A stretch of DNA of 51,796 nucleotides, taken from positions 1-51,796 of the IMG/VR virus record IMGVR_UViG_3300045136_000338; one strand, given 5' to 3'. The notes under the pieces were generated by a model. The model searched no databases. It was not told the origin of the DNA and worked only from the letters and a program-made list of their open reading frames with translations. A program made the translations under genes and the position numbers. Numbering within the stretch: the first letter of the stretch is position 1; each line of letters opens with the position of its first letter. Of this stretch, positions 1 to 51,796 are shown in pieces. The stretch is from a virus.

Positions 1-4
1 CGCC

Positions 5-493
5 TTGAATGAGGACACACGGACTGAGAGAGACATCGGGAACGGTGATGATCCGTTTGAGGCCAGTTTGGCCTCGATGACAAAGGCGGATCTCAACCGT
101 CTGTTGGATGGGACAGCAGGGGCATGGCAGCGGGTACAACGTCGCATCATTGGCGAACTGCTGGATGAGGCGATCTGGCGAGAGACTGAGATTTGCGACG
201 GGAACGCTGTGGTTGCACTTCAGAACTTGATTGAGGAGCTAAGCCAGCGGCGTCAGGAGGTCCGCGCACATCTTCCCTCAGGGAACCCTGCTACCTATGT
301 GAAGCAGCGGATATCGTATGGGCTTCGCCGCCAAGTGTTTGAGCGCGACGCATATCGCTGTCAGCAGTGCGGCACACACCTAAACCTGACGGTTGACCAC
401 ATCATACCGGAGTCCAAGGGCGGAACGCTCCATCTAGAGAACCTGCAAACGCTCTGCCAATCCTGCAACTCCAGGAAGGGGGTGCGGGTATGA
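5..493 (+). CDS. HNH endonuclease-family protein (may start upstream)
   Basis: The C-terminal ~55 residues form an HNH/McrA-like zinc-nuclease fold. Paired cysteines C119/C122 and C151/C154 bracket the DH catalytic pair (131-132), followed by the usual Asn-containing ENLQTLC segment. The first ~100 residues are helical and have no family I recognise. The frame opens with TTG at the very window edge, so the true start may lie outside. It overlaps the next gene by ATGA, so it belongs to the early/replication operon. HNH proteins in phages act as homing nucleases, packaging partners or host-DNA nickases. It lies far from the terminase, so packaging is less likely. Confidence 0.8.
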   Translation: MNEDTRTERDIGNGDDPFEASLASMTKADLNRLLDGTAGAWQRVQRRIIGELLDEAIWRETEICDGNAVVALQNLIEELSQRRQEVRAHLPSGNPATYVKQRISYGLRRQVFERDAYRCQQCGTHLNLTVDHIIPESKGGTLHLENLQTLCQSCNSRKGVRV

Positions 494-1317
494 GCATCCG
501 GTTGATGACGGCTGTGTGGGATCTCGTGCTCGCGCATGATGAGCAACTTGTGCTACTGGCGCTAGCGGACCATGCCCATGACGACGGCTCAAAGTGCTTC
601 CCTGGTGTGCGCTATCTCGCCTGGAAAACGAACTATTCAGAGCGCCAGGTGCAGCGGGCGTTGCGTAGCATGGAAGCCGCCGGACTCATCGTCGCTGTTG
701 CGTTCGCCAACGGCGGGCGAGGCCATGCGACTGAGTACCGCATCAACATCGAAAAGGGTGTCAAGAAGACACCCTATCGGGCCGCGGAAAGGGTGACATC
801 CACGACAGGAAAGGGTGACATCCTGTCGTCAAAGGGTGACATCTACGACCGAAAGGGTGACCCGGATGTCACCCCAACCGTCAAGAACCATCATCTAACC
901 ACCATAGAACCAGTCGCAGCAGCCGCGCTGCCGCGCCGCGCGTTGAAAGCCCACCGCGCTGACCCCGCCGCCATCCTTTGGCGGGAGTGTTTCGGCGTGC
1001 ATCCGACACCCGCCCAACTCACCCGCATCCACCAGTACGAGGATAGCGCCGCCGCCAAAGGCCTGCCTGACCTCATTGCTGAGGCCATCCGCGCCACGGC
1101 GCTTGCGGGCGGCTCCTTCCGCTACTTCCAAGCGAAGGCGGAGGCGTGGATCGCCAACGGTGGCCCGGACCAGCGCACGCGGTCCGCCACGGTGCGGGCG
1201 GGAGGGATGAACGCCAGTGCCGGGGTGCGGCTGCCGGTCGTGCCTGATGACGAGATGCGGGCGATGGCAGAGCGGTACGCGCGGCAGAACGGGTACGCGG
1301 ACGCGGCGGCGGGGTGA
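490..1317 (+). CDS. Phage replication initiator, HTH_36 type (lambda O-like role)
   Basis: Residues ~15-90 form the winged helix-turn-helix typical of phage and plasmid initiators (sequence around LVLLALADHAHDDG and SERQVQRALRSMEAAGLI). A low-complexity middle (residues ~88-128) is encoded by iterons. The C-terminal segment (~150-240) is alpha-helical with aromatic positions (FRYFQAKAEAWI), resembling DnaD/O-type domains that contact the helicase loader. A DnaC-like loader is encoded at 8139, which supports a lambda O/P-like division of labour: this protein binds the origin within its own gene and the loader brings the host helicase. The start is fixed by the 4-bp overlap with the HNH gene. 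Confidence 0.75.
   Translation: MSIRLMTAVWDLVLAHDEQLVLLALADHAHDDGSKCFPGVRYLAWKTNYSERQVQRALRSMEAAGLIVAVAFANGGRGHATEYRINIEKGVKKTPYRAAERVTSTTGKGDILSSKGDIYDRKGDPDVTPTVKNHHLTTIEPVAAAALPRRALKAHRADPAAILWRECFGVHPTPAQLTRIHQYEDSAAAKGLPDLIAEAIRATALAGGSFRYFQAKAEAWIANGGPDQRTRSATVRAGGMNASAGVRLPVVPDDEMRAMAERYARQNGYADAAAG
753..874 (+). other. Iteron array, probable replication origin
   Basis: Inside the initiator gene the core AAAGGGTGACATC occurs at 788-800, 810-822 and 831-843, with a partial fourth copy at 852-861, so spacing is 22, 21 and 21 bp (two helical turns). The array is framed by two inverted repeats of the same core: AGGGTGTC/GACACCCT at 755-762 and 768-775, and GGGTGAC/GTCACCC at 855-861 and 868-874. 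A less GC-rich stretch follows (875-915). This matches the lambda-type plan of an origin inside the initiator gene. The repeats are not all in the same reading frame, which favours a DNA function over a peptide repeat. Confidence 0.7.
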
Positions 1318-1344
1318 GCCACGAGTGGGAGAAGGCAGCACGGG

Positions 1345-3432
1345 ATGACGACGCGAACGTATCGGGTGGCGGATTTGTTCTGCGGTGCCGGCGGCTCGTC
1401 CAGTGGGGCAGCGCGCGCCGTTCGTGCCATTGGCGGGACGCTCGAGCTGGTGGCCGTCAACCACTGGGACGTGGCGATCGCCACCCACTCCCGCAACCAC
1501 CCCCAGGCCCGGCATCACTGCATCGACCTCGACGCGGCCCGGCCCGAGGAGCTGGTGCCCGAGGGGTCGCTCGACCTGCTGATGGCCTCCCCGGAGTGCG
1601 TGTTCTTTTCCCGCGCACGGGGCGGCCGTCCCGTGCATGACCAGCGCCGCATGAGCGCCTGGCACGTGCAGCGGTGGGCCAGCGCCCTCGACATCCGCTG
1701 CATCCTCGTGGAGAACGTGCCGGAGTTCCGCGATTGGGGGCCGCTGCTGCCCAACGGCCGCCCGGAACCCAAGGGCAAGGGCCTCTACTTCGAGGCGTGG
1801 CTGAAGGCGCTGTGGGCGATGGGGTATGCGGTGGACTGGCGGCTGCTCAACGCCGCCAACTACGGCGATGCCACCACGCGGGTGCGGTTCTTCTTGCAGG
1901 CCCGCAAGGACGGCCGCCCCATCCGCTGGCCGGAGCCGACGCACTCCCCCACCGGCGAGCCGGAGTTGTTCGGCCAGCGCCCGCGCTGGCGGGCCGCGCG
2001 CGAGGTGATCGACTGGACGAACCCCGGCCGCTCACTCCTGGGCCGCAAACGTCCGCTCTCCCTCAAGACGCGGCTTCGCATCGCCCGTGGCCTGCAACGC
2101 TTCGGCGGCCCGCTCGCGGCGCTGTACATCGACCTGCTGGACCTCCCGGCCGAGGACCTGGCGGCGTTGCGCGGCGGGGTGAACGGACGCGGCACCGATG
2201 CGCCCCAGCCGTTCGTGCTGGCGAACCGGAACAACAACACCGCCAAGGGGGTGGATGCCCCCGCGCCCACCTTCACGACGGCGGGCGGTGGCGGGGTGTT
2301 CGTCACGACACCGGTAGCGGAGCCGTTCGTCAGTCCCCAGCGCAAGCACACCCTCCCGCGCAGCGTGCAGACACCCTTGCCGACGATCACCGCGGCGAAC
2401 GGCAGCGGCGGCATGGCGCTGGTGGAGCCGGTGGCGGAGCCGTTCGTGCTCGGGCAGCAGAGCGGTGCGGTGGCGCGTGAGACGGAGCAGCCGCTCCCGA
2501 CCATCGCTACCGCGGGCGCGATCTCGCTGGTGGAGCCGTCGCTGATTCCGTACTACGGCACCGGCGTGGCGGACTCGGTTGATGCGCCGCTGGCCACGGT
2601 CACCACCAAAGCCAGGTTTGGCTTGTGCTGCCCGCTGGTGGTGCCCTACGGCCCGAAGGCGGAAGCACGTGGCGCTGACCAACCGTTGCCGACCGTGCTC
2701 ACGAAGGACCGGCTGGGCGTCGCCACACCCGTGATCGTGCCCTTCAACGGGGACAAAGGCGGTCCGCCACGGCCGCCGCGCAGCGTCGATGAACCGCTGG
2801 CAACGATTACCACCGAGCCGCGCTTCGGCGTGGCCACGCCCTCGGCGGAGCCGTTCATCGTACCCCAGTTCGGCGAGCGCGACGGCCAGCCGCCCCGCGT
2901 CCATGACATCACGCAGCCGGTCCCGACCGTCACCAGTCATGGGGCCGGGGCGCTGGTGGAGCCGGTGATCATCCAGACGGACCAGACCGGCGGCAATGGC
3001 GCTGGCGCGCGGTCGCTCGACCAACCGCTCGGGACGATCGTCACCAAGCAGAACGTCGCGCTGGTGGAACCTGCGCTGATTCACGTTGCCCACGGCGGCG
3101 AGGATGACCGCTCGCGTTCGGTCGAAGCGCCCCTGCCCGCGATCACGACCAAGCGCAGTGTCGCGCTGATTGCGCCGACGGCGGACCCGGTGGTGGGCGA
3201 GGTGGACCCGCGCCGCCTCGTGCTGATCGATGGTGTCCCGCACCTGCTGGACATCCGCTTTCGGATGCTGACGAACCGCGAGCTGGCGCGGGCGATGGGC
3301 TTCGATGACGACGGGGCAGAGTACACCTTCACCGGCAACGTGAGCGAGGTCACGCGCCAGATTGGGAACGCGGTGGCCGTGAACACCGCCGCCGCGCTGG
3401 TGCGCGCCGTGTTGGAGGAGCCTGCGCCATGA
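1345..3432 (+). CDS. DNA C5-cytosine methyltransferase with internal repeat insert
   Basis: This is a C5-MTase with motif I (DLFCGAGG, residues 10-17) and motif IV as PEC, with catalytic Cys85. ENV lies at 123-125, motif VIII is TRVRFF, and motifs IX/X are split far downstream (RELARAMGF and RQIGNAVAVNTAAALV). Between motifs VIII and IX lies a ~340-residue insert of about nine degenerate repeats, each ending in a PLPTITT-like block and often followed by LVEPxxEPF. The insert sits where the target-recognition domain belongs. The protein is ~700 residues, against ~350-450 for a typical member. It probably methylates phage DNA to evade restriction. It overlaps the helicase gene by ATGA. Confidence 0.9.
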   Translation: MTTRTYRVADLFCGAGGSSSGAARAVRAIGGTLELVAVNHWDVAIATHSRNHPQARHHCIDLDAARPEELVPEGSLDLLMASPECVFFSRARGGRPVHDQRRMSAWHVQRWASALDIRCILVENVPEFRDWGPLLPNGRPEPKGKGLYFEAWLKALWAMGYAVDWRLLNAANYGDATTRVRFFLQARKDGRPIRWPEPTHSPTGEPELFGQRPRWRAAREVIDWTNPGRSLLGRKRPLSLKTRLRIARGLQRFGGPLAALYIDLLDLPAEDLAALRGGVNGRGTDAPQPFVLANRNNNTAKGVDAPAPTFTTAGGGGVFVTTPVAEPFVSPQRKHTLPRSVQTPLPTITAANGSGGMALVEPVAEPFVLGQQSGAVARETEQPLPTIATAGAISLVEPSLIPYYGTGVADSVDAPLATVTTKARFGLCCPLVVPYGPKAEARGADQPLPTVLTKDRLGVATPVIVPFNGDKGGPPRPPRSVDEPLATITTEPRFGVATPSAEPFIVPQFGERDGQPPRVHDITQPVPTVTSHGAGALVEPVIIQTDQTGGNGAGARSLDQPLGTIVTKQNVALVEPALIHVAHGGEDDRSRSVEAPLPAITTKRSVALIAPTADPVVGEVDPRRLVLIDGVPHLLDIRFRMLTNRELARAMGFDDDGAEYTFTGNVSEVTRQIGNAVAVNTAAALVRAVLEEPAP
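2240..3200 (+). repeat. Degenerate in-frame repeats in the methyltransferase target-recognition region
   Basis: About nine units of ~35-45 codons each carry a P-[LVA]-[PAG]-T-[IVF]-x-T core: APAPTFTT, TPLPTITA, QPLPTIAT, APLATVTT, QPLPTVLT, EPLATITT, QPVPTVTS, QPLGTIVT and APLPAITT. They are diverged at DNA level, so they are not recent tandem copies. Confidence 0.75.
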
Positions 3433-5036
3433 CCGCGACGATCGCCACCCAGGGCCTGACCGCGCGCGTCCAGTTCACCGCCCCCTTTGACCTGGACAGC
3501 TACGCCACCTTCCTCCGCTGCAAGGGCCTGCCCGAGCACGAGTTGACCTACGACTGGGAGACGGACGCCTACACCCTCACCACTCCCGCCCGCTTCGCGC
3601 CCATGCTGGGTCGTGCCGACCTTGCGCCGGCGGAGGCGGCTCCACTGCCTCTCCCGTCGCATCTGTTCGACTACCAGGCGGCGATCATCGCCCGTGCGCT
3701 TGCCGCCCGCCGCTACGCGGTGTGGGCAGACACCGGGCTTGGTAAGACCGCGATGTTCCTGGAGTGGGCGCGGCAGGTGTCCGCCTCAGGCGGACTCACG
3801 GGCGGGCGGGTGCTCATCCTCTCGCCGCTTCAGGTCATTGAGCAGACGCGCGCCGAGTGGACGCGCTGGTATCCCGATGCCGCACCGATCGCCCGGTTGG
3901 ACAACCGCGAGGAACTGGCCGCGTGGTGTCTCGCCGGCGCGGGTCTGGCCATCTGCAACTACGAAAAGCTGACGGCGGGCGTGCTGCCCGAGTTGCGCCA
4001 CCTCGCCGGGCTGGTGGCCGACGAAAGCTCGATGCTCAAGGCACGTGGCGGGGTCGTGAAGTGGAACCTCATCAAGAGCGCGAAGGGCATCGAGTACAAG
4101 CTCTCCTGCACCGCGACCCCCGCGCCGAACGACCCGATGGAGTACGCCTCCCAAGCGCGCTTCCTCGAAAAGATGCGGACCGAGGGCGAGGTGCTGTGGA
4201 CCTTCTTCTCGCGTGATAAGCGCGGCGAGTGGAAGGTCAAACCCCACGCCGAAGCCGCGTTCTACCGCTTCATGGCGAGCTGGTCCATCTACCTGCGCGA
4301 CCCGGCGCGGTACGGCTGGACCGACATCCTCTCCACGCTCCCGCCGCCGGTGTACCACGAGGAGCGGCTGCCGCTGACGGATGAGCAGCGCACGGCGATG
4401 CACACGCTTCAGGTGCAGGCTGGCACGGGCTTCTTCGGCCACGAGCGGATGGGGGTGAAGCAGCGGGCCAAGTTCGCCCAGCTCGCGCGCGGCTTTCTGT
4501 ACGAGAACGGGGTGGCACGGCGCGTCGCAGCGTTCAAGCCGGCGCGCGTGGCGGAACTCGCCTGGCACGAGGTCGTTCTGGGGCAGTCCACCATCATCTG
4601 GACGGTCTTCGACGAAGAGGCGGCGATCATCGCTGAGCACCTGACCGGACTGCCGGCGGTCCGCTTCGTCGCCCTGGACGGGCAGATGAGCGACACCGCG
4701 CGGGCCGCCGCGATCGCCGGGTTCAAGGACGGCACCTTCAACGTGCTCCTGACCAAGCCGCAACTCGCCGGCTACGGCCTGAACTTCCAGCACTGCCGCG
4801 CGATGGTGTTCTCCGGCCTCGATGACAGCTTCGAGCGCATGTATCAGGCGGTGCGCCGCGCCTACCGCTTTGGGCAGACGGAGGCGGTGCAGGTGTACGT
4901 GCCCTACGTGCCGGAGTTGGAGGGGATGATTTTCGAGAACGTCCAGGCCAAGGAAGCACGCTTCCTCACGGACGTGGCAGCAATGGAGCAGCACTACATC
5001 GATGCGGTGAAGGAGAACCATCATGCAGTGGCCTGA
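3429..5036 (+). CDS. SNF2-like superfamily 2 DNA helicase/ATPase
   Basis: The two RecA-like lobes are complete. Motif I is ADTGLGKT (residues 100-107), motif II is DESS (198-201) and motif III is TATPAPND (228-235). The C-terminal half carries a motif V-like GLNFQHC and motif VI QAVRRAYRFGQ, the arginine-finger signature of SNF2/Swi2 proteins. The family uses ATP to translocate on or remodel double-stranded DNA. In phages it often sits in replication/recombination modules or beside modification genes. It is translationally coupled to the methyltransferase before it, so a paired modification or anti-restriction role is possible, though replication or repair is equally plausible. Confidence 0.88.
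   Translation: MTATIATQGLTARVQFTAPFDLDSYATFLRCKGLPEHELTYDWETDAYTLTTPARFAPMLGRADLAPAEAAPLPLPSHLFDYQAAIIARALAARRYAVWADTGLGKTAMFLEWARQVSASGGLTGGRVLILSPLQVIEQTRAEWTRWYPDAAPIARLDNREELAAWCLAGAGLAICNYEKLTAGVLPELRHLAGLVADESSMLKARGGVVKWNLIKSAKGIEYKLSCTATPAPNDPMEYASQARFLEKMRTEGEVLWTFFSRDKRGEWKVKPHAEAAFYRFMASWSIYLRDPARYGWTDILSTLPPPVYHEERLPLTDEQRTAMHTLQVQAGTGFFGHERMGVKQRAKFAQLARGFLYENGVARRVAAFKPARVAELAWHEVVLGQSTIIWTVFDEEAAIIAEHLTGLPAVRFVALDGQMSDTARAAAIAGFKDGTFNVLLTKPQLAGYGLNFQHCRAMVFSGLDDSFERMYQAVRRAYRFGQTEAVQVYVPYVPELEGMIFENVQAKEARFLTDVAAMEQHYIDAVKENHHAVA
3780..3794. repeat. Dispersed 15-bp palindrome, copy in the helicase gene
   Basis: TCCGCCTCAGGCGGA (17 bp with GTC...GAC extension). Encodes Ser-Ala-Ser-Gly-Gly in a loop after motif I. 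Confidence 0.7.
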
Positions 5037-5571
5037 GAAACCAACCTGTCACGGCGAGCGCGACCCGTATCTCGGCGAGGTGGTCGTATGGCGGCCGGCG
5101 ACCCCCGAGGGCCGTCCATATGACAAGGACAGTCCCAATCTTGGCCCCTACGCTGAGCCGTTCCGCACCTGCTCCTTCTGCGGTTCCATGCACCCAGAGG
5201 ATCTCCTCAACTGGATGCAGCGCGGCGCTCAGGTCCACGGCTCCGACTGGAAATACGGCTGGCCCCACAAGTTCTATGTCGATAACATCCCCAATCCCAT
5301 CGCCGGGCGTGAGGTGCAAAAGGGGAGCCACCCCGTGCCGGACCTGGACCCGGAGAGCGGGGGGCGGTGGGTTCAAGAGCCGACGCTCGGTCCAGCGCCG
5401 GAGCACACACATGGCAAGTGGTACAACGACCACCTGCTTGACGCGGGCTACGACGACGAAGCCTGGAATTCCTTGGTTGAGGCGCTGGCGGCGCGCACCG
5501 GCATTCACTTCTTCCGCGACGCAGAGAAGGGGTTGATGTACCGCGCACCCTCCCGGGGGTATCAGCGATGA
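5023..5571 (+). CDS. Conserved hypothetical phage protein with CxxC motif
   Basis: A 182-residue protein with one clear zinc-knuckle-like half (CSFCGSMHPEDLL near residue 50) and otherwise rich in Trp, Tyr, His and acidic residues. No membrane segment or signal is present. The start is supported by AAGGAGAA just upstream and lies 14 nt inside the helicase gene. The stop overlaps the next start (ATGA). I do not recognise a defined family. Its place between the helicase and the modification genes suggests an accessory to DNA metabolism, but that is only context. Confidence 0.7.
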   Translation: MQWPEKPTCHGERDPYLGEVVVWRPATPEGRPYDKDSPNLGPYAEPFRTCSFCGSMHPEDLLNWMQRGAQVHGSDWKYGWPHKFYVDNIPNPIAGREVQKGSHPVPDLDPESGGRWVQEPTLGPAPEHTHGKWYNDHLLDAGYDDEAWNSLVEALAARTGIHFFRDAEKGLMYRAPSRGYQR

Positions 5572-5738
5572 GCGTCCGGTTGCGGTTCGAGCCGCGAGAT
5601 CTCTGGGTTGGTGTCTTCTGGCGGCGCACGTACAGCGTTCGTGGCGCTGGGCCGTCCGGCATCACCACCACGACCGAGGTGTTCATCTGCCTGGTGCCCA
5701 TGTTGCCGTTGCACATCACGCACACGCGGGAGAGGTGA
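5568..5738 (+). CDS. Small hypothetical protein (56 aa)
   Basis: A short frame starting at an ATGA overlap and ending in a GTGA overlap with the next gene, which is strong evidence of coupled translation. The product begins MSVRLRFEPRDLWVGVFWRR and has a hydrophobic centre (VFICLVPMLPLHI) that could be a short beta hairpin or membrane-associated patch. No family is recognised. Confidence 0.6.
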   Translation: MSVRLRFEPRDLWVGVFWRRTYSVRGAGPSGITTTTEVFICLVPMLPLHITHTRER

Positions 5739-6436
5739 GGTCCGTGGTTGGTCTGGAACCCCTCACTGCCTCAGGCATCAAGTGGGCGCAGGCACAGGTG
5801 GCCGCCCATCACTACCTTCACGCGCCGGTAGACGCGCGCAGCAGCGTCGAAGGGTACGCCGTGCGGCTCGGAGACCTGGGGCGTGTTGGCTGTCTGTTGG
5901 TCGGGCGGCCGCAGGCGACGCGCTGTAAGGACTGGTACGGCTCGGTGGAGGACGTGCAGGTCGGGCGCAGCGAGGTCACGCGCTGGCAGGTGCTCAACCT
6001 CGCGCGTGTGTGGCTCACGCCTGAGGTGCAGGCGGGCGGTGCCTACTGCCACCCGGACACGGTGCCAGGCTTCTGGGACCGCAGTGGGGCGTGGCACTCC
6101 GCCCTGGCCAGCACCGCACTCCGTCTCCTGGCTGAACGGGTGGGGTACGAGTACCTACTGGCACGGCCGCCGGTGTTCCCGGACGAACCCTACGAAATCC
6201 GCTGGCTGATGTCCTACTGCGACACGCGACTGCACCGGGGCACCATCTACGCCGCCGCCGGCTGGGAGCTGTATCGCACGAACGCCGAGGGCATCCAGAC
6301 CTGGCGCACGCCGCTGCCGCCCCTGAACGCGCACCAGCGGGAGCAAATCGAGGGACTGTCCTGGCAGCACGCAAGAGGGCGGCGTTACCGGGCCATGCGG
6401 ACGGAACAGCACGAACAACTCGCGCTGGCGCTGTAG
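5735..6436 (+). CDS. Mom-like DNA-modification acyltransferase-fold protein
   Basis: The C-terminal half matches the Mom family plan seen in phage Mu. An LARVWL strand (89-94) precedes a helix with conserved Ser/Ala, then SYCD (160-163) followed by HRGTIYAAAGW (167-177), where Mu-type Mom has an SYAD...GHxGTIY...W block. The N-terminus carries HHYLH (25-29). Mom adds a methylcarbamoyl group to adenine N6 and protects DNA from many restriction enzymes. Assignment here rests on motif recall, not an alignment. It starts with GTG at a 4-bp overlap. The next genes encode a queuosine-precursor-type transporter and a TGT-like protein, so a base-modification role fits. Confidence 0.7.
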   Translation: MRSVVGLEPLTASGIKWAQAQVAAHHYLHAPVDARSSVEGYAVRLGDLGRVGCLLVGRPQATRCKDWYGSVEDVQVGRSEVTRWQVLNLARVWLTPEVQAGGAYCHPDTVPGFWDRSGAWHSALASTALRLLAERVGYEYLLARPPVFPDEPYEIRWLMSYCDTRLHRGTIYAAAGWELYRTNAEGIQTWRTPLPPLNAHQREQIEGLSWQHARGRRYRAMRTEQHEQLALAL

Positions 6437-6453
6437 CGCAAGGAGGGCAATCG

Positions 6454-6999
6454 GTGATGTGGTTGGTGTGGTTTGCGCTCTATGGCCTGAGTGTGGTGGC
6501 GGCCAACTTCATGGTCAGCCGGTTCGAGTTCTGGCCGGTGGGGTTTGGCTTCACGGCTCCGGCCGGCGTCTATGCGGCGGGTCTGTCCTTCACCTTCCGC
6601 GACCTGTTGCAAGACGCGAAGGGGCGGCGGGCGACCTGGATTGCTATCTGCCTTGGGGCCGTCGTGTCAGCCCTCCTACCGGCGCTCTCAGCGCGGGTGG
6701 CGCTCGCCAGCGCCACGGCTTTCCTCGTCTCCGAGGCGGCGGACTACCTCGTCTACACCCCATTGCGCCGGCGCGGGTGGTTGCGTGCAGTGGCCGCCTC
6801 GAATGTGGTGGGGCTGGCGGTCGATTCGGCGCTCTTCCTCTGGCTGGCATTCGGCAGCCTGACGTTCCTGTGGGGCCAGGTGTGGGGCAAGGTCTGGGTC
6901 ACGGCGCTCGCCGTGGCGATGTTGTGGGCGTGGCGGAGGATGCGGCGTGCGCTATCTGACGAGCACCTTCCGGCCGCAGTGGTGGCCGGCGATGCGTGA
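6454..6999 (+). CDS. VUT-family membrane protein, queuosine-precursor transporter (YhhQ-like)
   Basis: About five to six hydrophobic segments span the protein (approximately residues 2-20, 30-47, 62-80, 84-102, 113-133 and 145-162). Three blocks match the VUT/DUF165 family: AGLSFTFRDLLQDAKG (42-57), SEAADYLVYTPLRRR (93-107) and ASNVVGLAVDSALFL (115-129). Family members import 7-deazaguanine precursors such as preQ0/preQ1. The next gene is TGT-like, so imported precursor could feed DNA modification. AAGGAGG upstream serves either GTG 6454 or ATG 6457. Confidence 0.82.
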   Translation: MMWLVWFALYGLSVVAANFMVSRFEFWPVGFGFTAPAGVYAAGLSFTFRDLLQDAKGRRATWIAICLGAVVSALLPALSARVALASATAFLVSEAADYLVYTPLRRRGWLRAVAASNVVGLAVDSALFLWLAFGSLTFLWGQVWGKVWVTALAVAMLWAWRRMRRALSDEHLPAAVVAGDA

Positions 7000-7600
7000 G
7001 GCGGGCATGGGTCTGATGTTGACCCCGCGTGCTGGACTGCGGCTGCGTGCAGCAGCCGCAGTCCCGGCATGGGCAGCCGATACCGGCTGCTTCAAGCGAC
7101 CTGAAGCGTTCGACCTGGAGCGTTACTTTGCCTGGCTCAGCGCGATGGAGCCGGTACGGGAGCGATGCCTGTTCGCAACTGCGCCGGATGTCGTCGGTGA
7201 TGCGACGGCGACCTGGGAGCGCAGTGCGCCGGTGTTGCCCCGCCTGCGGGCGGCAGGCTTCCGGGCGGCGCTGGTGGCACAAGACGGGATCGAGGCGATG
7301 CGCGTGGAGTGGAGCGCCTTCGACGTGCTGTTCATCGGCGGGACGACCAGTTGGAAGCTCTCGGATGCCGCGCTCGTGCTGATGGCGGAGGCGCGCAGGC
7401 GAGGGAAGTGGGTGCATATGGGCCGCGTCAACTCCCGCCGGCGGCTGCGGTTCGCGCACCTGGCCGGCTGCCACAGCGCCGACGGCACGTATGCCAGCTT
7501 CAACCCGCACGAGGCGATCACCCGCATGGGCGATGAGGCGCGGCGATTAGCCCTACAGCCGCCGCTGTTCCGGGCGGAGTTGTTGTTGGAGGCGGTATGA
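6947..7600 (+). CDS. DpdA/TGT-like protein, candidate 7-deazaguanine DNA transglycosylase
   Basis: A 217-residue protein resembling the short tRNA-guanine-transglycosylase-like proteins of phages (DpdA group). Landmarks include WAADTGCFK with Asp45, ATAPDVVGDA with Asp81, AQDG at 111-114, FIGGTTSWKLS (129-139) and GKWVHMGRVNSRRRLR (153-168). TGT enzymes swap guanine for a 7-deazaguanine using Asp residues and a Gly-rich base pocket, and phage DpdA proteins do this in DNA. Coupling to the VUT transporter supports the assignment. GTG 6947 with GGAGG upstream keeps the conserved N-terminus but overlaps the transporter by 53 nt. Confidence 0.72.
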   Translation: MRYLTSTFRPQWWPAMREAGMGLMLTPRAGLRLRAAAAVPAWAADTGCFKRPEAFDLERYFAWLSAMEPVRERCLFATAPDVVGDATATWERSAPVLPRLRAAGFRAALVAQDGIEAMRVEWSAFDVLFIGGTTSWKLSDAALVLMAEARRRGKWVHMGRVNSRRRLRFAHLAGCHSADGTYASFNPHEAITRMGDEARRLALQPPLFRAELLLEAV

Positions 7601-8133
7601 GGAATCCCACCCTGTTCGACGCAGAGCGGCTGACGCTGGATGAGGCGCTGGACCTCACGGCGCGGTCGCTTGCGACCTACTTCGAGGGCCACCCGCATGT
7701 GCGCGTGGCGTACAGCGGCGGCAAGGACAGCACGGCCACCCTCACGGTCATCGAACACCTGGTGAGCAGTGGCCGCGTCCCACGGCCGCGCTCACTTGGC
7801 GTCATCTACGCGGACACCCGGATGGAGCTACCGCCGCTGCAAGCTGCTGCCTTCGGCGTGCTCGATGTTGTGCGGGCACGCGGCTGGCAGACGGAGGTAG
7901 TGCTACCCGACATCGACCGGCGGTTCTTCGTGATGATGCTCGGACGGGGCATTCCACCCTCACACAGCGGGTTTCGCTGGTGTACAGGGATGCTCAAGGT
8001 TGAGCCGATGGAACGGGCGATGCGCGCCGAGCGTGAAGCGTTGGGTCACAAACTGCTGTTGGTTACGGGCCTGCGGATAGGGGAGAGCGCCGCCCGCGAC
8101 CTATTCTCGTTCGCGGCTGTGACAGCGGAGTAG
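7597..8133 (+). CDS. DndC/PAPS-reductase-like protein, C-terminally truncated
   Basis: A PP-loop ATPase domain with SGGKDST (40-46), YADTRMELPPL (71-81), MLGRGIPPS (114-122), GFRWCTGMLK (125-134) and TGLRIGESAARD (157-168). This order is typical of DndC, the sulfurtransferase of phosphorothioate DNA modification, and of phage PAPS-reductase-like proteins. Relatives usually continue for 100 or more residues with a cysteine-bearing region. This one ends ten residues after the ESAARD motif, and no other frame shows a recognisable continuation. It may be a degraded gene or a minimal variant. It overlaps the DpdA-like gene by ATGA and precedes the DnaC-like gene by 5 nt. Confidence 0.68.
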   Translation: MRNPTLFDAERLTLDEALDLTARSLATYFEGHPHVRVAYSGGKDSTATLTVIEHLVSSGRVPRPRSLGVIYADTRMELPPLQAAAFGVLDVVRARGWQTEVVLPDIDRRFFVMMLGRGIPPSHSGFRWCTGMLKVEPMERAMRAEREALGHKLLLVTGLRIGESAARDLFSFAAVTAE

Positions 8134-8138
8134 GGGCG

Positions 8139-9011
8139 ATGCGCGCCGTCAACTGGACCCGGCACGCCGACACCATGACCCGTCGCGGCATGACCGCGTG
8201 GTGGTTCGCCTCGCACGCGGAGCGCGGTTGTGGCGACCCGCGCGGCGGGAGGTGCGCCTGCACCTGCCCGGATCACGGCTGTGGCACCGATCGGCCGCTG
8301 GTGGCCGGGGAGCCGGTGCGGTGCGGGCGGTGCCGGGACTCCGGCTTTACCCGTCGCCGGGGGTTGCAGGTCGGCGACCCGGACTTCGGCAAAGCAATCC
8401 CCTGCCCGGATTGCAACACCGAAGCGGGCGAGGAGGCGCTGGCCGACCGCGTGCGCCGCGCCCGGATTCCCGACGCACTCTGGGAATGCGGCCAGTGGGA
8501 CCGCATCGACCAGCGGTACGGGCCTGAGCCGAAGCGGGGCGCGCGGGCGTGGGCGCAGGGCGGCTCCCAGCAAAAGCCGTTTCTGGTGCTCATGGGAAAC
8601 ACCGGCACGGGCAAGACCGCCGCGGCGGTGGCCGCTGCCCGCGACCTGCTCGCGGCGGGCGTCTCGGTGCGGTACGTGGAGACGGTGGCGCTCCTCGGCG
8701 AGCTGCGCGCCTGCTACGGCGAGGATGCGGAGCGGAGCGTGGACGCGGTGCTGCTGCCGTATCTGCGGGTGGGGTGCCTGCTCCTGGACGACCTCGGCGC
8801 GGAGAAGCCGACCGAGTGGACGGAGGAACGGCTCACCGACCTCATCAACCAGCGCCTCGTGAATCGGGCGCTCACCATCATCACCACCAATCTCACGCCC
8901 CTGACCGCCCCGCAGACGCGGCTGTGGAGCCGGGTGTTCGGGGACCGGCACGCCTTTATCGTCCCCACCGCCGGACCGGACCGGCGCAGGGAGGTGCTAC
9001 CTCCGCGGTAG
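8139..9011 (+). CDS. DnaC/IstB-like helicase-loader ATPase
   Basis: An AAA+ ATPase with Walker A GNTGTGKT (153-160), Walker B LLLDDLGAEK (about 214-223) and a sensor-like TTN (TIITTNLTP). The N-terminal half has a zinc-finger-like pair (CGRC ~62-65, CPDC ~89-92) as in phage DnaC proteins that recruit the replicative helicase. The first ~50 residues, with extra Cys residues, look poorly conserved, and the real start could be internal. It probably partners the initiator at 490 and loads the host DnaB-type helicase at the iteron origin. No phage helicase of the DnaB family is encoded here. Confidence 0.85.
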   Translation: MRAVNWTRHADTMTRRGMTAWWFASHAERGCGDPRGGRCACTCPDHGCGTDRPLVAGEPVRCGRCRDSGFTRRRGLQVGDPDFGKAIPCPDCNTEAGEEALADRVRRARIPDALWECGQWDRIDQRYGPEPKRGARAWAQGGSQQKPFLVLMGNTGTGKTAAAVAAARDLLAAGVSVRYVETVALLGELRACYGEDAERSVDAVLLPYLRVGCLLLDDLGAEKPTEWTEERLTDLINQRLVNRALTIITTNLTPLTAPQTRLWSRVFGDRHAFIVPTAGPDRRREVLPPR

Positions 9012-9047
9012 GAAGTTCGTCACACAGCTAGAAAGGATGCCCCGCCA

Positions 9048-9329
9048 ATGCCGCCCGTGGACCGCTTGCCAGAACAGGCGAACTACCGTGATGAGGGGTG
9101 TGATCTCAGCCCCACGTGCCTGCGGTGCCCGCTCCCCCTCTGCCGGTACGACCTGCCGCCGAAACGTGCCGGGGCGCTGGTTCGCGTGGCACGGTTGCAG
9201 GCGCTCCTCGCCGAGGGCAAGACGGCGGATGAGGCGGCGGAGATCATGGGCGTCTGCCGTCGCACCATCTTCCGGCTCAAGCAGTACGCCACGATGTACA
9301 GCACCAGTATCCCGCTCCAACTGAGGTGA
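9048..9329 (+). CDS. Small Cys-rich helix-turn-helix protein
   Basis: The 93-residue product joins a cysteine cluster (C18, C24, C27, C32 in DLSPTCLRCPLPLCRYD) to an HTH (about 48-82, ALLAEGKTADEAAEIMG and RRTIFRLKQYA). This pairing of a short zinc-type cluster and a resolvase/sigma-like HTH recurs in phage and bacterial small regulators. It probably binds DNA or tunes transcription. AAAGGA lies 11 nt upstream of the ATG. It sits between the replication and late genes, a position where late regulators are often found. Confidence 0.7.
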   Translation: MPPVDRLPEQANYRDEGCDLSPTCLRCPLPLCRYDLPPKRAGALVRVARLQALLAEGKTADEAAEIMGVCRRTIFRLKQYATMYSTSIPLQLR

Positions 9330-9333
9330 CGCC

Positions 9334-9870
9334 GTGACCACCGAGACGCGCCTGACGATCACCCTCGACCTCACCGACGTGGGCGAGACGCCGCAGACGG
9401 TCGGCTCCTGCCCGGTGTGCGGCGGACCGCTCCGGGCGTGGCGGCAATGGGGCTGCCCGGTCATCCAGTGCGGCAACATCGCCCACCCGCGCCTTCGCGG
9501 TGAGGCCCTGAGCGCAGGAGCAGGCGACGGAGCCGCCGCGACCGCCCCGTCTCAGGACGGCGAGCAACTGCGCCTGAGTGAGTACACGGCTGCACCGCCT
9601 CCACCGACCCCACCAGCAACCGCACCCGCGCCGTCAGCGTCACCCGCGCCCGCATCCGCCTCAGGCGGAAACGTCGTGCGGTTCGGGTTGGTGGAGGCGG
9701 TGCCCATCGAGACGAGCCGGGGCAAGTATTACCAGTCGCTCGCCCGCTGCAAGGCGCACGGGTTCTCGCACTGGTACGCGCGCATCACGGAAGCGGGGCT
9801 GACCCCGTGGCGGCACAAGACCGTGAGCGGGGAGACCTGCACGATGGCCGAACCGCCCGCGCCAGAGTGA
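9334..9870 (+). CDS. Hypothetical protein with N-terminal zinc ribbon and Pro/Ala linker
   Basis: GTG start 4 nt after the previous stop. The N-terminus holds a zinc-ribbon-like set (C26, C29, C41, C46). A Pro/Ala/Ser-rich linker (about residues 85-112) joins it to a C-terminal domain with YYQSLARCKAHGFSHWYARIT. The linker is partly encoded by a 15-bp palindrome (9655-9669) that also occurs in two other genes. No known family. The linker suggests two independently folding parts. Confidence 0.65.
   Translation: MTTETRLTITLDLTDVGETPQTVGSCPVCGGPLRAWRQWGCPVIQCGNIAHPRLRGEALSAGAGDGAAATAPSQDGEQLRLSEYTAAPPPPTPPATAPAPSASPAPASASGGNVVRFGLVEAVPIETSRGKYYQSLARCKAHGFSHWYARITEAGLTPWRHKTVSGETCTMAEPPAPE
9655..9669. 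repeat. Dispersed 15-bp palindrome, copy in the linker of the zinc-ribbon gene
   Basis: TCCGCCTCAGGCGGA, self-complementary apart from the central base. Identical copies lie at 3780-3794 (helicase gene) and 42760-42774 (papain-like gene). Each is read as Ser-Ala-Ser-Gly-Gly in the same frame. Confidence 0.7.
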
Positions 9871-9921
9871 CGGATGATGTTCCACATCGGGGCAACACGC
9901 ATCACAAGAGGAGCACCGACC

Positions 9922-10283
9922 ATGCCATCCGATACCCGCGACCTCTTCACGGCGTTCACAGAGGACTATGTGGATGTCGGGGAAGCGGGCCGCATCCTCG
10001 GCATCCACCACCACAGCGTGCGCCGCCTCATCAAGCAGGGCCGCATCGCTGCCCGCCGGTTCGCCGGCAGGTGGCTGATTGACCGGGCGCGGGTGCTCGC
10101 GCTTAAAGAGTCAGGGTATGACGGCGTGCCGGGCCGTCATGTGGCGATGCGGCGGCTGCGGGTCTCGGCGAACAGTGGGCAGAGCGGATCGCGAATCGCA
10201 AGGCCATCCGCAATGACCTCCTGCGCCGAATGTTGCGCGTGCGTCGAGCAGTCCGACGCGCGGCGCAGGGAGGTGTGGGGTGA
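9922..10283 (+). CDS. Excisionase/MerR-type HTH protein with apparent frameshift
   Basis: ATG 9922 follows AAGAGGAG. The product begins with an HTH of the excisionase/MerR class (DVGEAGRILGIHHHSVRRLIKQGRI and a following wing). After about 10122 the initial frame becomes Arg/Pro/Cys-rich nonsense running to 10461 across the next gene. The -1 frame instead reads GLGEQWAERIANRKAIRNDL and stops at TGA 10281-10283, where it overlaps a GTG start by GTGA, like its neighbours. Reading through therefore needs one -1 step between about 10122 and 10150. It could be a sequencing deletion, a real mutation or recoding; I see no classic slippery heptamer. Coordinates give the restored gene. Confidence 0.6.
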
Positions 10284-10513
10284 GGTTGCGCGAGGCGGTG
10301 ATCGACATCCTCACGAGCGGCCACGTGTACGGCCACGATGGGCGTCTGACCTTTACGCGCCTGCACAGCAAGCTCGCCGGCCACCCGGACCGCCCGCGCC
10401 TCGTGCTTGCCCTCCTCGACCTCATCCGCGACCGCGAGGTGCTCGTTGCCGAGCGGTGTGACGGGCACACCCTCGGCGAGCCGGTCCAGGTGCTCATCGC
10501 CCCACCCACGTGA
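10280..10513 (+). CDS. Small hypothetical protein, possible winged helix
   Basis: GTG start overlapping the restored upstream stop by GTGA. The 77-residue product has a helix-rich pattern (LREAVIDILTSG, FTRLHSKLAGHPDRPRLVLALLDLIRDREV) compatible with a small winged-helix domain. No firm family assignment. Confidence 0.6.
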   Translation: MRLREAVIDILTSGHVYGHDGRLTFTRLHSKLAGHPDRPRLVLALLDLIRDREVLVAERCDGHTLGEPVQVLIAPPT

Positions 10514-10524
10514 AAGGAGCAGTC

Positions 10525-10704
10525 ATGACCCCCGCCGAACAATTGGCAGACCTGCGCCGCCAAGGGACGGAGTTCCGGCGAGCGGGCTACGACGGGCACA
10601 ACCGTAAGCCGCATGCCGTCTCGATGCGCGACCTCAGGAGACGGCGGTGGCGCCGGCGCTGGAACCGCATCCTCGGCGCGCTCGTGCGCGGCTGGCTGAC
10701 GTGA
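10525..10704 (+). CDS. Small basic hypothetical protein (59 aa)
   Basis: ATG preceded by AAAGGAG at 6 nt. The C-terminal half is strongly basic (RDLRRRRWRRRWNRILGALV) and amphipathic, so it could bind nucleic acid or membrane. No family recognised. It lies in the run of small early genes. Confidence 0.5.
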   Translation: MTPAEQLADLRRQGTEFRRAGYDGHNRKPHAVSMRDLRRRRWRRRWNRILGALVRGWLT

Positions 10705-10759
10705 ACGCTGTCAGTTGATGCGCCAGAAACGAAGCGTCATACCCCATAATGGTGAGGAT

Positions 10760-11443
10760 ATGGACAAGACAGCACTCGCGGCCGTTCCCCTCTCGCCGGA
10801 CCTCTACGACGCGCACTACTACGGCCACGAGCCGCCCTACACCGCGAACTATCGGTTTTACGGCCAGCCGCACTGGTCGAAGCCGCTCGCTGCGTGGCTC
10901 GTGGCGCAGACGACCGGCCCCTGGCTCGACGTGGGCGCGGCGTTCGGCTATCTGACCCGCGACCTTGCGGCGCTCACTGAGGACCCAGAGCGCGCCTGGG
11001 CCGCCGAGTGGAGCGCCTACGCGGTGAAGCGCGCCGTCACCGACCGCATGGTGCAGGCCGATGCGCGCGAGTTGCACCAGCACTTCACGCCGGGCACGTT
11101 CGGCACCGTCACGAGCATGGACCTGCTCGAACACCTGGAGCCGGCGGACACCGAGCGCGTGATTGATGAGATCGCGGCGCTGCTCGTGCCGGGTGGGTGG
11201 AGCGTCAACCTCGTGGGCTGGCACAACCCCACGCATGACCTGGCCGCGCACATGAGCGACCCCACCCACCGCAACCATGAGCCGATCCGCTGGTATCTGC
11301 GGGCGTTCTGGGCACGCGGGTTCACGCTGGACCGCCCCCGCACCCGTGATCTGAACCTGCATCCGGTGTGGGCGGAGAGCGATTGGCGCGGGCGATGGAT
11401 CGTTATGCAGAAGCCGGAGGACGGAGAAGGGGTGCGGGCATGA
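10760..11443 (+). CDS. Class I SAM-dependent methyltransferase
   Basis: A Rossmann-type methyltransferase with motif I WLDVGAAFGYLTRDL (about 55-69), an acidic strand after it, TSMDLLEHL (118-126) and LLVPGGW. This is the Methyltransf_23/UbiE-like arrangement for small-molecule or glycan substrates. There is no DPPY/NPPF motif of an adenine-N6 DNA methyltransferase. A glycosyltransferase follows at 12035, so surface-glycan or modified-base decoration is possible. ATG 10760 lies very close to GGTGAGG; an alternative in-frame TTG start at 10715 would add 15 residues. It overlaps the next gene by ATGA. Confidence 0.8.
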   Translation: MDKTALAAVPLSPDLYDAHYYGHEPPYTANYRFYGQPHWSKPLAAWLVAQTTGPWLDVGAAFGYLTRDLAALTEDPERAWAAEWSAYAVKRAVTDRMVQADARELHQHFTPGTFGTVTSMDLLEHLEPADTERVIDEIAALLVPGGWSVNLVGWHNPTHDLAAHMSDPTHRNHEPIRWYLRAFWARGFTLDRPRTRDLNLHPVWAESDWRGRWIVMQKPEDGEGVRA

Positions 11444-11649
11444 AGGCGCTGCGCTGGCGGATCGGGTGCGGGTGCCGGGCGGATGTCCGGGGGAAGGAGA
11501 CGAGCCTGTTCGCGTGCGGCCGGCACCCGCCGGACGACGCCAATGACATCGCCGCCTGTTTGCGGCTGTTTGAGGTGCTAGCGGCGCTCGCGGGCGTGCC
11601 GGAACCCGCCGCCGCACCCTACGCCGGCGGTGTGTTGTGCGTGAATTGA
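11440..11649 (+). CDS. Small hypothetical protein with Cys cluster
   Basis: Coupled to the methyltransferase by ATGA. The 69-residue product has cysteines near the N-terminus (CGCRADV...FACGRH) followed by an alpha-helical Ala/Leu-rich part. It could bind zinc. No family recognised. A 55-bp hairpin repeat begins 1 nt after its stop. Confidence 0.55.
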   Translation: MKALRWRIGCGCRADVRGKETSLFACGRHPPDDANDIAACLRLFEVLAALAGVPEPAAAPYAGGVLCVN

Positions 11650-11650
11650 G

Positions 11651-11705
11651 ATAGTCTACGAGCGGGTGTAAGTGTTGAAATGCAACGCTTACCATCGCAC
11701 ATGGA
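11651..11705 (+). repeat. 55-bp hairpin repeat, copy 1
   Basis: Intergenic element with stem arms GTAAGTGTTG and CAACGCTTAC around an AAATG loop, preceded by ATAGTCTACGAGC and followed by CATCGCACATGGA. About 47 of 55 positions match the copy at 36288-36342. A 32-bp right half recurs at 19456-19487. No T-run follows, so it is not a standard intrinsic terminator. Confidence 0.8.
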
Positions 11706-11713
11706 AGGTTCAC

Positions 11714-11911
11714 ATGAAGCGGTCAGGACGGCGGGGATTCCTCAAGATGCTGGGCCTTGCACCGGCAGCGATGGCGGTGCCAGATGTGGAGCGTGCAGAC
11801 ACAGAGCTGCCTGCACCGCCGGCCGATATGTTGCCGCCCGCGCCCCCAAACGCGCCGGCACCAGAACCGGTACGGCTGTCGCACATCAAGTCCTTTATGA
11901 CCTACGTATGA
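11714..11911 (+). CDS. Small protein with twin-arginine-like N-terminus
   Basis: The N-terminus RSGRRGFLKMLGLAPAAMAV resembles a Tat signal (RR-x-F-L-K followed by a hydrophobic stretch), then a Pro/Ala-rich segment and a short tail. At 65 residues it is little more than the signal and linker. Similar RRGFLK mini-proteins occur in some phages, but I know of no assigned function. It starts directly after the hairpin repeat and its stop overlaps a tiny coupled frame (11908-11952, 14 aa). Confidence 0.5.
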   Translation: MKRSGRRGFLKMLGLAPAAMAVPDVERADTELPAPPADMLPPAPPNAPAPEPVRLSHIKSFMTYV

Positions 11912-11951
11912 CCTACGGCCCGATCTCTTGGCATGATGATGAGGTGCCGTG

Positions 11952-12035
11952 ATGCTGGTGTTGCACCTGCTGACGGTGCTGGTGATAGTGGCACTTTACG
12001 TCTACACGTGCGTGCGTCTCCTGGGGGTGGTGTGA
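11952..12035 (+). CDS. 27-aa single-pass membrane peptide
   Basis: TGATG-coupled at both ends: the ATG overlaps the stop of the 14-codon frame starting at 11908, and its stop overlaps the glycosyltransferase ATG. The product MLVLHLLTVLVIVALYVYTC is almost wholly hydrophobic, a predicted membrane helix. It may be a translational-coupling leader or a membrane anchor for the glycosyltransferase. The short length makes it uncertain. Confidence 0.4.
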   Translation: MLVLHLLTVLVIVALYVYTCVRLLGVV

Positions 12036-13288
12036 TGCGGGTGCTGCTGCTGGGGGACGGGATACGGCTGACGACGGGCTTCGCTCAGGTGTTGCGGCCG
12101 ATTGCTCTTGAGATGGTACGGCGGGGGTGGGCGGTGAGCCAGATGGCGGGGTTCGATACGGCCCCGTTCTGTGACTCGCGCCCGTACCAGGACCTCGGCG
12201 TCCGCCCCTACTTCCCCGCGGGCGCGGACATCATGGGGATGCGGCTGCTGGGACAGGTGCTCGAAGATGCGCGACCCGATTGCATCCTCATCGTTTGCGA
12301 CCCCGGCTCGGCCCACGGCTGGCTCGCGGTGCTCGCGCAAATCGGGCAGGCGCACATCCCCACGGTCCTCTACGCCCCCGTCGAAGGCGCGCCCATTGGA
12401 CCGATGCTTGCCGCCCCCTTCCGCCTCGCCACCCGTGCCTTCACCCCCACCGCCTGGGCCGCCCGTGTGCTGGCCGCCGAACACGGCCTCATCATCCCCC
12501 ACGTGCCCCACGGCGTTGATACCACCGTCTTCCGCCCCCTGGACCCGGAGGAGCGGGCCGCCGTCCGCGAGGAGATGGGCTGGGCCGGCAAGTACGTCGT
12601 GGCATACGTCGCCCGCAACATCGAGCGCAAGGCCCACGACCGCCTCATCAAAGCCGTCGCCATGCTCCACCGACAGGGCATGACCGACCTCCATCTCTAC
12701 CTCCACTGCAAGCCCAACGACCTCCTCCCCCCGCGCGGCTTCGACCTTGCGGGCATCGCGCGCTGGGCAGGTGTGGCCGCCCACGTCCAGTTCGCGGTGC
12801 AGGACCACGCAACGCAGGGCGAGCCGTCCGCCACCTTCGCGCAGAAGCTCGCGGCCGCCGACCTCTACGTCTCCCCGTCGAAGGTCGAGGGCTTCGGTCT
12901 GCCGCTGCTTGAGGCCCTGGCCTGCGGGCTGCCGGTGTGCATCCCCGCCGATGGGGGCAACCAGGAGGAAGTCACCGGACCCCTCGGTATCCGCATCCCC
13001 GTGGCGGACTGGGACACGTGGTTTACGGGCGCGCAGCTCGCATGCGTGGCCCCGGAAGCGATCGCGGGCACCATCGACATCCTCCGTACCAAGCGCGACC
13101 CGGCCCAGCTCGCGGCGCATGCGGCGAAAGGGCCGGCATGGGCAGCGCAGTTCTCGTGGGAGCACATGGCGAACACGATGGCCGATGCTGTTGCAGAGGC
13201 TGTTGATACAATACGGAGCAACAAGCCGTCAGACCGGGGCACAGCAGAGATGCCGGTCGAGGTCGCGGCGGCGGATGTGGCGGGGTAG
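12035..13288 (+). CDS. GT-B glycosyltransferase (GT4-like)
   Basis: A 417-residue two-domain GT-B enzyme. The donor-binding half has YVARNIERKAHDRLI (~190-204), the hallmark EGFGLPLLEALACGLPV (~287-303) and a downstream acidic/Gly segment. The N-terminal MRVLLLGDGIRLTTGFAQV matches the start of GT4 proteins. It transfers a sugar from an activated donor. Possible targets are a modified base in phage DNA, a virion protein or host surface glycan. The methyltransferase nearby and the DNA-modification genes at 5.7-8.1 kb make decoration of DNA or glycan the main options. An extended in-frame start near 11933 is less likely than the TGATG-coupled ATG. Confidence 0.87.
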   Translation: MRVLLLGDGIRLTTGFAQVLRPIALEMVRRGWAVSQMAGFDTAPFCDSRPYQDLGVRPYFPAGADIMGMRLLGQVLEDARPDCILIVCDPGSAHGWLAVLAQIGQAHIPTVLYAPVEGAPIGPMLAAPFRLATRAFTPTAWAARVLAAEHGLIIPHVPHGVDTTVFRPLDPEERAAVREEMGWAGKYVVAYVARNIERKAHDRLIKAVAMLHRQGMTDLHLYLHCKPNDLLPPRGFDLAGIARWAGVAAHVQFAVQDHATQGEPSATFAQKLAAADLYVSPSKVEGFGLPLLEALACGLPVCIPADGGNQEEVTGPLGIRIPVADWDTWFTGAQLACVAPEAIAGTIDILRTKRDPAQLAAHAAKGPAWAAQFSWEHMANTMADAVAEAVDTIRSNKPSDRGTAEMPVEVAAADVAG

Positions 13289-13297
13289 GGCGAGCCG

Positions 13298-13486
13298 ATG
13301 GGCCGCGTTGCTGAGCAGGACGGACCGTGGGAGGTCTGCCGGGTGCGGTGCTGGTGGTGCGGGCATCGGTACGTGTCCGTGCATCCGGTGCCGATGGGCC
13401 GCGAATCGTGGGCGTGCTCGCGCTGCGGCTTGATGACGGCCGTGTGTGAGGAGCATGAGCGGCACGACGCGGAACTGGTGGGATAG
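13298..13486 (+). CDS. Small zinc-ribbon protein
   Basis: The 62-residue product has CWWC and CSRC pairs spaced as in a zinc ribbon (VRCWWCGHRYVSV...WACSRCGLMTAVC). It lies just ahead of the terminase genes, where small DNA-binding or nuclease-accessory proteins are common. No specific family. Confidence 0.65.
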   Translation: MGRVAEQDGPWEVCRVRCWWCGHRYVSVHPVPMGRESWACSRCGLMTAVCEEHERHDAELVG

Positions 13487-13500
13487 GCGGTTGGCGCAAG

Positions 13501-14232
13501 ATGGCCCAGAATACTGAGCTTTCCAGGGTGCAACTCCAGGCTGCACTGGCCGTCGCCAAGGATGACGAGTCAGACGAGGCCATTGCTCAGCGGTTGGGAC
13601 TTGGCCGCAGGACCCTCACGCGCTGGAAGAATCTGCCCGCGTTCCAGGCGAAGGTCCACGAGCACCGCGAGGCGTGGGCGGCGGAGATCAAGCGCCGCGG
13701 CATCGCCGAGAAGCAGAACCGCATCGACGCGATGGTCAACCGCCACCGCCTGCTCGAACAGGTGATTGAGGAGCGCGCCCAGGACCCGCTCATGCAGAAC
13801 GTCGCCGGCGGCAAGACCGGGTTGCTGGTGGCAACGCCCATGCTGGTGAAGGTGTACGAGTCCCGGCCCGTGGTGGACCTGGAATACGTGGAGGATGAGG
13901 AGGGCGGGCGCTTCGACCGGGACGTGCTGAACGACCGGGACTACCTCGACTCCGTGAAGCGCAGCGTCGTCGAGTACGAGTACGCGCTGGACACGGGCCT
14001 GCTCAAAGAGTTGCGGGAATTGGAGAAGCAGGCGGCAATCGAGTTGGGGCAGTGGGACCAGAAGGCGGCCGGCAGCGACGGGCCGAACGTGGAAATCACG
14101 ATCACGCAGGTAGTGGTGCAGCCGCGCCTCACCGCCCGCGACGACGTGCCCGAGCTGGATGCGCCGGCCACATCGCCCCCGGCCACGGATGACCCGTACA
14201 TCATCGATCTTGACGCGGGGGTCGTGGAGTGA
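13501..14232 (+). CDS. Terminase small subunit-like DNA-binding protein
   Basis: Residues ~10-50 form an HTH (AIAQRLGLGRRTLTRWKN...) like phBC6A51-type terminase small subunits. A helical region (~55-100) follows, then a long C-terminal part with an acidic Pro-rich tail. It overlaps the large subunit by GTGA, the usual gene order. It should recognise the packaging site and recruit the motor. Identity rests on the HTH plus position. Confidence 0.75.
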   Translation: MAQNTELSRVQLQAALAVAKDDESDEAIAQRLGLGRRTLTRWKNLPAFQAKVHEHREAWAAEIKRRGIAEKQNRIDAMVNRHRLLEQVIEERAQDPLMQNVAGGKTGLLVATPMLVKVYESRPVVDLEYVEDEEGGRFDRDVLNDRDYLDSVKRSVVEYEYALDTGLLKELRELEKQAAIELGQWDQKAAGSDGPNVEITITQVVVQPRLTARDDVPELDAPATSPPATDDPYIIDLDAGVVE

Positions 14233-15632
14233 GCGCTGCCCCAGCCAAGGATCTGGTGACGATCGAGCCGCTGCCCGGCAACCCGCCGCAGGGGCGGATG
14301 GTGCTCAACTTCCATCCCGGCCAGTGGCAGGCGTGGAACTCCACCCGCCGCTTTGTGTTCATCATCTCCGGCACACAGGGCGGCAAGACCTCCTTCGGCC
14401 CGCACTGGCTCTACCGTGAAATCAAGCAGCGCGGCGCCGGTGACTACCTCGGCGTGACCGCCACCTACCCCCTGCTCAAGCTCAAGATGCTGCCGGAATT
14501 CCTCAAGCTCTTCCGTGACCGGATGCGCCTGGGCGAGTGGCTGGCCGCCGACCGCGTATTCCAGTTCAGCGAGGCGGGCGAGGTCCGGTCATTCGGACGC
14601 AGGCAGGAGGAACCCACCCGCGTCATCTTCGGCTCGGCCGCCAACCCCGAATCGCTCGAATCGGCCACGGCAAAGGGGGCGTGGATTGACGAGTGCGGGC
14701 AGGACCAGTTTGGGGTGGAGGCGTGGGACGCAATCATTCGCCGCCTCTCCATCCACCTCGGCCGCGTGCTGGGCACCACCACGCCTTACAACCTCGGCTG
14801 GGTCAAGCAGCAGCTTCACGACCGCTGGAAGGCGGGCGATCAGGACATCGAGATCGTGCAGTTCGACTCCATCGCCAACCCGCGCTTCCCCCGTGAGGAG
14901 TACGAGCGGGCACGGGCGACGCTGCCGGACTGGAAGTTCCGCATGTTCTACCGGGGTCAGTTCGAGCGGCCGCCCGGTCTCATCTATGCCGACTTCATCG
15001 ATGCCTACCGCGAGGACGGCGGCCACAAGGTCCACCCATTCGATGTGCCCCCGGAGTGGCCGCGCTACGTCGGCCTTGACTTTGGCGCGGTCAACACGGC
15101 GCTGGTCTGGATTGCCCACGACCCGCGCGCCCTGGTGAGCTACGTCTACCGGGAGAGCCTGACCGGGGGCAAGAGCACCGCCGAGCACGCCGCCGATGCG
15201 CTCGCCGTGGCCGCGGGCACGAACGTGGTGCGGTGGATGGGCGGGGCGAAGTCGGAGAGCCAGCAGCGCATGGACTGGAACGCGGCCGGGGTGAAGGTGC
15301 GGGAGCCGGAGGTCTATGACGTGGAGGCGGGCATTGACCGTGTGATCGCCCTGTGGAAGACCTTCCGGCTGTACGTGTTCGACACCTGCACGGGGTTGCT
15401 CGATGAACTCGGCTCCTATGCGCGCGAGCTGGACGAGCGCAACGAGCCGACGGAGAAGATCAAGCACAAGGAGCGGTATCACCGCCTGGACGCCCTGCGC
15501 TACATCGCGCCCGTGCTGGGCAAGCGCCGCACCGCCGACGTGTTCGGGGATGAGGAGCCGGATACCAACCGCGCCCGCCCGCAGGAGCGCGCGACCACGC
15601 ACATGGGTGCGGCACGGAGGACGGTGTTCTAA
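14229..15632 (+). CDS. Terminase large subunit
   Basis: The ATPase has Walker A SGTQGGKTS (about 45-53) and Walker B GAWIDECGQ (about 151-159). The C-terminal nuclease (RNase H fold) begins with RYVGLDFGAVNTALVW near residue 278, whose Asp is the expected metal ligand, and further acidic residues follow (FDTCTGLLDELGSY). Length (467) is normal for the family. The product powers DNA packaging and cuts the concatemer. The GTG start overlaps the small subunit and the stop overlaps the next ATG (TAATG). Confidence 0.93.
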   Translation: MSAAPAKDLVTIEPLPGNPPQGRMVLNFHPGQWQAWNSTRRFVFIISGTQGGKTSFGPHWLYREIKQRGAGDYLGVTATYPLLKLKMLPEFLKLFRDRMRLGEWLAADRVFQFSEAGEVRSFGRRQEEPTRVIFGSAANPESLESATAKGAWIDECGQDQFGVEAWDAIIRRLSIHLGRVLGTTTPYNLGWVKQQLHDRWKAGDQDIEIVQFDSIANPRFPREEYERARATLPDWKFRMFYRGQFERPPGLIYADFIDAYREDGGHKVHPFDVPPEWPRYVGLDFGAVNTALVWIAHDPRALVSYVYRESLTGGKSTAEHAADALAVAAGTNVVRWMGGAKSESQQRMDWNAAGVKVREPEVYDVEAGIDRVIALWKTFRLYVFDTCTGLLDELGSYARELDERNEPTEKIKHKERYHRLDALRYIAPVLGKRRTADVFGDEEPDTNRARPQERATTHMGAARRTVF

Positions 15633-15934
15633 TGATGGATGCCACAGAGCAGATGGAGCGTCTGCGCGTGATTGCGGATTACGCCCGTGCTCGCGCGACG
15701 GCGTTGAACGAATGCCCCGATCACCCCACAGACTGCTATCTCGCTTGTGCCCATCTTGGTGATCAGAACGTCCGCATCTTCCGTGACGCGGACGGCTGGC
15801 TGATTGTTGCGTGGGACGGCAAAGACGCGGCGGGGCATCACGACCCGTTCAGGAGTTGGGGCACGCGGGATACAGTGCTCGCACTGCAAGAGTTCGGTCG
15901 GTGGGCCGAAGAAATGCGGGGGATGGAGTTCTGA
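15632..15934 (+). CDS. Hypothetical protein (100 aa)
   Basis: TAATG-coupled to the terminase and TGATG-coupled to the next gene. The product is mixed alpha/beta with one beta hairpin-like core (NVRIFRDADGWLIVAWDGK) and a C-terminal helix. No known family. Its insertion between terminase and portal resembles a small cargo gene. Confidence 0.6.
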   Translation: MMDATEQMERLRVIADYARARATALNECPDHPTDCYLACAHLGDQNVRIFRDADGWLIVAWDGKDAAGHHDPFRSWGTRDTVLALQEFGRWAEEMRGMEF

Positions 15935-16176
15935 TGGATGAGGACGTGTGCCCTCGGTGTCAGTGCTGCTCCCAAACGTGGGCGGACTGCTGGCAATGCT
16001 TCGGAGAAGGTGGCTGGGCGCCTGCCGATGCCGACCCCATCGCCTATGCCGCTGACGAGTGGGAAACCTGCGAGGTGTGCGACGGTGAGGGTGGCTATGC
16101 GGTGTGCTTCGGTTCCTGCTCCTGGGATGAAGTGAAACAGGACTACACCCATCGCGTCGCCTTTGTGGGAGGCTAA
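15934..16176 (+). CDS. Small DnaJ-type zinc-finger-like protein
   Basis: Two CxxC-rich blocks (CPRCQCC...CWQCFGEGGW and CEVCDGEGGYAVC) resemble the CxxCxGxG zinc repeats of DnaJ. The CEVCDGEG block also occurs in the minus-strand protein at 19703-20467. It probably binds zinc; the partner is unknown. It is coupled to the preceding gene and ends 3 nt before the portal gene. Confidence 0.6.
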   Translation: MDEDVCPRCQCCSQTWADCWQCFGEGGWAPADADPIAYAADEWETCEVCDGEGGYAVCFGSCSWDEVKQDYTHRVAFVGG

Positions 16177-16179
16177 CCG

Positions 16180-18408
16180 ATGCGCTTTTCCGATGCCGTG
16201 CTGCACGTTGCCGACCGCCTCGCCGCCGCTGCCGCTGCCGCACGGATCGCGGACGGAGCCGCGCGTGGTGGAGAGCCTTCGCTGCGCGAATACCGTGCGG
16301 CGCCGCCACCCACGCCCAAGGGTCAGCGCCGCCCGGAGTTGCGGGAGATTGGCGCGAGCGGCACGACCGTGTTCTCCGGCTTCCTCACCGGCGTCGAGTA
16401 CAACCCCGACCTGCAAGGGAGCAAGGGCCTCGACGCGATGGAGCGGATGTTCCGCTCGGACGGCACCGCCCGCGGTGTGGAGCGCGCCGTTATCCTCCCC
16501 ATCCTCTCGGCGCAGATGAGCATCGAGCCGGCGTCTGATGACCCGCGCCACGTCGAGATCGCGGAGAAGACGGAGGACATGCTGCGGCGGATGTCGAAGT
16601 CCTGGCAGCAGACGCTCCTGCAAATCCTCCGCTACCTGCGCTACGGCCACTACCTGTTCGAGATGGTGTGGGGCGTGCGCGACGGGATGTACGTGCTCAC
16701 CAAGCTCGCGCCCCGGCCGCCCAAGACCATCTTCCGCTGGTACGTGGATGAGCACGGCGACTTCGCCGGCGTCCAGCAGTTCGTGTGGGTGCCCGACCCC
16801 CAACAGTCGGGCTTCGAGAAGCTGGCGACGGGGAAGTTCGCGTACATCCCCATCCCGCCGGAGCGGTGTCTGCTGTTCGTGAATGAGCAGGAGGCGGGCG
16901 ACTTCCGCGGCGAGTCCATCGGCCGCCCCATGTACAAGCACTGGCTCCTCAAGGAGGGCATCGAGCGCATCTCCGCCATCGGCGTCGAGCGGCGTGAGGT
17001 GGGCACCGAGTACGCCCAGGTGGGCAAGGACGCCACCGAGAGCGACGTGGACAAGATCAAGGCCGCGCTCGCCAGCCTGCACGCCAACCAGAACGGGTAT
17101 CTGGTGATGCCCGAAAAGGACGTGGTTGATGGCTTCGGCATCTTCCCGCAGGGCCAGTCGCGGGGCACCGCGCAGCAGCTCATGGAGTACCACAGCGCGG
17201 AGATGGCCCGCTCGTTCCTGGCGGAATTCCTCTCCCGTGGCTCCCGCACGGGTTCGTATGCGGAGTCCCGCGACAAGTCGTCCCTCTTCCTCCTCGGCAT
17301 CAAGTCTGTCGCCGATTATGTCGCGGACACGCTGACCTGGGGCGGCGAGTCCACACCCGGCCCGATCGAGCTGTTCGTGCGCCTCAACTTCCCCGGCGTC
17401 ACGACCGACGACATCCCCCGGATGCGCTTCTCGCGCCTCGACACCCGCAAGATGCTCGAATACATCCAGGCGGTGGTGGCGGCCATCGACGCGGGCGCGC
17501 TCAACGCCGACCTGCCCGTGCGCCAGGCCATCCGGGTGGAGCTGGACCTGCCCGAAGAGACCGAGAGGGACGAGGACGCGCTCGGCGACCTGCTGCCTGA
17601 CGGGGCAGACGAGGAGCTGCCCGAGAACCTGCTGCTCACCCGTCAGGAGGAGACGGCGCTGCGCGAGTACGCGGCGGACCCGTCGCGGTGGGAGCAGATT
17701 CCGGGCAAGCAGGCAGTGAAGGACAAGACGACGGGCAAGGTCATCAGCGGATGGGCGGCCGCGCAGATCATCAAGTCCATCGGCGGCTCCACCGGCGGGG
17801 CGGCGAAGGCCCAGAAGCCCAAGCCGATCAAGCTCCCCAAGACCCCGAAGGGCCGCACGGTCAAAGGCCGGGCGCCGAAGCCACCCAAGCTCCGGCCGGT
17901 GAAGCCGGTCGCGCCGCGGCTGGCGCAGGCGAAGCGCGAGCGGGATGTGTTGCAACGGCGGCTGGTGGACGTGCCAGCGGACCAGGCGCGGCAGATGCTC
18001 GCGGCGGCGGGGTGGACGGCGGCGGCGACCGCATTTACGGACGCGCAGCAGGCGGTGGAGGCGGCGGCGCAACAGGCGCAGGCGAACCCGGAGGAGATCG
18101 TCTCCGTGGTCAACGTGCGCGGGCAGTTCATGGTGATCAGCAAGGGCGAGGATGGAGCCGAGGCAGCAACAGGGGACGAGCCGCCTGCGAACGCGGGAGA
18201 TGCGGGTACGGTTCGCGGCGACGGCGATGGAGCGCGGCGGCTGAGCCAGGGCGAGGAGGATGACGAATCCTTCGATTCGGGTGTGCCGGATGCGGAGACG
18301 CTGCGGCGGTACGAGGAGGCGGGCGAGCGGCTGGCCCCGTTCTTCGGCGGCGCTGGGGATGATGACGAGTTCGATGACGAGCTACCCGACGATGAGGATG
18401 CGGACTGA
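16180..18408 (+). CDS. Portal protein, DUF935/Mu gp29-like, with long C-terminal extension
   Basis: The body (~40-480) matches the Mu-type portal family: RYGHYLFEMVW (~166), LAPRPPKTIFRWY, ERCLLFVNEQ, FRGESIGRPMYKHWLLKEGIE and a GTEYAQVGKD region. It forms the dodecameric DNA gate at the capsid vertex. The extra C-terminal ~240 residues are a basic Lys/Pro stretch (KPKPIKLPKTPKGRTVKG), an Ala/Gln-rich helix and a strongly acidic tail (DDDEFDDELPDDEDAD). Mu-like portals are nearer 500 residues, so this tail is unusual and may be a scaffold- or genome-binding extension. TGATG-coupled to the next gene. Confidence 0.88.
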   Translation: MRFSDAVLHVADRLAAAAAAARIADGAARGGEPSLREYRAAPPPTPKGQRRPELREIGASGTTVFSGFLTGVEYNPDLQGSKGLDAMERMFRSDGTARGVERAVILPILSAQMSIEPASDDPRHVEIAEKTEDMLRRMSKSWQQTLLQILRYLRYGHYLFEMVWGVRDGMYVLTKLAPRPPKTIFRWYVDEHGDFAGVQQFVWVPDPQQSGFEKLATGKFAYIPIPPERCLLFVNEQEAGDFRGESIGRPMYKHWLLKEGIERISAIGVERREVGTEYAQVGKDATESDVDKIKAALASLHANQNGYLVMPEKDVVDGFGIFPQGQSRGTAQQLMEYHSAEMARSFLAEFLSRGSRTGSYAESRDKSSLFLLGIKSVADYVADTLTWGGESTPGPIELFVRLNFPGVTTDDIPRMRFSRLDTRKMLEYIQAVVAAIDAGALNADLPVRQAIRVELDLPEETERDEDALGDLLPDGADEELPENLLLTRQEETALREYAADPSRWEQIPGKQAVKDKTTGKVISGWAAAQIIKSIGGSTGGAAKAQKPKPIKLPKTPKGRTVKGRAPKPPKLRPVKPVAPRLAQAKRERDVLQRRLVDVPADQARQMLAAAGWTAAATAFTDAQQAVEAAAQQAQANPEEIVSVVNVRGQFMVISKGEDGAEAATGDEPPANAGDAGTVRGDGDGARRLSQGEEDDESFDSGVPDAETLRRYEEAGERLAPFFGGAGDDDEFDDELPDDEDAD

Positions 18409-19217
18409 TGCCCTACGCCAGCGCATCTGACCCGAAGCTGCCTGCCCACGTCAAACGCCTGCCTGCCAAGAAGCGCCGGCAGTGGGTGGCCGTGTGGAAT
18501 CGCGTCCATAAGGAGACGAGCGACGAGGGCAAGGCGTTCGCCGCGGCCAACGCCGCCGTGAAGGATGCGCGGGAGTATGCCTCCGCCGCAACCATCCGCC
18601 GCCGGGTCTACGCCCGCTACGCGCTCGACCGCGTGGACATCGATGCTATCGCCAAGGAGGTGGCAGCCCTGCGGGTGGTGGCCTACGAGGACCGGCTGCG
18701 TGAACTCGCCAGGAGCGCCGGCATCCAAGCTGCGCCGAAGCTCACCGACACCCAGGTCTTGAAGCGCATCTCACGGGAGAGCCGCGATGTGGCGGCGGGC
18801 ATCGTGCGGACGCACAACGAGCACCTGCGCGGCTTTGTTCAGGCGCAGGAGCGAGGATTGTCGCAGCGCGAGCTGGCCGGGCGGGTGCGGGGGATGCTGG
18901 ACGAGCGGGCGGCGTGGAAGCGGCGGGACATCGCGCACACGGAGAGCATGGCGGGGCGGAACGCGGCGGCGGTGGACGTGTTGCGGATGAACGGGGCGCG
19001 CGTGCGGGTGCGGGCGGAGCCGCGCAGCTCGGACGAACCGCAGTGCGCGGCGATCGTCGCGCGCGGCTGGTACGAGCTGGCCGATGCGCCCGCACTGCCC
19101 CTGCACCCCAACTGTGTGCATTCGTGGGCGCTGGACACGCGGTTTGCGGCGGTGGTGAAGCAGCGGGAGCGGCTATGGTTGGGGGATTGGCTGGAACCGG
19201 ACGTGGAGGCTGCGTGA
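18408..19217 (+). CDS. Minor head protein: ChaB-like N-terminus fused to Mu F-like domain
   Basis: Residues ~8-55 (KLPAHVKRLPAKKRRQWVAVWN...) match a ChaB-type domain. Residues ~110-240 carry the Mu gpF/SPP1 gp7 minor-head signature, ending in the LHPNCVHSW motif. The family is carried in the procapsid and is linked to head assembly or genome ejection. ChaB fusions to this domain occur in other phages. The start overlaps the portal stop and the stop overlaps the next GTG. Confidence 0.85.
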   Translation: MPYASASDPKLPAHVKRLPAKKRRQWVAVWNRVHKETSDEGKAFAAANAAVKDAREYASAATIRRRVYARYALDRVDIDAIAKEVAALRVVAYEDRLRELARSAGIQAAPKLTDTQVLKRISRESRDVAAGIVRTHNEHLRGFVQAQERGLSQRELAGRVRGMLDERAAWKRRDIAHTESMAGRNAAAVDVLRMNGARVRVRAEPRSSDEPQCAAIVARGWYELADAPALPLHPNCVHSWALDTRFAAVVKQRERLWLGDWLEPDVEAA

Positions 19218-19423
19218 ACGTAACGCCGGCGCTCGCACTCGTGCCTGTTGTCTGTGCCGGGCAGTGGATGGACCGCCAGGGCTGCGCGCACCCCTGCCGC
19301 CGCCATCACGGGCAGTACCAGCGCGGCGCGGTCTACCTCTACACCTGCGCGCGTTGCGGCGCGATCAACTCCGGGGTGGCCGGCGGTGCGGTGCAGATAC
19401 TCAGCCAGATGCCCGCCGGCTGA
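19214..19423 (+). CDS. Small Cys-containing hypothetical protein
   Basis: GTG start overlapping the minor-head stop by 4 bp. The 69-residue product has CAHPC and CARCG pairs that could form a zinc site. It is the last + strand gene before the minus-strand cassette and is followed by a copy of the hairpin repeat. No family recognised. Confidence 0.55.
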   Translation: MNVTPALALVPVVCAGQWMDRQGCAHPCRRHHGQYQRGAVYLYTCARCGAINSGVAGGAVQILSQMPAG

Positions 19424-19455
19424 TACCTCATGGGACGATGCATCACAATCCCACC

Positions 19456-19487
19456 GTTGAAATGCAACGCTTACCATCGCACGTGGA
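19456..19487 (+). repeat. Hairpin repeat, partial copy 2
   Basis: A 32-bp match to the right half of the 55-bp element (GTTGAAATGCAACGCTTACC plus TCGCACGTGGA). The left stem arm is missing; only GTTG/CAAC can pair. It sits exactly between convergent genes, ending at the last base of the minus-strand gene at 19488. Confidence 0.75.
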
Positions 19488-19706
19488 CTATTGCTCGCGG
19501 CCTTCCAGCGCCAGCCGCGCGAGATAGCAGCGGTGGCGTGCGATCTCCACCCGCCGCTCGGCATCGAAGGCGAGGCCACGGGCGACGTTGAGACTGACCA
19601 GCTCCTTGTTCAGCGCCTCGATGAGTGTATCGTACTCGTCCAGCAACACGGCGCGGTCGGTGGGCGGGGCGATGACGGTGATTGGTTGGGAGTGCTGGTG
19701 ATTCAC
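19488..19706 (-). CDS. Small coiled-coil protein of the minus-strand cassette
   Basis: GTG start overlapping the upstream minus gene by GTGA, with GGGGAGGA just before it. The 72-residue helical product ends in FDAERRVEIARHRCYLARLAL, which closely resembles the end of the protein at 20786-21145 (WDAERRAEVAKQRCRMLRAAL), so the two are paralogues. Function unknown. Confidence 0.65.
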   Translation of the reverse strand: MNHQHSQPITVIAPPTDRAVLLDEYDTLIEALNKELVSLNVARGLAFDAERRVEIARHRCYLARLALEGREQ

Positions 19707-20467
19707 GTGGCGGGTTCCTCCCCGGATGTCATGCTCGCGACGAATGCTACGCCGGACATTAGGCGCTGCCCGTGGCTGACGGCAGATATCGACGAGCCTG
19801 CACGAATCATTGCTAGCCATTGGTCATAGGTTGCGGTTTGCTTCCCAAAGGCGCTTGCACCGGAATCTGCAAGCCAGCGCGCGAGTGCCCCTGGCGTGTC
19901 GAACACCGGTGACATGGGTGAGCCTTCGGATGTGATCTCCCACATCTGCCAACCCTCCCCCACGGGTGGTTCGGTTCGCTCCCACGCCTCATAGTCCGCC
20001 CGGTGCTGGGCGTTGGCCCAGAGCCGACCCTCGCCGTCGCAAACCTCACAGTACCCCCAGACACCAAGCCGTTTGGCGCGAGCTTCTATCAACGCCCAAC
20101 GGTTGATGGCATCGTGAATGCGGTACTGTCGCTGCGCGGCGTTGACTTCCGCCGCCGTTGGATGCGGGCGAGTGGGATCATCCTGCCAACCCTTGCCCGG
20201 AACGAACCTCCGCGTGAAGTCCCAGAGGCGATTCGCCGCGACTAACGCATCAACCTCGTCCTGGGTGATGGCGTCGCACCACCGGCGTCCCGTGCCAGCG
20301 AAGTCGTAGAAGTCGTCTGCGATCTGCTTGGTTGGTGGGTTGTAGCCGCTACCCTCACACGCGCGGCAGTGTTGCGGCTCAAGATGTTGCGGCATCACGT
20401 AGCCGTGCCACCTCTTGCCGAGCGGCCAGTCGAAATCCAATGGAACCCGCATCACCTGCCGGCTCAT
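19703..20467 (-). CDS. Conserved phage protein with two DnaJ-like zinc motifs
   Basis: The product begins MSRQVMRVPLDFDWPLGKRW and carries CRACEGSGY (~34-42) and CEVCDGEGRLW (~143-153). The middle (ITQDEVDALVAANRLWDFT) and the end (SEGSPMSPVFDTPGALARWL) match a family I recall from many phages with no assigned function. Zinc motifs of the CxxCxGxG type suggest a structural role or RNA/protein contact. It is the largest gene of the minus cassette and is coupled to both neighbours by overlap or 3-nt spacing. Confidence 0.75.
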   Translation of the reverse strand: MSRQVMRVPLDFDWPLGKRWHGYVMPQHLEPQHCRACEGSGYNPPTKQIADDFYDFAGTGRRWCDAITQDEVDALVAANRLWDFTRRFVPGKGWQDDPTRPHPTAAEVNAAQRQYRIHDAINRWALIEARAKRLGVWGYCEVCDGEGRLWANAQHRADYEAWERTEPPVGEGWQMWEITSEGSPMSPVFDTPGALARWLADSGASAFGKQTATYDQWLAMIRAGSSISAVSHGQRLMSGVAFVASMTSGEEPAT

Positions 20468-20470
20468 GGC

Positions 20471-20782
20471 CTACTCCCTCTCAAGGTCAGCTAGGAGCGC
20501 GATGCCCTTGCGCCACGCGACGCAAGCGATATGCCCGCACTCCGGCTGGTGTGTCTCCGGCAGCCAGTCAATGCTCAAGGACAACGCGTTCACGAGGTCC
20601 TGCACCACGTCGATGATGTGCGTGGGGTGGGGCACGATGCGCGGCTGCTGAATGGCTGCGCGCAGGCGATCGGCGTCCGCGCCCATGGCGATGGCATACC
20701 CCGGCGCGGCCTCCGAGAATGCCTTTGACCAGCGGGCGAGGTCGGACGCCACCGCATCTGCCACCGTGCGGAGGTCAGCCAT
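20471..20782 (-). CDS. Hypothetical helical protein (103 aa)
   Basis: A mostly alpha-helical product (ADAVASDLARWSKAFSEAAPG..., DVVQDLVNALSLSIDWL) with a C-terminal CGHIAC pair. It sits 3 nt from its neighbours on both sides in the minus operon. No family recognised. Confidence 0.6.
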   Translation of the reverse strand: MADLRTVADAVASDLARWSKAFSEAAPGYAIAMGADADRLRAAIQQPRIVPHPTHIIDVVQDLVNALSLSIDWLPETHQPECGHIACVAWRKGIALLADLERE

Positions 20783-20785
20783 CGC

Positions 20786-21145
20786 CTATCCCTCCCCGCG
20801 GTCGTACAGCGCCAGTGCCGCGCGCAGCATCCGGCACCGCTGCTTCGCCACCTCCGCCCGCCGCTCGGCGTCCCAGATGGCGGTACGCGCGTCGCGGGCG
20901 ATGCGGCTCATCTCCTGGTACGGGCCGTCCTCCCGCAACCGCAGCGTCAGCGCCGCCTTGCGCTGCGTCTCGTTGCTGCCGGTGATGTCGAGCACCAGTG
21001 AGGCTTCGATCACCGCCATCTCCAGCTCGGTGTCGGCAAGGGTGATGCGCGCCTGGGCCGCGTCCGCGAGGGCCGCGTCCAGGTCGCGGATGATGCTGTC
21101 GAGTTCGGCCAGCAGCTCAGCAGGGGTACGGGTGGAGGGGTTCAT
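20786..21145 (-). CDS. Coiled-coil protein, paralogue of the 19488 gene
   Basis: The 119-residue protein is nearly all heptad-patterned helix (ELLAELDSIIRDLDAALADA..., AERRAEVAKQRCRMLRAAL). The C-terminus matches the small protein at 19488-19706, suggesting duplication within the cassette. It overlaps the upstream gene by ATGA. Possibly an oligomeric adaptor; no function assigned. Confidence 0.65.
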   Translation of the reverse strand: MNPSTRTPAELLAELDSIIRDLDAALADAAQARITLADTELEMAVIEASLVLDITGSNETQRKAALTLRLREDGPYQEMSRIARDARTAIWDAERRAEVAKQRCRMLRAALALYDRGEG

Positions 21146-21450
21146 ACGGGCACACTCCCACGGGTGATGCAGACGGGAAGGGGGCTGATCATCTGGATGA
21201 ACGTCGCGTAGTCCGCGTCAACCTCGATGCTGGCATCATCGGTCAGGTCCAGCACCGTGCAGGGGACGGGGCGCGGGTCGGTGCGCTTCGGCAGGCCCTC
21301 CTCATCGTACTCGTCGGGGATGACTACCACGTTGCTGTAATCGAAGCGCACGGCAGGCTTGATGCTGCGGACGAAGGCGAGGTTGATCGTGCAGGGTTCG
21401 GTGGTGAACTGGTTCCAGTAGCGATACACGTTGACCTGGACGAACTGCAT
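21142..21450 (-). CDS. Hypothetical beta-rich protein (102 aa)
   Basis: ATG 21450 is preceded by GGAGG at 4-5 nt, preferred over an in-frame start at 21483. The product (MQFVQVNVYRYWNQ...) is rich in predicted strands with acidic loops, like a small beta barrel. No family recognised. First gene of the tightly coupled five-gene minus run. Confidence 0.6.
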   Translation of the reverse strand: MQFVQVNVYRYWNQFTTEPCTINLAFVRSIKPAVRFDYSNVVVIPDEYDEEGLPKRTDPRPVPCTVLDLTDDASIEVDADYATFIQMISPLPVCITRGSVPV

Positions 21451-21504
21451 GGCAGCCTCCGATGTGGTAGTGGGATGCCCCATTTCGGGGCATCCCGCGC
21501 ACCC

Positions 21505-21693
21505 TTAGCCCCTTGCTACCTGCACGCAGTGGCGGCAGTTGTGGAAGCTGTCACGGGAGAAGCGACGGGCGCGTCGCCAGTCGCCCTCGATGCGGACCTG
21601 GCAGAAGGTGGTGGCGCTACCCGCGGGCGCCGCATGAACGTCGCTGGTGGGATAGTGGCGGGTGTACACTGTGGTGGGTGTTGCGGTCTGCAC
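21505..21693 (-). CDS. Small hypothetical protein (62 aa)
   Basis: GTG start with AAAGGAG about 10 nt upstream. The product is basic in its second half and has an HNCRHC motif near the end that could bind zinc. Unrecognised. It lies in the leader-proximal part of the minus cassette. Confidence 0.5.
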   Translation of the reverse strand: MQTATPTTVYTRHYPTSDVHAAPAGSATTFCQVRIEGDWRRARRFSRDSFHNCRHCVQVARG

Positions 21694-21753
21694 GGTTGCT
21701 GCTCCTTTGCTGGCCCCGGTGAATACCAGTCACCGGGGCCGCTGCTTTATGTA

Positions 21754-22005
21754 CTACTCGGCAATGGCGGGAAAACTGTTCTGGAAGATGTCGCGGTTGA
21801 CCTCCTTGATGTGCTGGCAGATGACGGATGCGTTCTGTATGTGCCATTCCAGCGACGCGGCTGGGGCATAGTAGCCACCGCAGCGGCAGGAGAAGTACCC
21901 GCAGGTGGTGTTTGACGCGCCGGTAGTGTGGTAGGTCAAGCTGATGCCGTCGCGTGCGACGAACGAATAGACGCCAGTACCCCTCGACGCGAGCATGTGG
22001 GCCAC
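21754..22005 (-). CDS. Promoter-proximal small zinc-finger-like protein
   Basis: GTG 22005 (alternatively ATG 21996) follows GGTGGAGG. The product has CGYFSCRCGG, then a spaced His/Cys pair (EWHIQNASVICQHIKEV), a classical zinc-finger-like arrangement. It is the first gene after the minus promoter at 22033-22062 and could be the most strongly expressed of the cassette. Function unknown; small first genes in such phage cassettes are often anti-defence or regulatory, which is inference only. Confidence 0.6.
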   Translation of the reverse strand: MAHMLASRGTGVYSFVARDGISLTYHTTGASNTTCGYFSCRCGGYYAPAASLEWHIQNASVICQHIKEVNRDIFQNSFPAIAE

Positions 22006-22032
22006 GGTAGCGCCTCCACCGGTGATGCTCTA

Positions 22033-22062
22033 TTTATACCCGACATCGGGTGTATAATGCAA
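22033..22062 (-). promoter_or_regulatory. Sigma70-type promoter for the minus cassette
   Basis: On the minus strand -35 TTGCAT (22062-22057) is followed after 18 bp by -10 TATAAA (22038-22033), upstream of GTG 22005. The -35 overlaps a + strand TATAAT (22053-22058), so divergent promoters share this region. Confidence 0.6.
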
Positions 22063-22104
22063 TACCCTGACGCAAAATAATTGCGCGATGTCGAGTGCAT
22101 TGCG
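22035..22104. promoter_or_regulatory. Palindromic operator-like region between divergent genes
   Basis: An imperfect palindrome TATACCCGA/TCGGGTGTATA overlaps both promoter -10 elements (22035-22056). The 8-mer CGACATCG (22041-22048) recurs inverted as CGATGTCG (22086-22093). A possible + promoter TTGCGC (22081-22086)/TAGAGT (22105-22110) ends 7 nt before the HTH gene's ATG, which would give a leaderless transcript. The arrangement suits autoregulation by the HTH protein. Confidence 0.5.
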
Positions 22105-22116
22105 TAGAGTGACGGC

Positions 22117-22326
22117 ATGGCGGAACGGGACATGCTCACCGTGACCGAGGCGGCGGCGCTGCTCGGTATTGAGACCTCCGTGCTCAGGCGGCGGCTGCGC
22201 CTTGGTATCATGGACGCGGTGCAGGTCAATCCCCGCCTGTGGCTCATCCCGCGCGATGAGGTGGAGCGCTGGAAGGGGAAGGGCAAACTGCGGCCGGGGC
22301 GCAAACCCAAGCAGGCAGCGACCTGA
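22117..22326 (+). CDS. Excisionase/MerR-like HTH regulator
   Basis: A 69-residue single-domain HTH: LTVTEAAALLGIETSVLRRR, then a wing-like LWLIPRDEVERWKGKGK and a basic tail. It is divergent from the minus cassette across palindromic DNA, the classic position for an autoregulated switch protein. The class also includes phage excisionases, but no integrase is in the window, so a repressor/activator role is favoured. No obvious SD precedes the ATG. Confidence 0.7.
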   Translation: MAERDMLTVTEAAALLGIETSVLRRRLRLGIMDAVQVNPRLWLIPRDEVERWKGKGKLRPGRKPKQAAT

Positions 22327-22444
22327 CCGGCTGTGCCACTGTGATGCCCCATAACGCAATCCTGTTGCCACATTCCGGTGCAACATGGTACGTTGCCTGT
22401 GATACATTCTTGTCAGGTTGCGAGCCACATACCACATACCACCG
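22327..22444 (+). other. Leader region upstream of the capsid operon
   Basis: No gene seen. It contains a good -35-like TTGTCA (22410-22415) without a convincing -10, an extended -10-like TGTGATACAT, and a short direct repeat CCACATAC. A late promoter is plausible here but not defined. Confidence 0.3.
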
Positions 22445-22488
22445 AAGGCCCGATGCGCTAGGCCCGTGAAGGCGCGTATCGGGCCTTT
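22445..22488 (+). terminator. Strong leader hairpin before the protease/capsid operon
   Basis: Arms AAGGCCCGATGCGC (22445-22458) and GCGC-GT-ATCGGGCCTT (22472-22487), with a 2-nt bulge and a 13-nt loop, are followed by TTTGCG. The start codon at 22494 lies 6 nt beyond, and no SD is visible. It may be a terminator or attenuator requiring antitermination. Confidence 0.55.
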
Positions 22489-22493
22489 GCGTC

Positions 22494-24059
22494 ATGGCAG
22501 GAACCCCCGCCGCCGCCCCGCGCACGGACACCGCGCGCCCGCTTGAGACGGTCACGCTCACCCGTGACCCCGTGCTGCGCGTGGGTCGCTGGAACGGTGA
22601 CTCCTACACCCTCGATGACCTCCACGAGCTGGTGGAGGCGTTCGACGAGGGCAACGCCGGTATCGACCCGCCCGTCAAGCTCGGCCACGACAAGCAGCAG
22701 AAGCTCCTCCAAGCGGACGGCCTGCCCGCCGCCGGCTACGTCGCCCGCCTCTACGTTGAGGGCGACGAGAAGACCGGCACCCTCTACGCCGACTACCGCG
22801 ACGTGCCCAAGCGCCTCGCGGCGCTCATCAAGGCCAAGGCATACAGCAAGCGCAGCGCCGAGGTCTACTTCAACCTCAAGCACGGCAAGAAGACCTACCC
22901 GCGCGTGCTCAAGGCCGTCGCTTGGCTGGGCGCGGACATCCCCGCCGTCACCGGCCTTGCCGACATCGAGGCGCTGTACGGCATGGACCGCGCCGCGGTG
23001 GAGGCGCATTACACCATCGCCGATCCCCCCGAGGGTGATGTCCACGTCTACGAGCTACCCGCCGACATGAGCTACGGCGAGCTGCGCGATGCGCTCTCTA
23101 CGGCCATCCGTGCCCGGTATCCGTCCGCCAACGGCTATGCCCCGTGGGTCAACGAGGTGTTCGAGGACCGCTTCATCTTCTGTGACCCCCAGGACAAGTA
23201 CTGGCAGCTCGATTACACGGTCGCGGACGACGGAGCCATCACGCTCGGACTCACCCCCACACCCGTGCGCCGCGTCACCTCCTGGCGGCCGATCACGCCC
23301 GCTGCTGATGCAGGGTCAGGAGTGGTGGAGTCAGGAGCGGAAGCCGCCTACGCCGATGACGGCGACGGTGCGGGCGATGACGACTACGCGGGCCAGCTCG
23401 ACACGTTCATGCGCCGCCTGGAAGAGCGGATGAAGGGCGCGAAGGGCATGAGCGCGCTGCGCCTGTTCATGAAGGAAGCGCGCGGGCGGCTCGCCACGAT
23501 GAAGCCACGCAGGAGCGGCACCTATTCGGATGATGGCGCACCCGCGCCGGAGGAGGACGCCATGAACGAAGCACTGCTGAAGGCGCTGGGTCTGCCCGCC
23601 GACGCGGACGAGGCGGCGGTCACTGCGAAGGTGCAGGAACTCACCAAGCAGGCGGCGGACGCCAGCCGCCTGTCGGCGGAACGCGAGAGCCAGTACAGCC
23701 GCCTCGAAACCGAGCACAAGGAACTGGTGACGAAGGTGGCGGAGCTGACCAAGCGCGAGGCCGAGCGCGAGGCCACCCTTGCCGTCGATGCCGCAATCCA
23801 GGCGGGCAAGGTCGTCCCCGCCATGCGCGAGGTCATGCTCTCGCAGGCCCTCCGCGACCCGGAGTGGTTCAAGGGCTACGTCGAGGCCGCACCCGTGCTC
23901 GCCATCTTCGGCGAGAAGGGCAGCGCCGGTGAGCCGAAGCGTGACGTGCAGCTCAGCGATGCCGACCGCGAGCTGGCCGCGAAGCTCGGCGTCAGTGAGG
24001 AGCGCTACTTGGCCTCCAAGCAGGCGATCGAGCAGCAGCGGGCACTGGTCCGGGGGTAG
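22494..24059 (+). CDS. Prohead protease with C-terminal scaffold (Mu gpI-like)
   Basis: Residues ~20-175 form the protease: His65 in VKLGHDKQ and Ser121 in YSKRSAEVY are the likely catalytic pair, as in prohead proteases of this clan. A ~100-residue insert follows, then a Lys/Arg linker and, from residue ~357, a coiled-coil scaffold domain ending in the Mu I/Z-type AAIQAGKVVPAMREVML. It should guide capsid assembly and then cleave the scaffold. It lies just ahead of decoration and major capsid genes. A second start inside makes the scaffold alone. The ATG has no obvious SD and follows a hairpin. Confidence 0.87.
   Translation: MAGTPAAAPRTDTARPLETVTLTRDPVLRVGRWNGDSYTLDDLHELVEAFDEGNAGIDPPVKLGHDKQQKLLQADGLPAAGYVARLYVEGDEKTGTLYADYRDVPKRLAALIKAKAYSKRSAEVYFNLKHGKKTYPRVLKAVAWLGADIPAVTGLADIEALYGMDRAAVEAHYTIADPPEGDVHVYELPADMSYGELRDALSTAIRARYPSANGYAPWVNEVFEDRFIFCDPQDKYWQLDYTVADDGAITLGLTPTPVRRVTSWRPITPAADAGSGVVESGAEAAYADDGDGAGDDDYAGQLDTFMRRLEERMKGAKGMSALRLFMKEARGRLATMKPRRSGTYSDDGAPAPEEDAMNEALLKALGLPADADEAAVTAKVQELTKQAADASRLSAERESQYSRLETEHKELVTKVAELTKREAEREATLAVDAAIQAGKVVPAMREVMLSQALRDPEWFKGYVEAAPVLAIFGEKGSAGEPKRDVQLSDADRELAAKLGVSEERYLASKQAIEQQRALVRG
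23562..24059 (+). CDS. Nested scaffolding protein (internal start)
   Basis: An in-frame ATG at codon 357 of the protease gene is preceded by GGAGGAGG with 5-nt spacing, a far better SD than the full gene's own. The product (MNEALLKALGLPADADE..., 165 aa) is the coiled-coil scaffold alone, as with Mu Z inside I and lambda Nu3 inside C. Free scaffold in excess over the fused protease is needed for assembly. Confidence 0.7.
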   Translation: MNEALLKALGLPADADEAAVTAKVQELTKQAADASRLSAERESQYSRLETEHKELVTKVAELTKREAEREATLAVDAAIQAGKVVPAMREVMLSQALRDPEWFKGYVEAAPVLAIFGEKGSAGEPKRDVQLSDADRELAAKLGVSEERYLASKQAIEQQRALVRG

Positions 24060-24124
24060 GCGGGGAGAGGCAGTAGAACACGGCACGGCTCGGCCCCGTC
24101 GCGGGCTGACGTTGGAGGTGGAAC

Positions 24125-24559
24125 ATGGCGGCGCTCACGCGTGACAAGAACCGCAAGGCCCTCGGTGCGGACTACCAGATTACACCGCCCATCCCGGTCG
24201 CGGCGGCAGCGGTCATCTACAAGGGCGCGCTTGTTGCCCTCAATGCCAACGGCTTCGCGGCGCCGGCCGGCGACACGGCGAGCTTCCTCGTGGCCGGCAT
24301 CGCGCGCGAGAAGGTGGACAACAGCGCCGGGGCGAACGGCGACAAGAGCGTGGTGTGCGAGTACGGCCGCCACTACCTGTTCACGGCCGTCTCGATCGCC
24401 CAGGCGATGCTGGGCGACCCGATGTACGTCGTCGATGACGACACCATCGATGATGCCGCCGGCACGACCAACGACGTGTTCGTCGGGCGGCTGACCAAGT
24501 TTGAGAGCGCCAGCGCCGGCTACGTCTACGTGCCGGGTCTGTCCACGTATCTGCCCTAG
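24125..24559 (+). CDS. Head decoration/stabilisation protein
   Basis: A 144-residue beta-rich protein between protease and major capsid genes, the fixed position of capsid decoration proteins. Repeated beta-strand patterns (VIYKGALVALNANGFAAPAG, AMLGDPMYVVDDDTIDDAA) resemble the Mu-like/gpD-like decoration family. It likely trimerises on the mature shell. GGAGGTGG precedes the ATG. Confidence 0.75.
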   Translation: MAALTRDKNRKALGADYQITPPIPVAAAAVIYKGALVALNANGFAAPAGDTASFLVAGIAREKVDNSAGANGDKSVVCEYGRHYLFTAVSIAQAMLGDPMYVVDDDTIDDAAGTTNDVFVGRLTKFESASAGYVYVPGLSTYLP

Positions 24560-24574
24560 TTCGGGGTCGAACTG

Positions 24575-24601
24575 ACGCCCCGCCGCACGGAGCGGGGGCG
24601 C
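24575..24601 (+). terminator. GC-rich hairpin between decoration and capsid genes
   Basis: CGCCCCGC (24576-24583) pairs with GCGGGGGCG (24592-24600) over an 8-nt loop, with one bulge and no T-run. It could be a partial terminator or an RNA-processing/stability hairpin shielding the capsid message. Confidence 0.4.
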
Positions 24602-24626
24602 GTGCACGCGGTAGGAGGGTAGCGTT

Positions 24627-25577
24627 ATGCCGGCGGTCATCACCACCGATTTCATGAACCAGCTCTACGTCGGGCTGCACGCGCTCTGGGCCGACCAGTT
24701 CGAGGCAGCCAAGACCACGATGCACCGCGACACGCTTTGCACCGTGGTCGAGTCCGAGACGCTGGAAGAGTCCTACAACTGGCTCGGCACCGTCCCGAAG
24801 ATGACCGAGTGGATCGGCCCTCGCGCCGTCGCGGGGCTGTCCACCCACGAGTACCGCATCAAGAACAAGGACTTTGCCAACGCGATCGAGGTGGACCGGA
24901 ACACCATCCTCGATAACCGCCTCCAGCTCATCCGCCCGCGCATCGCCCAGCTCGTGGATGAGGCCATCCGCTTCCAGGACGAGCTGGTGTTCCAGGTGCT
25001 CGAACTCGGCAAGGGTGCCACCGGCCTGTGCTATGACGGCCAGCAGTTCTTTGACACCGATCACGTCGATCCGGGCGCGGACTACACCACCATCCAGTCC
25101 AACCGGCTCACCGGCACCGGCACCTCCGTGACGGCGCTGGAGACGGACTACAACGCCGCGCGCAAGGCGATGCGGATGTTCCGGGACGGGTACGGCCGCC
25201 CCATGAACATCATGCCCACGCACGTGGTCTGCCACCCGGCGCTCGAAGGCGCGTTCCGCAAGCTGCTCAACTCCGACACCTACATCGTCGTGGGCGGCAC
25301 CGACGCGGGCGCGGCCATCACCAACATCTGGAAGGGCACGGCGGACCTGATCGTCTCGAACTACCTGACGGACGAGAACGACTGGTATCTGCTGTCCCTG
25401 AACCGGCCGGTGAAGCCGCTCATCTTCCAGATGCGCCAGGAGCCGCAGTTCGCCGCCCGCGACCGCCCTGATGACCCGGCGGTGTTTGACCAGAAGGTCT
25501 TCAAGTACGGCGCGGACATGCGCTGCAACGTGGGCTACGGCCTGTGGCAGCTCGCGGTGCTTACCACGAACGCCTAA
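24627..25577 (+). CDS. Major capsid protein (Mu gpT-like)
   Basis: The 316-residue product matches the Mu-type major head subunit family: early FMNQLYVGLHALWADQF, then a YNWLGTVPKMTEW segment, IEVDRNTILDNRLQ and NIMPTHVVCHPALEGAFRKL, ending in RCNVGYGLWQLAV. HK97-fold capsids form the icosahedral shell. Length and position immediately after the decoration gene fit. AGGAGGGT upstream gives strong translation. Confidence 0.92.
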   Translation: MPAVITTDFMNQLYVGLHALWADQFEAAKTTMHRDTLCTVVESETLEESYNWLGTVPKMTEWIGPRAVAGLSTHEYRIKNKDFANAIEVDRNTILDNRLQLIRPRIAQLVDEAIRFQDELVFQVLELGKGATGLCYDGQQFFDTDHVDPGADYTTIQSNRLTGTGTSVTALETDYNAARKAMRMFRDGYGRPMNIMPTHVVCHPALEGAFRKLLNSDTYIVVGGTDAGAAITNIWKGTADLIVSNYLTDENDWYLLSLNRPVKPLIFQMRQEPQFAARDRPDDPAVFDQKVFKYGADMRCNVGYGLWQLAVLTTNA

Positions 25578-25631
25578 GCGCCAACAGGGAGCATCAGCAC
25601 TCCGCTTCGGCGTCACGCGAGCGAGGCCACC

Positions 25632-25913
25632 ATGCAGTACGCGATTCGGGTACGGAAGGGTCATCCCATCGGCATCTATCGCCGCAGCGGGCGGGTGTTC
25701 CAGGTCAATGCGGACGTGGTGCTCGACGAGTCCGAGCTGACCGACGCCATCCGCGATGATGCGTGGCTGGAACTGCGGCCGCTCGAAACCGAGCGAGCAC
25801 GTCGCGGTCGGGGCAAGCGGAAGGCCGAGCCGGACCAGGACGAAGAGCAACCGCAGGACGCGGAAGCCGAGGCCGAGGCCGAAGGGGACGCGGAGTCGGA
25901 CGCAGAGGAGTAG
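25632..25913 (+). CDS. Small protein with acidic tail, capsid-connector region
   Basis: The N-terminal half (YAIRVRKGHPIGIYRRSGRVF) is a small beta unit. The last ~35 residues are Glu/Asp/Ala-rich repeats (EAEAEAEGDAESDAEE). Mu-like phages carry a similar small gene after the capsid gene, of unknown function. It may be an adaptor or chaperone. Confidence 0.6.
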   Translation: MQYAIRVRKGHPIGIYRRSGRVFQVNADVVLDESELTDAIRDDAWLELRPLETERARRGRGKRKAEPDQDEEQPQDAEAEAEAEGDAESDAEE

Positions 25914-25916
25914 CCC

Positions 25917-26378
25917 GTGGCGTATGCCACCGTGACGGACGTGGAAAACCTCAACCCGCAGCGCGGCCGGTACGACGTGAAGACGGTGCCGACCCGCCAG
26001 CAGGTCGAGGGCTACCTTGAGCAGATCGCCGCCGAGATTGACTCGGTGCTCGCCGCTCAAGGGTTGTCTACGCCCGTCTCGGCTCCGGCTACGTTCCTCA
26101 CCTTCATCACCCGGCTCAACGCCCTGGGCGCTGCGGCGCAGGCGGAACTCGGCGCATTCCCGGAGGCCGAGGGCAGCCTCGGCGGGTCGTTCTCCGGCGC
26201 GCGGTATCAGCGCATGTACGAGGCGGGCCTTGCGCGGCTGGTGAAGGGCGAGGCGATTCCGCCAGCGGCAGGCACGGCGGGCGCGCGAGTACAGGCGGCG
26301 GCGTATGGGACGGACAACCCCGACCCCGTGACCGGCGACCCGCCCGCGCCCCTGTTCTCCATGAGCCAGAGCTTCTAG
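25917..26378 (+). CDS. Head-tail adaptor-like protein (gp36/DUF1320-like)
   Basis: GTG start 3 nt after the previous stop. The helical product (ATVTDVENLNPQRG..., RQQVEGYLEQIAAEIDSVLA) has the N-terminal pattern and length of Mu-like connector adaptors that bind below the portal. Assignment rests on pattern and gene order. Confidence 0.65.
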   Translation: MAYATVTDVENLNPQRGRYDVKTVPTRQQVEGYLEQIAAEIDSVLAAQGLSTPVSAPATFLTFITRLNALGAAAQAELGAFPEAEGSLGGSFSGARYQRMYEAGLARLVKGEAIPPAAGTAGARVQAAAYGTDNPDPVTGDPPAPLFSMSQSF

Positions 26379-26396
26379 CGGAAGCGGAGGCAGCCC

Positions 26397-26906
26397 GTGA
26401 CCATCACCTACGCCCCCGCGACCCTGCTCACGCTCGAACCGATCAAGGACGCGATCCGCGACGTGCTGGTTGCCGACCTGCCTGCCGCGCTGGACATCGT
26501 GCAGGACCGCTCCACGCCCTTCTTGCACCTTGCCGGTATCGAGGCGGAGCACATCACGCTTGAGGTCTTCAACCACATCCGGCAGGTGGCGCACTGGCCC
26601 TCCATGACGATCGCGGGCTGGCACGTGCGGCCGGAGTCAGCGAGCGAGCAGCGCCTCTCCGGGATGTGGCGCGGGCAGATCGACGTGACGGTGTTCGTGA
26701 AGGACGAGGAGTCCGACCGTGACGCGCTCGCGCGCCGGCTGGACCGCTATCTGGCCGCCATCTGGCTGGCGCTGGGGAACACGGAGCGGTACGCGGGCGC
26801 GGAGATCGACGGTGACAGCCAGGAACTCAACCAGTCCGAGCCGCTGGGCACCACAGCGGCGATGCGGGCAGGGGTGCTGTCCTTCGACGTGACGTTTGTG
26901 GCGTAG
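26397..26906 (+). CDS. Tail completion/terminator-like protein
   Basis: GTG start. The 169-residue alpha/beta product has the helix-strand pattern of tail completion proteins (LEPIKDAIRDVLVADLPA, FVKDEESDRDALARRLDRYLAAIW) and lies between the adaptor and tail-tube genes, where such proteins cap the tail tube. No single catalytic motif applies, so the assignment is by position and fold pattern. Confidence 0.6.
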   Translation: MTITYAPATLLTLEPIKDAIRDVLVADLPAALDIVQDRSTPFLHLAGIEAEHITLEVFNHIRQVAHWPSMTIAGWHVRPESASEQRLSGMWRGQIDVTVFVKDEESDRDALARRLDRYLAAIWLALGNTERYAGAEIDGDSQELNQSEPLGTTAAMRAGVLSFDVTFVA

Positions 26907-26937
26907 TGAGGCGCGGCGGTGGGAACAGGAGTGGGCA

Positions 26938-27204
26938 ATGCGACTGCATGTAGGCGCAATCGTGCATTACGCGATGGGTGAGGGCCGCAACCTCGGCGCC
27001 TGCCGACCCGCCTTGGTGGTGCGCGAGTGGGGTGAATCCGGCAATGAGCAGAATAGCCTGCAACTCGTCATCTTCCCGGACGGCACCAATGACGATGACC
27101 GCCTGACCACGCCGGTCATGTGGCGCACGTCCGTGACGAAAGGCAAGCCCGGCGAGCAGATGCGCTGGCACTGGCCGGAAGAGTGCTTTGGTCGGCAGGC
27201 CTAA
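26938..27204 (+). CDS. Small beta-rich hypothetical protein
   Basis: ATG 26938 follows AGGAG at 5 nt, preferred over an upstream in-frame start at 26896. The 88-residue product (VGAIVHYAMGEGRN..., PALVVREWG) has SH3-like strands. Similar small genes sit in accessory positions of phage structural modules. Function unknown. Confidence 0.6.
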   Translation: MRLHVGAIVHYAMGEGRNLGACRPALVVREWGESGNEQNSLQLVIFPDGTNDDDRLTTPVMWRTSVTKGKPGEQMRWHWPEECFGRQA

Positions 27205-27214
27205 GGGACACGAT

Positions 27215-27730
27215 ATGGCAGCGGGCGGCCCGACGAACCGCGAGGTCACGGTGGAGCTGGTGGGCTGGCGAAATCGCCGCGGCCGCTTCACCGCTGCCAC
27301 GCGCCAGGCGAAGGACCGGATGCGCCACGGCGCCCGCCGCGCCCTCGAACACCTCAAGGCGCTGGCGGAAGAGGAGTCGCCCGTTGGCAAGGCCGAACGC
27401 CCGGACAGCGAGCGGTTCAAGCACAACTGGCGCATCCAGTTCCGGAGCACCAAGGACGGCGGCGAGGGGGTGCTTACCAACACTGCCTCGCACGCCGGTC
27501 TTGTCATCTTCCCCACCGACCCGCACGACATTCGCCCGGTGCGGGCGCGGGTGCTGCGGTTTGAGGCGAACGGGCAGATCGTGTACACGCGCGGCCCCGT
27601 GCGGCATCCGGGCACGAAGGGCAATGACGTGCCGGGGCGTGCGCTGGAGCGGGGGCGGGCGGAACTGGAAGGCGCGCTGGGCCGCATCACGCGCCAGGTG
27701 CAGACGGACATCGTGGATGTCTGGAAATAG
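27215..27730 (+). CDS. Neck/minor tail protein (HK97 gp10-like)
   Basis: ATG 27215 has AAGGGA at 6 nt, and an earlier in-frame start would overlap the previous gene. A basic helical N-terminus precedes KALAEEESPVGKAERPDSERF and a beta-rich centre, then HPGTKGNDVPGRALERGRAE, the pattern of HK97 gp10-like head-tail connector proteins. Position directly before the tail tube gene agrees. Confidence 0.65.
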   Translation: MAAGGPTNREVTVELVGWRNRRGRFTAATRQAKDRMRHGARRALEHLKALAEEESPVGKAERPDSERFKHNWRIQFRSTKDGGEGVLTNTASHAGLVIFPTDPHDIRPVRARVLRFEANGQIVYTRGPVRHPGTKGNDVPGRALERGRAELEGALGRITRQVQTDIVDVWK

Positions 27731-27763
27731 CGCAGGAGCGGTGGATTTCAAGGAGGTTTCCTG

Positions 27764-28366
27764 ATGGGTCTGTTTTCAGGCACCGCAAACAACGTCATCG
27801 GCGGGCCGGTGGAGGTGTTCATCACCGATTACTCCTTCGCTGCACCCACGCGCCTGTCGGAGATCTTCAACACCTCCACCTACGCGGCGAACGCGACCTA
27901 CGGGTGGGAGTCGATCGGCCTCACCGAAGAGCCGACCACCACCGGCATCGAGGCGGATGCGGAGGAGTGGCGCTCGGAGCAGTTCGGCCGCTTCCTCACC
28001 GTGCCCACCGACTACGCCGGCGATGTCACGTTTGTGGCGATGGAGTACAAGCAGGCGAAGAAGCTGGAGTACAACGCCCTCGCCATCGTCGGTGCGGAGC
28101 CGGTGGTGGGTGAGAAGCGCACGGACTACACCACCAAGACCTCGTTCCCGCAGAAGCGCGTGGCGCTCGCGCACGTGGACCGCTTCGGCAAGATCCACGT
28201 GCGTGTGCTGCCGAACGTGCAGTGGGGCGGCGACCGCATCGAGACGACGTTCGGTCGCGGGCGGCCGTTCACGCAGCCGATCACGATGAAAGCCTACGGC
28301 GACACCAACCTGCTCAATGCCACGGACGGCAACGCCATCATCATGTACGACATTGACCAGGAATAG
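27764..28366 (+). CDS. Major tail (tube) protein
   Basis: The 200-residue beta-sandwich-like product (MGLFSGTANNVIGGPVEVFI...) is preceded by AAGGAGGT, a very strong SD fitting an abundant virion protein. It lies directly before the frameshifted chaperone pair, the standard siphovirus order. It likely polymerises into the tail tube. Confidence 0.75.
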   Translation: MGLFSGTANNVIGGPVEVFITDYSFAAPTRLSEIFNTSTYAANATYGWESIGLTEEPTTTGIEADAEEWRSEQFGRFLTVPTDYAGDVTFVAMEYKQAKKLEYNALAIVGAEPVVGEKRTDYTTKTSFPQKRVALAHVDRFGKIHVRVLPNVQWGGDRIETTFGRGRPFTQPITMKAYGDTNLLNATDGNAIIMYDIDQE

Positions 28367-28435
28367 GCCGTTTCGGAGCGTCATAGCTTCAGAACGGCGC
28401 ATCGCATCCAGACCCGACACGGAAGGATGGACGAG

Positions 28436-29137
28436 ATGACCGCCACCAGCGACCCCGCGACGCAGACAGCCCCGGCCCCGCCTGGGGCTGTCGCGCGTCA
28501 CCGCATCCCCGGCGCGCACCACATCGACGACCTCACCCTGGGCGGCAGCACCGTGCGACTGGCCGTGCATACGGGCGCGGGCATCCGTGAGTTCCGCCGC
28601 CTGATGAGCGAGGACCGCTACGAGCGGCTGTTGGGCTTCGGCCCATCGCTGAACGACGGGTTGTCGGATGCCGATTACTCCGCCCGTGCGCTCGTGGGCG
28701 GAGCACTCGCCCTGGAGGACTACGCCACACTCGCGGAGTTGCTCACCTTCCTGCTCGTGGACCCGGTGTCAGAACACGAGGTGCAGGAGGCGTCACCCGA
28801 AGAGCTGGTGGCCGTCATCCGGAGCTTCCTCGGCAAGTCCGGGCTGGAATGGCTCAACCGTGTCCTAAAAAACTTGGCAGCGTCGCTGACGACGGCGGGG
28901 ATTATCACGCTGGCGGCAGCGACGCAGGCGCAGCAGACGGGGACCGAGAGCGAGAACCCGACCTCTTCGACCGCTTTGCCAGAATCCGGCGTGACCCCGC
29001 CGACGAGCGCTGGCAGCGAGAGCGCTGGCAGCGCGCCGTTCACCGTGCCCGATGGTTCGGAGAGTCCGTCGATATCTGGGACAGCATCGTCATCGACCTC
29101 GCAGGGCCGCCGACGTACACGCCGTACCCGGTCGTGA
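28436..29137 (+). CDS. Tail assembly chaperone, upstream (G-type) product
   Basis: ATG 28436 has GGAAGGA at 8 nt; ATG 28427 would sit inside the SD. The first ~146 residues are helical and structured. After the slippery site the 0 frame becomes Ser/Thr/Pro-rich (TSSTALPESGVTPPTSAGSE) and ends in an Arg-rich tail, typical of unused coding past a recoding site. The product coats the tape measure during tail assembly. Confidence 0.8.
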   Translation: MTATSDPATQTAPAPPGAVARHRIPGAHHIDDLTLGGSTVRLAVHTGAGIREFRRLMSEDRYERLLGFGPSLNDGLSDADYSARALVGGALALEDYATLAELLTFLLVDPVSEHEVQEASPEELVAVIRSFLGKSGLEWLNRVLKNLAASLTTAGIITLAAATQAQQTGTESENPTSSTALPESGVTPPTSAGSESAGSAPFTVPDGSESPSISGTASSSTSQGRRRTRRTRS

Positions 29138-29397
29138 TGTGGGGCCTGCCCTTCCGTGAGGTGTTGCTGCTGTGGGTCCACACCATGCACTGGCAGCGCG
29201 GGCAGGAGGCGGACCGGCTGGAGTTGCACGCGATGATGGCGGGCACCGCCGGCATGAAGGACACGTACAAGGCGCTGATGGCGCAGGCGCACGAGTTGCG
29301 GCGGCCGATCGTGCCCCCGCGCATTCCGGATGAGGAACTGTTGCCGTGGGAGCGGCTGGCACGGAAGCGGACGCAGGAGATGTACCGGGATGAGTAA
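28436..29397 (+). CDS. Tail assembly chaperone G-GT frameshift fusion
   Basis: After a -1 shift at 28867-28873 reading continues from 28873 as LGSVADDGGDYHAG..., giving ~146 + 174 residues. The downstream part has a well-formed helical domain (RFARIRRDPADERWQRERW, LHAMMAGTAGMKDTYKALM), unlike the 0-frame tail. The fusion is the minor product that binds tail tube subunits to the tape measure. The tape measure gene itself is 2.4 kb downstream, because the second accessory region is inserted between. Confidence 0.85.
28867..28873 (+). promoter_or_regulatory. Slippery heptamer A_AAA_AAC for -1 frameshifting
   Basis: The heptamer AAAAAAC lies in frame as CTA AAA AAC, the strongest -1 slip sequence known in bacteria. 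A -1 slip joins the G frame to the downstream frame without any stop between, as in lambda G/GT. Confidence 0.9.
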
Positions 29398-29587
29398 CAC
29401 CACCAGAGAGTCGGAGTCAGATGTGCTGAAGACGGGGCGGGTATCGGCGATTGTCTGGTGGCTTGTTCGCAACCAGGACGCCATCAACAGCGCGACGATC
29501 GGCTCGTTGCGCTTCGACTGGGGCATGGATGGCGTCATCAAGCCCCAGCTCACCACGCACTTCAAGCAGTTCACACCGAAACGTTAG
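29390..29587 (+). CDS. Small hypothetical protein (65 aa)
   Basis: ATG overlaps the end of the chaperone frame by 8 nt. The product (SDVLKTGRVSAIVWWLVRNQ...) is alpha/beta with no recognised domain. Its stop overlaps the stop of the convergent HNH gene by 4 bp. Confidence 0.5.
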   Translation: MSNTTRESESDVLKTGRVSAIVWWLVRNQDAINSATIGSLRFDWGMDGVIKPQLTTHFKQFTPKR

Positions 29588-29874
29588 CCATCCCACACCT
29601 GTTCCCGCCAATCGGGACCAATAATGCCGTCCCGTAATGCCGCCGCGATCATACCCCGGTGGCGGGGATCGGCCCGCAACGTGTGACAGCGGCGGCAGAG
29701 CGTTCGGAGGTTGCCGAGTGCATTGCTGCCGCGCTTGCCACTGACGATGTGGTCAATGTGGCAGGCCGTAAGTAGGAGCGGGACGGCACAGCGCACACAC
29801 CGCCGACCATCCCGCTCCCACACCCGTCGCCGGAGCGCCTCCCAAACCTCGCGCGGTGGTCGATGCTTCGGCAT
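29584..29874 (-). CDS. HNH endonuclease downstream of the pentamer array
   Basis: A compact 96-residue HNH protein: C26/C29, HIDH (39-42) and C60/C63 are the zinc and catalytic elements (RRCVRC...ACHIDHIVSG...NLRTLCRRCH). Stand-alone HNH proteins of this size are homing-type or packaging-accessory nucleases. ATG 29874 abuts the array of 5-bp units on its 5' side. Longer reading frames through the array translate it into 5-residue periodic nonsense, so this start is preferred. It is convergent with the tail genes. Confidence 0.85.
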   Translation of the reverse strand: MPKHRPPREVWEALRRRVWERDGRRCVRCAVPLLLTACHIDHIVSGKRGSNALGNLRTLCRRCHTLRADPRHRGMIAAALRDGIIGPDWREQVWDG

Positions 29875-30066
29875 CCCTGTCCTGTCCTGCCTCGCCTCAC
29901 CTGACCTGGCCGCGCCATGCGACGCCCAACCCAGCCACACCATGCCGCGTATGGCGTCCGGACGGCAGTCTCCCACCCACCGGAACCCTCGTCTTGTCTT
30001 GCCGTGCCCGACCGGACCCAACCATGCCATGCCTCACCCGGCCATACCAGACCTTGCCTGGCCACA
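29875..30066 (-). repeat. Two blocks of phased degenerate 5-bp units (GGNNN on the minus strand)
   Basis: On the + strand CC (occasionally TC) recurs every 5 bp. Block one runs from 29875 to about 29949 (15 phases, one CG exception). Block two runs from about 29987 to 30066, with 13 consecutive perfect CC phases from 30002 to 30062. Only the dinucleotide is fixed; the other three bases vary. The blocks are out of phase and separated by ~37 bp containing the palindrome CGTCCGGACG (29955-29964). The array is the 5' leader of the HNH gene and follows the RAMP-like gene in the same direction. In RNA it would read (GGNNN)n. Confidence 0.9.
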
Positions 30067-30071
30067 TTCGG

Positions 30072-30662
30072 CTACTCCATCAGGCGGACGTCAAAGCGTT
30101 CGACGGTGAAGCGGCCAAAGCCAATGTTACGGCCGTCACCCAGCCCCGAAAAGCGCCCGGCATCGCGCACGGCGGCCTCCATCTCACCGCGGTGGACGAT
30201 GGTGCGATCCCAGAGGATCGTGCAGGTGGTGGACCAGCCGGGCGCGGCCGCCACCCGATAGCGCACGTCGCGCCCCTTGGTGGCCGGGTTCCGCACGGAA
30301 CGGATGTCGAGATAGACCGGCGCATCCCGGTCGGTGGGTAGCGGCTCCTCCGGCACGTAGCGATCGATGAGGATGCGATCATCCATGACTTGCAGCGTGG
30401 CCGCGACCGCAGATTGAATGCTACCACGACCCTTCTTCGTGTATTTCGCGCCATCGCGGATGCAGGAGAAGATGTACTCTGGTTCCAGGAAGAGTTGTCG
30501 GTCGGCGGTCATCAGCACGGTGCGCCGCCACTCCTCCGGGTCATTACCCGCCACCCCGGTCTGCTCTTGCTTTTCCAGGGGGATGGCGTCTGGCCCGAAG
30601 TGGTGCCAGAGCAGCGGCCGGATGCCGCGAATCTCCACCGTCGCCGTGATGATGTTGCCCAC
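30072..30662 (-). CDS. Conserved hypothetical protein with RAMP-like glycine-rich C-terminus
   Basis: GTG 30662 has AAGGAGG at 7 nt, a decisive SD. The product (196 aa) opens with a strand (NIITATVEIRGIRPLLWHHF) and ends with the glycine-rich GLGDGRNIGFGRFTVERFDV (173-192), which recalls the G-rich loop and final strand of Cas5/Cas7-type RAMP folds. I recall a mobile-element protein family with this layout and no known function. No Cas genes or CRISPR array are near. RNA binding is possible but unproven. Confidence 0.6.
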   Translation of the reverse strand: MGNIITATVEIRGIRPLLWHHFGPDAIPLEKQEQTGVAGNDPEEWRRTVLMTADRQLFLEPEYIFSCIRDGAKYTKKGRGSIQSAVAATLQVMDDRILIDRYVPEEPLPTDRDAPVYLDIRSVRNPATKGRDVRYRVAAAPGWSTTCTILWDRTIVHRGEMEAAVRDAGRFSGLGDGRNIGFGRFTVERFDVRLME

Positions 30663-30684
30663 TCTATGCCTCCTTGTCCAAGAG

Positions 30685-30939
30685 CTAGGTCCACAAGCTA
30701 TCCAGGCGGCCTTCCGCGTCATCGAGCGCAGCGGTGGCCGTGAGTAAGGTCGCGACCGCAATCCCTAGCTGGTCCCGTGAGCCTAGGCCCAGCACCACCT
30801 GTTCGTGCGCGGCGATGCAGGCGCCCCACGCATCCGCCAACCGCATCCAACAAGCGCGCATCTCGTGAACAGTCCGCGTGGCCTCAGCGTGCAGGTTCTC
30901 GATGACCGTCATTTCTGCTGCGGTATGGACGTTGAACAT
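30685..30939 (-). CDS. Small helical hypothetical protein
   Basis: ATG 30939 with AGGAG 9 nt upstream; an earlier TTG would collide with the SD. The 84-residue product is helical (NLHAEATRTVHEMRACWMRLADAW...). Unrecognised. It overlaps the end of the upstream minus gene by 31 nt, so the pair are co-translated. Confidence 0.55.
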   Translation of the reverse strand: MFNVHTAAEMTVIENLHAEATRTVHEMRACWMRLADAWGACIAAHEQVVLGLGSRDQLGIAVATLLTATAALDDAEGRLDSLWT

Positions 30940-31118
30940 CGCGGCCAACTCCTAGCCCGTTCCGCGCAGCACCGACAAAGCGTGCCGTCGTATCGGGGTA
31001 CAAACCACGAACGCCGCCCGTGGCTGGCGCGGTCGGTGATGCGGATGCCGCAAAGGGTGCGGTTGCCCGTCACGTAGTGATCCACCATCGTGCTCGCGCG
31101 GCAGAGTCGCTGATGCAT
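30909..31118 (-). CDS. Small Cys/His-rich protein, first gene of second minus operon
   Basis: ATG 31118 follows GGAGG. The 69-residue product carries TLCGIRITDR and TLCRCCAERAR clusters, possibly a zinc site. It is the first gene after a near-consensus promoter (31153-31181). Function unknown. Confidence 0.55.
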   Translation of the reverse strand: MHQRLCRASTMVDHYVTGNRTLCGIRITDRASHGRRSWFVPRYDGTLCRCCAERARSWPRCSTSIPQQK

Positions 31119-31152
31119 TGTGCTGGCCTCCGTACCTAACTACATCGCACTG

Positions 31153-31181
31153 AATCTAACACAACCTCATAGACAAGTCAA
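31153..31181 (-). promoter_or_regulatory. Sigma70 promoter for second minus operon
   Basis: Minus strand: -35 TTGACT (31181-31176), exactly 17 bp, -10 TAGATT (31158-31153). The intergenic stretch is clearly AT-richer than its surroundings. It drives the run 31118 to 29584. Confidence 0.75.
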
Positions 31182-31223
31182 CACGAACTCACAAAATGGT
31201 ACGGAATCTACTGCCACCTGCTG

Positions 31224-31229
31224 TATAAT
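31224..31229 (+). promoter_or_regulatory. -10 TATAAT for the HTH gene
   Basis: A consensus TATAAT lies 24 nt before the HTH gene's ATG. No good -35 is visible, so it may need an activator. It is divergent from the TTGACT/TAGATT promoter. Confidence 0.5.
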
Positions 31230-31252
31230 GAGGCGTGGTCGTGGAGGCGGTC

Positions 31253-31447
31253 ATGAGTGAGGAGGGACGAGCGTTGCTAACGCTGGGTGAGGCAGCACGC
31301 CGTCTGCGCGTGCATGAGAACACACTTCGGAAGTGGGCAGATGAGGGTCGCGTGCCAGTCGTGCGTCGGCCTGGCGGTGGTGGCTATCGCAAGTTTGAGG
31401 CGAGTGTGATAGAGCGCCTTCGGCGCGAGATGGGCCTATCCGATTAG
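31253..31447 (+). CDS. MerR/excisionase-like HTH regulator
   Basis: ATG 31253 with GGAGG at 6 nt is preferred over GTG 31235. The 64-residue product is a single HTH with wing (LTLGEAARRLRVHENTLRKW, VVRRPGGGGYRKFEASVIERL). It is divergent from the second minus operon, mirroring the 22117 gene and the first cassette. Probably an autoregulator of the accessory operon. Confidence 0.72.
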   Translation: MSEEGRALLTLGEAARRLRVHENTLRKWADEGRVPVVRRPGGGGYRKFEASVIERLRREMGLSD

Positions 31448-31680
31448 TCGTCCGCTTTGGTCAACACATAGATACATCCCACGATGGCGAGCGTGCAGAC
31501 AACGAGGAATGTTCGCTCTGCATAGAGGCTGTCGTTGAGGAGGCCACGGGTTACAGGGTCGGACCCTGAGGCGCGGTCATTAAGTGTCGTGATGTAGACA
31601 GCGAGGATGATGAGAATGCCAGTCAGCCCCGCCGCAACTCGCAGCGGTGCGCGCCATTCGGGGCGAATCCACCGCCGCAT
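31444..31680 (-). CDS. Small two-helix membrane protein
   Basis: Two hydrophobic segments (about 15-33 and 57-74) with a short polar loop, and a basic N-terminus. It is convergent with the HTH gene (4-bp overlap). Size and topology resemble small holins or superinfection-exclusion proteins, but nothing specific identifies it. A lysis role is less likely, since a holin-like gene accompanies the endolysin at 43.7 kb. Confidence 0.55.
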   Translation of the reverse strand: MRRWIRPEWRAPLRVAAGLTGILIILAVYITTLNDRASGSDPVTRGLLNDSLYAERTFLVVCTLAIVGCIYVLTKADD

Positions 31681-31701
31681 GATGGCCCTCCCAGATAGCT
31701 G

Positions 31702-31730
31702 TTCAACACTGTTTTACGATGTGGTAGTAT
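31702..31730 (+). promoter_or_regulatory. Candidate late promoter before the tape measure gene
   Basis: TTCAAC (31702-31707), 17 bp, TAGTAT (31725-31730). It is followed ~28 bp later by an intrinsic terminator and then the tape measure start, an arrangement like lambda pR'-tR'. Confidence 0.45.
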
Positions 31731-31757
31731 ACCCGTAGCGACCCCACCGGAACACAC

Positions 31758-31791
31758 CGACGGCCGCCCGATTTCGGGTTGGTCGTTTTTT
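31758..31791 (+). terminator. Intrinsic terminator in the tape-measure leader
   Basis: Stem elements CGAC...CCCGA (31758-31771) and TCGGG...GTCG (31774-31785) are followed by six T (31786-31791). It stops upstream transcription or attenuates the promoter just before it. Confidence 0.7.
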
Positions 31792-31835
31792 CGTGCCTCC
31801 CGGCACGGAGCGCCCAACCCCGCTGGGACGCAACC

Positions 31836-34800
31836 GTGGCCGGCGCGATCGAACAACTCCTGCGCCTGGTGACGAAGGCCGATACGGGGGACCTGGACAA
31901 GACGGTCAGGTCCCTCGATGGCGTCGATCGTGCCGCCAAGAAGACCGGGGATTCCTTCGGCTCCCTCTCCAAGAAGGGCGCAGAGTTCGGCGCTGGCCTC
32001 ATTGGTATCAACTCCGCACTTGAGATCACCAAGAAGGCGCTGGAAGCCAGCGTTGGCCAGGCCGCCAGTTTTGAGCGCACCCTCAACGTGCTCAGAGTGC
32101 AGGCGAACGCCACCGCCGGCGAAGTCCAGCAGATTTCCCAACGCGCGAAGGAACTGGGCAACGACTTGACGTTGCCGGGTGTGTCGGCCTCCGACGCTGC
32201 CGCCGCGATGCTCGAACTGAGCAAGGCGGGCCTCTCCATCCGCGACACGATGACGGCGGCGCGGGGCGCGCTGGCGCTGGCCAGGACCGAGAACATCGAC
32301 TTCGGCACGGCCGCGCAGATTACCGCCTCCCAGCTCAACGCCTTCCAGCTCGCCGGCATTGAGGCCACGCGGGTGGCCGACCTGCTCGCCGCAGGCTCGA
32401 TCAACAGCCAGGCCAGTGTGCTCTCCCTCGGCCAGGGAATGCAGCAGGCGGCGGCCATCTTCAACGGCGCGAACCAGGACATCGAAGACCTCGTGACGTC
32501 GATGGCCCTGATGGAGCAGGCCGGCGTCAAGGGCAGTGATGCTGGCACCTCGCTCAAGACGGCCGTGCTCGCGCTCCGCGCGCCAACGAACGAAGCCGCC
32601 GCCGAGATGAAGAAGCTCGGCATCGAGGTGCGGGACGCGGACGGGCAGATGAAGAAGATGCCCGCCCTGGTCGCGGAGTTCACCGGTAAGCTCGGCGGGT
32701 TGTCGGCGGCGCAGCGGGATGCGGCGCTCAAGACCATCTTCGGCAATGACGCCATCCGTGCCGGCGAGATCGTGCTGACGCGCGGCGCGGAGAGCTACAA
32801 CCGAATGCGCGAGGCGGTCACGAAGTCCGGGGCAGCCCAGGAACTCGCCGGCGCGCAGGCCAAGGGTCTGTCCGGGTCGCTGCAAGGCTTGCAGTCGCAG
32901 GTGGAAACCATCGCGCTCACCGCCGGCCAGAAGCTCGTGCCCAGCCTCACGCAGGTGGTGAACACGCTCAGCGCGGCGCTTGCCAGCGATACCGTCCGCA
33001 CCTTCGGCGTCGGTCTCGAACAGGTCATCGGCACCCTCGGCCGGATAGCCGAGGGCTTCGCTGCCATGCCCGAACCGGCACGGGCGGCGGCGCTTGCCGT
33101 TATCGGCCTCACCGGGGCGCTCTCCGTCCTCGCCGCCCACCCGGTAATCGGCACGCTGACCGTGCTGACGGCCGGCCTCGTGTTGCTCGCGGGCAAGATC
33201 GAGGAGGCCAATAACAAGACGGCAGGCAGCACCGAGGAGCTGTATCTGCGGGCACAGGCGATCGTCGCCAGCGGCATGGGTCAGGCGAAGGACGCCGTGC
33301 AGCAGTACACGGCGGAACTGAACCGTCTTGACCAACAGAATCTCACCACGGCCCAGAAGGTCGAGTTCCTGCGCGCCCGCCATGAGGAACTGAACAAATC
33401 GGTCAACGACAGTGCCGCCGAGTTCATTTCGCTTGCCGAGCGCAAGCGCGCTACGGGCGAGGAAGCGGACAAGCTCAGGCAGAGGATCGTTGATGAGTCC
33501 GTCCAGATGGGCGTACTCGAACAGCTTGCGAACAAGCTGGGTTATACCCTGTCCACCAACGTCAAGAGCGGCGCAACCGACGCACAGCGGGCGCTAAGCG
33601 GGATTGGTGACGCAGGAAAGGATGTCACGAAGGCGGAAACGCCGCTGAACGACCTCCAAACCTTGCTTCAGGCCATCTTCAAAGATGGAAAGGAAGTCCA
33701 ACGGCTCATCCGCGACATCATCTCGCCACCCACCCAAGTCGAGGCGAACGTCACCGCCCAGCTCGCCAACATCGACGCCGCCCTCAAGGGCGTGGGGCTG
33801 GCGGCCCGTATCTCCGGCGACGAAAAGGCGTACTGGATCGCCAAGGCGCGCGAACTCCTGCAAGCGGCGGGGCTTGAGACAGATGTGCTCACCCGCGCGA
33901 ACGCCGTCATCGACCAGGTGGCGAAGGGCAACCTTTCCGCTGCTGATGCCAGCAAGAAACTGACCGACATCCTCAAGGGCAGCATTGAGACGCGCGAGGC
34001 GATCGTCGAAGCGGAGTCTGCCACGCGCGAGGCGGCGGGCAAGAGCGCCGAGGCGCAACTCGGCCTGGGGCGCTCACTCGATACGGTACGGCAAGAGGCA
34101 CAGGACGCAGCCAACGTCTATCGCGGCATCTTCCCGCAGGCCCTCGGCGAAGCAGGGCAGGCGGCGCAGGACGTGGGGCCGCGGCTGCGGGACATCCTCT
34201 CCCCAGAGTTCGTCGCGGACCTTGAGCGGCGGGCGAAGTCGCTGGGTCTGACCGTGCCTGCTGGCATGGCAGCAGGGATTCGGGAAGGCAAGCAGGACGC
34301 CATCAACGCCGCCCTCGACCTCGCGTCCGCCGTCGAAGGTGCCGCCCGCGAACGGTTGCGGGCACAGTCACCCTCGCAGGTGTTCGTGCAGATCGGTGAT
34401 GACGTGGTGTCCGGTCTGCTCATCGCCTGGCAGCGGCAGGAGGGGGTTGTCACCCATGCCCTCGTCAACCTGTTCGACCGCGGCATTGCCGTAGTGGAAG
34501 CCTCGGCGGTGCGGCTGGTGCAGACCTTCGACCGCACTGTCTCCACTCTCGCCGACTCCATCGCCAAGACCGCCGAGGCAGGTCGCGCCCTGCGCCTGAT
34601 GGAGCAGGAGGTCTCACGGCTCGATACCGCCATCGCGGACCTGACGCTCAAGCTCGCGTATGCCGAGCCGTACTCCGCGTACCGCGCCGAGCTTGAACAC
34701 CAGAAGCAGGTGCTTGAAGCATGGCGCGGGCAGGTGCAGGCGAGCATCGGCGTGTTGCAGGCCCAGCGCCGCGAACTCGACCTCACCCGGAGCGCGCTCG

Positions 34801-36287
34801 ACGGGTATACGCAGGCGTACATCGACGCGGTGACGGGGGCGCTGCGCGCGCAGCAATTTGGCCCCGGCGCATCGCTGGTGACGCTGCTCACCGGCGACCT
34901 CACGAACCCGGAGACCGGCGCGCGTATCTCCGCCGCGCTCGAAGCGCTGATCCAGCAGGCCATCGCCGCCGGTGTGCCCGCCGCCGCCGCGTTGGGGTCT
35001 GCCCTCCGCGATGCCGTGGCCACTGCCCTGGCGAATCCTACCGCTGAGAACATTCAGGCGGTGCTGAACGGCCTTGAGCACCTGTTTGAGCAGATGCGCG
35101 AGCGGGCGGCGCTTTCGGCCAAGAATCTGAACGAGGCGATCCAGCAAAGCTTGGACCTCAAGCGGTTGGCGAAGGAGGTGGGCGAGGACGGGGCGCGGCT
35201 GGTGGAGGAACTGGGCAAGGCGCTGAAGGACGGCGGGCAGGTTGCGGTTGCGGAGGTTGGTCGCATCGCTGCCGGCATCCTCGCCCAACTGGAGGAACTG
35301 CCCGACGACATCGGTGGGCCGCTGGCGGCGGACCTGCGGCGGGCGATGGAGGAGTTTGCCGTCAACCCCACCGAGGACGGCCTTGAGCGCATCCGCGCCA
35401 TTCTTGCCAAGTCGAAGGGCGTGCTCGAAATCCTGCCCCGGAATCTGCGCGAGCTGAAGCCGGACGTGCAGGCGGCCATCCAGGCGATCGTCGATCAGTT
35501 CCTCGCGGGCCAGCTCTCCATCGAGGAGGCGGTGGACGCCATCGCACGGGCGACCAAGCGGGCGCAGGAGGAGGCGAAGAAGGTGGAGGAGGCGGCCCGT
35601 CGCGCGGCGGACGCGGCGCGGCAGGCGGCGAGCGGGGCCAAGTCGTACACCACCACCACCCGCTCCCTTGGGGGTACGCAGACGGCCGTGCACAACTACG
35701 GCGGCGTCCGCGGCGCGACGCTCTATACCTTCACCGACGAGGAGGGGTTTTCGACCGAGCACCTGTCGCTCACCAAGGAGATTCTGGACGCCTACGGCGG
35801 CAACTATGAGGCGGCGCGGCGGGACATCGAGCGCCGCGCCCTCGGCGAGTTCGGCCACGCCTTCGTGGGTGAAGGCGGCAAGTTCGAGGAAGAGGACGAG
35901 GACGAGGAGGACGACCGCCCCCGGTCCAGTAAAGACAAGAAGAAAAAGGGCAACGGGAAAGACAAGGGCAAGAAATACGCGGCGGGCCTGGCGATGGGGC
36001 CGATTCGCCGCCCGACCATCCTCATGGACGAGGGCACGGGCATACCGTTCGGGTCGATGGCGGAGCGCGGACCGGAGTGGATTGTCAACCAGGCCCAGAT
36101 GCGTGAGATGACGGCACGGGCGGCCGCCGCACCGAGCATCAATATCACCGTGCCCATCACCGGCAACTTCCTTATGGACGAGGACGCGGGCCAGCGGCTC
36201 GCCATCCAGCTCGCACCAGCGCTCTCCACGGCCATCGCCGGGCTGCGGGAGGCGCGCTATGGCAGCACGCCGCTGGGAGCACGATAA
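31836..36287 (+). CDS. Tail tape measure protein
   Basis: About 1483 residues; the length sets the tail length, about 220 nm by the usual 0.15 nm per residue. The N-terminal part (~110-330) matches the TP901-type core (MLELSKAGLSIRDTMTAARG, GMQQAAAIFNGANQDIEDL, GNDAIRAGEIVLTRGAESYN). A hydrophobic stretch lies near 415-460. The rest is coiled coil, with a basic/acidic low-complexity patch (EEDEDEEDDRPRSSKDKKKK) near the end. GTG 31836 is chosen because earlier in-frame codons fall inside the terminator hairpin. A 55-bp repeat copy begins at its final base. Confidence 0.92.
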   Translation: MAGAIEQLLRLVTKADTGDLDKTVRSLDGVDRAAKKTGDSFGSLSKKGAEFGAGLIGINSALEITKKALEASVGQAASFERTLNVLRVQANATAGEVQQISQRAKELGNDLTLPGVSASDAAAAMLELSKAGLSIRDTMTAARGALALARTENIDFGTAAQITASQLNAFQLAGIEATRVADLLAAGSINSQASVLSLGQGMQQAAAIFNGANQDIEDLVTSMALMEQAGVKGSDAGTSLKTAVLALRAPTNEAAAEMKKLGIEVRDADGQMKKMPALVAEFTGKLGGLSAAQRDAALKTIFGNDAIRAGEIVLTRGAESYNRMREAVTKSGAAQELAGAQAKGLSGSLQGLQSQVETIALTAGQKLVPSLTQVVNTLSAALASDTVRTFGVGLEQVIGTLGRIAEGFAAMPEPARAAALAVIGLTGALSVLAAHPVIGTLTVLTAGLVLLAGKIEEANNKTAGSTEELYLRAQAIVASGMGQAKDAVQQYTAELNRLDQQNLTTAQKVEFLRARHEELNKSVNDSAAEFISLAERKRATGEEADKLRQRIVDESVQMGVLEQLANKLGYTLSTNVKSGATDAQRALSGIGDAGKDVTKAETPLNDLQTLLQAIFKDGKEVQRLIRDIISPPTQVEANVTAQLANIDAALKGVGLAARISGDEKAYWIAKARELLQAAGLETDVLTRANAVIDQVAKGNLSAADASKKLTDILKGSIETREAIVEAESATREAAGKSAEAQLGLGRSLDTVRQEAQDAANVYRGIFPQALGEAGQAAQDVGPRLRDILSPEFVADLERRAKSLGLTVPAGMAAGIREGKQDAINAALDLASAVEGAARERLRAQSPSQVFVQIGDDVVSGLLIAWQRQEGVVTHALVNLFDRGIAVVEASAVRLVQTFDRTVSTLADSIAKTAEAGRALRLMEQEVSRLDTAIADLTLKLAYAEPYSAYRAELEHQKQVLEAWRGQVQASIGVLQAQRRELDLTRSALDGYTQAYIDAVTGALRAQQFGPGASLVTLLTGDLTNPETGARISAALEALIQQAIAAGVPAAAALGSALRDAVATALANPTAENIQAVLNGLEHLFEQMRERAALSAKNLNEAIQQSLDLKRLAKEVGEDGARLVEELGKALKDGGQVAVAEVGRIAAGILAQLEELPDDIGGPLAADLRRAMEEFAVNPTEDGLERIRAILAKSKGVLEILPRNLRELKPDVQAAIQAIVDQFLAGQLSIEEAVDAIARATKRAQEEAKKVEEAARRAADAARQAASGAKSYTTTTRSLGGTQTAVHNYGGVRGATLYTFTDEEGFSTEHLSLTKEILDAYGGNYEAARRDIERRALGEFGHAFVGEGGKFEEEDEDEEDDRPRSSKDKKKKGNGKDKGKKYAAGLAMGPIRRPTILMDEGTGIPFGSMAERGPEWIVNQAQMREMTARAAAAPSINITVPITGNFLMDEDAGQRLAIQLAPALSTAIAGLREARYGSTPLGAR

Positions 36288-36342
36288 ATAGTCTATGAGC
36301 GATGGTAAGCGTTGAAATGCAACACTTACCATCGCAGGTGGA
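36288..36342 (+). repeat. 55-bp hairpin repeat, copy 3 (most symmetrical)
   Basis: Stem arms GATGGTAAGCGTTG and CAACACTTACCATC pair over 14 positions with one mismatch around an AAATG loop. The left flank ATAGTCTATGAGC matches copy 1. Beyond the 55 bp, copies 2 and 3 still share a TGGA...ATT...CGCGG pattern. It lies between the tape measure and distal tail genes. Confidence 0.8.
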
Positions 36343-36367
36343 TGATTCGCGGAGCAGGTAACGGGGT

Positions 36368-37834
36368 ATGCCGTACACGATTGACGGGTTCAACTTCCAC
36401 GATCACGTCAATTACACCGTGACCGCCGGGCCACAACTCGGCATGGTGGAGCGCACGCTGTTCGCCACGACGTTCGGTGTGCGTCCGGGTGGCGCGATCG
36501 CTGGGGTACAGGACGGCATCGGCCTGCTGCCGCTGCGGGGTGAGGTGTATAGCACCTCGATGGCGGATGTGGAGGCGAAGCTCGACACCCTGAAGCGCTG
36601 GTTCCGCCGTCCCAACGCGCGGCTGGTCGCCACCAACCAGGCTGACCGCCGCTTTGCCGTGGTCAACCTCGAACGCTTCGACGCCGCCCGCAAAGGCCGC
36701 GCGCGTACCCTCATCGAGTACACGGCCGTCTTCCGCGCCGCCGACCCCTATCTGCGTGCCGACGTGCCCTTCTCCGACGTGCGCTCGCCCGCCCTCACGC
36801 TGCTGCCCGGTGAGACAACGGCACGGGTAGCGGAATGGAGCCTGACTCCGGGTGGCACCGTGCCCGCGCCGCTGCGGATGGTGATCACGAATCAGAACGG
36901 CAGCGTGACCCCCACCAGCATCAGCATCACCAATCGCTCCCTCCTCCGGCTGCCGTTGTGGAAGACGCCGTTGCGCCTTGCGCCCAACCAAGCCCTCGTC
37001 ATCGACCCGGAGCATGAGGGCGCCATCTGGTGCAACCTCGCCAGCGTGCGGGGGTGGTGGATTTTCCAGGGCACCACCTCCGCCGAGGCCGTACAGGATT
37101 TCTCCGGCCGCGGCCGCGACCTGACGCCCGCGGGCAACCCCGAGGAGGGTGTGGACGGTGTGTTTGGCGCGGCGGCGCGCGTGGATGGCATCGATGACTA
37201 TTGGACACAAGCCGATGTCGCCCTCGACGTGACGAGCGCCTGGACCATCCTTGTGCGCTACACCCCGCGCGTCGTGAACACGAATCAGGGCCTCCTCTCC
37301 CGTGCCCGTACCGACCGCGGCTACGGGTTGCGCCTCACGTCGGCAGGTGTGCTCGAAGCCGCCCAGCGCCCCGATGCTGCCAGCCGCCGCATCGTCACCG
37401 GCACCATCCCCGTGCAGGCAGGCGTGCCGCTGCTGGCCGCTGCGACCTGGGATGGCACGACGCTGCAGCTCTACAACCAGGGCGAGCTGGACCGCGCGGT
37501 GGTGACGGCCACCGGGGGCACCACCGCTGGGGAGAACAACCTGTTGGTGGGGGCGGCGCATCGCGTGGACGGCGGCGCGCTCGAAGTGGGTGACGGCGTG
37601 GTGCATGAGGCAGCGGTGCTTGATGTGGCGCTCACCGCCGAGCAGATGCGGCGGGTGGAGCGGCACGGCCTTGCCGCCTACCTGAACACGGTGCCGCGCT
37701 GGGCGGGACAGTTGCCCGCACTTGACCCGACACTCATCGGTCTGTCGGGCAACGTCATCCAGCTCCGCGCCGATCATGCCACCACCGGCGCGAACCTGCG
37801 CGTGGCGACGAGCGGGAGGGCACGATGGTCATGA
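36368..37834 (+). CDS. Distal tail protein with LamG-like domain
   Basis: The N-terminal ~190 residues match siphovirus distal tail proteins (LPLRGEVYSTSMADVEAKLDT, then FRRPNARLVATNQADRRFAVV). The C-terminal ~270 residues form a concanavalin/LamG-like domain (WTILVRYTPRVVNTNQGLLS, LAAATWDGTTLQLYNQGELD), often used for carbohydrate binding. It links the tail tube to the host-recognition apparatus. It follows the tape measure directly, as expected. Confidence 0.82.
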   Translation: MPYTIDGFNFHDHVNYTVTAGPQLGMVERTLFATTFGVRPGGAIAGVQDGIGLLPLRGEVYSTSMADVEAKLDTLKRWFRRPNARLVATNQADRRFAVVNLERFDAARKGRARTLIEYTAVFRAADPYLRADVPFSDVRSPALTLLPGETTARVAEWSLTPGGTVPAPLRMVITNQNGSVTPTSISITNRSLLRLPLWKTPLRLAPNQALVIDPEHEGAIWCNLASVRGWWIFQGTTSAEAVQDFSGRGRDLTPAGNPEEGVDGVFGAAARVDGIDDYWTQADVALDVTSAWTILVRYTPRVVNTNQGLLSRARTDRGYGLRLTSAGVLEAAQRPDAASRRIVTGTIPVQAGVPLLAAATWDGTTLQLYNQGELDRAVVTATGGTTAGENNLLVGAAHRVDGGALEVGDGVVHEAAVLDVALTAEQMRRVERHGLAAYLNTVPRWAGQLPALDPTLIGLSGNVIQLRADHATTGANLRVATSGRARWS

Positions 37835-37836
37835 CG

Positions 37837-38149
37837 CTAGGGGTTCGACAGCGGCGCGCGCACCGCCGCACCCGCCTGCCCGCCGCGCACACCGCTCATG
37901 CCCATTGCATCGATCTCGGATTGCGGTATCTCGCTGCCGCTCAGGAAGACCGTGCCCTTTGTCACCATGAGCGTTTGGCCGCTGGTGAGCACGAGGCTGG
38001 GCATCCCTACGGTACGGGCCGATGGTGCCATCAATCATCATCTGCCCTTCCGGGTTGTACGCAACGCTGCCGACGAAGACGAAACCGTCCGGCACTTGGT
38101 AGGTCCCATCGACATTGATGATGCGGTTGAAGTGGCGCGCGGCACTCAT
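37837..38149 (-). CDS. Minus-strand moron-like gene with apparent +1 frameshift
   Basis: ATG 38149 has GGAGG at 7 nt. The first frame reads MSAARHFNRIINVDGTYQVP...MMIDGT, then degenerates. The +1 frame continues sensibly (ARTVGMPSLVLTSGQTLMVT, then LSGSEIPQSEIDAMGMSG) and stops at 37837, 3 bp from the + gene end. The gene fills the space between two tail genes on the opposite strand, as moron genes do. The shift lies near 38020-38035, in or after GATTGATGGCACC. It may be a sequence error, real decay, or two products from an internal start (TTG/ATG). Function unknown. Confidence 0.6.
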
Positions 38150-38181
38150 ACTGAATCCTCCGTTGGTGAGGTGATTCTACC

Positions 38182-39555
38182 ATGACGCTGCCGAAGCAGA
38201 TCGTGGCGGAAGTCTACGACCCCACGGGCGCGAACCTGTTGGCGGTCTGGCGCGACATCGCCCCACCCTCCTGGACCTATGACGAGCGCGGCCTCTCCGA
38301 CATCACCCTCACCGTGGCCCGCCCCTTCGGGGATGCGGACATGCCGGGCGACCGGGTGAGCAGCGGCGCGCTCGACTTCGGCAACCGCGTGGTGTTGCGT
38401 GTGCAGAACGTGGACCTGGGCGGCACACCGCTGCCCGGCGCGGAGATGCTGGCGGGGCGCTTCATCCCCGGTCGCGCGGTCGAGGGCGGCGAGGGCACCG
38501 GCACGGTCGTGTGGCAGGGCACCATCGAACGGTGGACAGGGCCACTGCCCATCCTTGCCACCATCGACTGTATGTCTGGCAGCCGCATCGCGCGCCAGAC
38601 ACAGATGCTTGCGAACGATCTCGGAGCGTGGCAGATTTTGTATCCCGTCCCAACGAGCAACAGCCTTGCCAGCCGCCGCGATGCAGACCCGGTACGGGTG
38701 GCGCGGGCGCTGGTGTACGACGCGGGCACGGCACTCACCTGGGACATCACCAACCCGGATGACGCCGGGCGGCTCCCCCTGCCCGCGCTCCACATCCCCG
38801 CCGGCTCCCTTGCCGAACAACTGGATGCGCTGCGCCGGCTGGCCGGGGCATACTGGCATGCTTACGTCACCCCGCGCCTCACCGTGCGGATGTTTGCATC
38901 GGACCCGACCACCGACACACCCGATCATGACCTCGTGGCGGGCGTCCATTGTGGCATGCCCGCCTTGACGATGGACGGCTCCGCCATCGTGCGACGGGCA
39001 TCCGTCACCTACTTCTCCGCGCAGCACAACGGCGACGTACCAGCGAACGCCACGTCCAACTTCGTCGCCTCGCTCAATGGCGGCTTCCCCTGGTACGTCA
39101 GCCGCACCGCCCCGGAGTATACGCCGCTCGACCCGCGGCATGTGCTGGTGCGGGATGACAACGTGAACGGCAGCCGCATGGGGGCACTCCGGGCACGGGC
39201 GATCCTGGAGGCCAACGCCCGCCCCATCCCGCGCGGGTCCGTAGTGGTGCCGGACGTTCGCCACCCGACACCGTGGGCGACGAGCGGCTACGACATCGAC
39301 AGCTTCGCCCCCGGCCAGACCGTCCGCATCACCTACGAACAGCCGCTCACCGACAGCCCGCCGATGCTGGCCGGTCGCTTTGTGCCGGGCCGCTCACGGG
39401 AGGCGCTGGCCGGTTACGGCGAAACGCTCGTCATCGCGCAGATCGAGAACCGCCTGACGGAATGCACGCTGCACTTCGGCCAGGTCGTCCCGAATACGGC
39501 GGGCGAGCTTGACCGCTTCGACCATGAACTTGACCTACTGCGCCGCACGCACTAG
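38182..39555 (+). CDS. Tail tip/baseplate hub-like protein
   Basis: The 457-residue beta-rich product follows the distal tail gene. It opens as a beta domain (QIVAEVYDPTGANLLAVWRD, SWTYDERGLSDITLTV), and its centre and end (MLAGRFVPGRSREALAGYGE) resemble hub or tail-associated proteins that sit at the tail tip. No enzymatic motif is visible. Function is by position and fold pattern. Confidence 0.7.
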   Translation: MTLPKQIVAEVYDPTGANLLAVWRDIAPPSWTYDERGLSDITLTVARPFGDADMPGDRVSSGALDFGNRVVLRVQNVDLGGTPLPGAEMLAGRFIPGRAVEGGEGTGTVVWQGTIERWTGPLPILATIDCMSGSRIARQTQMLANDLGAWQILYPVPTSNSLASRRDADPVRVARALVYDAGTALTWDITNPDDAGRLPLPALHIPAGSLAEQLDALRRLAGAYWHAYVTPRLTVRMFASDPTTDTPDHDLVAGVHCGMPALTMDGSAIVRRASVTYFSAQHNGDVPANATSNFVASLNGGFPWYVSRTAPEYTPLDPRHVLVRDDNVNGSRMGALRARAILEANARPIPRGSVVVPDVRHPTPWATSGYDIDSFAPGQTVRITYEQPLTDSPPMLAGRFVPGRSREALAGYGETLVIAQIENRLTECTLHFGQVVPNTAGELDRFDHELDLLRRTH

Positions 39556-39579
39556 CCGCGGCGCCGCCGGGGGTATCGC

Positions 39580-40311
39580 ATGACTGCCCTGCCGAACCCG
39601 CCCGATAACACCCAGATTCCCATCACGGTGGACGAGCTGAACGCCTGGATGAAGGCGCTGACCGCCCTGTTTGGCCCCACGGACAACGGCGGGTTGCCGC
39701 TGCTTGGCAACACGCTGGGCCTGCCCGTCGCGTTCTTCGGTGCGGACCCGCTGCTCCAAACCATCGCCCACAACGGCACGACCCCCTACAACGTCCCCGC
39801 GAACACCCTGCTGATTGTGCGGTACGTGGAACAGGGGGATGCGGCCACCACGGGCACGACCGTGACGCCCAGCGGCGGGGCAGCGATCACGCTCGGGTTC
39901 GCGGGCAACGTGTTCTGTCGAGACGTGAGCCTCATCCTGGGCGCCGGGGACACGATCACACAGGGTCATGCCTCGGATCGCTGGGTGGGCACGCTCGTGT
40001 CGGCGGCACTGCAATCCGACCTTGAGCGGGTGCTGACCACCTTCAGCACCTATGCGCCGTTCCTGGTGGACGACGATGAAGTGTTCTACATGAGCCACGT
40101 GTCCTCCACCTACTCGCCCACGTACACCGACCAGCTCATGATCGACGGCGTGGCGTGCTTGGTGTTCGGCGCGGTGGGCAGCACCCGCACCGGCACGCTG
40201 TTCGAGCGTGGGGCGGTGCCAATTGCGCCGGGCACGGCGCTGTCCGTGCTTTCGGACCGTGCGCCCACGTCCTCGACGGGGTTGCTGTCCGGGGTCAAGA
40301 AGACGCTCTAG
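39580..40311 (+). CDS. Tail-tip protein, member 1 of a triplicated family
   Basis: 243-residue beta-rich product. LGNTLGLPVAFFGADPLLQT (~47-66) is paralleled by LGRSLGLPVPFSPRDPLFRT in the protein at 41097. The end (MIDGVACLVFGAVGS...APGTAL) has the same strand-rich fold as its two downstream relatives. Probable virion surface protein, perhaps receptor binding. Confidence 0.65.
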   Translation: MTALPNPPDNTQIPITVDELNAWMKALTALFGPTDNGGLPLLGNTLGLPVAFFGADPLLQTIAHNGTTPYNVPANTLLIVRYVEQGDAATTGTTVTPSGGAAITLGFAGNVFCRDVSLILGAGDTITQGHASDRWVGTLVSAALQSDLERVLTTFSTYAPFLVDDDEVFYMSHVSSTYSPTYTDQLMIDGVACLVFGAVGSTRTGTLFERGAVPIAPGTALSVLSDRAPTSSTGLLSGVKKTL

Positions 40312-40353
40312 CGGATGCAGCCACGCGGCCGCTGCGCCGCATGAGGGAGACGG

Positions 40354-41073
40354 ATGGCAACCGAAACCACGCTCACTACCACGTTCGCGCTCGATGACGA
40401 GATTCCGATCAGCCAGCGTCAGGCGATGGGCAAAATCCTGCAAGCGGGCGGCATCACCGTTGCCAATGATGCGCTCATGCGCGGGGCGTTTCCGCTCGTG
40501 CTCCGCAGCATGGACAGCCGCCTGCGCGGGCGGGCGTTCTCCGCCACCACGGTCCAGGTTCCCACGGGGCGGTTCTTGCTCATCACCTTCCTTGGTATGA
40601 CCAGCAACATCGCCGACTACCAGGCGAAGATCGTCCCCGCCGATGGGCCGAACGCCGGCGCGAACCTCAATCTCGTTGCAGCAGGCATTTCAACGGCGCT
40701 CTCGCAACCCGCCATGCTGCTGCTCGGCGCCGGCGACAAGATCACGGTGCCGCGGCATCTTGGCGTGATGGGCATGGAGTTCACCGCCCCGGCCGGCGTC
40801 ACCCGCATCCTCCGCACCGTCGATAGCGGCAGCGCCTACACGGTTGGGGTGGGGAAGCGCTTTGACCTGCTGGCCGCGTTCTGCACGGACAGCGGCGGCG
40901 GCACGAACCAGATCACGATCGATGGCACCACCGGCGTGACCGTCACGAACTCACAGGGGCAAGCGGTCACGTCCGTGTGGCTCACCGGCCTGCCCTTCAA
41001 GGCCGGGCAGGTGATCGGCGGCGTTGGGACCACAGACATCCTCATTTCCGGCATCGAATACACGGCGGTCTAG
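40354..41073 (+). CDS. Tail-tip protein, member 2 of a triplicated family
   Basis: 239 residues with a helical N-terminus (ISQRQAMGKILQAGGITVAN) and a beta-rich C-terminus ending KAGQVIGGVGTTDILISGIE. The ending parallels RAGQTLAPVTGINLYISGV in the next gene. Its N-terminus differs, suggesting domain shuffling onto a shared C-terminal fold. Confidence 0.65.
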   Translation: MATETTLTTTFALDDEIPISQRQAMGKILQAGGITVANDALMRGAFPLVLRSMDSRLRGRAFSATTVQVPTGRFLLITFLGMTSNIADYQAKIVPADGPNAGANLNLVAAGISTALSQPAMLLLGAGDKITVPRHLGVMGMEFTAPAGVTRILRTVDSGSAYTVGVGKRFDLLAAFCTDSGGGTNQITIDGTTGVTVTNSQGQAVTSVWLTGLPFKAGQVIGGVGTTDILISGIEYTAV

Positions 41074-41096
41074 GTCCGCCGCTGTGGGAGCAGAGT

Positions 41097-41864
41097 ATGA
41101 GCGCGAGCCTCACCCCCATCCCGATTGGCGTCCAGCGCGGCGACATCCTCACCCCGGCGCAGTGGCGCTCCTACACGGAGGCCGTGGCCGCCCTCGTGCG
41201 CCCGGCACCGGACGGGAATGACGGCACCCGCATCCTCGGGCGCAGCCTTGGCCTGCCGGTGCCGTTCTCCCCCCGCGACCCGCTGTTCCGCACGCGCGGC
41301 GTGGGGCCAGGCGAAGCGCTCACGGTCGGGGACGGCCAGTGGCTCTACATCCTCTACATGGGGAGCACCTTCAACAACAACACGAATCCCTCGGTGACGT
41401 TCTTCACCACGACCGGCTTCAGCACCGCGACGCTGTTTACGGCCGCGGGCGCGGCATCGGCCCGCCAGGTGCTCATTTTGGGAACCGGCCAGACCTTCCG
41501 CGGGTGCAGCACCCTCAACGACGATCGCGCCGCGAACAACGGTGGCGCGATCGGCATCTTCCAGAGCGTGCCCTACGACCTTGAGGTGATCGCCACCCTT
41601 GCGACCCAGAGCGCGCCGTTCAGCGTGCCCTCCGGGAAGGTGGCGATGATCACGGCCGTGCTCAACGCCACCAACGCCAGCAGCTTCCAGTTCGCCATCG
41701 ACGGCGGCTGGGGGCCACAATTGCGGACCGCGCAGACGGCTGCGGACGCGGTGTATCAGTCCGGCACGATGCCACCCGCATTGCTGCTGCGTGCGGGGCA
41801 GACCCTCGCGCCAGTGACGGGCATCAACCTCTATATCTCCGGCGTACTGGCGAATGCGGCATGA
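41097..41864 (+). CDS. Tail-tip protein, member 3 of a triplicated family
   Basis: ATG 41097 with GGGAGCAG upstream. 255 residues. The N-terminal half resembles member 1 and the C-terminal end resembles member 2. It lies at the end of the tail-tip operon, before a promoter-like gap. Confidence 0.65.
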   Translation: MSASLTPIPIGVQRGDILTPAQWRSYTEAVAALVRPAPDGNDGTRILGRSLGLPVPFSPRDPLFRTRGVGPGEALTVGDGQWLYILYMGSTFNNNTNPSVTFFTTTGFSTATLFTAAGAASARQVLILGTGQTFRGCSTLNDDRAANNGGAIGIFQSVPYDLEVIATLATQSAPFSVPSGKVAMITAVLNATNASSFQFAIDGGWGPQLRTAQTAADAVYQSGTMPPALLLRAGQTLAPVTGINLYISGVLANAA

Positions 41865-41879
41865 CGATACCCCCGAACG

Positions 41880-41888
41880 TGGTATGAT
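41880..41888 (+). promoter_or_regulatory. Extended -10 promoter before the lysis/fibre genes
   Basis: TGGTATGAT fits TGnTATnAT extended -10 promoters, which need little -35. A small CTCC/GGAG hairpin follows. It would drive the 41957 gene and lysis genes. Confidence 0.45.
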
Positions 41889-41956
41889 TGCTCCGATATG
41901 GAGTGAATTGCGTAAGGGCGTGAGCGGGTGAGCGCACGAGTAGCTGAGGGGTGGGC

Positions 41957-42403
41957 GTGAATGAGGCAACGCTGGCAACGGCGCTCGTGGGCGCACTGAC
42001 GACGGTAGGTGGGGCGATGCTGACGTATCTGGCGACCCGCCAGCGCAACCAGCAGGAGCACGAACAAAAGCTCGATGAACACGACCTCGCCGCCCGCAAG
42101 CTCCTCTCCGAGGACGAGCAGCGGTTCCGCGACGCGATGCAGGCGCAGATTGACCGGCTCGTGGGCCAGGTGACGCGGCTGGAGGAGGCGGGGCGGGAGA
42201 AGGACAAGCGCATCGCCGAGCTGGAGTACCAGCTTATCGAGTTGCGGTCGGAAGTCCTGGCGAAAGAGCGCGAGAACGTGGCCCTCACCGCCGAGGTCGC
42301 GGTGCTCAAAGAGAAGATCGCGTGGCTCACCGAGCGCCTGAACTACTACGAGCGCGGCGGTGGGGTGGGCGGTGTGGCGGCAGGGGGCGGCGACGGCAGC
42401 TAG
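41957..42403 (+). CDS. Membrane-anchored coiled-coil protein
   Basis: Residues ~3-25 form a membrane helix (LATALVGALTTVGGAMLTYL), followed by a continuous heptad coiled coil (~28-130) and a Gly-rich tail. GTG 41957 or the earlier GTG 41951 can serve; GAGGGG precedes them. The topology resembles a membrane-tethered accessory to lysis (i-spanin-like) or a phage exclusion protein. It lies just ahead of the protease and holin/endolysin genes. Confidence 0.6.
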   Translation: MNEATLATALVGALTTVGGAMLTYLATRQRNQQEHEQKLDEHDLAARKLLSEDEQRFRDAMQAQIDRLVGQVTRLEEAGREKDKRIAELEYQLIELRSEVLAKERENVALTAEVAVLKEKIAWLTERLNYYERGGGVGGVAAGGGDGS

Positions 42404-42442
42404 CGGCGGTGCCAACCTCGCGCCACGAGAAATGAGACGGCC

Positions 42443-42631
42443 ATGAGTGACGCCCTCGCCATTTGCGTCATCTGTGGCTATGCGACCCATGCGGACGACT
42501 GGGCCACCTCGCCGTCCGCCGTCCGCGGCAGGGTCATCTGCCTACGCTGTTACGCACGGGAGACGAACACCAGCAAACGCACGCCGAAGCGCCTGATCCG
42601 TGACGTTGAGGACGCGCAACTCGAACCATAA
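42443..42631 (+). CDS. Small zinc-ribbon protein
   Basis: CVICGY and CLRCYA pairs (residues ~8-11 and ~33-36) form a minimal zinc ribbon in a 62-residue product. Unrecognised. One of many small Cys-pair proteins in this genome. Confidence 0.6.
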   Translation: MSDALAICVICGYATHADDWATSPSAVRGRVICLRCYARETNTSKRTPKRLIRDVEDAQLEP

Positions 42632-42648
42632 GGTCAGGAGCACCCCGC

Positions 42649-43689
42649 ATGGGCCGGTATGACCCCCCGCCTGCTGGCACCAATCCCCTGGACTATTACC
42701 ACCCCGATGCGGTGGTGCCCTCGCCCCCCGACCCGCGCGACCATCCTGCCGCCCCCCCGTCCGCCTCAGGCGGACCGCGCCAGGTGTTCCCCAAAGTCCA
42801 CATGCTCTCGCGTGGCCGCCCGGAGAACCAGGAGGACCGCGGCTCCTGCGTGGCCTTCTCCGCAACCCGCATGATGGAGCGCGCCTACGCCGACCACCGG
42901 GGCGAGGACGCGCAGTTCTCACCGGAGTTCGTCTACGCCGAAGGGCGGGCGGCCATCAACCAGCTCTGCACCGACTCCGGCATGTGGCCCCGGCAGGCGA
43001 TGGATACCCTGCACCGGCGCGGTGTGCCCACCGAGGCGGAGCTGCCCTACAAGAGCCGCGATATCTGCTGGCGGCCGGGGCAGGCGGAGTACGCGGCGGC
43101 GGAGCGCAACCGCATCACCGAGTACGCCCGCTGTATGCAGCCGAGCGGCCAGGCCCTCATCGATGAGGTGAAGGCCGTGCTCTACGGCGCGGGCGGCAAG
43201 GGCCACCGCGTCTCCATTGTGCTGCACCTCTCCGTCACGTTCGGGCAGACCGGCGCGGACGGGCTGATGCCCGACCCGGACATGGCCCAGCGGTGGGGCG
43301 CGCACATGATGGACGTGCGCGGTTGGGATGACACCGCCTGGGGCGGCGGCTTTTGGGTGGAAAACCAGTGGTGGACCACCTTCGGGCGCGAGGGTGAGAT
43401 CTTCGTCCCCTACCGCATCTTCCTGTTGCCGGAGGAGGCGGGTGGTGCGTGGCGCGGCGACCTGTGGAGCCTGCGCGTGCCGGTGAAGGTTGAGCCGGAG
43501 CCGCAACCGCAGCCGCCCCAGCGGAAGGTCTACGTGCAGATTTGGGAGCGGCCGGCGGAAGGCGACGATTTCACCATCCACGCGATCGAGCGCCCCGTGC
43601 CCTTGGGCGGCGCGTGGGTGACGGTCAAGCAGCAGCGGGGCGACGAGCCGGAGGAGGAGATCGTGCCCTTCCTCCGGGTGGAACCGTAG
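42649..43689 (+). CDS. Papain-like (C1-type) cysteine peptidase
   Basis: The catalytic set is in order: Gln61 (oxyanion), Cys67 in RGSCVAFSA, His219 in GAHMMDVRGWDD and Asn239 in FWVENQWW, closely following papain Q/C/H/N. A Pro-rich N-terminus (encoded in part by the 15-bp palindrome) and a C-terminal beta domain after EPEPQPQPPQ flank it. Papain-like peptidases are uncommon in phage genomes. It sits with the holin-like and endolysin genes, so cell-envelope or virion-protein cleavage are the options. No signal peptide. Confidence 0.8.
   Translation: MGRYDPPPAGTNPLDYYHPDAVVPSPPDPRDHPAAPPSASGGPRQVFPKVHMLSRGRPENQEDRGSCVAFSATRMMERAYADHRGEDAQFSPEFVYAEGRAAINQLCTDSGMWPRQAMDTLHRRGVPTEAELPYKSRDICWRPGQAEYAAAERNRITEYARCMQPSGQALIDEVKAVLYGAGGKGHRVSIVLHLSVTFGQTGADGLMPDPDMAQRWGAHMMDVRGWDDTAWGGGFWVENQWWTTFGREGEIFVPYRIFLLPEEAGGAWRGDLWSLRVPVKVEPEPQPQPPQRKVYVQIWERPAEGDDFTIHAIERPVPLGGAWVTVKQQRGDEPEEEIVPFLRVEP
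42760..42774. repeat. Dispersed 15-bp palindrome, copy in the papain-like gene
   Basis: TCCGCCTCAGGCGGA, again with the GTC...GAC extension and again read as Ser-Ala-Ser-Gly-Gly, in the Pro-rich N-terminus. Confidence 0.7.
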
Positions 43690-43708
43690 CGCGGAGCGGA
43701 GGTGTGGC

Positions 43709-43960
43709 ATGAGTCCTGAGTTCCGGGTGGCACTGGTGCGCGGCATCCTGCACGCGCTGCTGGCGGGCGGGCTGGCGTTCCTGGGCGTGTGGTCCCAGAC
43801 CGACGACCTCAAGACGCTCAGCATCGCCTTCGCCACACCCGCGCTCACCGTGCTCGGGACGCGGTTTCTGGGCGAGGGCTGGCGGGACACCGTGCTTGCG
43901 CGGCGGCCCGGCACCGCCCAGCACGCCGCGCGCATCGCGGACGAGGGGCAGGCGCGCTGA
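43709..43960 (+). CDS. Holin-like small membrane protein
   Basis: GGAGGT precedes the ATG. The 83-residue product has two hydrophobic segments (~8-27 and ~37-54) and a charged, basic C-terminal tail, a class II holin-like plan. It is two genes ahead of the endolysin. TGATG-coupled to the next gene. Assignment is by topology and context. Confidence 0.6.
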   Translation: MSPEFRVALVRGILHALLAGGLAFLGVWSQTDDLKTLSIAFATPALTVLGTRFLGEGWRDTVLARRPGTAQHAARIADEGQAR

Positions 43961-44181
43961 TGGTGGCGAACGGCGTCATCAGCAAGCGGGCAGGGTGGCG
44001 GCACCTGCAACAGATGCAGGGGTCGGTGCTGTACGCCATCGAACGCACGCTGCACGAGCGCGCGGTGCGGGTGGCATTGCGCTTTGCCGACCCTGAGGCG
44101 GACGCCGATGCGTGGTGCCAGTGGTACGCGCTGGGGCGGATGGCACTGGGGTCAAACCACCAGTGGACGGAGGCGGTGTGA
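43960..44181 (+). CDS. Small hypothetical protein in lysis module (73 aa)
   Basis: Coupled to the holin-like gene (TGATG) and to the endolysin (GTGA). A soluble, helical product with no membrane segment (WRHLQQMQGSVLYAIERTLH). Possibly a lysis regulator; no family recognised. Confidence 0.5.
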   Translation: MVANGVISKRAGWRHLQQMQGSVLYAIERTLHERAVRVALRFADPEADADAWCQWYALGRMALGSNHQWTEAV

Positions 44182-44894
44182 GCACCTTCATCTATGCCGG
44201 TCGCAGCTTCACCCGCGAGGCGCTGGACGCCGTGTGGGACTTTACCGATCGCACACGCACGCCCCCGGACTGGTGGTTGTGCTTGGCCGAAGGCGAATCC
44301 GGCCTCAACGAAGAGGCCGACCATGACGGCGACCTCGGCGGGGGGTACTTCGGCATCTACACCCCCGTCCACGGCGGCACGCCTGCCGACTGGAAGGGGG
44401 TGGAGGGTGTCACCCGCTCAATGGAGCGGATGTGGTTCGCGGACGGGCGCTGGGCGGCGAACTTCGCCCGCTTCGGCGGCTGGAACGGCTGGCTGGGCCG
44501 CGCCACCCTTCCGCACGACTCCACCCTGCCGCCCGTCATCTACCAGGGACGGGCCGAGCCGGTAGACCCCGCCGTGCCGTATCGGGGACGCGCCGCCTAT
44601 CTCTATCACGCGTGGCCGCGCTATCAGGGCAGCCGCCGTCCGACGTGGGCACGGTGCCTGGAGGTGGAGGCGTTCGCGTCGGCGCTGGCGGTGGCGTTTG
44701 CGGAGGACCGCGCGGCGCGGCGGGCACACCCCCCGCCCGCGCCGGTGGTGTGCCACGAGCGCGAGCTGCTGGATGCGCTCACCGTGCATCAGAACGCCTA
44801 CGGCGAAGAGTCGCAGGCATTCGGCCAGGCGGCGGCACGGATGGCGCAGCGCGCGGCGGACATCGCGGCGTTGATTGACCAGCACCGGCACTGA
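44178..44894 (+). CDS. Endolysin, lytic transglycosylase-like
   Basis: GTG start overlapping the previous stop. LCLAEGESGLNEEADHDGDL (35-54) followed by GGGYFGIYTP matches the SLT/lysozyme-like pattern ES-x-N-x-A ... G-x-F-x-I, with Glu40 (in GES) the likely catalytic acid. The rest is helical, with a C-terminal heptad region. No signal peptide, so export through a holin is expected. It would cleave peptidoglycan. Confidence 0.7.
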   Translation: MSTFIYAGRSFTREALDAVWDFTDRTRTPPDWWLCLAEGESGLNEEADHDGDLGGGYFGIYTPVHGGTPADWKGVEGVTRSMERMWFADGRWAANFARFGGWNGWLGRATLPHDSTLPPVIYQGRAEPVDPAVPYRGRAAYLYHAWPRYQGSRRPTWARCLEVEAFASALAVAFAEDRAARRAHPPPAPVVCHERELLDALTVHQNAYGEESQAFGQAAARMAQRAADIAALIDQHRH

Positions 44895-44927
44895 CGAGCG
44901 CGGAACGCGGAGTGGGAGGGATGCGTG

Positions 44928-45302
44928 ATGGCCGAGAACGCGGATACAGGCGGCGAGCTGGCGATGGGCGGGGACGTGGATGCGGTGGTGCGGCCGGCGC
45001 CGATGCTGGCCCGGCTGCTGGCGGAGCACCGGCCCGCCGTGGAACTGATCGACCTCAGGGTCACGGCCACCTACACCGCCTCCGAGGGGATGAAGGTCAA
45101 GGTGGTGGGCGTGGCGCGGTACGGCGATGACCGCCGCTCCACGTGGGTGGAGGACCAGCACGCGATTGCCCCGGACCTGCTCGCGGGCCTCGAAGCGGCG
45201 CTGGTGGCGATCGCGCGGGTGGAGGGGGCAGACATCCGCGAGAAGGTGGAGCTGGCGGCGGCGGGCGACCTGATCGTCGCGCGGCGCAAGGGCGAGCTGT
45301 AG
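44928..45302 (+). CDS. Hypothetical protein after the endolysin (124 aa)
   Basis: ATG 44928 (or GTG 44925) with GGGAGGG at 7 nt. The product is helix then strands (VELIDLRVTATYTASEGMKV), with a C-terminal VELAAAGDLIVARRKGEL. Unrecognised; possibly a virion assembly factor. Confidence 0.55.
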   Translation: MAENADTGGELAMGGDVDAVVRPAPMLARLLAEHRPAVELIDLRVTATYTASEGMKVKVVGVARYGDDRRSTWVEDQHAIAPDLLAGLEAALVAIARVEGADIREKVELAAAGDLIVARRKGEL

Positions 45303-45363
45303 GCGCGACCGGCGCGCGGCAGAGCAGGGGCGGAACATCCGCCTCCGGCGGGAGGGCAGCGTC

Positions 45364-46050
45364 ATGGTATCGGCACCGCTCACCATCTACACGAAGCACG
45401 CGGCGATCCCGGGGCCGTGGCGCGCGCGCACGGCGGCGCTCCTGCGTCCGGCCGCCATCCGCGACGCCCGCCCCCGCACGCACGCGGGCGAGCTGGTGCG
45501 GTATCTGTGGGAGCAGACCCGCCGCCTGCCGCACCTCGCGGACGCGGCGGGGGAGCTGCTGGAACTCGTCTCCCGCGCCTGGGTGCTCGAATCGGAACTC
45601 GACGTGGCCGTGTTCCGCGCATCGGGCGAGGTGGAGCTGTACGGCACCGTCTCGCGGAAGGTGATCACGGACGCGGGCGTGGCGTTCCTGGTGGACGCCT
45701 GGCAGAACACGGTCGAGCTGGAGAACCTGCGCTATCACGCGATCGGCTCCGGCACTACCGCCGAGGCTGCCTCCCAGACCGCGCTCGTGACCGAGTTCAC
45801 GACGCAGTACAACCCGGACAACACCCGCGCCACCGGCTCACTCACGGAAGGGGCGAGCGCGAACATCTTCCGGACGGTGGGCACGAACACCGTCGATGCC
45901 TCCGTCACTGTGCAGGAGCACGGGATTCTGTCGCAGGCGGCGACGGGCGGCGGCACGCTCTGGGACCGCTCGCTGACGGGCGGCCAGTCGCTTGGGTCCG
46001 GCGACTCGATACAGACGACCTACGATGCCACCTGCACCAGTGGTGGGTGA
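45364..46050 (+). CDS. Phage structural protein with beta-rich C-terminus
   Basis: The C-terminal ~110 residues (HAIGSGTTAEAASQTALVTE, then NIFRTVGTNTVDASVTVQEH, GSGDSIQTTYDAT) match a recurrent phage structural pattern, probably a minor virion or fibre component. The N-terminus is helical. A GC-rich palindrome-like CCGCCTCCGGCGG lies just upstream. Confidence 0.65.
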   Translation: MVSAPLTIYTKHAAIPGPWRARTAALLRPAAIRDARPRTHAGELVRYLWEQTRRLPHLADAAGELLELVSRAWVLESELDVAVFRASGEVELYGTVSRKVITDAGVAFLVDAWQNTVELENLRYHAIGSGTTAEAASQTALVTEFTTQYNPDNTRATGSLTEGASANIFRTVGTNTVDASVTVQEHGILSQAATGGGTLWDRSLTGGQSLGSGDSIQTTYDATCTSGG

Positions 46051-46066
46051 CGTTGGCTGAGGACGA

Positions 46067-46195
46067 ATGCGCCATGCCAGCGCAGTTGAGGGTGTGCTGA
46101 GAACCGAGAACGGCGAACAGCTCAACATCGGCTCCACCCCTGTCACCGTCAACGTGACGGTCGACAACGGCGCGAACAAGCTCTTCGTGCTCTAG
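46067..46195 (+). CDS. Small hypothetical protein (42 aa)
   Basis: ATG 46067 after GAGG at 4 nt. The product starts [16 protein letters not shown] and ends in strands ([18 protein letters not shown]). It is out of frame with the previous structural gene, so it could also be its detached C-terminal piece. Confidence 0.4.
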
Positions 46196-46220
46196 CCCTA
46201 GCCACAAGGACACACCGATC

Positions 46221-47972
46221 ATGCGTACCCCCCGCCCCCACCCCCGCCGGTTCGCTCCCACTTGGCTGCTCATCCTCGGTGTCATTGCGCTTGGCAGCGT
46301 CGGGATTACACGCGACGGCCGCGGCGTTCAGCCCGCGGCGCTCTCGGTGAACGCCCAGGCTGTCCCGTCCTGCGGCCTGCCCTTCAATCCCCAGGGTCTC
46401 ACCTGGGCATTCTGTGAGACGTTTGACGCGCCCTCCCCCGGCGGCCGTGGGGGCGAGCTCGACGATGCGCGCTGGAGTTTCGCGCGGTTGTCGCAGCAGT
46501 ACAATCCCGGTCAGGGCCTCATCAACGCCTGGCGGCCGGTCAACCGCGTCTTCTGCCTCATCACGGACCCCGCTGCCCCTGAGAACGCGAACAAACTCCC
46601 TCCTGACGACAGCTTCATGTGCGGACCCCAATTTACCGACCCGGTCATGGGTGGCCCGGAGTCCAACCACTGGATGGAGGCCTTCTACGACGACGGCGAC
46701 TACGCTTACACCTCTGCCCGCATCAACCAGCCCTTCGACTTCGCCGGCCGCACCGGCACCTTTGCGGTCACCGTGGACGCCAAGACCGGCGGCAATCACG
46801 GCTGGTGGATCGAACTGTGGCTGACCGATGAGCCGACTGTTGCCCCACACAACGCCAACCCTTCGACCGTGGCCTACCCGCGCAATGGGCTCGGTCTGCG
46901 GTTCATGGACCGATGCGGTGGCGCCAACGATGAGCGGGTCAATGTGGAGCAACTCGTCCTTGTGCGCAACTACGCCGAGACCACCCTCCCCATGACGCGC
47001 CCGGCCGATGGCTGCATCCTCACCAAGCCCGACCGGCACAACCACCTCGAAGTGCGCGTCTCCCAGAACCGCGTGGAGGTCTGGGGGAGCGACCGCGGCA
47101 TCGATGGGTGTGGCGGCCAACCCCAGTGCACCGGCCACTCCACCTTCCGCCTCATGGCCGCCTCTGACAATCTGAACCTGCCCTTCACCCGTGGGTACTG
47201 GCACGTCCAGCACGCGCAGTACAACGCCGAGAAGTTCTGCGCGGACGGTGGCTCCAACCCCGCCACCTGCGGCCACCAAACCTATCACTGGGACAACATC
47301 GGTTTCGATGGTCCCATCCTGCCCGCACTGCGCTCCTACAGCCACCCGGACGCCATGACACCCGCTCCTGGTGGTGGGGTCAATCTCGGCTACTGGCTTT
47401 CTGGCACGTCCCGCGCCTTCTCGTTCACGAACGTGGACACCGCTGGCGCAAGCCGTGCCTGGCTCGCCCTCAACCTGTGGCCACTGGTGCCCGTGCAGTA
47501 CCGGGTCAATGGTGGCGCGTGGCAGACCTGGACGCATCCGGGTCCGAACAACGGCTGGGCATGGCATAGCACGGTCATCCCGCTGTCCGCAGCACTCCTG
47601 CGCGCCGGCACGAACACAATTGACCTTGCGGCTCCCGATGGCACTGCTGTCGCAAACGTGGACTTGTTGGTCGAAGGTACGGGTGGAAGCGCGACCACGA
47701 CACCCAGTCCGACGGCAACCCCCACGCCGACGGTGACGGCTACGCCGACGCCAACGCTGTCACCAACGCCAACGCCGTCACCAACGCCGACCGCGACGCC
47801 CACCGCGTCCCCCAGTCCGACGCCTAGCCCGACGCTCAGCCCGACGCCCACGGCCACACCGTCACGCTGCCGGATCACCGTACGAAATGCGAGCGATACC
47901 GCGTGGGTGGCGCGTAATGGGGTGCTCGCGCCCCATGCGGGCGGGATGGTGTGCGTGGTGGCAGGAGCATGA
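46221..47972 (+). CDS. Secreted lectin-like protein with Thr-Pro linker
   Basis: A signal peptide or anchor lies at ~14-35 after a basic N-terminus ([16 protein letters not shown]). The body (~45-390) is beta-rich and resembles concanavalin-like glycan-binding modules (WTFCETFD-like start, [30 protein letters not shown]), followed by a second beta module. A ~60-residue TPTPT-type linker leads to a small C-terminal domain. Such linkers are typical of secreted bacterial glycoside hydrolases and adhesins. An exported protein in a fibre cluster is odd; it may alter the host surface. I see no sure catalytic residues. Confidence 0.7.
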
Positions 47973-48226
47973 GTGCGACGATGGCAAACCTGTTCAACTT
48001 CAGCATCACACCACTGGCCAACAGCAACCCCGGCCCGATACCGCGCTTCTCGGTCGCTGCTGAAGTGCGCGCTGACGATGGGACCGTGCTGGCCGATTTC
48101 ACCGGGGCCAACGCGCTGGTGTTCCCTGCGGTGCTCACGCAACTCACCGCCCTACAACGGCGACGGCTGGTGCACCTCATCGCGCACTATCTCGTTCAGG
48201 CGCGGGCGGGGATGACGGAGGCGTAG
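47969..48226 (+). CDS. Small hypothetical protein (85 aa)
   Basis: ATGA-coupled to the secreted protein. Mixed alpha/beta ([40 protein letters not shown]). Unrecognised. Its position just before the spike suggests a fibre chaperone or adaptor. Confidence 0.55.
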
Positions 48227-48227
48227 C

Positions 48228-49745
48228 GTGGCGACGTACTACGTGGGGCCGGGCGGCTCTGACGCGGCGGCGGGCACGAGCTGGGCGACACGGTGGCTCA
48301 CCATCAGCAAAGCCCTCGGCTCCGCTGGCATCGCGTCGGGGGACACGCTCTACGTTGGCCCTGGCACCTACCGCGAGCTGGTGGGTGTCGGCATGACCTC
48401 GCCCACGGTAGAGACGCGGATCATCGGGGACACGGACGGCTCGCACACGTCCGGCGTCCCCGGCCCGGTCATCCTCACCGCGCATCTCACCAACGACACC
48501 ACCCTGGCGGAAGTCGACTGCCTCGTTGACCTCAACGGGCGCGACAACCTCACGTTCGAGGGCCTGATATTCATCGGCGGCCGCGCCGACGGCAATGGGG
48601 GTGGCAGTTGCGTGAGGATGAGCTGGGGCGTGGGCAGCGGGGAGACCGCCACCAACATCACGTTCCGCGACTGCCAATTCCTGTCGAACTCGACCGCGGG
48701 CGCAATGACGTTGTGGTCCAACAATGACATCGCGTGGAATTGGACAATAGAACGATGCCTGTTCCTCGGCGACTCTGATGAGTATCCGTCCGGCACCATC
48801 AGTCTCCATCCGGTTGCGCCCGCGGCCGGTGTCGAGCGCAACCTCAACATCGTCATCCGCAACTGCCTCTTTCTGGGCGCGTGCGCCCTCATCCTCGGCG
48901 GGTACGGGTCGGGAACCGGCTCGGTGGGCGGGGTGGTGTTTCAGAACAACACCTGCATCTCGGGTCTGGCGGCACTCTACGTCCACCAGTCCATGTGGAC
49001 GATGGCGACCGCCGCCACGCGCACCAAGGTGCACGGCAATGTGTTTATCCAGCTACGCAACCGGCCGATTCTCGAAGCGCGAAACACGAGCCAAATAGAC
49101 GAGGATTATAACTACTTCTGGGGGGCCGGCACCCCGCGCCTGAACGTGAGTGTTGGCACGAACTCGCTCGTGTGGCAGACGAATGCGCCCGCGTTCTCGC
49201 TCGGTTGGGAGTGGCTGAACGGCTACCTCCCGCGACCGTTCCTCTCGCCGCTCGCCGGAGCCGCGCACCTGTGGCGGTATCCCAGCAGCGCCACGCCGGC
49301 ACCGCCAACCGTTGATGTGCTCAACCGGCCGCGACCAGCGGGCGGGAACGATCTCGATAACGTGGTGGGCTACGTGGAGCGACACGACACTGCCGTGCGG
49401 GAAACCACCATCGTTGACGCTGGAAGCACCGCCATCCGTCTCACTGGACCCGCCGATCACGACATTCACCTTCCGGTCGATGCGGTGTCAACGGTGATCA
49501 CCATTCGCACGCGATTTGACACCAACCACGGCACGGCCACCCGCCCTCAGGTGATCCTGCTCGCCAATGACGAGATCGGCGTCGCGTCCCAGACCGTGAC
49601 GGCGACCGGCCCGGTGGATACGTGGGAAACCCTCAGCCTTAGCGCCTTCACCCCGACCGGGAAGGGGTGGGTGACGCTGCGGCTCCGCTCGCGGCCAGCA
49701 GCTGCCAGCGGCACCGCCTATTTCGATACGCTAACGGTGAGCTGA
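48228..49745 (+). CDS. Tail spike with right-handed beta-helix
   Basis: GTG start. It opens with YYVGPGGSDAAAGTSWATRW, the typical start of parallel beta-helix (pectate-lyase-like) proteins. Repeated strand-turn units with Asn/Asp ladders follow (NLTFEGLIFIGGRADG, NITFRDCQFLSN, VFQNNTCISGLAALYVH). After the helix comes a beta-sandwich C-terminus. Such spikes bind or cut host polysaccharide. I cannot identify catalytic acids with confidence. Confidence 0.82.
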   Translation: MATYYVGPGGSDAAAGTSWATRWLTISKALGSAGIASGDTLYVGPGTYRELVGVGMTSPTVETRIIGDTDGSHTSGVPGPVILTAHLTNDTTLAEVDCLVDLNGRDNLTFEGLIFIGGRADGNGGGSCVRMSWGVGSGETATNITFRDCQFLSNSTAGAMTLWSNNDIAWNWTIERCLFLGDSDEYPSGTISLHPVAPAAGVERNLNIVIRNCLFLGACALILGGYGSGTGSVGGVVFQNNTCISGLAALYVHQSMWTMATAATRTKVHGNVFIQLRNRPILEARNTSQIDEDYNYFWGAGTPRLNVSVGTNSLVWQTNAPAFSLGWEWLNGYLPRPFLSPLAGAAHLWRYPSSATPAPPTVDVLNRPRPAGGNDLDNVVGYVERHDTAVRETTIVDAGSTAIRLTGPADHDIHLPVDAVSTVITIRTRFDTNHGTATRPQVILLANDEIGVASQTVTATGPVDTWETLSLSAFTPTGKGWVTLRLRSRPAAASGTAYFDTLTVS

Positions 49746-49966
49746 TGCCCGCGAACCCAAACGGCTTTGACCACCTTCGGCGGGGCGAGCTGGTTCCGTA
49801 TGCGCAGGGGATCAGGACGACATTCGGGTTTGACTATTTCCGAAGAGGAGAACTTGTGCAGGGCATGATCGATGTTGCCGCGCCGCCCCCGCTCACCCGC
49901 CGCGCGCCGGGAATCCTCGCCGTGAGCTCGGACCGGGCACGATACGTCGCGGTCCACGACCTCTAG
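49745..49966 (+). CDS. Small repeat-containing hypothetical protein (73 aa)
   Basis: TGATG-coupled to the spike gene. It has an internal duplication: GFDHLRRGELV and GFDYFRRGELV. Its C-terminus ends just before a 12-bp tandem SD repeat. Unrecognised; likely a fibre adaptor. Confidence 0.55.
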   Translation: MPANPNGFDHLRRGELVPYAQGIRTTFGFDYFRRGELVQGMIDVAAPPPLTRRAPGILAVSSDRARYVAVHDL

Positions 49967-49990
49967 TAGGAGGCACACTAGGAGGCACAC
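49967..49990 (+). repeat. Tandem 12-bp repeat carrying two Shine-Dalgarno sites
   Basis: TAGGAGGCACAC occurs twice in direct tandem, each with AGGAGG; the second lies 5-10 nt before the next ATG. A recent duplication that adds a standby ribosome-binding site. Confidence 0.85.
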
Positions 49991-49991
49991 G

Positions 49992-50450
49992 ATGGCAGGT
50001 CTGGATTTTACCGCGACACCGACTGCTGAGGTGGCATTGTCCGCTGGCGCAACGAGAACCGTGGTGCAGGTGGTGGCGCCCGCCAACCAGCGGGTCAAGA
50101 TCAAAGGGTATGGCATTTCGTTTGACGGCACCTCCGTCACGGCCGAGCCGGTGCTTGTCCAGCTTGTGCGCCAATCGACAGCAGGCACAATGACGGCACT
50201 GACCCTCATCAAAGACGACCCTGGCCGGGATGAAACGATTCAGGCCACGGCTCAGCATTCTGCGACCGTTGAGCCGGCGACAGGCGACATCCTCGATCAG
50301 ATCCATGTGCACCCACAGGGCGGTTACGTGTGGATGTTCCCGCTCGGCGGCGAGAAGTGGATCAACGGCGGCGGGCGCGCGGGCATCCGGGTGATCACCC
50401 CGGCCGGCGTCAACCCGAACTGCGTGGCCAAGATGTTCTGCGAGGAATAG
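49992..50450 (+). CDS. Beta-rich virion-associated protein (152 aa)
   Basis: A beta-sandwich-like product (LDFTATPTAEVALSAGATRT, VVQVVAPANQRVKIKGYGIS, ending AGIRVITPAGVNPN). I recall similar small proteins in fibre modules of other phages. Preceded by the duplicated SD. Probably a structural component. Confidence 0.65.
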   Translation: MAGLDFTATPTAEVALSAGATRTVVQVVAPANQRVKIKGYGISFDGTSVTAEPVLVQLVRQSTAGTMTALTLIKDDPGRDETIQATAQHSATVEPATGDILDQIHVHPQGGYVWMFPLGGEKWINGGGRAGIRVITPAGVNPNCVAKMFCEE

Positions 50451-50461
50451 AGGAGTAGCTG

Positions 50462-51244
50462 ATGCTTCGCCCGCTCATGGGCCGCGGCTCGGCGCTTTTC
50501 CTCCCCGGCCGGCGCGCCGCCACGACGACGCCGGTCTCCCTGGGCGGCGGACTCACGATGGCGGGCAACCTCGACATCGCTGTCGTCAAGAACCTCGGCG
50601 GCGCACTCACGACCTCCGGCCAGGTCATCGAGCAACCCCAGATGGCGCTCGCGGGCGCCGTGCTCACCGCGGGGACGCTGCAATTGGAGCCGCGTCTCAG
50701 ACTGGGTGGCGCGCTCACCACGACGGGCGCCGTCACGGCGCTGAGGGTGATTCTGGTAGCGGTGGCGGGTACCCTCAGTGGGACTGGACAACTCATCACG
50801 CGGGTGCAGAAGGCGCTCGCGGGCGCCGTGCTCACCGCGGGGACGCTCATCAAGCGGCCGCAACTCCGCCTCGGCGGCGCACTCAGTGAGGCGGGAGCGC
50901 TCATCAAGCGGCCGCAACTCCGCCTCGGCGGCGCACTCACGACCTCTGGCCAGGTCATCGAGCAACCCCAGAAGGCGCTCGCGGGCGCCGTGCTCACCGC
51001 GGGGACGCTGCAATTGGAGCCGCGTCTCAGACTGGGTGGCGCGCTCACGATGGCCGGAACGCTGGGGAAGGTGGTGTCCAAGCTGTTTGGGGGCGTACTT
51101 GCCGCGGCCGGGTCGGTGCTGGCGCTCATCATCACGGACCAGGACCCGGACATCCAGTCACCCACGCGCTTCGATGTGGCGGACGACGGGCGCACCTTCT
51201 TCGACGTAGCGGACGATGGCAGGACTTGGTTCGACGTGCAGTAG
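50462..51244 (+). CDS. Repeat adhesin/fibre protein
   Basis: 260 residues built from ~20-27 residue units of the form LAGAVLTAGTL-x(5-8)-LRLGGALTTSG. DNA copies are nearly identical: ~126 bp at 50593-50718 recurs at 50923-51048 with two differences (offset 330), and a 54-bp tandem lies at 50844-50951. The end carries FDVADDGRT twice. Low-complexity Gly/Ala/Leu repeats of this kind occur in phage fibres and may bind glycans. The repeats can recombine to change length. Confidence 0.7.
   Translation: MLRPLMGRGSALFLPGRRAATTTPVSLGGGLTMAGNLDIAVVKNLGGALTTSGQVIEQPQMALAGAVLTAGTLQLEPRLRLGGALTTTGAVTALRVILVAVAGTLSGTGQLITRVQKALAGAVLTAGTLIKRPQLRLGGALSEAGALIKRPQLRLGGALTTSGQVIEQPQKALAGAVLTAGTLQLEPRLRLGGALTMAGTLGKVVSKLFGGVLAAAGSVLALIITDQDPDIQSPTRFDVADDGRTFFDVADDGRTWFDVQ
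50593..51048 (+). repeat. Near-identical DNA repeats within the adhesin gene
   Basis: A ~126-bp direct repeat (two differences over its length) is separated by 330 bp, with a 54-bp tandem between. The core GCTCGCGGGCGCCGTGCTCA occurs three times, beginning near 50647, 50816 and 50979. Confidence 0.85.
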
Positions 51245-51256
51245 TGGGGTGGCGCG

Positions 51257-51598
51257 ATGGCGACTGACAATGTGGTCTACCTGAAGGCGGGCGATCGGCT
51301 GGTGTTCTCCGGGGTGTGCCGGGACCGCAAAGGTCCGGTGGACCTCACCGGCTGCACCGCGCGCCTCATCTTCCGGCCGGTTGGGGCGAGCACGCCCGTG
51401 TACACGTACTCGCTCACGGTGGACCCTGACCAGACGAACAACAAGGGGCGGGTCACGTACACCGGCACGGACAGCACCTCGGGCATCACAAGCGGCGAGT
51501 ACGTGCGCGAGGTGGAAGTGACCATGCCGTCGCTCGCCGTCCGTACCTTCCCGAACGCGGGGTATGACGAGCTTCAGGTCACGGCGCAACTCGCGTGA
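51257..51598 (+). CDS. Baseplate-type beta protein (BppU N-terminal-like)
   Basis: 113 residues. A beta domain with DLTGCTARLIFRPVGA and GITSGEYVREVEVTM resembles the N-terminal domain of upper-baseplate/fibre proteins (BppU-like), which anchors fibres to the tail tip. Last gene before the terminator. Assignment by fold pattern. Confidence 0.6.
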   Translation: MATDNVVYLKAGDRLVFSGVCRDRKGPVDLTGCTARLIFRPVGASTPVYTYSLTVDPDQTNNKGRVTYTGTDSTSGITSGEYVREVEVTMPSLAVRTFPNAGYDELQVTAQLA

Positions 51599-51658
51599 CG
51601 CAGTTGTGACGTGCGCGGGATTGCCGGCGCCGCTGGACGCGCGCATACTGGGCACACG

Positions 51659-51708
51659 AACGCGGTGCTGGTGCGCTCACCCCGCCATTGGCGCACCAGC
51701 ACCGCGTT
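51659..51708. terminator. 18-bp perfect hairpin closing the late operon
   Basis: AACGCGGTGCTGGTGCGC (51659-51676) pairs perfectly with GCGCACCAGCACCGCGTT (51691-51708) over a 14-nt loop. TTTA follows the stem, and A/T at both ends makes it possibly bidirectional. Confidence 0.8.
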
Positions 51709-51796
51709 TATGCGTGGTTGTTGTAGCACACCCACACGCGAGGCGTGCAAGGGGTGCGCGCACGCAGTTTTGTTACAAAATTGGTGGACCATTGCT
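51709..51796. other. Right end, no gene seen
   Basis: No convincing coding frame. It contains a short AT-rich palindrome TTTTGTTACAAAA near 51770-51782. It may be a promoter or operator for whatever lies beyond the window. Confidence 0.4.

Follow-up and report, generated by a model that had tools for sequence, protein, structure and literature searches.

Mom and DpdA-type enzymes represent two known paths to restriction-resistant phage DNA, and they are rarely found side by side. Mom of phage Mu adds a methylcarbamoyl-type group to adenines. DpdA-type enzymes, on the other path, place 7-deazaguanines in phage DNA (PMC6884629; PMC11888242), and in phage CAjan DpdA is needed both for dPreQ0 in the DNA and for restriction resistance (PMC6884629). 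Phages that carry DpdA only have been proposed to draw on host or exogenous precursor, and the DNA of phage Orion, which has DpdA without a precursor source, contains no 7-deazaguanine (PMC6884629). YhhQ, which is known to transport preQ0 (PMC6884629; PMC11888242), is found in some DpdA phages (PMC6884629) and in roughly 9% of the dpd islands of bacteria (PMC11888242). A VUT transporter together with a DpdA-type gene has in part been reported before in haloviruses; one of these, HRTV-29, has DpdA without the pathway and was interpreted as a user of the host pathway, and a PAPS reductase is also listed for it (PMC8651126).

Here, we describe a viral locus in which a Mom-like gene directly precedes a transporter and a transglycosylase gene of this kind. 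The window, i.e. the whole stretch of DNA that was analysed, is the IMG/VR virus record IMGVR_UViG_3300045136_000338 with 51,796 bases and a GC content of ~67%, and its first 20 kb gave no megablast match against 50,697 phage records. It also encodes a DnaC-like loader, a Mu-like I protein, a tape-measure protein and a large terminase-like protein, which we take to be the terminase from its sequence and general knowledge. With this gene content the source looks like a tailed phage. Our reading of the locus, to which we assign a probability of about 0.6, is that of a phage anti-restriction unit combining two independent DNA-base modification routes.

Results

The initial annotation had proposed an island of four coupled genes at positions 5735-8133, and this arrangement is borne out: the four ORFs are real, co-directional on the plus strand and tightly packed, and their codon-position GC is typical for coding sequence of this genome (GC3 0.79-0.85). 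A gap of 17 nt separates the Mom-like gene from the VUT gene, the VUT and DpdA-like genes overlap by 53 nt, and the DpdA-like and DndC-like ORFs by 4 nt. Of the four labels given to them, Mom-like, VUT and TGT-like are retained, whereas DndC-like does not hold for a working gene, as the ORF is a truncated half.

The Mom-like protein (5735..6436, plus strand, 233 aa, GTG start) exceeds the curated cut-off of the Pfam family Mom PF25680 (28.1 bits versus 27.1, E 1.9e-6) and matches phrog_1384, "Mom-like DNA modification protein" (1.3e-9). Although it is only about 19% identical to Mu Mom, both share the GNAT-type fold, and Mu residues H48, Y49, R101, D139 and Y149 (AF083977 numbering) are conserved as H26, Y27, R91, D163 and Y172. 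Within an alignment of ten members (the window protein, Mu Mom and eight further Mom-like proteins), H26-Y27, G52, R91, S160, D163, G169, Y172 and A174 are invariant. The AF2 model, built from an input alignment of 25 Mom sequences, reaches moderate confidence (pLDDT 72) with low-confidence loops at ~70-78 and 99-114. Its top PDB match is Mu Mom 8bv8 (Foldseek E 1.2e-7), which also ranks first in structural alignment (Z 14.8, 2.9 Å, 173 residues; next GNAT 13.3) and whose molecule is named methylcarbamoylase in the PDB. The title of 8bv8 reads "inactive mutant S124A", the altered residue being S114 in AF083977 numbering; its counterpart is S122 in the smaller alignment, and the larger alignment shifts the loop and places the region differently. 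A search for Mom relatives with degenerate patterns from the window protein found none in viral or genome contigs, and a mixed Mom alignment was dropped because the sequences were too diverse. With the family cut-off passed, the key residues kept and the model related to the Mom fold in the AlphaFold comparison that had been suggested as a check, the protein is a real relative of phage Mu Mom. The surroundings differ: Mu mom sits with com at the right end of Mu, and the window gene instead lies with a transporter and a transglycosylase. Structure as in Com/Mom regulation was sought in the leader before the Mom-like gene, and its folding was no stronger than that of shuffles (z +1.1).

The second gene (6454..6999, plus strand) encodes a membrane protein of the VUT/queuosine-precursor-transporter family with several hydrophobic segments in 181 aa. 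It scores above the cut-off of Pfam Vut_1 (46.4 bits versus 27.2, E 7e-12) and matches phrog_4899 (3e-36), though it stays under the equivalog cut-offs of TIGR00697 (39.8 bits versus 50.95, E 4e-10) and PRK11212 (YhhQ; 25.1 bits versus 252). By sequence, we classify it as a Vut_1 protein and a relative of preQ0 transporters, as initially labelled; its substrate would be preQ0 or preQ1.

For the third gene (6947..7600, plus strand, 217 aa, GTG start), no Pfam, NCBIfam or PADLOC family matched. The protein instead matches phrog_15826 (2.5e-64), a family of short members of about 210 aa listed with function unknown in PHROGs. Homologues occur in 67 IMG/VR viral contigs and in 24 of the 50,697 phage records; several depositors annotate the phage homologues as "DpdA-like tRNA-guanine transglycosylase", and we found no report on the activity of any member. 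Sixteen columns are invariant among 39 sequences, including D45, P80-D81, Q112, H157, G159-R160, N162, R166, S177 and D179-G180. The AF2 model is a confident TIM barrel (pLDDT 94.3), and TGT structures dominate its structural alignment list (Z 15.9, 2.7 Å, 201 residues), in agreement with the structural check that the initial annotation had put forward. Since other TIM barrels score alike (pyruvate kinase Z 15.7; thiazole synthase similar by Foldseek), the fold alone is not decisive for TGT. The TGT reading is set apart from a generic barrel by the order in which the motifs appear: ADTG (D45), APD (D81), AQDG (Q112), GG131-132, HMGRVN and SADG (D179) end six consecutive strands, and TDSGG, FDEC, IIQG, GGLAVGE, YLMGVG and DMFD follow each other in the same order in E. 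coli Tgt, a match made by eye without a significant sequence alignment. Sequence profiles are weak in comparison. The protein has no match to Pfam DpdA PF23859 at E<=1; hhalign of the family gave a weak hit to PF23859-type proteins (E 0.002, probability 13%) with two Asp-Ser/Thr-Gly motifs in register, and was weak against E. coli Tgt as well. As the PF23859-type profile itself missed E. coli Tgt, this weak result says little. The family profile was also run against PDB sequences, with chance matches only. Based on the model and the motif order, we regard the protein as TGT-like and as part of a short family of its own, phrog_15826. Like DpdA of phages 9g, CAjan and Rosebush and of the dpd islands (PF23859), it has a predicted TGT-like barrel, active-site motifs and a neighbour of the Vut_1 or QueC type; unlike them, it belongs to a separate, short family undetected by PF23859 and stands in a record without preQ0 synthesis genes.

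TGT fold and motifs would also suit an enzyme that, together with the transporter, acts on tRNA and raises queuosine-type modification, and bacterial Vut_1 proteins such as E. coli YhhQ do serve tRNA queuosine salvage (cited in PMC11888242). Nevertheless, we consider a tRNA target quite improbable: proteins of this family are short and have no Cys3-His zinc site as in tRNA TGTs, the window protein having no Cys after residue 175, and the neighbours of the gene in the window are DNA-modification genes. Besides, phage Sonali carries, along with a member of the DpdA-like family, both genes for preQ0 synthesis and another TGT-like gene, as in DNA-modifying phages. We thus continue with DNA as the presumed target.

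The pairing of transporter and short transglycosylase is recurrent. A VUT homologue is present within the stretch covered at 52 of 73 DpdA-like loci, mostly overlapping or adjacent, where the 73 include the window twice (as itself and as L001), and a Vut_1 match is found in 31 of 50 less redundant DpdA-like contigs; both counts are inflated by kinship among the records. Among the 50,697 phage records the VUT family is rare too (29), like the DpdA-like family (24), yet the two co-occur. Both are found in Arthrobacter phage Aoka, Rhodococcus phage ReqiPine5 and mycobacteriophages of the StevieRay type, adjacent or nearly so and in the same order as in the window; Mom, by contrast, is neither annotated nor seen in those stretches. 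In phiLM21, VUT adjoins a DpdA that Pfam recognises. This recurrence, together with the TGT-like fold and motifs, supports the proposed salvage-and-insert pair, in which substrates and DNA target would follow those of DpdA-type systems.

With regard to precursor supply, the families QueC, QueD/PTPS and FolE had no match in the record, and no large coding frame contains a CxxxCxxC motif. The statement of the initial annotation that preQ0 biosynthesis genes are missing is therefore correct as far as this possibly incomplete record goes. QueC lies near the DpdA-like family in a few other contigs. That VUT replaces preQ0 synthesis, seen as mutual exclusion of VUT and QueC, was no more than a tendency (1/31 versus 3/19, p 0.15, with the G017 match set aside as a PAPS gene).

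Mom is a rare companion of DpdA-like genes. Only two of the 50 DpdA-like contigs contain it: in L026 it is located several kb from the DpdA-like gene on the opposite strand, and in L068 it is directly beside a DpdA-like gene that is itself a fragment. In the reverse test, two further Mom proteins served as queries and retrieved 115 loci, one of which (L173) is the L026 contig; none of the other 114 Mom contigs showed a member of the DpdA-like family within ~8 kb, and L173 also accounts for the single VUT match among the 115. In 26 terminase-related control contigs we detected neither Mom nor PAPS genes, the Mom search having had no positive control in that set but having found Mom in the DpdA set. 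Among the records searched, a Mom gene placed right before VUT and a gene of the DpdA type appears new. Each part of the operon is known and the VUT-DpdA pair has precedents, so that the novelty is one of combination, not of kind.

This rarity also feeds a competing explanation, in which only the VUT-DpdA pair is functional and the Mom gene, perhaps unexpressed or inactive, is cargo of a recombination hotspot together with the DndC-like fragment. The truncation of the latter and the comparison with a relative point in the same direction: the relative G058 has a terminase 61% identical to that of the window and a VUT-DpdA pair upstream of it, and no Mom was detected there. The Mom gene of the window, however, is intact, keeps the family-invariant residues, has coding composition and ends 17 nt upstream of VUT. 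We therefore rate the cargo explanation as unlikely, albeit with an appreciable chance, and prefer to see Mom as a working part of the unit.

The relative G058 further shares the gene order C5-MTase, VUT, DpdA-like with the window, and its C5-MTase, 59% identical to that of the window, lies directly upstream of VUT-DpdA. In the window, the C5-cytosine DNA methyltransferase is encoded at 1345..3432 on the plus strand (Pfam DNA_methylase, 2.5e-30) and carries an internal repeat insert. For the DndC/PAPS-like family a similar neighbourhood exists in phages RR1-A and phiC725A, where a C5-MTase gene is directly beside a full-length gene of this family. To call a C5 methyltransferase with these genes unusual, as was done initially, was hence overstated.

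The fourth ORF (7597..8133, plus strand, 178 aa) is a truncated DndC/PAPS-reductase-like PP-loop protein. It matches PADLOC DndC (2.5e-21) and, with its N-terminal half only, TIGR03183 (E 5e-19, 68.4 bits versus a cut-off of 290.4). The similarity ends at about residue 168, while close homologues in Rhizobium, Pseudomonas and Microcystis phages have 398-476 aa. Within phrog_12882 (Rhizobium phages RR1-A and RHph_N28_2), identity to the RHph_N28_2 protein is 52% along the N-terminal half, and the C-terminal ~230 residues are missing from the window copy. The ECGQGW and GCxxCPL motifs of the homologues fall in the absent part, and without the C-terminal cysteine region the ORF is probably dead. 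We discarded a frameshift as the cause of truncation because a tblastn search of the window recovered nothing of the C-terminal part of the family. DndB, DndD and DndE were not found among ten nearby proteins either (PADLOC, E<=0.01). The DndC-like ORF, proposed as a working component of the island, is therefore in our view the first ~168 aa of a ~400-aa protein and probably a decayed, inactive remnant.

An N-terminal half that works, alone or with a separate C-terminal part, e.g. by adenylating or thiolating a base precursor, would fit the intact state of the SGGKDS (PP-loop) and RWCT motifs. Full-length PP-loop genes of other kinds adjoin VUT-DpdA or lie in its vicinity in ReqiPine5 (directly downstream of the pair), L043, L045 and L026, and G058 has a stand-alone 122-aa ORF that resembles the C-terminus of the DndC-like family in its last ~70 residues, suggesting that fragments of this family persist separately in this phage group. 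Yet the half with the conserved cysteines gave no tblastn match in the window, the following gene begins 5 nt after the stop codon, and the excess of PAPS genes in DpdA-like contigs over terminase-related controls is not significant (4/50 versus 0/26, p 0.29). A functional half-protein is accordingly very improbable, and we retain the interpretation as a remnant.

Discussion

Taken as a two-route unit, the operon would work as follows. In the first route, the infected cell would take up a 7-deazaguanine precursor, preQ0 or preQ1, through phage-encoded Vut_1, and the short DpdA-like transglycosylase would swap guanine for this precursor in phage DNA after replication. By analogy to TGT, the exchange may proceed via a covalent intermediate on D179, with D45 as second acidic residue and D81/Q112 in base recognition. 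In the second route, the Mom-like enzyme would add a methylcarbamoyl-type group to adenines as Mu Mom does, and the decayed DndC-like ORF would probably contribute no function. That the Mom-like enzyme was instead re-targeted to the inserted base, for instance by acylating the free aminomethyl group of preQ1 in DNA to yield a new hypermodified 7-deazaguanine, is in our opinion only a slim prospect.

If the two-route reading is true, a single operon serves two chemically unrelated modifications on two different bases, and the phage imports a guanine analogue rather than synthesizing it. Besides, a short transglycosylase family without known function in PHROGs and uncovered by Pfam is linked, in the majority of its relatives, to a dedicated transporter. 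Earlier work described YhhQ of phages as uncorrelated with specific phage groups (PMC6884629), and the present link adds to that statement. The short pair of VUT and DpdA would then also provide a compact, testable means of introducing 7-deazaguanines into the DNA of laboratory E. coli.

Additional genes of the window and of related loci

Besides the modification operon, the window also encodes a C5-methyltransferase (1345-3432), in which a long insert separates the N- and C-terminal conserved blocks. A PLPTITT-like motif occurs at least seven times within this insert, in most cases at a spacing of 32-39 residues. The homologue in the related phage G058 shares 59% identity with the window protein and can be aligned along its length. 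Further downstream, two enzyme genes at 10715-13288 are flanked by the helicase loader and the terminase: one encodes a SAM methyltransferase, the other a GT4-type glycosyltransferase (Pfam Glycos_transf_1, GT4-conflict). A cysteine protease of the papain family (42649-43689; Peptidase_C1, 1.3e-11) is found downstream of the phage structural genes.

The G058 locus (L128) additionally carries a stand-alone ORF of 122 aa (9426-9794, reverse-complement coordinates), the last ~70 residues of which resemble the C-terminal end of phage proteins in the DndC/PAPS family; no PAPS-domain match is present in the record of this phage.

Among the other loci, L045 encodes a DpdA-like protein (10001-10717) that has a cysteine-rich, zinc-ribbon-like insert immediately past the GG motif; the next gene is a PP-loop gene that belongs to a different family. 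At L068 (2712-3810), an intact Mom-like gene directly precedes a DpdA-like gene that is represented by a C-terminal fragment. Arthrobacter phage Sonali (L070) encodes two TGT-like genes (5875-6492 and 8862-9752), one being a member of the short family and the other one longer, and is also annotated with QueC, QueD, QueE and FolE.

Follow-up and report, generated by a model that had tools for sequence, protein, structure and literature searches.

The window analysed here is the whole 51,796-nucleotide stretch of IMG/VR virus record IMGVR_UViG_3300045136_000338, which belongs to a tailed phage encoding terminase, portal and protease. A leftward locus, flanked by small ORFs and by the tape-measure gene that runs rightward, is composed of the following features:

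29584..29874 (-): small HNH endonuclease gene, 96 aa, likely an accessory gene (vap); Pfam HNH, 3.1e-9
29875..29949 (-): candidate guide RNA B (vrRNA B), 15 units; direct reading and array scanner
29950..29986 (-): spacer or putative 3' tail of vrRNA A, with a predicted hairpin that includes the palindrome CGTCCGGACG
29987..30066 (-): candidate guide RNA A (vrRNA A), 16 YNNGG-type units; direct reading and array scanner
30072..30662 (-): vipr, 196 aa, GTG start after AGGAGG; assigned by phrog_4652, profile and AF2 model
30685..30948 (-): 87-aa ORF on the upstream side of vipr, part of this leftward series of genes
31153..31181 (-): promoter-like TTGACT-17-TAGATT with TG before the second hexamer; consensus scan only
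31779-36287 (+): tape-measure gene

The locus would be read leftward in the order vipr, vrRNA A, vrRNA B and HNH gene, and the promoter-like site is a possible start of this operon. Family searches with the 87-aa ORF gave no convincing match, and the neighbours are tail genes, the HNH gene and ORFs without an assigned function, with no cas genes among them. Divergent from the leftward run, a small ORF at ~31250-31448 (+) has, by its sequence, a MerR/excisionase-type helix-turn-helix look (TLGEAARRLRVHENTLRKWADEGRVP). Two other repeats lie elsewhere in the window, namely a 54-bp unit present twice with about 95% matching (50837-50939) and a tract of period 6/12/18/24 (ACGCCNACGCC..., 47709-47851) near the end of ORF 46221-47972.

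The first-pass annotation had described positions 29875-30066 as two blocks of GGNNN pentamers between a RAMP-like gene and an HNH gene, with a period unrelated to codons and the remaining bases free to drift, and the neighbours, the non-codon period and the freedom of the other bases are all confirmed. On the plus strand, 13 consecutive CCNNN units occupy 30002-30066, while the second block has a 6-unit CCNNN run from 29890 and single mismatches interrupting its other units. The longest period-5 run is 13 units against 4-7 when the whole window was shuffled 200 times with its dinucleotides preserved, so shuffles of equal composition, which had been proposed as the check, do not reproduce the phasing; and when periods 3 to 12 were scanned, a comparable run was found at period 5 only. 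The GG phase thus stands, but the unit had been framed wrongly: read on the minus strand it is YNNGG, with a pyrimidine at position 1 in 31/31 units across both blocks. The phase difference between the blocks, which had also been noticed together with the palindrome between them, amounts to 2 bases.

Block A (30066->29987) consists of 13 variable units, whose NN bases are GT CA AA CT AT CG GA AT AT TG CC CG AC, followed by the terminal units CAAGA CAAGA CGAGG; block B (29949->29875) has 12 variable units with GC AT GT TG TG GT AT GC CA CA GA GA, followed by CAGGA CAGGA CAGGG. The block ends are near-identical (CAAGACAAGACGAGGG and CAGGACAGGACAGGG) and share the element CARGACARGAC-(R)AGGG. The stretch between the blocks is predicted to fold into the hairpin UCCGG(GUGGG..CUGCC)CCGGA at -19.0 kcal/mol (ViennaRNA fold) and may form the 3' tail of vrRNA A. 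The terminal units of vrRNA B directly abut the HNH start codon, and any tail following them would overlap the HNH start or coding sequence. No near-identical, regularly spaced direct repeats of the kind that make up a CRISPR array were found in 29600-30300, and Rfam families gave no match in 28000-32000.

The first-pass annotation knew of no described element of this form, but a preprint of April/June 2026 describes YNNGG-repeat guide RNAs beside an ancestral RAMP protein (PMC13142463). This system, Viral Interference Programmable Repeat (VIPR), combines the mainly phage-encoded RAMP protein Vipr with vrRNAs built from 9-16 YNNGG units. Each unit pairs with DNA through its NN bases and passes over one base of the target, and the type II example comes from Escherichia phage SUSP1, KT454805 (PMC13142463). 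Further hallmarks of VIPR are a thumb domain of Vipr that touches the guide, an invariable structured 3' tail behind the repeats, a vap gene whose product acts on DNA, and vrRNA that co-purifies with Vipr. The product of 30072-30662(-) matches phrog_4652 at 5.7e-14, the family to which SUSP1 Vipr itself is assigned at 1.4e-96; it is 28% identical to SUSP1 Vipr (BLASTP, E=3e-10), and a SUSP1-free family profile built from 42 relatives detects the SUSP1 Vipr structure, PDB 36pp, with E=1.4e-9. Among Foldseek entries up to 8 April 2026, which did not include 36pp, the AF2 model (pLDDT 89.5) is closest to Csm chains of type III and RAMP chains of type VII (E about 5e-9). The model agrees with the RAMP/RRM fold, glycine-rich loop and size of about 20 kDa expected of a Vipr, and G170, G174, R179, G184 and R185 are invariant across 43 sequences, the glycine loop likewise. 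Pfam RAMPs alone gave a sub-threshold match to this product (0.045), and no close Vipr was found in the INPHARED phage collection. By homology and modelled fold, the gene is identified as Vipr, a RAMP-superfamily RNA-binding protein, and the array very probably represents a pair of genes for guide RNAs belonging to a VIPR system that the phage carries.

How general this arrangement is can be seen in the relatives of Vipr, of which 27 were fetched from viral contigs and 21 from bacterial and MAG contigs (Bacillus, Paenibacillus, Chloroflexales, Desulfosporosinus and others). An array lies beside Vipr in 25/27 viral loci, with 0 matches in shuffled controls given to the same scanner, and at SUSP1 vipr this scanner reports four arrays, one upstream and three downstream, agreeing with the published number. 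Across 51 arrays, positions 4-5 are 91-94% G and positions 2-3 are mixed. Loci with homologous Vipr genes thus retain the period, as the proposed comparison of homologous loci asked, while their NN bases vary widely. The arrays of relatives are also found upstream of vipr, downstream of HNH or on the opposite strand. A separate scan of IMG/VR for twelve CCNNN units returned at least 120 stretches; among the matches listed, most were degenerate arrays rather than simple repeats, the GC content of the contigs varied widely, and several contigs had multi-block arrays with phase breaks of 4 nt or similar. Long multi-block CCNNR arrays at L091:8640-9050, on the minus strand of L118, at L095:4600-5060 and at L040:1850-2150 shift phase regularly, after every 8-16 units, at CCTG or CCCAT-TAG and, from this pattern, are probable multi-guide arrays. 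One Vipr relative, L146, has no YNNGG array and instead carries GTCNN pentamers upstream of its HNH gene at ~5000-5060 (GTCAT GTCCC GTCGC GTCTG GTCTC GTCAA...), which suggests a variant constant motif replacing GGY.

Among 46 loci, comprising the window and 45 relatives after near-duplicate and partial loci were dropped, an HNH gene lies on the vipr strand, usually adjoining, in 43, and its catalytic residues D41, H42, N51 and H64 are invariant. Since it is kept in so many loci, the HNH protein is likely the accessory nuclease of this clade, that is, a VIPR accessory protein (vap), and cleavage by this partner seems somewhat better than an even bet. In the Firmicutes loci L211, L212 and L219-L223 (Bacillus, Paenibacillus), the HNH gene begins right at the stop codon of vipr or slightly ahead of it, an arrangement that suggests translational coupling.

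These observations bear on the explanations offered earlier by the first-pass annotation. Had the array been a DNA site for the HNH protein, whether a homing target or a packaging or recombination signal, the adjoining gene would be in keeping with it, given that small HNH proteins can be homing endonucleases; however, the HNH gene travels with Vipr, and the variable bases of relatives differ so widely that, apart from the phased GG, no DNA site is conserved, leaving this reading with hardly any credibility. The earlier proposal of a regulatory leader, taken here to control the HNH gene through two-layer G-quadruplexes (GG-N3) formed one after another along the mRNA or the displaced strand, is compatible in principle with a GG every 5 nt, which would permit two-tetrad structures, and the array is positioned as the HNH leader with its last GG-rich units as a possible ribosome site. 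It nevertheless does not explain the position-1 pyrimidine in every unit, the conserved Vipr neighbour, or the placement of relatives' arrays relative to vipr and HNH and on the opposite strand.

What distinguishes guide RNAs from these alternatives is whether the variable bases spell something, and in guide A they do. With a 1-nt skip it reads GTx CAx AAx CTx ATx CGx GAx ATx ATx TGx CCx CGx AC, and the two guides have the following counterparts in the window:

33696..33734 (+): self-like match to guide A within the carrier's tape-measure gene, VQRLIRDIISPPT; 10/13 dinucleotides, skip 1
29447..29482 (+): candidate match to guide B (AIVWWLVRNQDA) within small ORF 29390-29587; 7/12, in frame, skips on wobble bases

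The guide A match is in frame, with each skip at codon position 3; 1000 permutations of guide A reached at most 8/13 against the real 10/13, and skips of 0/2/3 gave 6/7/6 of 13. Because the target is read as NNx with the skip on the wobble position, guide A spells a peptide, V-H/Q-K/N-L-I/M-R-D/E-I/M-I/M-C/W-P-R-T, which on comparison with VQRLIRDIISPPT is the carrier's tape-measure protein in diverged form. A G-quadruplex leader leaves this coding match unexplained and predicts nothing about the two variable bases that decode to a protein-coding target, which makes it very improbable. A pentanucleotide microsatellite without function, decayed or selfish, could grow by slippage as tandem pentamers do, and pure repeats such as (CCTTG)n occur in some viral contigs, but drift would not keep GG and Y while randomising NN, the genome matches depend on unit order and are lost on permutation, and the co-occurrence with Vipr would be left over; I consider this reading scarcely tenable.

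For guide B the match at 29447(+) is only a lead because 29% of permuted guides equal 7/12, a score that is not significant alone; guide B has no significant target in the window and none in 400 genomes of the Oscillochloris phylum. An exact 9-unit match of guide B in L154 was treated as chance, since the longest ORF there puts the skips off the wobble bases. Neither guide had a perfect target in the collections searched. For guide A these were IMG/VR (units 1-9 and 4-12) and GTDB genomes (units 2-11), sub-patterns of guide A had no target in 13 Vipr-bearing genomes, and the 400 Oscillochloris-phylum genomes held no guide A target within 3 mismatches. Searches for relatives of ORF 29390-29587 and of the tape-measure segment likewise gave none.

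The same skip rule can be examined in other Vipr-bearing records, and here the window and its relatives allow the 1-nt-skip rule of the preprint to be tested independently (PMC13142463). Across 24 VIPR records, own-genome matches of >=8/10 with skip 1 are seen for 6 guides, compared with 1/0/0 for skips 0/2/3 and with a mean of 0.4 and a maximum of 3 for skip-1 matches of permuted guides (200 permutations). One of the six comes from the array at 34419-34493 of L140 (record G015), whose guide decodes to QMASKGKVQAEEL, a conserved tape-measure motif present in the tape-measure proteins of both SUSP1 and G015 (guide peptide Q-I/M-A-S-K-G-K-V-Q-A-E-E-L), and whose 20-base pattern occurs in 27 viral contigs, in 27/27 of them within wobble-frame ORFs encoding the same peptide. 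For G013 and G017 the guides fit the antisense strand of major capsid genes, and a guide of G018 fits a major tail gene, in each case with the skip at codon position 3. A cross-record test of 353 guides against 2.1 Mb is weak because the excess at skip 1 is only slight (19/353 at >=8/9; controls 10, 10 and 14). In five of the six own-genome cases the match lies 256 bp to 8.1 kb from the array, which is closer than uniform placement would give (Fisher p about 0.02), a comparison confounded by the clustering of structural genes. The decoded guides share a theme, namely structural genes of the virion akin to those of the carrier itself, which suggests that core virion genes of related phages (tape measure, major capsid, major tail) are VIPR targets; the main text of PMC13142463 does not mention targets of this sort. 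Since the skips fall on wobble bases, the guides would read protein more than DNA and so could match many relatives.

Since the guide A peptide is a diverged form of the tape-measure protein of its carrier, guide A is most likely directed at the corresponding gene of a related phage that competes with it, and I hold such a rival's homologous gene to be the probable target. Alternatively, guide A could dampen the phage's own tape-measure gene as a form of self-regulation, and that gene is indeed the best match among the sequences compared. However, its three mismatched dinucleotides are all non-synonymous, most natural targets described in the preprint match perfectly and sit on other elements (PMC13142463), and the G015 guide fits the SUSP1 tape-measure gene (12/15) better than its own (10/15), which together make self-regulation quite unlikely.

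Under the preferred reading of a VIPR system directed at a competitor, we infer that the vrRNAs are transcribed and processed to ends such as those given above and assemble with Vipr into an RNP. Vipr subunits would line up on the vrRNA, one per YNNGG unit, keeping the constant GGY bases out of pairing, while the two N bases of each unit would pair with double-stranded DNA and one target base per unit would be skipped. Guide A would then bind the tape-measure gene of the competing phage, leading to silencing or, together with the HNH partner, to cutting, and the three non-synonymous differences would partly spare the carrier's own gene. A more speculative extension, which is unlikely as matters stand, is that HNH-armed VIPRs are RNA-guided, homing-like kin-exclusion elements: their guides would target homologues of the carrier's virion genes, often near the VIPR locus, an HNH cut would disable the gene of a co-infecting relative, and repair from the VIPR-bearing genome would spread the locus.

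Compared with known systems, the locus has in common with SUSP1 VIPR a phrog_4652 Vipr, YNNGG vrRNAs beside vipr, a phage-borne setting and a 1-nt-skip code with wobble skips, and its unit counts (13+3 and 12+3) fall within the published 9-16. In contrast, the SUSP1 partner is vap1 (phrog_5926, not HNH) whereas here it is a 96-aa HNH nuclease; SUSP1 has four vrRNAs and a pseudoknotted tail whereas here two vrRNAs lie between vipr and HNH; and SUSP1 targets a satellite or lysogeny regulator whereas the guide here leads to a gene for a structural protein of the virion. Types III and V of VIPR resemble the present locus in having a predicted DNA nuclease as accessory, according to the main text of the preprint, but are enriched in host defence islands, unlike this phage locus (PMC13142463). 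A VIPR locus with a linked HNH nuclease is now placed in a high-GC phage, and the linkage points to a putative RNA-guided DNA cutter made from two very small proteins. The RAMP proteins of CRISPR types III and VII (Csm3/Cas7) share the fold, the glycine-rich loop and a periodic disruption of guide-target pairing, although identity in structural matches is about 10-17%, the protein here is smaller, no CRISPR array or cas genes lie nearby and the code is one of non-contiguous dinucleotides. Pentanucleotide-phased RNA bound by a repeated protein array is also familiar from the (G/U)AGNN repeats bound by TRAP, which are alike in their pentamer phasing but differ from YNNGG in motif and function.
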